Part shown: positions 1 to 33,832 of the stretch, piece after piece
How the letters are laid out: each line of letters begins with the position of its first letter
How positions within the stretch are numbered: the first letter of the stretch is position 1
DNA from: Dictyobacter arantiisoli
GTDB taxonomy: Bacteria > Chloroflexota > Ktedonobacteria > Ktedonobacterales > Ktedonobacteraceae
Length of the DNA stretch: 33,832 nt
NCBI RefSeq assembly: GCF_008326305.1
Contig: NZ_BIXY01000082.1
Location: forward strand, 1 to 33,832
Direction: 5' to 3'
Notes under the pieces: generated by a model
The model's database searches: none
Seen by the model: only the letters and a program-made list of their open reading frames with translations
Told to the model about the DNA's origin: nothing
Translations under genes and position numbers: made by a program

Positions 1-29
1 GATCATGTTTCCTCCCTGAGAACGGTGTT

Positions 30-94
30 GTTTTTGTCAATTTCACCTTAACTCTCAGGGATTCTTTTTGTCAATTTGTTCGTCAATTGTCACA
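30..94. repeat. Possible transposon end with GTCAATT repeats
   Basis: Three copies of GTCAATT lie at 36-42, 70-76 and 82-88, two of them within the longer string TTTTTGTCAATTT, and the series ends in TGTCACA at 88-94. Read on the minus strand this begins TGTGACAATTGACG and continues with spaced binding-site-like copies. That arrangement resembles the ends of Mu/Tn7/Tn5053-type elements, whose transposases bind several sites at each end. The body of any such element would lie to the left, outside the window. An 8-bp inverted repeat, CCCTGAGA/TCTCAGGG (14-21, 53-60), is embedded in it. The assignment is inference; no transposase is visible. Confidence 0.3.
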
Positions 95-230
95 TTGGTT
101 CACGCTCACTTTGAACCATGCCTTATGATTTATACTCTGCTTGCCGTAGCGACGACCTTGAATAGACAGGTTCGAACTGCTTCGCTTCCTACCACTCTGG
201 ACAGGTAAAGATTATCCTTATGTGAGAGCA

Positions 231-251
231 AGGCAGGGCAGGGCAGGGCAG
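231..251. repeat. Short 5-bp tandem repeat (GGGCA)
   Basis: Four near-perfect copies of the pentamer (A/G)GGCA run head to tail. A run of this kind is prone to slippage. It lies upstream of the MoxR operon promoter candidate and outside any gene I accept. Confidence 0.8.
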
Positions 252-329
252 AAGCCGGAGAATGTGGCAGTATGAAACGGGATGGGCATACTTGATATCA
301 TGTGCGTGAGGTTTGTTGGTGCTTTGCTC

Positions 330-358
330 TTGCGTTTTCTTTGTACAGGCTGTAGAAT
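330..358 (+). promoter_or_regulatory. Candidate sigma70-type promoter of the MoxR-VWA-rsmG operon
   Basis: TTGCGT at 330-335 is followed after 17 nt by TAGAAT at 353-358, which matches the -10 consensus in five of six bases. The -35 box is weak (three of six). Transcription would begin near 365, leaving a leader of about 110 nt before the ATG at 476. This is a pattern match only. Confidence 0.3.
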
Positions 359-475
359 CAAGTATGGTTCCACATGTTTTTGGTCCCGTAGGATCATGCC
401 GGAGCGGTGACTTGCCCTCAATCCAAGACATGCATCAAACGAGCCAGCCCCCCAAGAAAGGTAGCATAAAACTGA

Positions 476-1879
476 ATGACCATCACTACTCGACCGCGCA
501 CAATTGGTGAGTTGCGTGATAGTGGATATAAGGTGCTTTCCGTGAAAGAAGAAATGCGGAAGAACCTGATTCAGAAGATTCGTGACGGAGAAGAGCTATT
601 CCCAGGGATTATTGGCTATGAGGATACGGTGATTCCCCAGATTGAGAACGCGATTCTCTCAGGACAGGATATCATTTTCCTGGGTGAGCGTGGTCAGGCT
701 AAGACGCGTATCGCACGTAGTCTGGTCAATTTGCTTGATGAATATGTGCCGATTATCGCTGGTAGCGAGATTAATGATGATCCGTACCAGCCGATCAGTA
801 AAGCGGGCCGTGATAAAATCGCTGAATTCGGTGATCGTACGGAGCTTGAGTGGATACCGCGTGAGCGTCGTTATGGCGAGAAGCTCGCTACACCCGATAT
901 CACGATCTCGGATCTGGTGGGTGAGGTTGATCCGGTGCGCGTCGCGGAAGGGCGCTATCTCTCGGATGAATTGACGATCCACTATGGAATGATCCCGCGT
1001 ACGAACCGTGGTATTTTCTGTATTAATGAGTTGCCGGACCTGGCGGAACGTATTCAGGTGGGTCTGCTCAATATTATGGAAGAGCGCGATGTGCAGATCC
1101 GTGGCTATAAAATTCGCCTGCCATTGGATGTCTATGTCGTTGCCAGCGCCAATCCAGAGGATTATACCAATCGTGGTCGCATCATTACCCCTTTGAAGGA
1201 CCGCGTTGGTTCTGAGATTCGCACGCACTATCCTTACACGACTGAGCACGAGATCCTGATCATGGAGTCTGAAAAGAGTCCTTTATTGTTGGAAGATCTG
1301 GATGTTTCGGTGCCGCAGTTCATGAAAGAGGTGGTGGCGGAGGTCACGCATCTGGCCCGGCGCAGCAATGATATCAGCCAGCGTTCCGGTGTGAGCGTGC
1401 GTGTCAGTGTTTCTAATTATGAGAACGTGATCAGTAATGCCAGCCGACGAGCGATCCGCTTAAAAGAACGCCAGGTGGTGCCACGTGTCAGCGACATGGA
1501 AGCCATCATTGCCTCGATGAGCGGGAAGATCGAGTTGGATGCGGTCGGGGATATCAAAGAGGATCGGGTGATCCAGAAGTTGATCAATGGCGCGGTCTTG
1601 AGTGTCTTTGGGCAATATTTCGAGGCCCGTGAATTAGAGCAACTGGTGGCAGGATTTGAGCGTGGCCTCAACGTCCAGGTTGGCGATGACATGCCCTCCA
1701 TGGAGTATGTCAATCAGCTCTCCAAAGTAGGTGGCCTGAGCAAGGCCATCGATAAATTAAATGGACGTGGTAATCCCGCCACCATCGCCTCGACTGTCGA
1801 GTTTATCCTCGAAGGCTTGCACTTGAATCGCCGTTTGAATAAAGATCATGTAAGTGGGAAGATACGCTATCGACGCTAA
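476..1879 (+). CDS. MoxR-type AAA+ ATPase (magnesium-chelatase ChlI-like)
   Basis: This 467-residue cytoplasmic ATPase belongs to the MoxR/ChlI branch of AAA+ proteins. The sequence shows a Walker A motif GERGQAKT (residues 70-77), a Walker B-like IFCINE (about 180-185), sensor-1 ASAN (223-226) and a TPLKDR segment (238-243) near the expected arginine-finger region. The C-terminal third (about 300-467) is the helical lid typical of the family. MoxR ATPases usually work with a VWA-domain partner to remodel or load cofactors into target proteins, and a VWA gene follows 17 nt downstream. A purine-rich AAGAAAGG lies 14 nt before the ATG, which is rather far, so the start is reasonable but not certain. 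The client protein cannot be told from the sequence; the RavA/ViaA and NorQ/NorD pairs are the nearest functional analogies. True Mg-chelatase is unlikely because no chlorophyll genes are nearby. Confidence 0.88.
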   Translation: MTITTRPRTIGELRDSGYKVLSVKEEMRKNLIQKIRDGEELFPGIIGYEDTVIPQIENAILSGQDIIFLGERGQAKTRIARSLVNLLDEYVPIIAGSEINDDPYQPISKAGRDKIAEFGDRTELEWIPRERRYGEKLATPDITISDLVGEVDPVRVAEGRYLSDELTIHYGMIPRTNRGIFCINELPDLAERIQVGLLNIMEERDVQIRGYKIRLPLDVYVVASANPEDYTNRGRIITPLKDRVGSEIRTHYPYTTEHEILIMESEKSPLLLEDLDVSVPQFMKEVVAEVTHLARRSNDISQRSGVSVRVSVSNYENVISNASRRAIRLKERQVVPRVSDMEAIIASMSGKIELDAVGDIKEDRVIQKLINGAVLSVFGQYFEARELEQLVAGFERGLNVQVGDDMPSMEYVNQLSKVGGLSKAIDKLNGRGNPATIASTVEFILEGLHLNRRLNKDHVSGKIRYRR

Positions 1880-1896
1880 AGGAAGCGAGCGCAACC

Positions 1897-4095
1897 ATGT
1901 TCGACCGTTTTAATCGCAATCGTTATGGATATACGCGCTGGGATGGCACGCAAAAGATCGATGGAGTGGATGCGGATGATATTCTCAATGCTTTAGCAGA
2001 CGACTATATGGAGGATGGCAACCTGCAACAGGCGCTCAAGCGCTTGATGCAGGATGGTGTTAAAGGTAAAGATGGTCGCCGCGCGATGGGCTTGCGTGAG
2101 ATGATGGATCGTATGCGGGCTGCACGCCAGGAACAACTCAGTCGCTACAACATGGCTTCCGGTGTCATGGATGACTTGCGGCAAAAATTGGAAGAGATCA
2201 AACAGTTGGAGCGCGAGGGTATTCAGAAGCGGCTGGACGGCAAAACCGATAACCAGCCCTCTTCTGAACAATCCCAACCAACCGGCGATCAAACTTCTCA
2301 GGATCAGTCCGAGCAGACCGGCCAACCGGGCCAGCAATCCCCACAAGGATCGCAAGGTCAGCAGTCTTCTCAGGGAGCACAGGGCCAGCAGTCTGGTCAG
2401 TCCGGTCAGTCCGGTCAGGAAGATGCTGATGGAGGAGATCTAACGCCGGAGCAGAAGCAGCGCATGCTGGAGATGATCGCGAAACGCAAGCAGAATTTCC
2501 TGGATCAGTTGCCGGAGGATGTTCCCGGCCAGTTGAAAGGATTGTCTGATTACGATTTCATGGATGATCAGGCCCGCGATAAGTTTAATGAGCTGATGGC
2601 GGGCTTGCAGCAGCAGATGATGCAGCAATTCTTCCAGGGCATGCAGCAGTCCTTACAGGATATGAGTCCCGAGGATATCGCCAATTTACGCGAGATGATT
2701 CGGGATCTCAATAAGATGTTGCGCGAGCGTGAGCAGGGCCTTGAGCCTGATTTCGATTCGTTTATGCAGAAGCATGGTCAGTATTTTCCGGGTGTGAATA
2801 CATTGGATGATCTGATCGAGCAGATGCAGCAGCAATCAGCCGCTATGCAGGCGATCATGGATAATCTTTCGCCTGATCAACGTCAGGAACTCCAGGATCT
2901 GATGGAGCAGCTGATGGGCGATGATCGTATCCGGGTGGATATGATGGAGCTGGCCCAGCATATGAGCGAGCTGAATCCTCCTTCACAGCGTACCCGTTTC
3001 CAGTTCCACGGCGATGAGCCGCTCCCACTGAATGAAGCGATGCGCGTGATGGGTCGTATGCAGCAGATGGAGGGTCTTGAAGAGCAATTTAAGGATGCCC
3101 GCCGCCTGGAAAATCTTGAGGCTATCGATAGCGAGAAGGTCAAGGAACTACTGGGCGACGATGAGTACCAATCGGTTGAGCAGCTCAAAGAGCTGATGAA
3201 GATGCTCGAAGAGGCTGGCTATATCCAGAAGAAGGGCAGCCGCTGGGAACTGACCGCGCGTGGTATGCGTAAGATCGGCCAGAAGGCATTGCAAGATATC
3301 TTTAATAAGATGAAGCGCGATGGCTTTGGTCGCCATGTCAGCCCCTTCCGAGGGGTCGGTGGTGAGCGTACCGACGAGAGCAAGCCCTATCAATTCGGCG
3401 ATCCCTTCCTGCTCGATCTGGAAAAGACCGTCATGAATGCCATCCATCGTCGGGGTACTGGCACTCCTGTCCAGCTGGCGCAAGAAGATTTCGAGGTCTA
3501 TCGTACCGAACTGACCACGCAATCCTCGACCGTTTTGATGATTGATATGAGTCTCAGTATGATCTATAATGGCTGTCAGCAAGCCGCGAAAAAGGTCGCA
3601 GTCGCATTGGAAAGCCTGATCCGCTCACAGTTTCCACGCGATAACCTGTATGTTGTGGGTTTTTCGGCCCTGGCACGTGAATACAAGCCAAACGAACTGC
3701 TCTCACTCAGCATGGCTGACAACGAGCGCGGCACCAATATGGCCCATGGCCTGATGCTGGCCCGTCAATTGCTCGCCAAGCAGCGCGGCACCAACAAACA
3801 GATCATCATGATTACCGATGGCGGCCCGACCGTCTGGTACGACGAGGACGAAGGCTGGTTATTCTCCTATCCCAGTCCTTTTGCCGAGCAGCAAACGCTG
3901 CTGGAAGTCCAGCGCTGTACCCGTGAAGGCATCACCATCAATACCTTTATGTTATATGACGACCGCTGGATGGTCGCCTTTGTCAACCAGCTCGCGCAGA
4001 TCAATCATGGACGAACCTTCTACGCGGACAAAGACAACCTGGGTGAATATCTGCTGGTGGATTACCTGAATAGTAAGAAGAAGTTAGTATCATAG
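1897..4095 (+). CDS. VWA-domain protein, MoxR partner, with Gln/Ser/Gly-rich linker
   Basis: This 732-residue protein ends in a von Willebrand factor A domain with a complete metal-ion-dependent adhesion site: DMSLS (D550, S552, S554), T613 in the RGTN segment, and D641 in ITDGG. Residues about 117-180 form a low-complexity stretch rich in Gln, Ser and Gly, with 9-nt DNA repeats at 2389-2418. The middle (about 190-480) is Met/Gln/Glu-rich and probably helical. No signal peptide or membrane segment is seen, so it should be cytoplasmic. It lies 17 nt after the MoxR gene with AAAGGAAG (1878-1885) as ribosome-binding site. In MoxR/VWA systems the VWA protein carries the metal-dependent surface that contacts the target. 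ViaA-like or CoxE-like function is possible, but the target is unknown. Confidence 0.85.
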   Translation: MFDRFNRNRYGYTRWDGTQKIDGVDADDILNALADDYMEDGNLQQALKRLMQDGVKGKDGRRAMGLREMMDRMRAARQEQLSRYNMASGVMDDLRQKLEEIKQLEREGIQKRLDGKTDNQPSSEQSQPTGDQTSQDQSEQTGQPGQQSPQGSQGQQSSQGAQGQQSGQSGQSGQEDADGGDLTPEQKQRMLEMIAKRKQNFLDQLPEDVPGQLKGLSDYDFMDDQARDKFNELMAGLQQQMMQQFFQGMQQSLQDMSPEDIANLREMIRDLNKMLREREQGLEPDFDSFMQKHGQYFPGVNTLDDLIEQMQQQSAAMQAIMDNLSPDQRQELQDLMEQLMGDDRIRVDMMELAQHMSELNPPSQRTRFQFHGDEPLPLNEAMRVMGRMQQMEGLEEQFKDARRLENLEAIDSEKVKELLGDDEYQSVEQLKELMKMLEEAGYIQKKGSRWELTARGMRKIGQKALQDIFNKMKRDGFGRHVSPFRGVGGERTDESKPYQFGDPFLLDLEKTVMNAIHRRGTGTPVQLAQEDFEVYRTELTTQSSTVLMIDMSLSMIYNGCQQAAKKVAVALESLIRSQFPRDNLYVVGFSALAREYKPNELLSLSMADNERGTNMAHGLMLARQLLAKQRGTNKQIIMITDGGPTVWYDEDEGWLFSYPSPFAEQQTLLEVQRCTREGITINTFMLYDDRWMVAFVNQLAQINHGRTFYADKDNLGEYLLVDYLNSKKKLVS

Positions 4096-4096
4096 T

Positions 4097-4822
4097 ATGT
4101 CTGATCAAATCTCGACAGTATTCCAGGCCGGATTGGCCCAGCTCGGGCTGGCCGACTCCGAGCATATCGTCAACGCCTTTTTACGCTATCGCCAGGAGCT
4201 TTTGGACTGGAATACGCGTTTCAATTTGACAGCGATTAAAGATCCAGAGGAAGTGTTAACCAAACACTTCCTCGACTCGTTGTCCCTGCTGCAAATCTAT
4301 GACACACAGGAACCCGTACGCATCCTGGACATCGGCAGCGGGGCTGGCTTTCCAGGTATCCCCCTGAAGATCGTCCGACCGCAATGGCGTGTCACCTTGA
4401 TTGAAGCCACCGGCAAAAAGATCACCTTCCTGCAACACATGGTCGACACCTTGCAGCTCGAAAACGTCGAAGTCCTGCATGGACGAGCCGAAGACATCGC
4501 CCATCAGCCCAAATATCGTGGGCACTTCGACATGGTCACCGCCCGCGCCGTCTCCGCGCTCCCGGCCCTCCTCGAATGCTGCGCGCCCTTCTGTCGCAAA
4601 GGTGGAGCTCTTGTCCTGCCCAAAAAAGGCGACATGGCCGACGAAATTGCTCGGGGCCGACGTGCAGGAGGACTGGTTGGAACCCATCTTAAAGCCGACC
4701 AACCTGTCACCCTCCCCGACCTCACCGACGGACGCCGCCTCCTGCTCTGGATACAAGAGAAACCCAGTCCCACCCTCTATCCACGCAGTTGGGCTCTCCT
4801 CACCAAAAAGCCCCTGCCCTAG
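4097..4822 (+). CDS. rsmG: 16S rRNA (guanine-527-N7)-methyltransferase RsmG
   Basis: RsmG (GidB) methylates N7 of G527 in 16S rRNA using S-adenosylmethionine. Its loss can give low-level streptomycin resistance in several bacteria. The 241-residue length fits the family. Visible hallmarks are WNTRFNLTAIKDP (38-50), HFLDSL (57-62), the SAM-binding glycine loop ILDIGSGAGFPGIP (76-89), the acidic E103 after strand 2, and VTARAVSAL (147-155). The ATG comes 1 nt after the stop of the VWA gene, so translation is probably coupled to it. In many bacteria rsmG lies near parAB and mnmG; here it closes a MoxR/VWA operon instead. The segment after residue 185 is less familiar to me. Confidence 0.93.
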   Translation: MSDQISTVFQAGLAQLGLADSEHIVNAFLRYRQELLDWNTRFNLTAIKDPEEVLTKHFLDSLSLLQIYDTQEPVRILDIGSGAGFPGIPLKIVRPQWRVTLIEATGKKITFLQHMVDTLQLENVEVLHGRAEDIAHQPKYRGHFDMVTARAVSALPALLECCAPFCRKGGALVLPKKGDMADEIARGRRAGGLVGTHLKADQPVTLPDLTDGRRLLLWIQEKPSPTLYPRSWALLTKKPLP

Positions 4823-4834
4823 TACTGCGTTACC

Positions 4835-4912
4835 GTTCATTTGAAAAGCGGGGATGCAAGGGGCAGCAAGCCCCTTGACTGGGATCTGGGGCTGTGCCCC
4901 AATACGGTTCAC
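4835..4912. repeat. Dispersed double-hairpin repeat, copy A
   Basis: This copy begins 12 nt after the rsmG stop. It contains GTTCATTTGAAA at 4835-4846, then GGGATGCAAGGGGC, and forms two consecutive hairpins: AAGGGGC/GCCCCTT (4858-4864, 4870-4876) and TGGGGC-tgt-GCCCCA (4887-4901). The same order of motifs recurs at 11763-11899 and, more diverged, at 23128-23220. It resembles REP/MITE-type non-autonomous repeats and could also terminate the operon. Confidence 0.75.
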
Positions 4913-4936
4913 ATGCCTGGAATGATGAAGGGAAGT

Positions 4937-4975
4937 GTAGGTGCGTGCCGAGGTCGCAACCGAGGTGCGCTTTCC
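4937..4975 (+). repeat. 39-bp exact repeat, copy 1
   Basis: These 39 bp recur without a mismatch on the opposite strand at 14196-14234. The core GCCGAGGTCGCAACCGAGG holds two direct CCGAGGT units. The flanks diverge on both sides, so this looks like a dispersed short element and not a recent large duplication. Confidence 0.85.
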
Positions 4976-4995
4976 CGTTCACGTACGACCATCTC

Positions 4996-5075
4996 GGCCT
5001 CTTAGGCCCGCCAGAGAAATTTACAACGCTAAGCTCTGAACAAGCCCAAAAGTGAAAGATCTCCACAACGCTAAG
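4996..5075 (+). repeat. Two Tn3-type terminal-repeat-like ends
   Basis: ACAACGCTAAG occurs twice in the same orientation, ending at 5033 and 5075. Terminal repeats of the Tn21/Tn501 branch of Tn3 elements are 38 bp long and end internally in ACGCTAAG. Measuring 38 bp outward gives 4996-5033 and 5038-5075, although neither starts with the usual GGGG. The second lies 16 nt outside the stop of a Tn3 transposase tail, the expected place for a terminal repeat. The two copies suggest successive insertions or a repeated end. Confidence 0.5.
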
Positions 5076-5091
5076 CCTGCCAACAGCCTCG

Positions 5092-5285
5092 TTAGAACAA
5101 TGGAGGTGTGGTCCGCAAAGGGCGCAGTTGCCCTTTCCGCTTTTTGGGCGCCTGTAAGTCGAGGTGATGGGAGCCATGCACGTTGATATGAGCCGAAATA
5201 ATGGGCGAGAGGTGTTCCAGGTCACTCTCCTGAACGGGATAGCCAGTCGCACGCAGGTGATCGAGTGCTGCCTGGTGCTCCCATC
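5092..5285 (-). pseudogene. C-terminal fragment of a Tn3-family transposase (TnpA), remnant 1
   Basis: Only the last 60 or so residues of a Tn3-type TnpA survive. The segment AALDHLRATGYPVQESDLEH is followed by LSPIISAHINVHGSHHLDL, the recognisable tail of the family (compare the LSPL..EHIN..G motif). Upstream coding stops abruptly near 5274-5285, where the sequence passes into a DUF916-like gene on the other strand. No catalytic residue is left, so the fragment is dead. It ends close to Tn3-like terminal repeats. Its tail differs from that of the larger transposase remnant at 5777-7331, so the two come from different Tn3 elements. Confidence 0.7.
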
Positions 5286-5804
5286 GAGCGGTTACAAGCG
5301 ACGAACGTGAGCTATGACCCGCACAGCCCACAGCAACGATTGCTCATTGCGCTGAGCAACACGGGGACGCAACTGCTCCATCCCTTTGGCTCGTTCCATG
5401 TGCTGGACGATCACGGGCACGTGCTCCAAAACATTCCACTGGCGATGAGTGGGTTGCTCCCGCAGACGAGCATTGCGTATCCGGTCTACATGCAGCGTAC
5501 ACCGCTGCAGCCAAGCCAAACCTATACCGCAGAGCTCACGTTGCACTATGAGCATGGGCACGCCCTTCATTTCAACACAGCATTTACGGTGCCGCAGCCC
5601 CAAAGTCAACCATCACAGGTCCAGCTGATTCAGCATCTGGTAACGACACCCCTTGTTCATGCCCTCGGCCTGTTCAGCCAGCTAACACTCTGGCACTATG
5701 TCATTGTCATCCTGCTGCTCTCCGTAGCTGTTGGTATCTGGATCTGGCAACGGAAGAAAAAGCATCAATGCCTCCATCAGGCACAGAAAAAGTCACGCAG
5801 GTGA
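5265..5804 (+). pseudogene. C-terminal part of a DUF916/WxL-interacting-like membrane protein
   Basis: The reading frame gives 179 residues from a GTG. It resembles the C-terminal half of surface proteins of the DUF916/WxL-interacting type: a beta-rich external domain (about 1-110, with SNTGTQLLHPFGS and TYTAELTLHYEHGH), one membrane helix (about 143-161) and a basic cytoplasmic tail (WQRKKK). The signal peptide and N-terminal domain are missing, because the frame opens directly at the junction with a Tn3 transposase tail near 5270. A membrane protein of this topology without a signal sequence is unlikely to be correctly placed, so I treat it as a truncated gene. The family assignment is from memory of the motif pattern and is moderately sure. 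Confidence 0.55.
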
Positions 5805-7331
5805 GCGGGTTCTTGCGTGGAAGGGCATTGGGTGCCGCCGGCACAAGGTATCAGGAGATGACAGCAGAACCTGAAAATCGTTGCGGATTTCGCCTCATTG
5901 ACGACGAGCGCGAGACGCTTGTCCATATCCAGCCTGAGTGATCCGTAGGGTTCAACGTGTGCATAGAACAGTGGCGTCAAGCCGCGGTAATCCTCTTTGG
6001 TGAGGCGCTTCATCCATGTCTCGTCTTCGAGCACTTTTTGCACCATCAGCGTGTTGACATAGACCAGAGGAATTTGCAGCAGATGCAGCGCGAGCATGGA
6101 GATCTCCTGGTCATCTAAGCGATTGGAAGCAAACTCGCCTCCTTTGCCATAGTGAATGAACGAGTTGGCGGAATTCCAGTTCTCAATGACATTTAAGCCC
6201 TCATGAATTTCTCGCCGCAGCTCCTCCGATTCCAAGTACTGGCAGAGAAAAATGGTCTTGATCCACTTTGCCCGTGCGTGTCAACATAGTTTTTCTCAAT
6301 CTCAGCATCGGTGCAATGGCGCAGCAGTCCCTCAATCATCGCCGCTACCTCGGAGGAGGAGCAACTTTTGAGCTGGGAATAGATGCAGGTGGACTTTCTT
6401 TCGACGTGCCAGTAAATCAGAATGCCAGGACCACGATAGCGAATATGCCACTCGGTGAGCAGGTTCTGGTTCCACGCTCCGAATTTCTTGGAGTCGGAGG
6501 CACACGCTGTCGTGCCTTCGCCCCAGATGTCGGCACGCCTGACCTCAAAAATCGCATTGGCGACATGGGCGATGGCATTGCGCAGCTGCTCTTTGTGAAT
6601 GTAGCGAGAACGCACATAGCGCAGATCGGAGTCCGTGGTACCGGGGTCGGCGCTGGGCAACCGCTTGAAGCCAGTATTGGTTCCCAGGCCATAGAGACAC
6701 AGAAGCAGCCGCCGATGCAGAACGTCACGCGGAAGACGCTCTTGACTCGCGATACTGGTGAACACATCAGGAAAGCCTGTCAGGAGCGCGGTTTCTTTGA
6801 GCATATCGCGTAAGCTTGTCATGGACCAGCGGGTCCCTACTTCCTGTTTGAGACTGGCAAGGTTGCGCGGCTCCGGCTGTGCGAGGAGCGGCGTGATGCT
6901 AATGGGCTTCTTCTTTCCTCATCCTTGTCAACCACGAACTCACTCCACTTGGGTGCAACCACCTCTTTGAGAGGGATCATTTCATGATCTGGATAGTATT
7001 GACGAGGGCTACACACATATTCCTTAACCAACTGAATCGCTCGGATCACGGGCTGGTACAATTCATTGTTGGAGTGAAATTCAAGCATATCCAGGAGTTC
7101 TGGAACTATACGCCGATAGTGACGGCTGTAGGACGCACGCATAATCACATGCACCTGCTTACGAAACGCGGGGCTGTTTGTTTTGTGCTCTTTGATGAGA
7201 TCGCGCAAGAGCTTTTCACTGGCGACCTCAAAGACGACCATTAATTCATGAGCCTGCTTAGTTCCTTGAATAGAGAGAGTAGGAACTAGCAGCTTCTTCA
7301 TGAATAGAACGAAGAGCAACAATGAGCACAA
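5777..7331 (-). pseudogene. Tn3-family transposase (TnpA), remnant 2, two internal deletions
   Basis: Three frames on the minus strand give consecutive pieces of one Tn3 transposase. About 7310-6915 encodes LSIQGTKQAHELMVVFEVAS through APKWSEFVVDKD. About 6900-6265 encodes [17 protein letters not shown] through [11 protein letters not shown] (first catalytic Asp) and NYVDTHGQS (second Asp). About 6262-5925 encodes [20 protein letters not shown] through [11 protein letters not shown] (catalytic Glu) to the tail [15 protein letters not shown]. Frame breaks at about 6900-6912 and 6262-6264 coincide with missing family sequence, so both are deletions and not point frameshifts. The N-terminal third is also absent. 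The last 50 residues of the frame (5777 to about 5925) do not look like TnpA. All three DDE residues survive, but no active enzyme can be made. Confidence 0.8.
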
Positions 7332-7493
7332 TAACTGATACTTTTGATAGGTAAAATGGGTCTAAGTTCCTTGCCAGAAAAAAAGCGGAACTTGAAGCGA
7401 AGAGAGAAATAGCCTGTATTACCTGCTACTCTGCCCCTGGTGTCACAGATCGTAGCGGGACCCCAAGAAGCAGCGTTTCCGCACTTGAGGTCA

Positions 7494-7523
7494 TTGACAG
7501 ATCCATCCGCTTTCTTGTATAGT
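7494..7523 (+). promoter_or_regulatory. Sigma70-type promoter of padR
   Basis: A perfect -35 box TTGACA (7494-7499) is followed after 18 nt by TATAGT (7518-7523), five of six matches to the -10 consensus. The predicted start is near 7530. The -10 box lies inside the left arm of the palindrome at 7515-7573, which is the expected geometry for autorepression by the PadR protein encoded just downstream. Confidence 0.65.
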
Positions 7524-7573
7524 ACGTTCAACGACATGTCACCTTTCGACATGTCGTTGAACGTACTATACAA
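7515..7573. promoter_or_regulatory. Large perfect palindrome, probable PadR operator
   Basis: Two 26-nt arms (7515-7540 and 7548-7573) are exact inverted copies separated by ACCTTTC. The arms start TTGTATAGTAC and end in GACATGTC, which is itself palindromic, so that 8-mer also occurs as a direct repeat (7533-7540, 7548-7555). The structure overlaps the promoter -10 box and ends 2 nt before the Shine-Dalgarno sequence of padR. PadR regulators bind inverted repeats at their own promoters; two dimers could bind here. In RNA it would form a long hairpin just upstream of the ribosome-binding site. Confidence 0.7.
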
Positions 7574-7589
7574 TGAGGAGGAATCCTGT

Positions 7590-7904
7590 ATGGGGATGCC
7601 CAATCTAGGACGGTTTTCTGATCCGTCCATTCTCATTTTGACCAGCCTGGCTGGTGGCAACAAGCATGGGTATGCCATTATGGAGGATGCTGAGAAGATT
7701 GCCCGCGTGCGGTTAGGTACAGGAACTTTGTACGGAGCTATCGCGCGACTGGAGGAGTTCGGCTTGATAGAGGCCCTGCCCGCCGAGGAGCGTGGACGCC
7801 GCCCTTACCGCATGACAGCTACGGGGATCGCCTTCCTGCGCGAACAACTTACGAGCATGGAGGCCTTTTCGACACTGGGCCTGCAAAGGTTGGCGGCGTT
7901 ATGA
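7590..7904 (+). CDS. PadR-family transcriptional regulator
   Basis: This 104-residue protein is a PadR-type winged-helix regulator. The sequence shows ILTSLAGGNKHGYAIM (helix 1-2), GTGTLYGAIARLEEFGLIE (the recognition-helix signature) and RPYRMTATG (the wing). It ends soon after the wing and lacks the longer C-terminal dimer domain of PadR subfamily 1, so it belongs to the short subfamily. The start at 7590 is set by a strong AGGAGGA (7576-7582) 7 nt upstream. An in-frame extension to 7440 would translate through the palindrome and is rejected. Its stop overlaps the next start (ATGA, 7901-7904). PadR proteins usually repress efflux or membrane-stress genes and are released by small ligands. 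Autoregulation through the upstream palindrome is likely. Confidence 0.9.
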   Translation: MGMPNLGRFSDPSILILTSLAGGNKHGYAIMEDAEKIARVRLGTGTLYGAIARLEEFGLIEALPAEERGRRPYRMTATGIAFLREQLTSMEAFSTLGLQRLAAL

Positions 7905-8212
7905 ATATCTACCGACTCCTGCTGCGCCTTTATCCAGACGCCTGGCGCACTCGCTACGAAGAAGAATTTCTTGTTGTGCTGGCGGCCCATCCCTTTTCGG
8001 TAGCCGAGGGCATCGATGTTATACGCGGCGCGTTCGATGCTTATCTCCACCCCTACCTTGGAGTAAGCCCCCTATCTGAAAAACTATCACGAACATGTTC
8101 AGGAGAGTTGTATGCTTTCGTCACATCCACATTTGAAGAGATTGATCAGAATTATCTTGATCTTGCTGCTCACCTTCGTGGTCGTCATCGCTGCCAGTGT
8201 TATTACGCTTGA
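7901..8212 (+). CDS. Small PadR-associated protein, probably shortened
   Basis: The frame starts at the ATGA overlap with padR, so it is translationally coupled. The first 55 residues (MNIYRLLLRLYPDAW, YEEEFL, DVIRGAFDAYLHP) match a short conserved head that often follows padR genes in Chloroflexota and actinobacteria, where a membrane part usually comes next. Here the last 100 nt overlap the start of the hydrolase gene at 8112, and the residues after about 56 look unrelated to any family. The original C-terminus has probably been lost when the hydrolase gene was joined on. The function is unknown; a membrane or PadR-ligand role is only a guess. Confidence 0.5.
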   Translation: MNIYRLLLRLYPDAWRTRYEEEFLVVLAAHPFSVAEGIDVIRGAFDAYLHPYLGVSPLSEKLSRTCSGELYAFVTSTFEEIDQNYLDLAAHLRGRHRCQCYYA

Positions 8213-9299
8213 GGTTCAGCGCCATCGAACAGTCATGCTGCCTGCGCCGACTGGCCCTTCTGCCGTTGGGCGGGTGGAGTACGATTGGACCGACCCGTCA
8301 CGGAAGGATTCTCTCGCACCGCACGCGGGAATACAACGGGAGCTGGTGGTCTGGTCGTGGTATCCTGCTGCACGGGTACAGGGCGCGCACCCTGCCCCCT
8401 ACCTACCGTCGGAGTGGGCACAGGCGAGCGATAATCAGCTCGTACAGAGCAGCGATACGATTGAGACGCACAGTATTGATCGCGCTCCGCTTGCTCCAAG
8501 CGCGGCACAGTATCCCGTGCTCATCTTCGAGCCTGGGATGGGGAAGATCCCAACCCAATACACCGCGCTCCTCGAAGATCTCGCCAGCCACGGCTACGTG
8601 ATCTTCGCCATCACGCCGACCTATAGTTCTGACACAGTCGTTTTTCCCAGTGGACGTGTTGCTGCTTCAAGCTCGACAGGCAACCTCGATCACGCAGCAA
8701 ATCTCCAGATAGCGGGGAATCAACTGGTGTCAGTTTGGGCGAAGGACGTGCTCTTTGTCATGGATCAACTCAGCAAATTGAACACAACACCTGGCAACCT
8801 GTTGAACGGCCACCTTGATCTTACCAGACTCGGCGTTTTCGGACATTCCTTTGGAGGCGCGACCGCAGCCCAGGTTTGCCATCTGGATGCACGCTGCAAG
8901 GTGGGCATTGACATCGATGGAGATCTGTTCGGCAACGTAGTGCAAACAGGCCTCAATAAGCCATTCATGGTCATTCAGCACAACAGGGGTGCCTGCTCCG
9001 ATTCTGACTGTCTCGCATTCCGGCACGGGATTCAGGCAATCTTGCGTACCGTACCGCCAGGCATGAGGTATGAGATAAGCGTCAAAGGGACGGAGCACTT
9101 CAATTTTTCCGATTACGCCGTCTATTTCTCGTTCCTGCGTGCCTTTGGGCAGCTCGGCTCTATCGATGGGACCCGTGGATTGCAGATCACCCGCGCCTAT
9201 GTGCGCGCCTTCTTTGATACGTATCTGAACAACGCTCCTTCTCCGTTGCTGCAAGGTTCAACGAGTGCTTACCCGGAGGTGCAATTTGGGGGACCGTAG
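8112..9299 (+). CDS. PAF-acetylhydrolase-like alpha/beta hydrolase, membrane-anchored
   Basis: This 395-residue protein belongs to the platelet-activating-factor acetylhydrolase (isoform II) group of alpha/beta hydrolases, serine esterases that act on short acyl esters of oxidised or ether phospholipids. Visible are an N-terminal membrane anchor (about 9-30, after a basic head), the strand PVLIFEPGMG (oxyanion region), the nucleophile elbow GHSFGG with Ser246, a probable Asp in GIDIDGDLFG, and the His in GTEHFNFSDY. The catalytic domain would face outward. The ATG at 8112 follows AGGAGAG (8101-8107). It is the last gene of the padR operon and is followed by a strong terminator, so PadR probably controls it. 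The true substrate is unknown. Confidence 0.82.
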   Translation: MLSSHPHLKRLIRIILILLLTFVVVIAASVITLEVQRHRTVMLPAPTGPSAVGRVEYDWTDPSRKDSLAPHAGIQRELVVWSWYPAARVQGAHPAPYLPSEWAQASDNQLVQSSDTIETHSIDRAPLAPSAAQYPVLIFEPGMGKIPTQYTALLEDLASHGYVIFAITPTYSSDTVVFPSGRVAASSSTGNLDHAANLQIAGNQLVSVWAKDVLFVMDQLSKLNTTPGNLLNGHLDLTRLGVFGHSFGGATAAQVCHLDARCKVGIDIDGDLFGNVVQTGLNKPFMVIQHNRGACSDSDCLAFRHGIQAILRTVPPGMRYEISVKGTEHFNFSDYAVYFSFLRAFGQLGSIDGTRGLQITRAYVRAFFDTYLNNAPSPLLQGSTSAYPEVQFGGP

Positions 9300-9332
9300 A
9301 GATTTTTGGAGAAGAGGACAAGGTACGCATGC

Positions 9333-9370
9333 TTTTTCTCTGACCTCTGCCAGCAGAGGTCAGAGAAAAA
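9333..9370. terminator. Bidirectional-looking intrinsic terminator after the hydrolase gene
   Basis: A perfect 17-bp inverted repeat (arms 9333-9349 and 9354-9370, loop CCAG) has a GC-rich upper stem (CTCTGACCTCTG) and runs of T and A at its base. It begins 34 nt after the hydrolase stop. Confidence 0.75.
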
Positions 9371-9581
9371 TGTCTTGATCGGCTTGTTTGGCCCGTTCAG
9401 GTCTGAGCGTTTCCTGACTGATGCCTTTGCCTGAGTGCGCTCTTTTCTGCACTCAAGAACGTGCAGAATCCTATAGGCGTCTTCTGATGCAGAGCAGGAC
9501 ACCGAGCAAGCCCCAATCCGCAAATAAGAGAGAATGTTTCAGATGCATTGAGAAAGAGAGACGAAAGGCAGGTTTATAGGC

Positions 9582-9611
9582 TAGACAATACGCAGACAAT
9601 GGGCGTATACT
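9582..9611 (+). promoter_or_regulatory. Candidate promoter of the sensor kinase gene
   Basis: TAGACA (9582-9587) and TATACT (9606-9611), each five of six to consensus, are separated by 18 nt. The transcript would start near 9618, about 80 nt before the preferred start codon at 9700. Confidence 0.45.
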
Positions 9612-9699
9612 TGTTTTTAAAAGCACAAATTTCAGCAGTGTTAAAGGAATGCACATGACCCTTACATCGAGCACGAAACGCCATGAGCAGGGAGGTGAA

Positions 9700-11757
9700 A
9701 TGCATACACATGCGCATATTGTCCATTTCAGTGAGAATGACGCCACCCTCATCGGTGCGGTAAGCACATTTATCAGCACCGGCTTGCGTGCAGGAGAGGC
9801 CTGTATTGTTGTTGCCACGCCGTCTCATCGAGAAAGTCTTGGGCAATACTTACAGGCAGAAGGGCTGGATGTGACAACCCTACAGACGATTGGCTCCTAC
9901 ATCTCTCTTGATGCTGCCACGACCCTCGCACGTTTTATGGTCGATGGAGAACCAGATCCGGTACGCTTCAGTGAGGTCATAGGACAAATCATCCAGAATG
10001 CCGCCCAGGGTCAGCGCCGTGTACACATCTTTGGTGAGATGGTCGCGCTCTTGTGGATGGAGGGAAACCAGCGTGCCGCGCTCCGCCTGGAGGATCTCTG
10101 GAATGACCTGAGCGAGACGCTTCCTTTCTTGCTCTTCTGTGCCTATCCAATGCAAAGCTTCAGTGGAAATGCGTATGAGAAGCAGTTCATGCAGATTTGT
10201 CAGCAGCATTCTCAAATTCTTCCTTCTGAAAGCTATAACCACCTCTCGCAGGAGGAGCGTGTCCGTGCCTTTTCGCTCCTGCAGCAGAAGGCTCAGTCAT
10301 TAGAAATTGAGATTGCGGAACGCAAAGCTGCCGAGGAGCGCCTGCGTGTCCTGGCTGCGATTGTCGAGTCAACCGATGATGCTATCCTCAGTAAGGACCT
10401 GGATGGGATTATCACCAGTTGGAATTATGCCGCCGAGCGCATCTATGGCTATCGCGCTGAAGAAATTATCGGCCAATCGGTGACCCGCATCTTCCCGCCG
10501 GATCAGTATGCAGAATTTCAGCATATCATGGAGCGTATTCGCCAGGGGAAGCGTGTTGATCACTATGAGACAAAGCGCGTGCGGAAAGACGGCACGATGT
10601 TGCTGGTCTCCGTCACCATTTCACCGCTTAAGGACGAGACTGGCACGATAACTGGCGCATCGACCATCGCTCGTGATATCACGGAACAGCGGCGTTTAGA
10701 AGACAAATCGCAACGACTCTTTACCTCTAATCTGATTGGTATCTTTGTCGCAGATGGTCACGGGACTATTCTGGAAGCCAATCAAGCGTTCCTGGATCTG
10801 TTAGGCTATACACAAGAAGAATGGCAGGCGGGAACTGACCAGCAGGATGCCTTGATCTCTGCGGTGACCTCATCCCTGAGTCCAATGATTCTTGATGCAC
10901 TCCAGACAGGTGGCAATTCAGATCCACAGGAAACCATGTTGCCGCAGAAAAGAGGCATTGACCGCCCGGTACTGATAGCGGTAACCCGCATTGAACATAC
11001 CGAGACCTGTATTGGCTTTGTGCTGGATATCAGTGAGCGCAAAGCTCTGGAACAGCGCAAAGATGAATTTATTGGCATGGCCAGTCATGAACTCAAGACG
11101 CCCGTGACCAGTCTAAAAGGCTTCCTTGGTTTGCTGCGGCGACTGCTGGCTTCCCAGGAAAATGAAAGAGTCCTCCATTACTTTACCCGGATGGATATGC
11201 AAATCGACAAACTCACCAATCTCATTAATGATCTCCTCGATGTTTCCAGGATGCAGACGGGTCAGCTTATCTATCGAGAAGAACGTGTTGAATTGGATAG
11301 TATGGTGCAAGAAGTTGTAGAGAGTGTTCAGGAAACGACGCAGAGCCATCACATTCAACTGACCGGCCAGACCGGCGTTGAAGTATTTGGCGATCGGGAT
11401 CGCCTGGGACAGGTCGTCATCAATCTGCTGAACAATGCAATCAAATATTCGCCCGATACCGATTGCGTCATTGTGCGCCTCGCCGTGGACGACAAGCAGG
11501 CTATTGTCAGCGTCCAGGACTTTGGCCCTGGCATCGATAAAGAACACCATCACAAAATCTTCGACCGCTTCTATCGGGTCTCTGATTCTGAAGAAAAAAC
11601 CTATCCAGGACTGGGCATTGGCCTTGCCATCTCCCACGAAATTATCAAACGACACCGGGGATACCTCTGGGTTGAGAGTCAGAAAGGCGCGGGCGCCACA
11701 TTTTATCTGAGCCTGCCCCTCATCCAGGAAGAAAGCATGCCTGTCAGCGAGCAGTAG
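9700..11757 (+). CDS. MEDS-PAS-PAS sensor histidine kinase
   Basis: This hybrid sensor has, in order, a MEDS domain (DcmR-like sensory domain, from HIVHFSENDATLIGAV through about 150), a helical linker (ERKAAEERLR), a PAS domain (IVESTDDAILSKD through ARDITEQRRLE), a second PAS (NLIGIFVADGHGTILEANQAF), a HisKA domain with the phospho-acceptor in ASHELKTP, and a HATPase domain with the N box INLLNNAIKYSPD, the G1 box DFGPGI and GLGIGLAISHE. No membrane segment is present, so it senses a cytoplasmic signal; MEDS domains are tied to one-carbon or redox input in some bacteria. The start at 9700 is favoured by GGGAGGTGA (9690-9698). In-frame ATGs at 9649 and 9655 would add 17 or 15 residues; from 9649 the His is residue 480. 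Its probable partner is the receiver at 11943. Confidence 0.9.
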   Translation: MHTHAHIVHFSENDATLIGAVSTFISTGLRAGEACIVVATPSHRESLGQYLQAEGLDVTTLQTIGSYISLDAATTLARFMVDGEPDPVRFSEVIGQIIQNAAQGQRRVHIFGEMVALLWMEGNQRAALRLEDLWNDLSETLPFLLFCAYPMQSFSGNAYEKQFMQICQQHSQILPSESYNHLSQEERVRAFSLLQQKAQSLEIEIAERKAAEERLRVLAAIVESTDDAILSKDLDGIITSWNYAAERIYGYRAEEIIGQSVTRIFPPDQYAEFQHIMERIRQGKRVDHYETKRVRKDGTMLLVSVTISPLKDETGTITGASTIARDITEQRRLEDKSQRLFTSNLIGIFVADGHGTILEANQAFLDLLGYTQEEWQAGTDQQDALISAVTSSLSPMILDALQTGGNSDPQETMLPQKRGIDRPVLIAVTRIEHTETCIGFVLDISERKALEQRKDEFIGMASHELKTPVTSLKGFLGLLRRLLASQENERVLHYFTRMDMQIDKLTNLINDLLDVSRMQTGQLIYREERVELDSMVQEVVESVQETTQSHHIQLTGQTGVEVFGDRDRLGQVVINLLNNAIKYSPDTDCVIVRLAVDDKQAIVSVQDFGPGIDKEHHHKIFDRFYRVSDSEEKTYPGLGIGLAISHEIIKRHRGYLWVESQKGAGATFYLSLPLIQEESMPVSEQ

Positions 11758-11762
11758 TGCTT

Positions 11763-11899
11763 CGTCAAAGTTCATTTGAAGGGACCAGAACAGGGATGCA
11801 AGGGGCGGCAGCTCCTTGACTGGGGGTTTGGGGGCTGTGCCCCCAATTTCCCTCCCTCTCCTCTGCCGCCGAAGGCGGCGTTTCAAATGAAGCTTGACA
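11763..11899. mobile_element. MITE-like element, double-hairpin repeat copy B
   Basis: This 137-bp unit is bounded by imperfect 19-bp inverted ends (11763-11781 and 11881-11899, 15 of 19 matching, core TTCATTTGAA). Inside are GGGATGCAAGGGGCGGCAGC, an imperfect hairpin AAGGGGC/GCTCCTT, a perfect hairpin TTGGGGGC-tgt-GCCCCCAA (11828-11846) and GCCGCCgaaGGCGGC (11865-11879). It has no coding capacity. It lies exactly between the kinase and its presumed response regulator. Its right end carries TTGACA (11894-11899), a consensus -35 box facing the regulator gene. Confidence 0.7.
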
Positions 11900-11942
11900 G
11901 AGTAAGTCGCAACACTAAAGAGAGGAAGCATAGCATACTGTG

Positions 11943-12320
11943 ATGCAGAGCAGACAAATCCTTCCGAAAAGCATCCTTGTAGTCGATGACGATCCTGATA
12001 TTGTCGACTTTCTACGTGAACTCCTGGAGATGGAAGGCTACAGCGTTGCAACCACTGCCAGGATAGATTACATAGAAGGATTACCAAAGAGAAATCTCCC
12101 TGACCTTATTCTGCTCGACGTATTTCTCTCAGGCAATGACGGGCGTGATCTGGTTAAATATATAAAGAGTCAGGAAGGGACCCGGCCCATTCCTGTCATC
12201 ATGTTTTCCGCCCATCCAGGAGTAGAAACGTCTGTACGGGCGGCTGGTGCCGACGACTTCCTCGCCAAACCATTTGATCTGGACGAACTCCTCAAAAAGA
12301 TAGAAGCCTATCTTTTTTAA
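11943..12320 (+). CDS. Receiver-only response regulator
   Basis: A single CheY-like receiver domain of 125 residues with no output domain. The acidic pocket VVDDDPD, the phospho-acceptor Asp in LILLDVF, the switch Ser in IMFSAHP and the conserved Lys in FLAKPFD are all present, so it should be phosphorylated normally. It probably receives phosphate from the MEDS-PAS kinase that ends 185 nt upstream and acts by protein-protein contact or phosphorelay, since it cannot bind DNA itself. The first codon could be GTG at 11940 or ATG at 11943. A GAGAGGAAG lies 15 or so nt upstream, so initiation is not strongly marked. The two-component pair is split by a MITE-like repeat. Confidence 0.88.
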   Translation: MQSRQILPKSILVVDDDPDIVDFLRELLEMEGYSVATTARIDYIEGLPKRNLPDLILLDVFLSGNDGRDLVKYIKSQEGTRPIPVIMFSAHPGVETSVRAAGADDFLAKPFDLDELLKKIEAYLF

Positions 12321-12425
12321 GGCACACTCTGAATGCTCTTCCTTCCTGCCAGCGTTTTTAACAAAGTGTTTGTTTCCCATGCTCACCACGATCTCTGTGC
12401 ATGAGTTTTCGCACCTGCGGTGAGA

Positions 12426-12484
12426 TTTTTATTATGTGATGTCGAAAAGGTTCGAAGAACCTTTTCGACATCACATAATAAAAA
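12426..12484. repeat. Perfect 28-bp-arm palindrome
   Basis: Arms 12426-12453 and 12457-12484 are exact inverted copies with a GAA loop. The arms run from TTTTTATTATG at the base to AAAAGGTTC at the tip. It lies 105 nt after the response regulator stop. It could terminate transcription in both directions, but the length and exactness are more like a fused pair of transposon ends or a palindromic mobile unit. A second hairpin, GCAGGCGC-gcat-GCGCCTGC (12489-12508), follows at once. Confidence 0.75.
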
Positions 12485-12572
12485 GGGCGCAGGCGCGCAT
12501 GCGCCTGCCAGCAGGTCAGCAGCAAGATCCGCTGGGAGTGGAGAAGGGAGATTGAGCGTACGAGCAAGGGTG

Positions 12573-12628
12573 CCCGACCTAAGGGATCGGGCCTACGTTG
12601 CCCGGGGAGCCCGATCCCTTAGGTCGGG
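12573..12628. terminator. 20-bp inverted repeat downstream of purA
   Basis: Arms at 12573-12592 and 12609-12628 (CCCGACCTAAGGGATCGGGC and its exact complement) flank a 16-nt loop. The structure starts 18 nt past the purA stop on the minus strand. There is no clear T-run, so it may be a repeat element co-opted as transcript end. Confidence 0.55.
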
Positions 12629-12646
12629 AAATTTCCTATCGGATGG

Positions 12647-13990
<1,344 letters not shown>

Positions 13991-14195
13991 TCAGATTTCC
14001 TGGTTCATCTGCCCATGCCTGATGGAGAACCCTTCTCTCTCATTACAACAATTTTTGCTGGCTGTTGTCAATAGGCCTGATCTTCTCTTGTTTGCAGACC
14101 CTCTGTAGCAGCCACCCTTCACGTGCGACAATCACGCCCCAACGCGCTGGCATGATGGGATCAGAACCTCCGGGAGAGCTTCTCATACGAGACGA

Positions 14196-14234
14196 GGAAA
14201 GCGCACCTCGGTTGCGACCTCGGCACGCACCTAC
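14196..14234 (-). repeat. 39-bp exact repeat, copy 2 (inverted)
   Basis: Identical, in reverse orientation, to 4937-4975. Read on the minus strand it continues into unrelated sequence that reaches the 24-nt repeat copy at 14103-14126. Confidence 0.85.
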
Positions 14235-14327
14235 ATCGCTCCCCGACGCTCTATCCCATGCCCGGGCACCATTATTGAGGTACGAATTCCTCACCATTTT
14301 TGTTTATCATTCCTTTTATTTAAGCGG

Positions 14328-14383
14328 TATTGCCCGTAAAGGGTGGGTGCTACAGTATTGCCCGTAAAGGGTGGGTACTACAG
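14328..14383 (+). repeat. Two tandem 28-bp units of a dispersed repeat family
   Basis: Units 14328-14355 and 14356-14383 differ at one position (G/A). The core CCCGTAAAGGGTGG, followed by GTGCTACAG, recurs as CACGTGAAGGGTGGCTGCTAC on the minus strand at 14103-14126 and as CCCGTGAAGGGTGGCTCCTAC at 32939-32962. Confidence 0.85.
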
Positions 14384-14408
14384 AAGCTCTCCATCCTGTT
14401 CTCTACTG

Positions 14409-15938
14409 TCAGGGATGAAGTATATAGTCTAGCAGTAATTGGTCGGTGATTTGCTCGATGGGTGCTTTGTTGTCGGTGAAGATGAGCCCTCCATCAGGAT
14501 GGGCTTCTCTGGCGACCGGGAGCACTTCGTTGGCAACCTGCCCCAGGGTGCTGTCGGATGAGCGCTGGGATAAGTTGGCGCGGAATGTGTCGAGCGAAGT
14601 CGGTTGTACGGTTGCCATGATTTCTGTATTAATGGTATTGGGTACATCAAAGGTGTAGACGCTCGGAAAGACCTGCTTGAGCGTGTTGACGAAAGCTTGC
14701 ACCAGCCGATAGTCGTTGGCCGTATGTCCAGTGTTGATGGCGACGACTCCTGTGGACGAGAGATGACTTTTGACCTGCTTTAAGAATTCTTCGGTTGTAA
14801 ATTGAAAGGGAATATAGGGTTGCTGATAAGCATCGATAGCTATGACATCATAGCTATGCTTGCTGGCTGCCAGAAAGGTGCGCCCATCCTGCGGGTAGAT
14901 GTGTAGATTGGGCTCGTTCATAGCAAAATATTTTTTTCCGGCCTCAACAATCGCGGGATCAATCTCTGCGCCATCAATCTGGACATGATTATAAACCTGT
15001 GTGAATTGACGGGCTGCGGTGCCACCGGCCAGACCAATGATGCCGACGCGCTTGAGTTGCGATGGTTGAAATCCTTGGTTGAAATAGGGAGCGGACAGGA
15101 AATAGTCCCAATACCAGCCAGTTAAGATATTTGTGCTATCAGGATTATACACCGAATGGATGGCTTCGCCTTCATTGAGGATCAACTGGCGTGTGCCGTC
15201 CGGGGTCTGCGCGACCTGAATATAGTTATAGAGCGATTCTTTGGCATAGATCATATCGGGAATACTCTTGAGCGGTCCCAGGTCTACCACCAGGACAAAG
15301 ATCATGGGTATGATCACCAGGGCCAGGGGGAGCGCACGCGCGGGCCGCTTTTGGGGAATAAAGCCGGGTAGCGAGACAGCGAGCAGGATGACGCCAAAGA
15401 TGATCATGGTGCGCCGCACACCCCAGGTCGGGATGAGCCAGAGCACGGGTAAGAATGATCCCAGGATGCTGCCTACGGTCGATATGGCGTAGAGCGAGCC
15501 ACTGGTGCGACCGCTTCGCCTGACATCGTTGGTTAGCAAACGGATCGCGAAGGGCGAGACGAGCCCGAGTAAAATAACTGGAATGCCAAAGAGCAGCATA
15601 ATGCCGATCAATGCACCGAGAAAAAGAACGACTGAAACCTGTTCGAGTCCTGTGACAGCGCCGCTGAGAATGCTTCGACAGACAAATGGGATGATGATGA
15701 GGGAAAGCGCCGCCGCCGTGGTCACGCCACACAGTACTTGCAGGCGTGGATAGCGGTCGGCGATGCGACCTCCCAGGAAATAACCCACCATGAGGTAAAG
15801 CAGAATCAGGCCAATGAGGATGCCCCAGATATAGAGCGAGGTACCAAAATAGGCCCCCAGGAGACGTGACGCGCACATCTCCAGAGCTAAGCTTGTCATG
15901 CCACACACGAACACCAGTCCGCTTAGAAAGTATTTCAC
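14409..15938 (-). CDS. Fused MFS-like membrane / spermidine synthase-like protein
   Basis: This 509-residue protein joins a multi-pass membrane half (about 1-220, with helices at roughly 5-25, 36-58, 68-90, 100-130, 148-170, 176-192 and 203-220) to a spermidine-synthase-type Rossmann domain. The latter shows RVGIIGLAGGTAARQF (decarboxy-SAM/MTA-binding loop), the acidic AEIDP (324-328) after strand 2, QDGRTFL (350-356) and VIAIDAYQQPYIP (365-377, the catalytic Asp position). Family members have the same fusion, but their product is mostly unproven, and a polyamine or related aminopropyl transfer coupled to transport is one idea. It starts 27 nt after the stop of the zinc-ribbon gene and is probably co-transcribed with it. 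No speD is visible nearby. Confidence 0.85.
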   Translation of the reverse strand: MKYFLSGLVFVCGMTSLALEMCASRLLGAYFGTSLYIWGILIGLILLYLMVGYFLGGRIADRYPRLQVLCGVTTAAALSLIIIPFVCRSILSGAVTGLEQVSVVLFLGALIGIMLLFGIPVILLGLVSPFAIRLLTNDVRRSGRTSGSLYAISTVGSILGSFLPVLWLIPTWGVRRTMIIFGVILLAVSLPGFIPQKRPARALPLALVIIPMIFVLVVDLGPLKSIPDMIYAKESLYNYIQVAQTPDGTRQLILNEGEAIHSVYNPDSTNILTGWYWDYFLSAPYFNQGFQPSQLKRVGIIGLAGGTAARQFTQVYNHVQIDGAEIDPAIVEAGKKYFAMNEPNLHIYPQDGRTFLAASKHSYDVIAIDAYQQPYIPFQFTTEEFLKQVKSHLSSTGVVAINTGHTANDYRLVQAFVNTLKQVFPSVYTFDVPNTINTEIMATVQPTSLDTFRANLSQRSSDSTLGQVANEVLPVAREAHPDGGLIFTDNKAPIEQITDQLLLDYILHP

Positions 15939-15965
15939 TGCTTCCTCCGATGATGGTGTTCCTAT

Positions 15966-17240
15966 TTATCCCACTGCGGGATTTGTATTTGAATTTGTGA
16001 ATTGGAACTTCCCAATCATTATATTGTAGTACGCTGTACTTACTTGTGCAAATTGATCTTGTGAGGCCTGGAATTCCAGAATGAATAATTTGCCTTGATG
16101 AACGGTGGTACAGACAGTGACTTGCACCGCCTGCTGATTGTCTCCCTGATAGAGTATGCCCACGGCAGTCCAGGTTTCCCCTCCGATGGTGACTGCCTGA
16201 CCTGTGGGAGGATTGGGAGCCTGAAAGCCTGGTTTACTGGCATAGCTGGCTTGCAGTTCGTTTGCCAGCAGTGCCGTGGCACTCGCGCCAGTGGGATTAT
16301 CCGCACTTTTGAAGAGAACCGTTTGTACTGGTTGTTGAGGATTGACAAATTGCATCCCGACCACGCCCGCTGGCACACTCAACTGCCAGCCCTGCGGATA
16401 TTCGTCCATAAAGCCGCTGGGTGCGCATTCCACACCACAATAGACAAAGCCTGCATCCGGTACAGGAGTGGGAATGGCAGTGGGAGTCGGTGAGAGCGCG
16501 GTAGGGGATGGTATGGCTGTTGGTGCGACCGTTGGCTGAGTGTGTGGGGTTGCGCTCCCTGTTGGGCCTGTGTGCGTTTTTTCGGGACTACTGCCATGGG
16601 ACATGGTGAAGGCCAGGATACTTATTGTGCTGATTGCGACTACTAGCAGACAAATACAGAGGATCAGGATCGTTGAACTTTGTGGCACACGACGTTGCTG
16701 CTGTCCGGCAGGATAATAGGGAAGCTGTGGCTGTGACGCTATGCCATAATTATGTTGATTGGGATAGGGCGTGAGCGGGTAGGGCAGATTTGCCGCTGGC
16801 GCGTTTGGAGTATGCCCATATGCACCGGCATATCCCATCTGTGGGGACGAGGCTGGCATCATGATCGCCTCAGTCTCTCCTTGATGAAAGTCACTTTGAT
16901 GAAAGTCACTTTGCTCAGATGATGCTGCGGTGAGCAGTGAGGGCTGTTCCGGCTGTGCGGCTGAAATGGTCCCGGTTGGCCTGGGCGTGAACTGTCCCGA
17001 CTGTGCGAACAGCCGTGGCTGCGTTAGTGCGCTCTGCGATAGGTAGGATTGATCAGCCGTCGGTGGTGGTGTAGGATGAGGATCAGGATTGAATGTCCCT
17101 GTTGCATAATAGGCTGGCATATTTGGCGTGGGCGGAAAAGACAGTTGCTCTTCAGTGGTTGGGGGAGTAGCGGCACTGCCGCAATATCCACAAAACATCA
17201 TCCCCGCTGCTATTGTTTTCCCGCACTTTGGACATCTCAT
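15966..17240 (-). CDS. Zinc-ribbon single-pass membrane protein with Pro/Thr stalk
   Basis: This 424-residue protein begins with a zinc ribbon (Cys3, Cys6, Cys17, Cys20, in MRCPKCG and CGYCG). A long cytoplasmic linker rich in Pro, Gln and Ser follows (about 25-185), then one membrane helix (about 189-212), a Pro/Thr stalk (about 225-262, TPTAIPTPVP), and an external globular domain of about 160 residues opening with VYCGVECAPSGF, whose two Cys could pair. The linker contains a duplicated SDFHQ from a 15-bp DNA tandem repeat near 16882-16912. I do not recognise the external domain. The layout (cytoplasmic module, helix, stalk, sensor-like domain) mirrors the pseudokinase gene transcribed divergently 367 nt away. 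Confidence 0.75.
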   Translation of the reverse strand: MRCPKCGKTIAAGMMFCGYCGSAATPPTTEEQLSFPPTPNMPAYYATGTFNPDPHPTPPPTADQSYLSQSALTQPRLFAQSGQFTPRPTGTISAAQPEQPSLLTAASSEQSDFHQSDFHQGETEAIMMPASSPQMGYAGAYGHTPNAPAANLPYPLTPYPNQHNYGIASQPQLPYYPAGQQQRRVPQSSTILILCICLLVVAISTISILAFTMSHGSSPEKTHTGPTGSATPHTQPTVAPTAIPSPTALSPTPTAIPTPVPDAGFVYCGVECAPSGFMDEYPQGWQLSVPAGVVGMQFVNPQQPVQTVLFKSADNPTGASATALLANELQASYASKPGFQAPNPPTGQAVTIGGETWTAVGILYQGDNQQAVQVTVCTTVHQGKLFILEFQASQDQFAQVSTAYYNIMIGKFQFTNSNTNPAVG

Positions 17241-17607
17241 CTCAGCTCGCTCCTGTATATGACGCTTCTCAAGGAATCACCTCAGCGCTCATCATTATAG
17301 TCTATTTGTTCAGGTGTGACTAGTACAATAGCCCGGTTATCCCCTCAGCCAGCAACTGTTTCGAGATGGGTATCCAAAGCAGTCGAACAATGAACTCACT
17401 TCGGCTTATCTCATATTCTGCTTGCTTCGCTATCTGATCTTGCTATTCTCTTGCGCTTCTATCCACGGAACCGCCTTACTATATGCTATACTAAGCTTGG
17501 ATTCTCCTCTATCTGTAAGGATACAGGAAATAGAAAGATTGTTTGTTCATCGTTCTCACTTTTAAAAAATTCTTATTACTCACCTCTTTTTTCTTAGGAT
17601 ACAAGAA
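17241..17607. other. Divergent control region between the two single-pass sensors
   Basis: A minus-strand TATAAT (17294-17299) without a good -35 box may serve the zinc-ribbon gene, and a plus-strand TATACT (17487-17492) may serve the pseudokinase gene. A 19-nt near-duplicate (AGGATACARGAAATRGAAA) lies at 17518-17536 and again at 17596-17614, where it spans the pseudokinase start codon. Nothing else is apparent. Confidence 0.5.
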
Positions 17608-19941
17608 ATGGAAACGAATTTTCGCATTTATACCATTATTAAAATGCTTGGGCAGCATGAAGCCAGCTCGAAGTATCTGGTCAATCCTACTGAGACACCT
17701 GAAAAAAGATTTGTCTTGCAGGTGTTTGATAAGCCCGTACTCTCTGGTCCGGCGCAGAGGGAAAAGTTTCTCCAGGAAATAGGAAAAACTCGTGCTCTGG
17801 AACATTCATTGCTTGTTCCCATCGTGGATGCAGGCATTGAAACAAGGCGTGCCTTTGTTGTCAGCCCTTATTTGACGGGTGGCTCATTGCGCGATCTGCT
17901 GATACATGCAACCGTGCCATCCCTCACGCTTGCTCGTTCGCTCGAGATAATCACGCAGATCGGGCAGGCCCTGATTTATCTCCATGCGCATGATATCACT
18001 CATGGGCATCTGGCCCCGGAGCACGTGTTCTTTGATGAGCATAAGCAAGCCATGCTGGGGGATATCTATCATTTTGAGGATCAGCCACTTCCTTCATCCT
18101 CTCCTGACTGGTATTATCAGGCGCCAGAACAGTTTCGGGCGACCGCCAGTGTGGATAAAAAAGGGAGAAGTGATGAGGAAGATGAGCCGTCGATCAGTCA
18201 CTTCAGCGATCAATATGCTCTTTGCTGCATGGCCTATGAAATGATAACTGCTCAGCCTCCCATCAAGGAGACGGTGACCCTCTCATTCGCAGAAGCTGTG
18301 CTACAGGGATCTCCCCAGCCTCTCGACGCTCTGGGGATGGAACTGCCACCAGGGCTCAATGAGATTCTCCTGAAGGGTTTAGCGAAAGATCCTGCTGATC
18401 GCTATCCTGATATCGCAACCCTGCTGGCTGATATCGAGTCGTTAGCAGCGCAGCTTGAGACACCTACCGCAGCCATTTCTAAATCCTCTACTTCATCCAC
18501 TGCTTCCATTCCTACTTTTCCCGTTCCGCGTACAAAACGGAGACAGAGCATGCTATCCTCCTCATCTGCTTTGTCAGAGGAGGAAGATACTGGAACAGAT
18601 ACAGAGAGCGGATCGGACTTGCAGCGTGACCTGGAGGCACTCTCTGACGAATTTAAACGCTCCCTGCTTGCAGCGGATAAATCCGATCCTGAGCTCAATG
18701 TTGAAACTGCTACCAGTAAGCTGGAAAGAGCGCCAGTGGTGGAGACCCATGACTCATTCGCAGAGCACGATGTTTCTGACGAGTTGCTCGCCAGTTTCCT
18801 GGCTATCGGGACACAAAGCCTATCCTCGATGAACGCTTCAATGGCAAGAGAAGAAGCTGACATCCCGACAACAAAGCTATCGCCCGCCCTCATGCCATCT
18901 TCAACTGCCAGTGCGTCCTTGAGCGCCAGAACGGCTTCAACTGCCAGTGCGTCCTTGAGCGCCAGAACGGCTTCAGCTGCCAGTGCGTCCTTGAGCGCCA
19001 GAACGGCTTCAGCTGTCGGGTCCGCGCCAACATTAACCAGACTGCCGTCATCCAAACGGTTTCAGTTGCCCATCCCATCATTCTGGCAGTATGATGATCA
19101 GACAAAGGAAAGCCATACAAGGCACTGGTCGATCCCTGTCCTTATCGCCGCAGGCTGTCTCTCTGTCTCTCTCTTTCTCAATGCCTATAATCCAGGCGTC
19201 ACTTTTTCTGAGCATGCCCCTCTGGTGCGTGTTACGCCCACCCCGACACCCACACCCACATCACTGACGTTGGTACCGCTTACTGCCCCTCCCACCGCTA
19301 CTGTGATTGTGAAGCCAACGGCCCGGCCCCGGTCCCGGCCAAAACCTCGACCAAAGGCCCATCCCACCAAATCCCCTGTTATCGTAGTGCCTACACAAGT
19401 AGTGCTCGCACCCACACCAACCTCGCCTCCTCCAGCGCCAGCGCCAGCGCCAGCGCCAGCGTCGAAGCCGAAGCCAACCCCGACGCCAGTTCCCCCTCTC
19501 TTTTCGGGGCAGTTAACCGCCTATGACTCTACTGCCAATAGCTATTCCGTCAATTATATTAACGGTTTCACAGGCAGTAATATCCGCATTGAAGCAGATA
19601 TTAAGAACCAGGGGAATGGGGGAGGCATCATTTTCCGGAGTCCAAACGGAGGAGCTACGGGCTATCGTCTGCGTATTGGGACCGATGGATATTATGATCT
19701 GGCTTCCCCGACCGGACAGTTGATCAATAACACCAAAAGTGCCAGCATCAAAACGGGGCAAAATGTGTGGAACCATGTCACTATTGTCGCGAATGGGAGT
19801 CAAATCACCATCTGGGCCAATGGGCAACTCTTGAATCAACTTACCGATAGCTCATATTCCACGGGCGGTGTTGCTGTGATGACCGTGGATTTTGGTGCTA
19901 TCGGAACGACCGTCTGCATGATGACTATTTATCGTGCTTGA
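17608..19941 (+). CDS. Membrane-anchored probable pseudokinase with external concanavalin-like domain
   Basis: The 777 residues show a Ser/Thr kinase fold (about 5-285) with the PKN-type landmarks SPYLTGGSLRDLL, YYQAPEQF (APE motif) and SDQYALCCMAYEMIT. The catalytic residues are replaced. The VAIK lysine is Gln38 (VLQVF), the HRDxKxxN loop reads HGHLAPEH (132-139; Asp to His, Lys to Ala, Asn to His), DFG reads DIY (152-154), and there is no glycine-rich loop. An acidic/Ser-rich linker follows, then three and a half 12-residue repeats (about 432-470), a membrane helix (about 510-530), a Pro/Thr stalk (about 545-630) and a C-terminal beta-sandwich (about 632-777) like LamG/DUF1080 lectin folds. 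It probably binds a sugar or wall polymer outside and recruits a partner inside. No strong ribosome-binding site precedes the ATG. Confidence 0.82.
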   Translation: METNFRIYTIIKMLGQHEASSKYLVNPTETPEKRFVLQVFDKPVLSGPAQREKFLQEIGKTRALEHSLLVPIVDAGIETRRAFVVSPYLTGGSLRDLLIHATVPSLTLARSLEIITQIGQALIYLHAHDITHGHLAPEHVFFDEHKQAMLGDIYHFEDQPLPSSSPDWYYQAPEQFRATASVDKKGRSDEEDEPSISHFSDQYALCCMAYEMITAQPPIKETVTLSFAEAVLQGSPQPLDALGMELPPGLNEILLKGLAKDPADRYPDIATLLADIESLAAQLETPTAAISKSSTSSTASIPTFPVPRTKRRQSMLSSSSALSEEEDTGTDTESGSDLQRDLEALSDEFKRSLLAADKSDPELNVETATSKLERAPVVETHDSFAEHDVSDELLASFLAIGTQSLSSMNASMAREEADIPTTKLSPALMPSSTASASLSARTASTASASLSARTASAASASLSARTASAVGSAPTLTRLPSSKRFQLPIPSFWQYDDQTKESHTRHWSIPVLIAAGCLSVSLFLNAYNPGVTFSEHAPLVRVTPTPTPTPTSLTLVPLTAPPTATVIVKPTARPRSRPKPRPKAHPTKSPVIVVPTQVVLAPTPTSPPPAPAPAPAPASKPKPTPTPVPPLFSGQLTAYDSTANSYSVNYINGFTGSNIRIEADIKNQGNGGGIIFRSPNGGATGYRLRIGTDGYYDLASPTGQLINNTKSASIKTGQNVWNHVTIVANGSQITIWANGQLLNQLTDSSYSTGGVAVMTVDFGAIGTTVCMMTIYRA
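18901..19015 (+). repeat. 36-bp tandem repeat inside the pseudokinase gene
   Basis: Three full units (18901-18936, 18937-18972, 18973-19008) and a partial fourth encode STASASLSARTA-type repeats in the cytoplasmic linker before the membrane helix. The first two units are identical and the third differs by one base, which points to recent expansion. The length keeps the reading frame. Confidence 0.95.
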
Positions 19942-19996
19942 ACGTGCCACTGACTTCGTGAGTCTGTGCGATCTTCGGGCATACGTTTTCTACAAC

Positions 19997-20046
19997 AGAG
20001 CAGAAAAAGAGACAGCCGGTTACACGCCTGTCTCTTTTTCTGCTCT
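19997..20046. terminator. Bidirectional terminator between the pseudokinase and JAMM genes
   Basis: A perfect 19-bp inverted repeat (arms 19997-20015 and 20028-20046, 12-nt loop) includes A5 and T5 runs within the stem. It lies between two convergent genes and can serve both strands. Confidence 0.8.
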
Positions 20047-20048
20047 GG

Positions 20049-20564
20049 CTATTTTGTGGGAGGCAGAGGGGCATCATCTTCAGAGAGAATGAGTGGGATG
20101 CGTTGCAGGTCGTGATTGTCGGGATGAAAGTAGGCGATCAGAGGGGCGGTGGCGATGGTGCCATGGGCGCGTTTTTGAAAGTCGGCATCGAAGGGACCGC
20201 TAATAATCAGCCAGGCCCAGGCGATGCCCTCTTGCTGGTTGACACGCTGCATATTCGCGCGATCTGTATTGCTCGCTCGTGGAAAGCCAGTGGGATGGCT
20301 ATGATAGACCCCCATGATTTGTCCTGGATAGGCCAGTTCGGCCTCCAGTAACTCCGCCGGATCAAACTCAAAATAGACTGGCGAATCCGCTGTATTGGTC
20401 AAAGCGCGTGCCTCTTCAATCCACCAGTTGCCGTCGGCATCCATCGCACCCAGCAGAATGCCGCATGCCTCGATCTGTGCACGCTGTGAGATATCCGTAA
20501 ACAGAGCCTGTTGCGCTCTTTTTCCCAGAACCAGACGCGGACGAGCATCAGAAAACTGTTTCAT
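20049..20564 (-). CDS. JAMM/MPN+ metalloprotease (M67 family)
   Basis: This 171-residue protein has the full JAMM zinc site: Glu32 in IEACGILLG, then HSHPTGFPRASNTD with His88, His90, Ser98 and Asp101 in the H-x-H-x7-S-x2-D spacing. Bacterial JAMM enzymes cut C-terminal tails of ubiquitin-like or sulfur-carrier proteins (ThiS/MoaD type) or cleave cysteine adducts (Mec type). No such carrier gene is adjacent, so the substrate is open. It is cytoplasmic, with no signal. It lies 76 nt downstream of the caspase-fold gene on the same strand, with a C5GCC/GGCG5 hairpin (20602-20627) between them that may reduce read-through. Its own ribosome-binding site is GAGGGATG. Confidence 0.9.
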   Translation of the reverse strand: MKQFSDARPRLVLGKRAQQALFTDISQRAQIEACGILLGAMDADGNWWIEEARALTNTADSPVYFEFDPAELLEAELAYPGQIMGVYHSHPTGFPRASNTDRANMQRVNQQEGIAWAWLIISGPFDADFQKRAHGTIATAPLIAYFHPDNHDLQRIPLILSEDDAPLPPTK

Positions 20565-20601
20565 AGAGCATCCCTCATATCAATTCAATGGGGATTTTGT
20601 G

Positions 20602-20627
20602 CCCCCGCCATTGCAGTGCGGCGGGGG
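20602..20627. promoter_or_regulatory. GC hairpin between caspase and JAMM genes
   Basis: CCCCCGCC (20602-20609) pairs with GGCGGGGG (20620-20627) across a 10-nt loop, in the 76-nt gap after the caspase stop. Without a T-run on the minus strand it looks like a partial terminator or mRNA-stabilising stem. Confidence 0.45.
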
Positions 20628-20640
20628 TACGAATTACGGA

Positions 20641-22503
20641 TTACGCGTTACTTTTGCGTCGTGAGCGGGCTGGTATGCCGCTCAGGAAGCCACCCAGGGT
20701 CAGGATCAAAGGAATGACGATGGTGGCGGCCAGCCATACCACCAGCAGGAGGATCGGCTGTAAGAGCGTTGGATGCTGACTGATTTGCGCATAGATCCTG
20801 GCATGTCCGGCGACATAGCTCCCACCAAGCACGATGGCGACGAGGATTGAGACAATCGCCACCGACAGTACGGTTCCAAAGCCGTGTCGATAGGCTCCGC
20901 GTGCCGCGCTCACACAGGCAATGCCCATGCCGATACTTGAGACGAGCAGTCCTGCGTAGGGAAAGCTGACCACGGCTGCAAGCAGGACAACTCCCACGAT
21001 TTCTAACACGAGGCCCAGCAGGCTCAGACCAAGACTGCTTCCAACGGTCTTGCCAAAACTGGAACGAGGTTCTGTTTTCTGTTGTGCCGCTGACTCCATC
21101 TGCCCGCCATTCAGTCTGCGAATGCCGCTTTGTGTCAGGGCCAGACTTCCCATAATATTGTTCTTGATCGCATACGTCTCAGGATTCTGGGGGTCCAGTT
21201 CCAGTGAGCGTTCCACCGCCTCCAGCGCGGTCTGGTGTTGTCCCAGATTGCTCAGGACAACGGCGCGCATGCTCCAACCCATGGCGTTATCTGGATCAAG
21301 CTGCAAGATATGCTCAACCGTGCTTTGTGCTTCGCGATAGCGTCCCCCTGTCCCTAGCAGTTGTCCTTTGAGGATTAAGGCGGGTAGATCATTGGGGGCG
21401 GCCTGTAACACCTGCTCGACAAGGTTGAAGGCTTCTCCATAGTTCTGCTCTAGCATCAACTGCTGTGCTCGTTCAAGCATCTGCTGGCTTTGCTGCTGCC
21501 GCTGCTGCTCAAAGGCGGAGGCCAGATACTGGCCCGATGCAGTGGGTGAAGGCGATTGTTGGGGTGGTGTCACGGTCGCCGCGGTCGCTGCCGCTCCATA
21601 GGTCATATTGCGTTTCAGCAGCCCGCTCGTTTGCTGACCAGCATTGCCTGCGATGCCGGCTGGCGACAAATTGGGTGAAAGGGGCGGTAGCGGCATCTCA
21701 TCGCCATTGGGCAGATCCCCCACAATCACAAATGGCGTCTGCTGCTGTCCAAAGAGCTGTGGACGCTGCTGCTCCGGCAGGACACCAAAGAGATAGGCAT
21801 GTAGCTTCGCCAGCGTCACACTGCCCGTTGTCTGATCCAGCGCGGGCCCACACAATCCCAGCACCATACTATGGACCAGTTGTCCGATGCCGTGCTCACC
21901 ACTCTCTGCTGCTAGCTCATTGCCACGGCAGGAACAGAGACATAGTCGATTGGATTGTGTTTGCAGAAGCGTGTGGATTGACGTACCCAGCAAGGGCTTG
22001 GAATCAAAAGGGGAGGTCCGACGCATGGACCAGATTGGGCCAGTCTGGAAACAGTCAAATATACATAAGATCTGTGACGCATGACTTCGTGTCAGGATGT
22101 GCTGCGCAAAAGAAAGTAAGCTCAAACAGGTTGTGGGATCTTGATAACGTGAGTTGGAAAATGCAAGATACCCTTCACCCGAGCGCTCGTCAACAAAGGC
22201 ATGACCTGCGAAATAGAGCAGAATCGAGTCTCCTGCCCCCGCTTTAGTGATACATATTTGTGTGATCAGCGATTCTATCAGTTCTCGGGTGGCATGTTGT
22301 CCCTGTACGAGCTGCACATCCGGGGGCGACCATTTGCCCCCCTGGTTATTGACCAACCATTGAGCAAGCGCCCGCGCATCATTCTCGGCATAGTGCAGGG
22401 GACGAAAGGTGCTATCCTGATAGTCATTCACCCCTACAATCAGGCCAAGATGCCTGGGTGACTCTTTCTGTGCTGGCACTTTTGTCAACTCTCCAGAATA
22501 CAT
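20641..22503 (-). CDS. Caspase-fold peptidase (C14) with TPR repeats and membrane helices
   Basis: This 620-residue protein starts with a caspase-like domain (about 15-265): HLGLIVGVNDYQD (strand 1), ILLYFAGHA with catalytic His101, and ILCIFDCFQTG with catalytic Cys151 after the usual Asp. It then has a Gln-rich spacer (about 325-345), three TPR units (about 341-445; DPDNAMGWSMRAVVLSNLG, LDPQNPETY) and a C-terminal membrane part with hydrophobic segments near 490-535, 545-568 and 580-605. The protease and TPRs should lie in the cytoplasm, tethered at the C-terminus. Bacterial caspase homologues act in regulated proteolysis, differentiation, cell death or phage defence. The first gene of a two-gene unit with a JAMM protease, it has GGAAGGAAC just before the ATG. 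Confidence 0.85.
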   Translation of the reverse strand: MYSGELTKVPAQKESPRHLGLIVGVNDYQDSTFRPLHYAENDARALAQWLVNNQGGKWSPPDVQLVQGQHATRELIESLITQICITKAGAGDSILLYFAGHAFVDERSGEGYLAFSNSRYQDPTTCLSLLSFAQHILTRSHASQILCIFDCFQTGPIWSMRRTSPFDSKPLLGTSIHTLLQTQSNRLCLCSCRGNELAAESGEHGIGQLVHSMVLGLCGPALDQTTGSVTLAKLHAYLFGVLPEQQRPQLFGQQQTPFVIVGDLPNGDEMPLPPLSPNLSPAGIAGNAGQQTSGLLKRNMTYGAAATAATVTPPQQSPSPTASGQYLASAFEQQRQQQSQQMLERAQQLMLEQNYGEAFNLVEQVLQAAPNDLPALILKGQLLGTGGRYREAQSTVEHILQLDPDNAMGWSMRAVVLSNLGQHQTALEAVERSLELDPQNPETYAIKNNIMGSLALTQSGIRRLNGGQMESAAQQKTEPRSSFGKTVGSSLGLSLLGLVLEIVGVVLLAAVVSFPYAGLLVSSIGMGIACVSAARGAYRHGFGTVLSVAIVSILVAIVLGGSYVAGHARIYAQISQHPTLLQPILLLVVWLAATIVIPLILTLGGFLSGIPARSRRKSNA

Positions 22504-22556
22504 GTTGTTCCTTCCAGTTTTGATGCAGTGGTATATACCTTATCTTATCTGCCTCT

Positions 22557-22584
22557 AGTATAACGGATGACCGTGTCGATCAAA
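22557..22584 (-). promoter_or_regulatory. Candidate promoter of the caspase-JAMM unit
   Basis: On the minus strand TTTGAT (22584-22579) precedes TATACT (22562-22557) by 16 nt. Transcription would start near 22550, leaving a leader of about 45 nt before the ATG at 22503. Confidence 0.4.
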
Positions 22585-23127
22585 GCTTTACCGTTCCCTT
22601 TTGTGCCACCTTCAATTCCTCTCTACCTACCCCTTACATATAAAGGGAAAAGCCCTGCTGTATCGATCAATCCTTGATTGGCGGTAGGCGAAATAAACGC
22701 GTGTCTCTTGATTGCAATACTGCATAGTTATAGTAGTAGCAGGGTTACAGTTATGATTGATTTTTCGAGGCCAGTGAAACGCTGCCCCGGTGTGTTGATG
22801 ACCACACCCTGTATTCTTTCTGTACGAAATTGAACGCGGTTCGGTCTACATTTGGCGGTCAACCCTGGGAGAGATGTCCCAATCAACGGACCTGCCAGCC
22901 TGTCTACTGTTCTGGTATACCACAAGGCAAGTATACACCATGTCGCATGGGGATACTGGAAAGATGAGGACTTTTGTCTTTCCACGTCAGAAGAGACGAT
23001 CATGAGCACGGACGACGCATGTCATCTGTGTCTGTAATAGTGTTAGCTGTATTGCTTGAGTGCCCTGGATATGGTACTATTCTCATCATTCGTAGAAAAC
23101 CTCTTTTCTCTCTGAACGCATAGGGTG

Positions 23128-23220
23128 AAAGCGGGGTGCAGGGGCGGCAGCCTCTGACGGAGCGCGATGGTAGGCATGCCGGGGGCATGACAGTCCTCGC
23201 ACCTTCCCTCTTCCACCACC
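23128..23220. repeat. Diverged double-hairpin repeat, copy C
   Basis: The order of motifs follows copies A and B: GCGGGGTGCAGGGGCGGCAG, CTCTGAC, then a hairpin CATGCC-ggg-GGCATG (23175-23189) where the others have GGGGC-tgt-GCCCC, then CCTTCCCTC. The stem sequence differs but stays paired. Confidence 0.5.
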
Positions 23221-23455
23221 ACTCGGAAGGACGGAGAGCCAAAATAGCCCTCGTTGGTGCCTCCATTGCATGAGATGACTCGTAACATATAGAGGAGTTG
23301 ATCCAGAAGTTGGGGATCGCGTTACAATTGAAGTGTTGGTTGTCTGAAATTTCAAGCAGAATTGTACAGGGATCATTATTCTTCGTTCATCCCTTCAGAC
23401 ATGTTCGTTTAAGAAGGTAGACAACCTGCTCGTAGTGAAAGGTTCTGGCCCTGCT

Positions 23456-24076
23456 ATGCCGCGTATCATTGGGATTACAGGAAATATCGCCTGTGGCAAG
23501 TCTTCTGTTGGACAGTATCTGCTCACATTGGGTGCTGAACGCTATATCGATGCCGATGTGCTGGTGCATGGCCTCTATGCAGCGGGACAACCGATTGCGC
23601 TCGAAGTAGGAAAGACCTTTGGTCACGGCGTCCTGGAGGAGGATGGGAGTGTTAAGCGCCAGGCGTTGGGCGCGCTGGTATTCCGCGATGCTACCGCGAT
23701 GCAGGCCTTAGAAGCGATTGTTCATCCTGCCGTTCAGCAGGCGCTCACTGCGGAACTGGCTCAGGTAAGTGAGCAGGGTATCGCCATTCTGGATGCCGTA
23801 AAACTATTGCAAGGAGAATCAGCGGCGCGCTGCCAGAGTATCTGGCTGGTCGTCTGTCCCATTGAGCAACAGATGCAGCGCCTCATGCGACGCAACAACC
23901 TGGATGAGGAAGAAGCGCGTCTCCGGCTGCGCTCCCAACCTGCTTATCAAGATAAATTATCATTGGTCGATCTAGTAATTCAGAATGGTGGTACTCTTCA
24001 AGAGACCTATCGGCAAGTACAGGAGGCGTTTGAACGCTTCTGTCAAGCCTTTCCCGCCGTACTATTTAAGCCGTAG
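23456..24076 (+). CDS. coaE: Dephospho-CoA kinase
   Basis: CoaE phosphorylates the 3'-hydroxyl of dephospho-CoA, the last step of coenzyme A synthesis, in the cytoplasm. The sequence gives 206 residues from the ATG at 23456, usual for the family. It shows the P-loop GITGNIACGKSS right at the N-terminus, DADVLVHGLY (the conserved DAD motif), IVHPAVQQ, LDAVKLLQGE, and the lid segment with Arg residues (RLMRRN). A GTG start at 23435 would add seven residues without family support; the ATG places the P-loop where it normally is. In most family members the P-loop reads GGIASGKS; here it is GNIACGKS, still intact. The next gene starts 16 nt downstream, so the two are probably co-transcribed. Confidence 0.93.
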   Translation: MPRIIGITGNIACGKSSVGQYLLTLGAERYIDADVLVHGLYAAGQPIALEVGKTFGHGVLEEDGSVKRQALGALVFRDATAMQALEAIVHPAVQQALTAELAQVSEQGIAILDAVKLLQGESAARCQSIWLVVCPIEQQMQRLMRRNNLDEEEARLRLRSQPAYQDKLSLVDLVIQNGGTLQETYRQVQEAFERFCQAFPAVLFKP

Positions 24077-24092
24077 GGAGTAAATAAGTGCT

Positions 24093-25133
24093 ATGCAACA
24101 ACGATGGTCGTTTCTACATCCTTATTTAGGGAGTTTGCTGCTTGTCTTTGTCGTCTCCATTGCCTGGAGTATCCATGCGGCAAATATTTCTCCTGCTGAC
24201 AGTGCCGAGAACACCTTGCGTCGCAGCACTCATACCTCTTTCAGTTCGGCTCCTTCAGGACAGTTCCTGGCGGGGCAACTCAGGGACTCCAGCCAATCCG
24301 CTGTACTTACCAGTTCAGTCTACTCCAATCTTTTTCAACTGACTGGCGGACTACGCCCTGCTCCGACCAGCGTGATTCCTCCCGCCAGAGCTGTGCGGGA
24401 AATTCCTGTGTTTGATATTTCTTTCTATAATCAGCGTGGCAATCTGATTTCTGGCTGGTTGGCGGTGAAGAGTCCTCAGGCGCCTGTAATTATTCTTACG
24501 CATGGTACGCCTGGCAATCGTGTAGATATGGTGCAACGAGCTGCCTTTTTATTTCAGCATGGGTATAGCGTGCTGCTCTTTGATTTTCAAAGCTATGGAC
24601 GTAGCCAGGGTGTAATGTCAACTCTAGGTATGGTGGAATCAGAAGATATTCTGGCTGCGATTTCCTTTGTCCACGCCTATCCCGATACGATGAGAAGTAA
24701 AGTTGGTGTTTTAGGACTCTCAATGGGGGCGACTGCTGCTGTCCTGGCCGCGGCAGAGAGCACCGATATCGATGCCCTGGTCGCTGAGAGTTGTCCTGAA
24801 GATGCGACGCGAGTACCGGGCGATGTTCCCAACGATAAGGTCAGAGAGGCCGACCAGCAACTGGTTGAGGAAACCTATGGGGTGGATATTACCCGGGCGC
24901 GACCGATAGATGTGGTCAAACGCCTGGCAGGCCATACGGCGATCTTTTTTGTCAATGGTGACAATGATGCACAGACTCCGCTGGCCGGTATGTATGAATT
25001 ATACAGGGCTGCTGGTGCCCCCAAGCAAAATTGGGTTGTCAGTGGTGCTGGACATGCCCAGTCCTTCTCCCTTGCTACTCAAGAATACATTTCACATGTA
25101 GATAGCTTCTTTGATACCTATATTGGCCTCTAA
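24093..25133 (+). CDS. Alpha/beta hydrolase, membrane-anchored or secreted
   Basis: This 346-residue protein has an N-terminal hydrophobic segment (about 11-28, anchor or uncleaved signal) followed by a Ser-rich spacer and a standard alpha/beta-hydrolase core. The core shows VIILTHGTPGNR (oxyanion region), DFQSYGRSQG, the nucleophile elbow GLSMGA with Ser210, the acid in NGDNDAQTP (Asp292) and the base in GAGHAQSF (His321). It resembles the YfhR/BEM46-like serine hydrolases, whose substrates are mostly unknown. The catalytic domain is expected outside the membrane. It starts 16 nt after coaE, with GGGAG near the coaE stop as ribosome-binding site. Confidence 0.82.
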   Translation: MQQRWSFLHPYLGSLLLVFVVSIAWSIHAANISPADSAENTLRRSTHTSFSSAPSGQFLAGQLRDSSQSAVLTSSVYSNLFQLTGGLRPAPTSVIPPARAVREIPVFDISFYNQRGNLISGWLAVKSPQAPVIILTHGTPGNRVDMVQRAAFLFQHGYSVLLFDFQSYGRSQGVMSTLGMVESEDILAAISFVHAYPDTMRSKVGVLGLSMGATAAVLAAAESTDIDALVAESCPEDATRVPGDVPNDKVREADQQLVEETYGVDITRARPIDVVKRLAGHTAIFFVNGDNDAQTPLAGMYELYRAAGAPKQNWVVSGAGHAQSFSLATQEYISHVDSFFDTYIGL

Positions 25134-25724
25134 TACCTATCAACGCGGATCATAGCGGATCATATAGGAATGAATTTGCAGAATACCTGTAATTTCCGAC
25201 ATCTCATTTATCGTAAGTGGCAAAGCCAGAAAAGCTCACCCATTAAAGGGAAGTGTGCCAGGCTATTCGGCCTCGAATGGCCTGGAAGGCTGGTATACTG
25301 CTTGTGATGCGCTTAAGAGGGGTCTCCTTCTGCCTGAGTTCTATTCAATTTTGAGAGCGCAAAATCACCTCAGAGTTTTATGTGGACTTTCCATCTATTC
25401 TTGTTTGCAACTCCATCTAAATAAAAAAAATATGTATTGACAGTTTAAAAGACAATACGTATAATTCCCTCAATCTCTTTTCCAGAAAAAAGAGCATCTC
25501 TGATGCTGTGCGGTTGGACTTGTCGTGTCGTTTCCTGACAGAGTCGTCAAAGCGTCAGTGCTTGAGTTTTTAGACAACCTACGAAAGTGGTGAGAAGATT
25601 CCCTTAATTGACGTATTTATTTTTGTAGGGTATCGACGTCCTTACTATTAGTACAGCAACCTGTGATTCCTTTTTTATTGTTCTTTTTATTACTCTTTGA
25701 AGGTAAAAAGCGCCCATTAGTAAA
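25134..25724. other. Intergenic region and leader of the liv-type operon
   Basis: It opens with a perfect 10-bp tandem repeat GCGGATCATA (25145-25164). The rest is AT-rich and carries the consensus promoter at 25437-25465, after which about 250 nt of untranslated leader precede the binding-protein gene. The leader begins with two small hairpins, CTCTTTT/AAAAGAG (25475-25494) and AGCATC-tct-GATGCT (25493-25507), which share two bases and could compete. I recognise no known riboswitch or T-box core. Confidence 0.6.
25437..25465 (+). promoter_or_regulatory. Perfect-consensus sigma70-type promoter of the liv-type operon
   Basis: TTGACA (25437-25442), 17 nt, then TATAAT (25460-25465): both boxes and the spacing are exactly consensus. 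Transcription should begin near 25472, giving a strong and possibly constitutive transcript unless an operator or leader controls it. Confidence 0.75.
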
Positions 25725-27086
25725 ATGGCACTTTTTGAAAGGCAGGCTGACTACATTATGCGACGACGTCCGTCTCGTATTTTTGCCTCTCTCATAGGCT
25801 TTTCGCTCTTCCTGAGCATCCTGGCTGCTTGTGGTTCCGGTACTCCGTCTACCTCCACCACCACTAACAGCGGTCCGATTCTGATTAAGATCGGCACTGA
25901 CTTTCCTACGACTGCGAGTGATGCCTCAACCGGTCTTCCTGCGCAGGATGGCGCGGCTCTGGCAATCAAGCAGGCCAACGATAATCATCTCGTACCAGGC
26001 TACACATTCCAACTGGTTTCCAAAGATGATGTTGGTGCCAGCGGTACCCATGATCAGACCGTTGGTAAGAAAAACGTCACTGATCTGGCTGGCGATGCAC
26101 AGGTCGCCGCTATCGTTGGTCCTATCAACAGTAGCGTTGCTCTGGCAGAGATTCCTGCTACCAACAGCGCACCCATCGCTCTTCTCAGTCCTGCCAATAC
26201 CAATGACTGTTTGACCAAGAACACACCTGCGGTTGAGTGTGGTGGTAAGAACGACCAGATGGCTGCTCTGCGCCCAAGTGGTAAGGTTACCTATTTCCGT
26301 ACCGCGACCATCGACCAGTATCAGGGTGCTGCTCTGGCAACCTATGGTTACAAGACCAAAGGCTACAAAACGGCATACATCATTGATGATACCGAGGCTT
26401 ATGGTGTTGGTCTGGCGAACAACTTTGGCATCTACTGGAAAAAACTCGGTGGCACTGTCATCGATCACGTCAGTATCAAAGTTACCAACTCCTATGAGAA
26501 CGTTCTGACCACGATTGCAGCCAAGAAACCAGATGTGATCTTCTTCGGCGGCAATGACTCAACCGGTGGTATCACCATTCGTCAGCAGATGAAGACCATC
26601 GCAGGTCTGGGCAACACTCCTTTCATGGGTGGTGATGGTACCAAGACTTCGGCACTCTCCAAAGCGATTGCTCCTCTGGGTGGTGGCTCTGTCTTCGCAA
26701 CAATCCCAGGTATCGATCCCAGCAAGTCCAGCGCCTATGCTGATTTCTTGACTGCCTACACCAAGCAGTTTGGTGCGAGTGCCATTGGTGCGTATAGCGC
26801 CGGTGGATATGACGATGCTCAGATCGTCCTGCATGCCATCAAAACGGTGATCGACGCCAAAACAGCGACTCCTCCTGCTAATGCGAATGGCGATGCCACC
26901 GCATTCCGTCAGGCGGTGATCAACGCGATTCAGAAAATCTCCTACACTGGTCTGACCGGTCAGCATAGCTTTGATGCCAATGGTGACACTTCGAACCACT
27001 TCATCTCTCTGTACACCATTGGTGATCCGACACAGGGTGATGGCTGGAAGTTCCTCGATCAGATCGATACCAGCACGCTGGGTTAG
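25725..27086 (+). CDS. Branched-chain amino-acid-type ABC transporter, substrate-binding lipoprotein
   Basis: This is a periplasmic-binding-protein type I (LivJ/LivK-like) receptor of the HAAT family, tethered as a lipoprotein outside the membrane. The sequence shows a basic head (MRRRPSR), a hydrophobic core and a lipobox LAAC with Cys36, then a Ser/Thr linker and the two-lobed fold, opening at IKIGTDFPTTASDAS and including VAAIVGPINSSVALAEIPA and PDVIFFGGNDSTGG. The ATG at 25725 gives 453 residues; an in-frame ATG at 25758 begins right at the basic signal head and is equally plausible. HAAT receptors bind Leu/Ile/Val but also amides, urea or aromatic acids, so the ligand is not certain. It heads the operon and is followed by an attenuator-like hairpin. 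Confidence 0.9.
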   Translation: MALFERQADYIMRRRPSRIFASLIGFSLFLSILAACGSGTPSTSTTTNSGPILIKIGTDFPTTASDASTGLPAQDGAALAIKQANDNHLVPGYTFQLVSKDDVGASGTHDQTVGKKNVTDLAGDAQVAAIVGPINSSVALAEIPATNSAPIALLSPANTNDCLTKNTPAVECGGKNDQMAALRPSGKVTYFRTATIDQYQGAALATYGYKTKGYKTAYIIDDTEAYGVGLANNFGIYWKKLGGTVIDHVSIKVTNSYENVLTTIAAKKPDVIFFGGNDSTGGITIRQQMKTIAGLGNTPFMGGDGTKTSALSKAIAPLGGGSVFATIPGIDPSKSSAYADFLTAYTKQFGASAIGAYSAGGYDDAQIVLHAIKTVIDAKTATPPANANGDATAFRQAVINAIQKISYTGLTGQHSFDANGDTSNHFISLYTIGDPTQGDGWKFLDQIDTSTLG

Positions 27087-27157
27087 TCCCGGTATTCTCG
27101 TTCAGGTTGCGTTTTCTCGAGTAAGTACCTGTGAATGAAACGCGCTAAAAGCGATCT

Positions 27158-27211
27158 ACCTGGGGAGGTGTTAGCGGAGCCTTCTCCGGCTACTACTTCC
27201 CCAGGTTTTTG
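27158..27211 (+). terminator. Attenuator-like hairpin between binding protein and permease genes
   Basis: ACCTGGGGA (27158-27166) pairs with TCCCCAGGT (27198-27206), followed by TTTTTGTTTG. An inner stem AGCGGAG/CTCCGGCT fills the loop. It has the form of an intrinsic terminator inside the operon and would let the binding protein be made in excess of the membrane parts. Confidence 0.65.
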
Positions 27212-27275
27212 TTTGACCTGCTGGACAGAAATTTCCTGTAGGCAGTCCTTTTGAGAAGATGAGGAGTAACCGTTT

Positions 27276-28217
27276 ATGGCTACTTTCGTGAATTTGTTGA
27301 TTGTCGGTCTGGCCACAGGTGCGATTTATGCTTTGATCGCGCTTGGTTACACGATGGTGTATGGCATTATCGAATTGATCAACTTTGCTCACGGTGATAT
27401 TTTTATGCTTGGCACGTTTGTGACCATTGCGATTCTGAGCGCGCTGGGCGTGCAATACTCACATCCCCCGACGGCTATGAGCTGGGAATTGGTTGGTCAA
27501 CTGGCATTGGCCTGTGTTGGATCATTTCTGTTCTGCGCGATTCTCGGTGTAGTCATTGAGCGTGTGGCATATCGTCCGCTGCGCAGTGCCCCGCGTCTGG
27601 CCCCGCTGATTTCGGCTATCGGCGTGTCGCTGGTATTGCAAGATGTTGGCAAGCTGTGGTTTGGCCCGACGAACGTCTCGATTGTTCCGATGCCGATTGG
27701 CGCGATTAGCGCTGGCCCCATTAATATCGATATCATTAACATTTTTGTGCTGATCGTTGCGCTGGCCCTGATGGCTGGCTTGCATTTCCTGGTGAACTTT
27801 ACCCGCATGGGACGTGCGATGCGTGCGGTGGCACAGGATCGCGATGCCGCCGCTCTGATGGGTGTGAATGTCAATTTGATTATCGCTCTGACCTTCTTTA
27901 TTGGTGCTGGCCTGGCCGGTGCGGGTGGCTTCATTTATACCCTTAAGTTCCCCAATACCTATTTCTACCTCGGTTTCCAGCAGGGCTTGATTGCCTTTAC
28001 TGCGGCAGTTCTCGGTGGAATTGGTAACCTGGCGGGCGCGATGGTTGGTGGGCTCCTGATCGGTCTCATCTACTCTTTCGTGACCTTAATTCCTAATAAT
28101 ATCTTGCCACATGGTGGTAATGCCTGGAACCAGGCGGTTATCTTCGCGATCTTGATTTTGATTCTGATCTTCCGACCTTCGGGCCTCTTTGGACAACATA
28201 CTCCAGAGAAAGTGTGA
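27276..28217 (+). CDS. livH: Branched-chain amino-acid-type ABC transporter permease (LivH-like)
   Basis: This 313-residue membrane protein is one of the two permease subunits of a HAAT importer. Hallmarks are LLIVGLATGAIYALIALGYTMVYGIIELINFAHGDIFMLG at the N-terminus, here seen over residues 8-47, ERVAYRPLR, the cytoplasmic coupling loop FTRMGRAMRAVAQDRDAAALMGVN (the EAA-type contact with the ATPases), and AFTAAVLGGIGNLAGAMVGG. About eight membrane helices can be traced. The symbol marks subunit type, not proven substrate. It lies 190 nt after the binding-protein gene, beyond an attenuator-like hairpin, with GATGAGGAG as ribosome-binding site. Confidence 0.9.
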   Translation: MATFVNLLIVGLATGAIYALIALGYTMVYGIIELINFAHGDIFMLGTFVTIAILSALGVQYSHPPTAMSWELVGQLALACVGSFLFCAILGVVIERVAYRPLRSAPRLAPLISAIGVSLVLQDVGKLWFGPTNVSIVPMPIGAISAGPINIDIINIFVLIVALALMAGLHFLVNFTRMGRAMRAVAQDRDAAALMGVNVNLIIALTFFIGAGLAGAGGFIYTLKFPNTYFYLGFQQGLIAFTAAVLGGIGNLAGAMVGGLLIGLIYSFVTLIPNNILPHGGNAWNQAVIFAILILILIFRPSGLFGQHTPEKV

Positions 28218-28284
28218 GCATGGTACCCCAACGTGTACACGTAGAAAAAAAGATCAAGCAAGCAGAAGAACGAGGTGATAAAAC

Positions 28285-30318
28285 GTGGCTGTATCAGTAA
28301 GTTCCCCTACGAAACTGCCCCCAGGCGTCGAGACGCGCAAGGTATTGCTCAAATGGCTTGTCGCCATGCTTGTGCCGGTAATTGTTTTTACCTTTGTCTG
28401 GAGTGGTGAAGGGATTGTGAATCAGGCGTTGCTGGGGGTGTTGATTCCTCAGAGTCCTTATTATGATCATGATCTCTGGTTTAATATCCTTCGCTTTGTG
28501 TTTATCGTCCTGATCTATGGGACGAGTATTGTGCTGACCGGCTATCTGGTGGCATCCGATAGTGGCCGTCGCAGTGCTATCGAAGTCTGGTTGGATGTGC
28601 TCTTTATCGCTGTGCTGCCGTTGATTATGTTGACGGTCACCGGTAACCTGTTGATTGGCCTGGGCCTGAGTGTGATTATCTGGGCGATCTATAACTTTAT
28701 CCGTAGCAGAGTACGTGCGGCCAGACATATTGCCGTCGCTCCTCCATTGACCGATATCCGTGTGATGGATAAAGCGGGACAGCAGGCATTGTTGCGTCTG
28801 GCGCAACAGGGTGGTTTCTGGTTCGCAACAAGTTTCGCGGTGATCGCGCTGGTTGCGGATGTCATTTTCTATGCCATTGGTTCCTTGCCCACCGAGCTGT
28901 TGTCCTGGGTGATCGCACGTACGGTCCTGCTGGTTGTGGCCGGTTGGTTCCTGGGTCGTCAGGGTGGCAAGATGGCTTTACGCTATGTGGTAACGCCTGA
29001 TGAAGAGGTCGTGGTTGGCGCTGAGGCGAGCCATGCTGGCGAAGTGCATGTGAGTCGTAAGGATCAGTTGGCGCATCTTTCCGCCAGCCGGGCCCGTGAA
29101 GAGGCCCGTGATGTCGTGCCAAATGATAAGCCCTTGCTCAGTCGTGGCGCGACCCGCATCTACATGTTTTTACTGTTACTCTTTGTCGTCCTCTATCCTG
29201 TCCTTGATCCAATCATCTTTGGCGCTCAGACAAAGGGTCGTATCACCGGTTATGGCGACCTCGGTTTCTATATCATCCTGGCGCTGGGTCTGAATATCGT
29301 GGTAGGCTTTGCGGGCCTGCTGGACCTGGGTTATGTGGCTTTCTTTATCATTGGAACCTACGCCTGGTCATTAGTTGGCTCGGAACAGTTCTATAAACTG
29401 ACCAATATCATGGCCAAACCGGAAGTTTTCTCCTGGTTCTTCTGGCCGATGATTATCATTGCTGCCTTGATAACCGCCCTCTGGGGTGTCATTCTGGGCG
29501 CGCCGACCTTACGACTGCGCGGTGACTATCTGGCAATCGTGACTCTGGGCTTTGGAGAAATCATTCCGATTGTCTTTACCCAGATGGATGCGGTCACCAA
29601 TGGTAACAATGGTATTGCTGGTGTGTATCCACCGATTACGCCCTGCATTGGCTCGTTTTGTATCAACTGGAATACCAGTCCAACCCCCTACTACTATCTC
29701 ATTCTGATCTTGATCGCGCTGTGCGTTTTCGCCAATATACGGCTGCGTGACTCCAAACTGGGGCGCGCCTGGGTTGCGATTCGTGAAGATGAGATTGCGG
29801 CTTCGTCGTCGGGTATCAATCTGGTCAATACCAAGTTGTTTGCCTTCGCAGCTGGCGCATTCTTCGCTGGTATTGCCGGTGCGTATCACGCGGCCAAACT
29901 GGGCACGGTCTCTCCAAGCGACTTTAACACCACCGACTCCTATATCTATCTGGCGATGGTCGTCATCGGTGGATTGGGTAGTATTCCAGGTGTGATCGTG
30001 GGCGCGATTGTGGTCTATGCCATCAACCTGTTGATCCTGCCTCAATTGGATGCCTATGCGGCCGATCCGAGTAATTTCTTACATGTCATTCCACAAATGT
30101 TGCCGAACTTTACCTTTGAGAATATTCGCGATCTTCTGTTTGGTGCCCTTCTCATTATCATCGTGATCTTCCGACCAGAAGGGTTGATTCCAAGTGCGCG
30201 CCGCCGTCGTGAACTTCATCACACGACCAATGAAGAGGAAATAGAGCAGCAAGATCCGTCTGCGTTAGATGCCATCCCTGGCACGCCTGCGTTTGAGGCG
30301 GAAGTGCATGTGGAATAG
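28285..30318 (+). CDS. livM: LivM-like permease with a large extra N-terminal membrane domain
   Basis: The C-terminal part (about 310-645) is a canonical LivM permease: LGLNIVVGFAGLLDLGYVAFF, APTLRLRGDYLAIVTLGFGEI, GRAWVAIREDEIAASSSGIN (coupling loop) and MVVIGGLGSIPGVIVGA. Ahead of it lie roughly 285 further residues with hydrophobic helices near 21-42, 66-92, 102-140, 178-203 and 206-226 and a polar stretch at about 230-285. Typical LivM proteins have about 320-420 residues, so at 677 this is unusually long. The start is a GTG with GAGGTGAT (28270-28277) 7 nt upstream. The extension may modulate transport or hold a partner, but no function is shown by the sequence. The tail (about 650-677) is acidic. 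Confidence 0.88.
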   Translation: MAVSVSSPTKLPPGVETRKVLLKWLVAMLVPVIVFTFVWSGEGIVNQALLGVLIPQSPYYDHDLWFNILRFVFIVLIYGTSIVLTGYLVASDSGRRSAIEVWLDVLFIAVLPLIMLTVTGNLLIGLGLSVIIWAIYNFIRSRVRAARHIAVAPPLTDIRVMDKAGQQALLRLAQQGGFWFATSFAVIALVADVIFYAIGSLPTELLSWVIARTVLLVVAGWFLGRQGGKMALRYVVTPDEEVVVGAEASHAGEVHVSRKDQLAHLSASRAREEARDVVPNDKPLLSRGATRIYMFLLLLFVVLYPVLDPIIFGAQTKGRITGYGDLGFYIILALGLNIVVGFAGLLDLGYVAFFIIGTYAWSLVGSEQFYKLTNIMAKPEVFSWFFWPMIIIAALITALWGVILGAPTLRLRGDYLAIVTLGFGEIIPIVFTQMDAVTNGNNGIAGVYPPITPCIGSFCINWNTSPTPYYYLILILIALCVFANIRLRDSKLGRAWVAIREDEIAASSSGINLVNTKLFAFAAGAFFAGIAGAYHAAKLGTVSPSDFNTTDSYIYLAMVVIGGLGSIPGVIVGAIVVYAINLLILPQLDAYAADPSNFLHVIPQMLPNFTFENIRDLLFGALLIIIVIFRPEGLIPSARRRRELHHTTNEEEIEQQDPSALDAIPGTPAFEAEVHVE

Positions 30319-30336
30319 CCGTCACAGAGGAGGAAA

Positions 30337-31218
30337 ATGATGAGTTCTGATCAGGTAGAGCTGAAGGGCCAGCCAGAATCTGCCGTCGCGACGGCGGATG
30401 CACTGCTGGAACTCCGCTCGGTAACCAAGACCTTTGGTGGTCTGACGGCTGTCTCAGGCGTCAATCTATTAGTGAGACAACGCGAGATCGTGAGTGTGAT
30501 CGGTCCGAATGGCGCAGGCAAAACAACGGTCTTTAATCTGATTACGGGCATTTACCGTCCGACTTCAGGTGAGATTCTGCTGAATGGGCAATCGATTGTG
30601 AATCAGTCGCCCGACCGCATTGTGACCAAAGGTATCACGCGTACCTTCCAGAATATTCGTCTGTTTAATAGCATGACGGTACTGGAAAACGTGCTGGTAG
30701 GACAGCATACGCGCCTGAAGGCTGGCGTGCTGGGATCGTTATTCCGTCCTCCCCAAGTGGTGGCGGAGGAGCGCAAGGCGCGCGAGCGTGCGTTAGAGTT
30801 GCTGAGCTTCTTCGGTCCCGTGCTGATTGAGCGCCAGGATGAGTATGTTTCAAATCTTTCCTATGCGGATCGCCGTCGCGTTGAGATCGCACGTGCGCTG
30901 GCTGCTGATCCCAAGCTTCTGCTGCTCGACGAGCCTACCGCAGGTATGAACGAAGCCGAGACGCTGGATGCGGTTAAATACATTCGCCGTCTCCGTGACG
31001 AACTGGGCCTGACCATTCTCTTGATTGAGCATAAGCTGGCGGTGACTATGGGCATGTCTGACCATATCGCGGTACTGGACTATGGACAGAAGATCGCGGA
31101 TGGTTTGCCGGATGAGGTTCGCTATGATAAGCGGGTCATTGAGGCCTATCTGGGTCGCCAGGCGAAGGAAGAGGCGGATCAGAGGGATGCCGAAGCCGCT
31201 GCCAGAGAAGAAGAATAA
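30337..31218 (+). CDS. livG: HAAT-type ABC transporter ATP-binding protein (LivG-like)
   Basis: This is the 293-residue cytoplasmic ATPase that powers the importer with its LivF-like partner. It shows Walker A GPNGAGKTT (56-64), Q-loop TFQNIRLF, a signature LSYAD (174-178, a variant of LSGGQ common in LivG), Walker B LLLLDEP (194-200; Asp198, catalytic Glu199) and switch His232 in IEHKLAVTM. The C-terminal tail (about 270-293) is a charged extension (KEEADQRDAEAAAREEE). A strong AGAGGAGG (30325-30332) precedes two adjacent ATGs; either 30337 or 30340 may be used. It follows livM by 18 nt. Confidence 0.95.
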   Translation: MMSSDQVELKGQPESAVATADALLELRSVTKTFGGLTAVSGVNLLVRQREIVSVIGPNGAGKTTVFNLITGIYRPTSGEILLNGQSIVNQSPDRIVTKGITRTFQNIRLFNSMTVLENVLVGQHTRLKAGVLGSLFRPPQVVAEERKARERALELLSFFGPVLIERQDEYVSNLSYADRRRVEIARALAADPKLLLLDEPTAGMNEAETLDAVKYIRRLRDELGLTILLIEHKLAVTMGMSDHIAVLDYGQKIADGLPDEVRYDKRVIEAYLGRQAKEEADQRDAEAAAREEE

Positions 31219-31232
31219 GAGGTCTACCTACC

Positions 31233-31937
31233 ATGTTACGACTCGTTGATATCAACACTTATTATGGCCCCAGCCATGTGTTGCAGGATTTATCGCTTGA
31301 GGTCGAGAAAGGCGAGATCGTCTGTTTGTTGGGAGCTAATGCTGCCGGCAAAACAACGACCATGAAAACGATCTTCGGCCTGGTCCGTCCCAACAGTGGC
31401 TCGATCCTCTTCGAAGACAAACCTGTTGAGAAGAAGGCGACCGGCGAGATTGTCCAATCCGGCCTGGCGCTGGTACCAGAATCGCGCCGTATTTTCCCAC
31501 GCATGTCGGTCAAAGAGAATCTGGAAATGGGAGCCTATATACGCAGCAATCGCAAAGAGATTGACGCGGACCTGGATCACGTTTGTCAGATCTTCCCGCG
31601 CCTGCGTGAGCGCCTGAAGCAATACGCTGGTACCATGTCCGGTGGTGAGCAGCAGATGCTGGCGATGGGACGTGCTATCATGTCGCGCCCCAAGATGATC
31701 TGCATGGACGAGCCATCGATGGGATTATCCCCCAAGCTCGTCGAGACCGTCTTCGACACCATCCTGCGCATTCGCGACGAAGGCATGACCATCTTCCTGG
31801 TTGAGCAAAATGCCTCTATGGCGCTCAGCCTCGCTGATCGTGGGTACGTGTTACAGACCGGCAAAATCGTCTTAAGCGATAGCGCCAAAAATCTGCTCAC
31901 CAACGACCTGGTCCGCCAGGCCTATCTTGGTGGCTAA
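31233..31937 (+). CDS. livF: HAAT-type ABC transporter ATP-binding protein (LivF-like)
   Basis: The second ATPase of the importer, 234 residues, last gene of the operon. It shows Walker A GANAAGKTT (34-42), the Q-loop region LALVPESRRIFPRMSV, signature MSGGEQQ (135-141), Walker B MICMDEPSMGLSP (Asp159, Glu160) and the H-loop position occupied by Gln in VEQNASMAL, as is usual in LivF. It pairs with LivG beneath the two permeases. It starts 14 nt after livG and is followed closely by a strong terminator. There is no sign of damage. Confidence 0.95.
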   Translation: MLRLVDINTYYGPSHVLQDLSLEVEKGEIVCLLGANAAGKTTTMKTIFGLVRPNSGSILFEDKPVEKKATGEIVQSGLALVPESRRIFPRMSVKENLEMGAYIRSNRKEIDADLDHVCQIFPRLRERLKQYAGTMSGGEQQMLAMGRAIMSRPKMICMDEPSMGLSPKLVETVFDTILRIRDEGMTIFLVEQNASMALSLADRGYVLQTGKIVLSDSAKNLLTNDLVRQAYLGG

Positions 31938-31948
31938 GGCATAGTCTC

Positions 31949-31994
31949 AAAAAGAGAGCATCGGACACGTTACACTGTCCGATGCTCTCTTTTT
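31949..31994 (+). terminator. Strong intrinsic terminator of the liv-type operon
   Basis: A perfect 19-bp inverted repeat (arms 31949-31967 and 31976-31994, 8-nt loop) ends in TTTTT. It starts 11 nt after the livF stop. The A-run on the left also allows termination from the other side. Confidence 0.85.
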
Positions 31995-32055
31995 GTCTTC
32001 ATGCTGTCAATGCTGATGGGACGCAGTATGCAGCTATTGCTGGTGGAACGTTGCC

Positions 32056-32280
32056 TTAATCCTTATCGATCAGACGCTGCAACGCTTCAATCTTCGCGAT
32101 CACCTCCGCCAGAGAAGCCACCTGTAACTCCTCCATCTCCTCGCGCAGCGACTCTAAATGTTCTAACAGCTCAAAGCTATCATACTCATTCAAGCCAGCG
32201 AACTCCTGCTCCTGAGCCGGCGCAGTATCTTTCCCCACCAGATGTAACTTCGCATTCTTCTTATTATCCTGTGGACTCAC
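32056..32280 (-). CDS. Small acidic coiled-coil protein of unknown function
   Basis: I do not recognise this gene. From the GTG at 32280 it would encode 74 residues (MSPQDNKKNAKLHLVGKD onward). The second half is rich in Glu and Leu with heptad-like spacing (ELLEHLESLREEMEEL, EVIAKIEALQRLI), so a short coiled coil is likely. GGGGAGGG lies 8 nt before the GTG and favours this start. ATGs at 32298 and 32355 are in frame but have no ribosome-binding site. It stands alone between the liv operon terminator and the LysR remnant. Confidence 0.5.
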   Translation of the reverse strand: MSPQDNKKNAKLHLVGKDTAPAQEQEFAGLNEYDSFELLEHLESLREEMEELQVASLAEVIAKIEALQRLIDKD

Positions 32281-32351
32281 GATCAAAACCCTCCCCATAA
32301 GTATGAGATATCCCACATTGTACATGCTGCCACACCATCTGTACAGACCAC

Positions 32352-32893
32352 TCACCCCATCAAATCATCTCGCCCCTCTGGAACACCTGTCATCGTCTTT
32401 TTCTGTTGCTCCAGCACCTCCCGTATAGCCACAAGGAATTCCTGAACCAGGGGAGAGATTTCTTCCCGACGCCATACCACAACTGTCTCGACAGCGATAT
32501 CAACATTCACATCGGCCAGAGGACGGTACACGATCCCCTGTGTATAAAGGGTCATCGCTGAAGCAGGCAAAAGGGAGACACCAAGATTGGCCGCCACCAG
32601 CCCAAGCAGCATACGGATGTCAGAGACTTCTTGCCTGATGAGGGGACTGAAGCCACAAAGCTGAATGATGCGGTCGTAGAGATCACTTGCAGATTTGCGC
32701 TGACAAAAAATGAACGGTTCATTGACCAGGGCATGAAGCGTGACAGATGGCTGTGAAGCGAAGCGATGTTGCGGTGCGAAAACGGCAACGAACGGAACAC
32801 TTTGGATAACTTCTGAGTCAAATTCCGTTGGGATGTCCTGGCTGAGGCTTGCCGCAAATCCTATCTGTATTTGTTGCTTTTGTAATGCCTGCC
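32352..32893 (-). pseudogene. LysR-type regulator, effector-domain remnant
   Basis: The frame encodes the second half of a LysR substrate-binding domain: [62 protein letters not shown] and GIVYRPL, ending in a charged tail. The first half of this domain and the linker are missing. The matching LysR DNA-binding domain lies upstream in another frame (33141 to about 32985), and the gap between them is filled by about 100 bp of dispersed-repeat DNA. The longer open frame that reaches 32996 reads through that repeat. No LysR protein can be made from these pieces. Confidence 0.8.
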
Positions 32894-33546
32894 CGCCTGC
32901 TCTGGTGGGGCTTTGGGGCGCAATGGCAATGCCCCTCCACCCGTGAAGGGTGGCTCCTACGGATGCATCGGCGTTCCCCATGCTCCCTCTTTCCATTCAT
33001 TTGTTGGAGTAGGTGACCTAAGGTCTGCTCCAACTGGCGAATCTGTTGACTTAAAGGTGGCTGAGCGATGTGTAATTTCTCGGCAGCGCGGCTAAAGTGA
33101 AGTTCTTCGGTTACAGCGACAAAATAGCGCAAGTGGCGCAGTCTTCGCAACGCCTCGGCCATGGCCGAGGTGAGTGCTGCGCGCTTGAGCATCTCGCGTT
33201 CTTGGAGCTCCGGGTTGGCGGCAATCACGGCCTGGCGCTGCCGAACAAGTTCATGGCGATCTCGGAACACTGGGGTAGCGGCCTCCAGGGCTGCGGCGAC
33301 TGCATCGAGAGGCGTGGCGGAAGCAGGCGCAGCTTCGATGGCACTCACGTAGATAGTGCGCAGCGTCTCCTGACCCCCGAACAGCACCTCACGCTTATCG
33401 GCGAAGTAGCGAAAGAATGTCCGTTCAGTGAGGCCAGCCCGTTCAGCGATCTCCGTTACCATCGTCTGCTCAAACCCGCGTTCCTGGTACAGGTCCAGCG
33501 CTGCCTGCTCCAGTCGGCCCCTGGCATTGGGTTCCCAGCGGCTCAT
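32818..33546 (-). CDS. TetR-LysR chimeric DNA-binding protein (fusion by deletion)
   Basis: One continuous frame of 242 residues joins two regulators. Residues 1-135 are the N-terminal part of a TetR repressor: helix-turn-helix [27 protein letters not shown] is seen over 30-56, then part of the ligand domain up to EALRR. Residue 136 begins [20 protein letters not shown], the LysR winged helix, which runs through [15 protein letters not shown] (to about 177). The rest (about 178-242) is translation of repeat DNA and out-of-frame LysR sequence. The start at 33546 has AAGGAGGTG (33555-33563) 8 nt upstream and an intact promoter. The TetR ligand/dimer domain is truncated, so normal induction is improbable. 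It may be an expressed relic or an accidental two-headed DNA binder. Confidence 0.75.
32894..32990. repeat. Dispersed repeat inserted in the LysR gene
   Basis: CCCGTGAAGGGTGGCTCCTAC (32940-32960) belongs to the family seen at 14103-14126 and 14328-14383. With its flanks it replaces the LysR linker and the first half of the effector domain. Confidence 0.6.
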
Positions 33547-33588
33547 ACGTTCAACACCTCCTTCATGACAGCTATTGACATCACTTCC

Positions 33589-33617
33589 ATTATACTGTAT
33601 CATAGGTATGTCAGCAA
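33589..33617 (-). promoter_or_regulatory. Promoter of the tetR-lysR chimera
   Basis: On the minus strand TTGCTG (33617-33612) precedes a perfect TATAAT (33594-33589) by 17 nt. The start would be near 33582, about 35 nt before the ATG. Confidence 0.6.
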
Positions 33618-33623
33618 CTGACA
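33609..33623. promoter_or_regulatory. TetR-type operator candidate
   Basis: TGTCAG-caa-CTGACA is a perfect 15-nt palindrome that overlaps the -35 box of the chimera promoter, the expected place for TetR autorepression. Additional half-site-like TGACA/TGTCA units lie at about 33566-33580. Confidence 0.55.
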
Positions 33624-33673
33624 TTACTGTTTCATCAGGGCTTTCCAATTCTCCTAGAGGAGGTGAAAAAAAA

Positions 33674-33723
33674 GAGATTTCCTTGTAGAATACAAAAAAC
33701 TTCAAAACCACAAAGGAAATCTC
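33674..33723 (+). promoter_or_regulatory. Hairpin masking the ribosome-binding site of the transposase
   Basis: GAGATTTCCTTGT (33674-33686) pairs with ACAAAGGAAATCTC (33710-33723) with one bulged A. The right arm contains the AAAGGA ribosome-binding site of the frame at 33726. In read-through transcripts the site would be closed, a known way for insertion sequences to limit transposase synthesis. Confidence 0.6.
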
Positions 33724-33725
33724 AT

Positions 33726-33832
33726 ATGGATTATACTACCTTGACGCTCAAGAGAGCATCCGTGACGAATGAAGAAAGCCTTTCGTTGCTCTCACTGTAC
33801 GAAGCACTTCAGGCCCTCCCAGACCCACGACG
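33726..33832 (+). CDS. N-terminus of a probable ISAs1-like transposase (cut by window end)
   Basis: Only 35 codons are in view ([17 protein letters not shown] and then [16 protein letters not shown]). The segment LLxLxEAL..LPDPR resembles the opening of ISAs1/H-repeat transposases, which start with a helix and a conserved PDPR motif before the hydrophobic segment. The frame is open to the window end. AAAGGA lies 7 nt before the ATG, inside a hairpin arm. The left terminal repeat cannot be fixed; CAGGGC at 33637-33642 is a possible outer end. Another DDE transposase family remains possible. Confidence 0.45.

Follow-up and report, generated by a model that had tools for sequence, protein, structure and literature searches.

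The palindrome in a padR promoter of Dictyobacter arantiisoli is better described as a symmetric copy of a predicted 15-bp-period PadR operator array

PadR regulators are numerous, and most of them are uncharacterised. In the available portions of the reports on the closest described systems, (i) the published PadR consensus pairs ATGT with ACAT across spacers of about 8–10 (PMC3506622, PMC5428041), and LmrR binds the lmrCD operator as two dimers (PMC5428041); (ii) the operator of C. difficile cdPadR1 reads TACT-N11-12-AGTA, and this protein (structure 5dym) binds its own promoter, which carries two sets of inverted repeats and an AT-rich core, in several EMSA complexes (PMC5050560); and (iii) Listeria LftR, a 108-aa PadR-2 protein, acts on OP-1, a partly palindromic element at its own promoter that was studied as a 28-mer (PMC6457526). 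The last of these reports also describes two signature tyrosines of the PadR winged helix-turn-helix (wHTH) and their role, and states that little was known of how the short PadR-2 subfamily binds its operators (PMC6457526).

The window analyzed here, a 33,832-nucleotide stretch of contig NZ_BIXY01000082.1, encodes a 104-aa PadR protein (7590–7904, plus strand), identified by Pfam (PF03551; 42.2 bits against a gathering score of 27) and by a fold model. The AlphaFold2 model (pLDDT 89.3) is a winged-helix with a C-terminal helix like those of solved PadR proteins, and its best Foldseek match is 5dym (TM 0.79/0.85), i.e., cdPadR1, itself a short PadR (PadR-s2). The signature wHTH tyrosines, Y28 and Y48, are invariant in 23 aligned sequences and stand at the same residues, 28 and 48, as those reported for LftR (PMC6457526); the OP-1 site of LftR can be likened to the site in the window by its published description rather than by its letters. 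Moreover, in the window PadR and the six orthologs closest to it, the wing is longer by one inserted residue (GRGRRPY or ERGRRPY versus ER-RRPY), and a T replaces the P before GTLYGA (alignment residues about 44–70). Two genomes, G003 and G004, are placed in the same genus as the window genome.

The padR promoter, which is of the sigma-70 type, comprises a −35 box, TTGACA (7494–7499, plus strand), and, 18 nt further on, a −10 box, TATAGT (7518–7523, plus strand), which together match 11 of 12 consensus positions in a promoter scan; in the 15 tabulated padR promoters, the −35 box is TTGACA in 14 and TTGACT in one. The −10 box lies within the left arm (7515–7540, plus strand) of a perfect inverted repeat whose right arm (7548–7573, minus strand) pairs with it at 26 of 26 positions across a 7-nt spacer; the palindrome is thus TTGTATAGTACGTTCAACGACATGTC, 7 nt, and the reverse complement of TTGTATAGTACGTTCAACGACATGTC. 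The initial annotation had described exactly this, a consensus promoter with its −10 box in a palindrome having perfect 26-bp arms, and both the sequence and the inverted-repeat scan bear it out, as they do the two copies of GACATGTC that it had placed in the palindrome (7533–7540 and 7548–7555). A Shine-Dalgarno sequence, GAGGAGGA (7575–7582, plus strand), lies outside the palindrome, and the padR start codon, ATG, follows 16 nt downstream of the palindrome. The expected number of such palindromes in 7.2 Mb of random sequence is about 2e-8, which makes a chance origin negligible.

Six long palindromes are listed for the window, one of which (12426–12484, 28-bp arms) is longer than that of padR, and only the padR palindrome sits in a promoter. 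The other five (12426–12484, 12573–12628, 9333–9370, 19996–20047 and 31948–31995) are perfect palindromes with 18–28-bp arms (18–20 bp in all but the first), located in gaps after genes and having, in several cases, A/T runs at their ends; these are probably terminators. A terminator or attenuator at the padR palindrome was considered and rejected, a scan of 7250–8150 showing no terminator-like site, as was a divergent minus-strand promoter built on the mirrored TATAGT, for which the promoter scan has no entry.

A Tn3-family transposase, broken into at least three pieces, is located directly upstream of the padR promoter (5777–7331, minus strand), and a palindrome in such a place might be a mobile or transposon-derived inverted repeat, coming, for example, from this element. 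However, a DNA search of the genome with both orientations of the palindrome returned a single locus, all else being weak matches of 14–21 bp (E ≥ 0.5); an array of the kind described below occupies the same place before padR in other genera; and the sole inverted repeat of at least 16 nt found in 5600–7500 is a 73% one. We therefore consider a mobile origin extremely unlikely, and the circumstance that the initial annotation had named as counting against an operator, the same palindrome at many unrelated sites, is ruled out by the single locus.

In the window and in the six closest padR orthologs (79–85% protein identity to the window PadR), whose corresponding 59-bp stretches align without gaps, we determined that the same stretch forms an array with a 15-bp period, comprising three 9-bp boxes of the type CGTNNNACG and 6-bp linkers, with box 1 starting 1 nt past the −10 box. 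In the window, box 1 (CGTTCAACG, 7525–7533) is followed by linker 1 (ACATGT, 7534–7539), a degenerate middle box 2 that retains three of six consensus letters (CACCTTTCG, 7540–7548), linker 2 (ACATGT, 7549–7554) and box 3 (CGTTGAACG, 7555–7563), which lies 30 bp from box 1. Linkers across the seven promoters are ACATGT, ATATGT or ACATAT, with GAATAT found once; in G001 and G008 each of the two linkers reads ACATAT, without a change of orientation. Since each of the two linkers, like boxes 1 and 3, is symmetric in itself, the array in the window reads as one large palindrome, at the centre of which stands ATGT-N9-ACAT (7536–7552), close to the published PadR consensus.

The 15-bp translation is kept in all seven promoters and is the best period among 8–20 in six of them. 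Upon a 15-bp shift, the matches out of 24 are 12 in the window, 11 in G011:C6, 17 in G001, 15 in G011:C2, 17 in G023, 12 in G003 and 18 in G008; in G011:C6 a period of 10 (14/29) does about as well as 15 (11/24). Mirror matches in the core, out of 19, are in the same order 16, 18, 16, 12, 13, 10 and 8, the three misses of the window being its central spacer. With the repeat present in seven of seven promoters and the mirror ranging from 8/19 to 18/19, it is the repeat that stays constant, the perfect mirror being an extreme. The "very large palindromic operator" of the initial annotation thus stands as regards the palindrome, which is real, but what is conserved is an array of short boxes with a 15-bp period; from the sequence comparison, the padR palindrome is better put as a symmetric copy of a predicted 15-bp-period PadR operator array.

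Among the seven close promoters compared, the window locus has the longest unbroken symmetry. G011:C6 carries its own near-perfect palindrome, in which the differences from that of the window are mirrored, indicating that symmetry has been kept or renewed in more than one lineage. As to whether perfect symmetry arose twice, a tree of 13 PadR proteins left the seven close proteins largely without branching order. The perfect symmetry in the window would be due either to selection for strong binding or to template-switch repair, two origins that the data do not separate.

The initial annotation had further suggested control at the RNA level by a hairpin at the 5' end of the mRNA, and the selected feature could be such a hairpin, acting as a stability element or controlling padR translation, with or without a DNA operator. 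When 71 nt from the +1, placed by inference rather than mapping about 7 nt past the −10 box (about 7530), were folded for the seven promoters and compared with shuffles, the window leader reached −24.7 kcal/mol (z −3.51), and two others also folded well (L036, z −3.12; L013, z −2.25), but four of the seven folded much as their shuffles did (L016, z −0.74; L012, −0.41; L015, 0.05; L014, 0.60); the stem is thus not kept across orthologs, as it would be in a conserved cis-regulatory RNA. Two-sided changes that keep pairing occur at 7 of the 26 pairs, with a covariation of 0.203 against a shuffled mean of 0.142 (8 of 500 shuffles as high), but the symmetry of a DNA operator yields the same signal: in the DNA alignment, 82.4% of positions pair in the mirror register versus 22–47% when slid, as for any dyad operator. 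Furthermore, the same-orientation ACATAT linkers of G001 and G008 preserve the repeat but leave pairing incomplete, the Shine-Dalgarno sequence is outside the RNA stem, no Rfam family matches the window, and the untranscribed −10 region belongs to the symmetry. With the +1 at its inferred place, the mRNA can include no more than the inner 11 bp of each arm, so that the complete 26-bp stem belongs to the DNA and not to the transcript. RNA-level control is therefore not supported as a conserved function, and we regard a hairpin as the selected feature as very unlikely.

To return to the array as a DNA operator, box pairs were counted in a wider set of padR promoters, namely 36 Ktedonobacteria loci (omitting L031, L035 and the weak own-genome matches L008–L011) and 71 loci of other taxa (80, less eight duplicates of Ktedonobacteria loci and L074, which has no upstream DNA). 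Both the box and its spacing were derived from Ktedonobacteria, the set of other taxa was inspected before being counted, and many of its 71 loci are mutually related, so that the loci counted do not represent independent events. The distances separating 9-mers that resemble the box (five or more of six letters matching) peak in Ktedonobacteria at 15 (8 loci; 0.07 expected), 17 (5), 30 (7) and 32 (4), and in the other taxa at 14 (14; 0.42 expected), 15 (15; 0.45) and 17 (6; 0.55). A best pair at 14–17 bp scoring at least 10/12 was found in 12 of the 36 Ktedonobacteria loci (shuffles, 1.0) and 41 of the 71 others (shuffles, 3.3), as compared with 9 in 598 and 64 in 2385, respectively, for real slices taken away from the promoter. 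The remaining 24 Ktedonobacteria loci do not reach this two-box score, among them the window, in which 30 bp separate box 1 from box 3, a distance outside the scored range.

The 28 loci with 15-bp spacing have a consensus of roughly TATTACGTNNNACG-ATATAa-CGTNNNACGTAATA, in which linker-centred symmetry at non-box letters (137/224) exceeds the column-shuffle mean of 121 (0 of 200 shuffles as high); in the 15 loci with 14-bp spacing the linker is TAGTA. The axis of a bound dimer may lie on a linker, where the symmetry is the stronger, or on a box, matches centred there being likewise more frequent than in column shuffles when the spacing is 14 bp. Several loci with 14-bp spacing read TACTACGTNNNRCGTAGTA, i.e., TACT-N11-AGTA, like the cdPadR1 operator, although the cdPadR1 motif is without the conserved CGT/ACG letters, and the available part of PMC5050560 describes no fixed 15-bp period. 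The resemblance to LmrR, in the portions of its reports consulted, lies elsewhere: in both cases a PadR-family regulator appears to act on its own promoter at an inverted repeat, and the ATGT-N8(-10)-ACAT consensus is like the central ATGT-N9-ACAT of the window. In the window, however, the spacer is 9 rather than the 8 of the canonical ATGT-N8-ACAT, and ATGT/ACAT forms no more than the centre of a three-box array of 39 bp; of the 107 padR promoters, 104 lack ATGT-N8..10-ACAT, and the three that have it (the window, L013 and L036) each have N9, centred on box 2. In the literature as covered by titles and the beginnings of abstracts, a coverage that takes in few subscription journals, we found no 15-bp-period PadR operator.

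An operator for a regulator other than PadR would fit the facts that the box resembles the published ATGT-N8-ACAT in three copies only, at their centre, and that PadR binding is a prediction. Against this, the array goes with padR relatives across several phyla, in records named Chloroflexi, Bacillota-type genera, Acidobacteria and Actinobacteria, and an exact half-operator search of 61 genomes gave 18 matches, of which 10 lie at padR promoters (reversed control pattern, 26); we therefore hold another regulator to be very unlikely. A regulon of unlinked genes was rejected as well, half-operator matches outside padR promoters being at background. Within the genome, a search for the half-operator, of the kind that the initial annotation had proposed for the arm upstream of other padR genes, gave exact matches here only, and two of eight one-mismatch matches lie in the padR promoter of a paralog (contig C131, about 1376–1470; L007, L136) that is 74% identical, has three boxes at 17- and 15-bp steps, and is followed by a 308-aa gene 2.

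LmrR controls an ABC transporter operon, and the padR operons of the relatives appear to be of this kind. In G003, G023, G008 and G011:C2, padR is followed by genes for a 304–309-aa protein, an ABC ATPase, a protein of 305 aa and a further protein similar to the hydrolase of the window. G001 has gene 2 and the hydrolase but lacks the two ABC genes between them, and G011:C6 showed no comparable gene row after padR. Pfam, run on gene 2, the ATPase and the permease of G003 and on gene 2 and the hydrolase of G001, assigned the G003 ATPase to ABC_tran and the permease to the ABC-2 type, and gave no match for gene 2 of either genome. In the window, gene 2 is truncated (7901–8212, plus strand), its first approximately 60 residues matching the 306-aa protein of relatives and the rest not, the ABC genes are gone, and the PAF-acetylhydrolase-like alpha/beta hydrolase (8112–9299, plus strand), a downstream operon gene in relatives, is kept, with 70% identity to that of G001. 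A deletion that fused the beginning of gene 2 with the region of the hydrolase appears to have removed the ABC genes, and, in an operon disrupted in this way, the switch may be in decay or have taken on another use.

The initial annotation's operator inside the padR promoter is upheld by comparison: box 1 begins 30–32 bp after the start of the −35 box in 15 of 15 tabulated padR promoters, the array is found before padR relatives in several phyla, and the palindrome is unique in the genome. Overlapping the promoter of the regulator itself and conserved with its gene, as a PadR autoregulatory operator is, the palindrome is probably the autorepression operator of the 104-aa PadR, and DNA-level autorepression is well supported by comparison. 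PadR dimers would bind the array across the −10 box and the start site, probably two or three side by side and cooperatively, for which the two-dimer lmrCD operator of LmrR (PMC5428041) is a precedent, although three may be too many, given that the middle box has so few consensus letters. Bound PadR would occlude RNA polymerase and repress the padR operon; upon binding a ligand, PadR would leave, and padR would be switched on together with the genes downstream of it, which would be the 304–309-aa protein, the ABC transporter and the hydrolase in the relatives, and the truncated gene 2 and the hydrolase here. The wing insertion and the T before GTLYGA accompany the operator with ACATGT/ACATAT linkers and may determine its specificity.

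More tentatively, short PadRs (about 100 aa) of at least four phyla might share one grammar, in which CGTNNNACG boxes recur every 14, 15 or 17 bp near the −10 box, dimers assemble cooperatively as overlapping dyads, and array length and symmetry set the strength of autorepression. With such an operator pattern at a fixed promoter position, the operators of many short PadRs would be predictable from sequence.

Follow-up and report, generated by a model that had tools for sequence, protein, structure and literature searches.

Receptor kinases of the PknB type, such as PknB of Mycobacterium and PknB/Stk1 of Staphylococcus, run in the order kinase domain, membrane span, and outer domain, and are controlled by pairing of their kinase domains. 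Dead kinase domains occur in eukaryotic receptors that have a ligand-binding outer domain or a co-receptor role, a single span, and a kinase domain used for pairing or regulation; HER3 is the animal example. DRIK1 (PMC7158045) and CORYNE (PMC4983110) are plant receptor pseudokinases of this layout. Bacterial receptor pseudokinases are almost unstudied. Seven families of bacterial pseudokinases have been described (ActPs1-3, GLW, CP1, DYD, and DLHK), all degraded Ser/Thr kinase folds and several with a C-terminal membrane span, and the membrane-anchored pseudokinase EssB/YukC acts without catalysis as part of a type VII secretion system (PMC12599244). Characterised CBM66 modules sit on polysaccharide-degrading enzymes, including Bacillus subtilis levanase and a Cohnella xanthanase, and the ligands of known members are fructan ends or xanthan treated with a lyase (PMC11002231).

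The gene studied here lies in a window of 33,832 nt that constitutes the entire contig C82 of the Dictyobacter arantiisoli draft genome (7.2 Mb, 256 contigs). It was compared with relatives of the same genus group, including Dictyobacter aurantiacus and Ktedonobacteria strain brp13. The reading frame is open across all 777 codons, and the first-pass annotation of a transmembrane pseudokinase joined to an extracellular domain was borne out by the translation, the Pfam matches, the predicted folds, and the membrane span (Table 1). That span is modest: its best 19-residue hydropathy of 1.86 is just below the threshold of 1.9 used elsewhere in our analysis and above the usual 1.6.

Table 1 Features of the pseudokinase gene and its downstream border, in window coordinates.
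Feature	Position	Strand	Evidence or content
Pseudokinase gene, 777 aa	17608..19941	+	Pseudokinase, linker, one span, linker, CBM66-like outer domain
Pseudokinase domain, residues 8-283, cytoplasmic	17629..18456	+	Pfam, alignment, AlphaFold2
Low-complexity S/A/T-rich juxtamembrane linker, residues 291-507	18478..19128	+	
SASLSARTA, three tandem copies in the juxtamembrane linker, at residues 435, 447, 459	18910-19008	+	
Single membrane span, residues 508-527	19129..19188	+	Hydropathy
P/T-rich outer linker, residues 528-627, containing the 5' border of the cassette	19189..19488	+	
Apparent exchanged cassette, 486 bases	19456..19941	+	DNA identity with the end of the brp13 zinc-ribbon protein gene
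CBM66-like all-beta carbohydrate-binding fold, residues 628-777	19489..19938	+	Pfam, AlphaFold2, Foldseek, profile, structural alignment
20-bp inverted repeat between the convergent pseudokinase and JAB genes	19996..20047	.	-38.3 kcal/mol, z -9.1

The kinase half belongs to the protein kinase superfamily by both score and fold. It matched Pkinase (PF00069) over residues 13-265 at 1.8e-14 (54.2 bits, cut-off 31.7), and AlphaFold2 predicted a bilobal kinase fold for residues 1-290 with a pLDDT of 89.9, PknB being the top fold match; the structure prediction proposed by the first-pass annotation thus returned a kinase. The PknB-type receptors are its closest solved relatives in sequence and fold and share its domain order, but the active site is lost here, the outer domain is CBM66-like, and there are no PASTA repeats; the protein falls outside the PASTA kinase family PknB/Stk1 (NF033483) at 97.3 bits against an equivalog cut-off of 450. 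Seventeen positions were read from the translation (G15, Q16, Q38, E57, H132, G133, H134, A136, H139, D152, I153, Y154, A172, P173, E174, D201, and R265). In an alignment of 126 kinase domains from the protein's own genome and its family, Q38 aligned with the VAIK Lys, H134 with the HRD Asp, and A136 and H139 with the loop Lys and Asn, while the DFG equivalent was DIY. These substitutions and the missing glycine loop were as first annotated, as was the well-kept C-lobe with its APE motif (A172-P173-E174). The P+1 Gly-Thr is likewise missing from the activation segment. From the set expected of an active Ser/Thr kinase (VAIK Lys, HRD Asp, loop Asn, DFG Asp, glycine loop), only the metal-binding Asp, D152, is left; all of the fold-bearing residues are retained (H132, the alphaC Glu E57, D152, APE, D201, R265). 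With the VAIK Lys, both loop residues, and the glycine loop all gone, ATP binding is unlikely.

The losses are not private to this protein. We built a maximum-likelihood tree from 99 of the 126 domains, leaving out the VAIK, HRD-loop, and DFG columns, and the protein still fell within a 16-row Ktedonobacteraceae clade (support 99/97) in which 15/16 rows lack the HRD Asp, with nested nodes around it supported at 100/98, 100/87, and 99/86. The bootstrap was not fully settled and the branch of the protein is long (1.66); we are accordingly surer of its clade than of its precise position. Variants replacing HRD in what we define here as the Ktedonobacteraceae HRD-less kinase clade include HGN, HGH, HAN, and HAH, among others. 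Motif, tree, and fold evidence together support the reading of the protein as a pseudokinase with an outer domain of carbohydrate type. Most clade members keep the nucleotide and metal residues (VAIK Lys 25/27 rows, loop Asn 25/27, DFG Asp 27/27), and the VAIK Lys is missing from only one other member (L067, VIIQ); K38Q and N139H are extra steps taken by this protein beyond its clade. The nearest relatives do retain part of the catalytic set (VAIK Lys and DFG Asp), which is half of the outcome that the first-pass annotation had set against its own reading, but they too lack the HRD Asp and the glycine loop. A whole-protein scan of the relatives' contigs found no true or close orthologue.

Over the whole tree the HRD Asp changed state about 11 times, with at least eight changes forced by well-supported branches, so the loss probably happened repeatedly within the family. 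The organism's own draft genome has 13/54 kinase domains without the HRD Asp (one without an N-lobe and a few very divergent), and among 94 domains sampled more widely, in other organisms, nearly all of the HRD-less ones belonged to this family. Nine HRD-less domains of the same genome lie outside the clade (L017, L101, L098, L103, L027, L028, L021, L008, and L005), some also without the VAIK Lys, which amounts to several independent losses within one kinome. Nested within the clade is a brp13 subgroup (L050, L052, L054) that reads HKD and has no glycine loop; its Asp was either kept or regained by reversal.

Loss of the HRD Asp goes with loss of other residues. When the 88 domains with this Asp were set against the 38 without it, the glycine loop was present in 76/88 vs 4/38, the P+1 Gly-Thr in 85/88 vs 7/38, the DFG Gly in 81/88 vs 9/38, and the HRD Arg in 76/88 vs 1/38. 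The rows of this comparison are related, which makes its p-values too small, but the pattern is not chance, and the repeated origin of the HRD losses argues against a single accident. Residues that bear the fold were nearly invariant among the 38 (HRD His, here His132, 37/38; APE Glu 36/38; alphaF Asp 36/38; alphaI Arg, here Arg265, 38/38), and those for nucleotide and metal were commonly kept (VAIK Lys 31/38, loop Asn 34/38, DFG Asp 33/38). In two of three orthologue groups, dN/dS shows that HRD-less members of the clade are maintained: Thermogemmatispora gave 0.065-0.10 over 285 codons, and the HAN group 0.11-0.15. The third group (Ktedonobacter, HxH) gave 0.15-0.38 from few synonymous changes and is not strong evidence. 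The earlier suggestion that this is not decay is supported for the clade by these ratios and its structural residues; the protein itself has a long branch and no close orthologue, so relaxed constraint on its kinase half is possible, and a scaffold role is plausible.

The outer domain had been likened to LamG/DUF1080. The DUF1080 part of that likeness held: PF06439, the 3-keto-disaccharide hydrolase domain, matched residues 657-752 at 7e-11 (43.0 bits, gathering cut-off 26.8), covering only positions 52-158 of the 187 in the profile, and the fold is of a carbohydrate type, but it is closer to CBM66 than to LamG. An AlphaFold2 model built from seven sequences had a pLDDT of 91, and the CBM66 of B. 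subtilis levanase ranked first in Foldseek (E 3.7e-8), in a profile search of PDB sequences (E 7.4e-8), and in structural re-alignment (4azz, Z 17.7, rmsd 2.0 over 135 residues; next group 15.2). The modelled domain is thus nearest CBM66 by sequence and fold. CBM66 likeness, together with the known ligands of that family, makes a polysaccharide ligand likely by analogy, and membership in PF06439 leaves room for an enzymatic domain. The same outer domain type is found on kinases with an intact HRD or HCD in the same genome (L012, L023, L029, L108) and in brp13 (L042), and on pseudokinases; zinc-ribbon proteins and an HTH protein of the Dictyobacter arantiisoli genome have it too. At one locus of that genome (L093, C19:23000-28200), three neighbouring genes each join this domain type to a different head, a zinc-ribbon among them.

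The outer domain appears to have been acquired by recent exchange of a 486-bp cassette, a history that the first-pass annotation did not anticipate. The cassette is 87.8% identical in DNA to the C-terminal end of a zinc-ribbon membrane protein gene of brp13, against 73.1% for purA and 68.2% for a spermidine-synthase-like gene in the same genome pair, and its synonymous difference is 0.20 against 0.79 and 0.71, respectively; these comparisons with the neighbour genes suggest that the move was recent. Identity is 0.82-0.93 in each 60-base step of the cassette and drops to 0.43 and below upstream, so that the 5' border is sharp within about 60 bases in the P/T linker, and the 3' border falls at the stop codon. 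A second exchange was found within brp13, where the HRD-intact kinase L042 and the HKD kinase L054 share a 486-base tail at 87.9% and have kinase domains far apart in the tree. L054 and its HKD paralogue L050 have heads with 87-88% DNA identity, L052 is a near relative, and the three similar heads are followed by different C-termini, one of them a glycosyltransferase domain.

At its locus the pseudokinase gene is convergent with a JAB-domain gene and divergent from a zinc-ribbon membrane protein gene. This arrangement, with the hairpin in the convergent gap, makes it look like a separate transcription unit. The hairpin (Table 1) is likely a two-way transcription terminator; scans for promoters and terminators scored no higher than shuffled sequence and carry no weight here. 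Four congeneric genomes (G001-G004) share the order purA, spermidine-synthase-like, zinc-ribbon, JAB, and their zinc-ribbon and JAB genes are neighbours with a gap of 65-262 bases, measured by longest ORF; brp13 has one additional gene between its spermidine-synthase-like and zinc-ribbon genes. The pseudokinase gene of the window sits between zinc-ribbon and JAB, a place from which it is absent in the four genomes, and it is an insertion relative to the kin of its neighbours. Among 29 family genomes, DNA matches to its first 2.3 kb were short pieces only. The gene stands alone, with no partner gene, defence cluster, or type VII secretion cluster beside it. Profile matches to the defence systems PD-T4-6 and MAD6 resembled general kinase-fold scores, with MAD6 far below its NCBIfam cut-off, and we do not claim a defence role. 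Next to a JAB-domain gene, a caspase-fold (Peptidase_C14) protein with TPR repeats is encoded on the minus strand (20641-22503); nothing in the equivalent regions of the four congeneric genomes matched it.

We lean towards the view that the protein is a catalytically dead, single-span receptor or co-receptor that would read a glycan outside the cell and signal by protein contact. Its CBM66-like domain may bind an extracellular polysaccharide, either the cell's own matrix or wall or plant or fungal polymers. The inner domain, with its PknB fold, would transfer no phosphate by the known mechanism and would act by binding partners, most probably by pairing with one of the cell's own active PknB-type kinases, in the manner of receptor pseudokinases in other organisms. 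Because PknB-type receptors are controlled by kinase-domain pairing and this cell also has active kinases that carry its outer domain type, pairing would be the simplest route. The protein is one of a set of HRD-less Ktedonobacteraceae membrane kinases with interchangeable outer domains.

The main rival, which we consider possible if rather unlikely, is that a degenerating kinase half merely tethers a surface carbohydrate-binding domain, the part under selection. K38Q and N139H going beyond the clade, the long branch, the absence of the gene from this place in the congeneric genomes, and a recently exchanged tail that unrelated heads also carry, zinc-ribbon and HTH proteins among them, would all suit such an anchor; it fits poorly with an intact frame of 777 codons, a confidently predicted kinase fold (pLDDT 90), and retention of every fold-bearing residue. 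A nucleotide-binding or non-canonical enzyme, performing AMP transfer, glutamylation, or weak kinase activity in place of a dead scaffold, seems improbable, since the losses listed above leave little with which to hold ATP. D152 and E57 are nevertheless retained, as are the VAIK Lys, loop Asn, and DFG Asp in nearly all clade rows, HKD occurs in one clade subgroup, and the evolution of chemistry of this sort has precedents in SelO and SidJ (PMC12599244). A chimeric assembly or an artefact of annotation, suggested by the 256-contig draft and a 5' border in repetitive P/T codons, is very improbable, as it would need two joins, the 3' border is in unique sequence, the cassette is 88% and not 100% identical to the other copy, and the second such exchange is found in a genome of 8.9 Mb assembled as a single contig.

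Relative to described systems, a dead receptor in a bacterial membrane is not new in kind, as bacterial membrane pseudokinases are already known. In the families as PMC12599244 describes them, either all three motifs are gone or those for ATP and metal are (CP1 varies), whereas our clade loses the HRD Asp and keeps the VAIK Lys and DFG Asp. That pattern and the Chloroflexota home are not described in the review, which does not mention Chloroflexota, and the clade could fall in one of the 42 families of a classification that it cites (PMC12599244). A literature search, mostly of papers open without subscription, found nothing on kinases of Ktedonobacteria, which leaves the novelty provisional. 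Compared with EssB/YukC, this protein has a carbohydrate-binding outer domain, and compared with characterised CBM66 modules, its module is on a membrane pseudokinase. DRIK1, CORYNE, and HER3 are eukaryotic and not close relatives; their likeness to it is one of layout, and of mechanism if the pairing model is right.

The clade spans several genera, has HRD-less members under selection, and includes named cultured strains (Dictyobacter, Ktedonobacter, Thermogemmatispora). As most members retain the nucleotide-binding residues and this protein does not, the clade offers a natural series on the role of a dead kinase domain, and the cassette would be a directly datable swap of an outer domain in bacterial receptors. 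More broadly, and as a conjecture that we hold to be doubtful in its full extent, Ktedonobacteria may build modular surface receptors in which kinase, pseudokinase, zinc-ribbon, and HTH heads share carbohydrate-binding cassettes swapped through P/T-linker DNA, the pseudokinases acting as dead co-receptors for active kinases with the same outer domain, with which they would pair.

Some members of the HRD-less clade have no outer domain (L035, L045, L046, L067, L147, and also L051). Their C-termini consist of a P/T linker and, after it, a short hydrophobic tail rich in Cys, such as CQCLLCLC, CRCLLLCSC, or CCWLFCKPCK, which could serve as a lipid or metal anchor.
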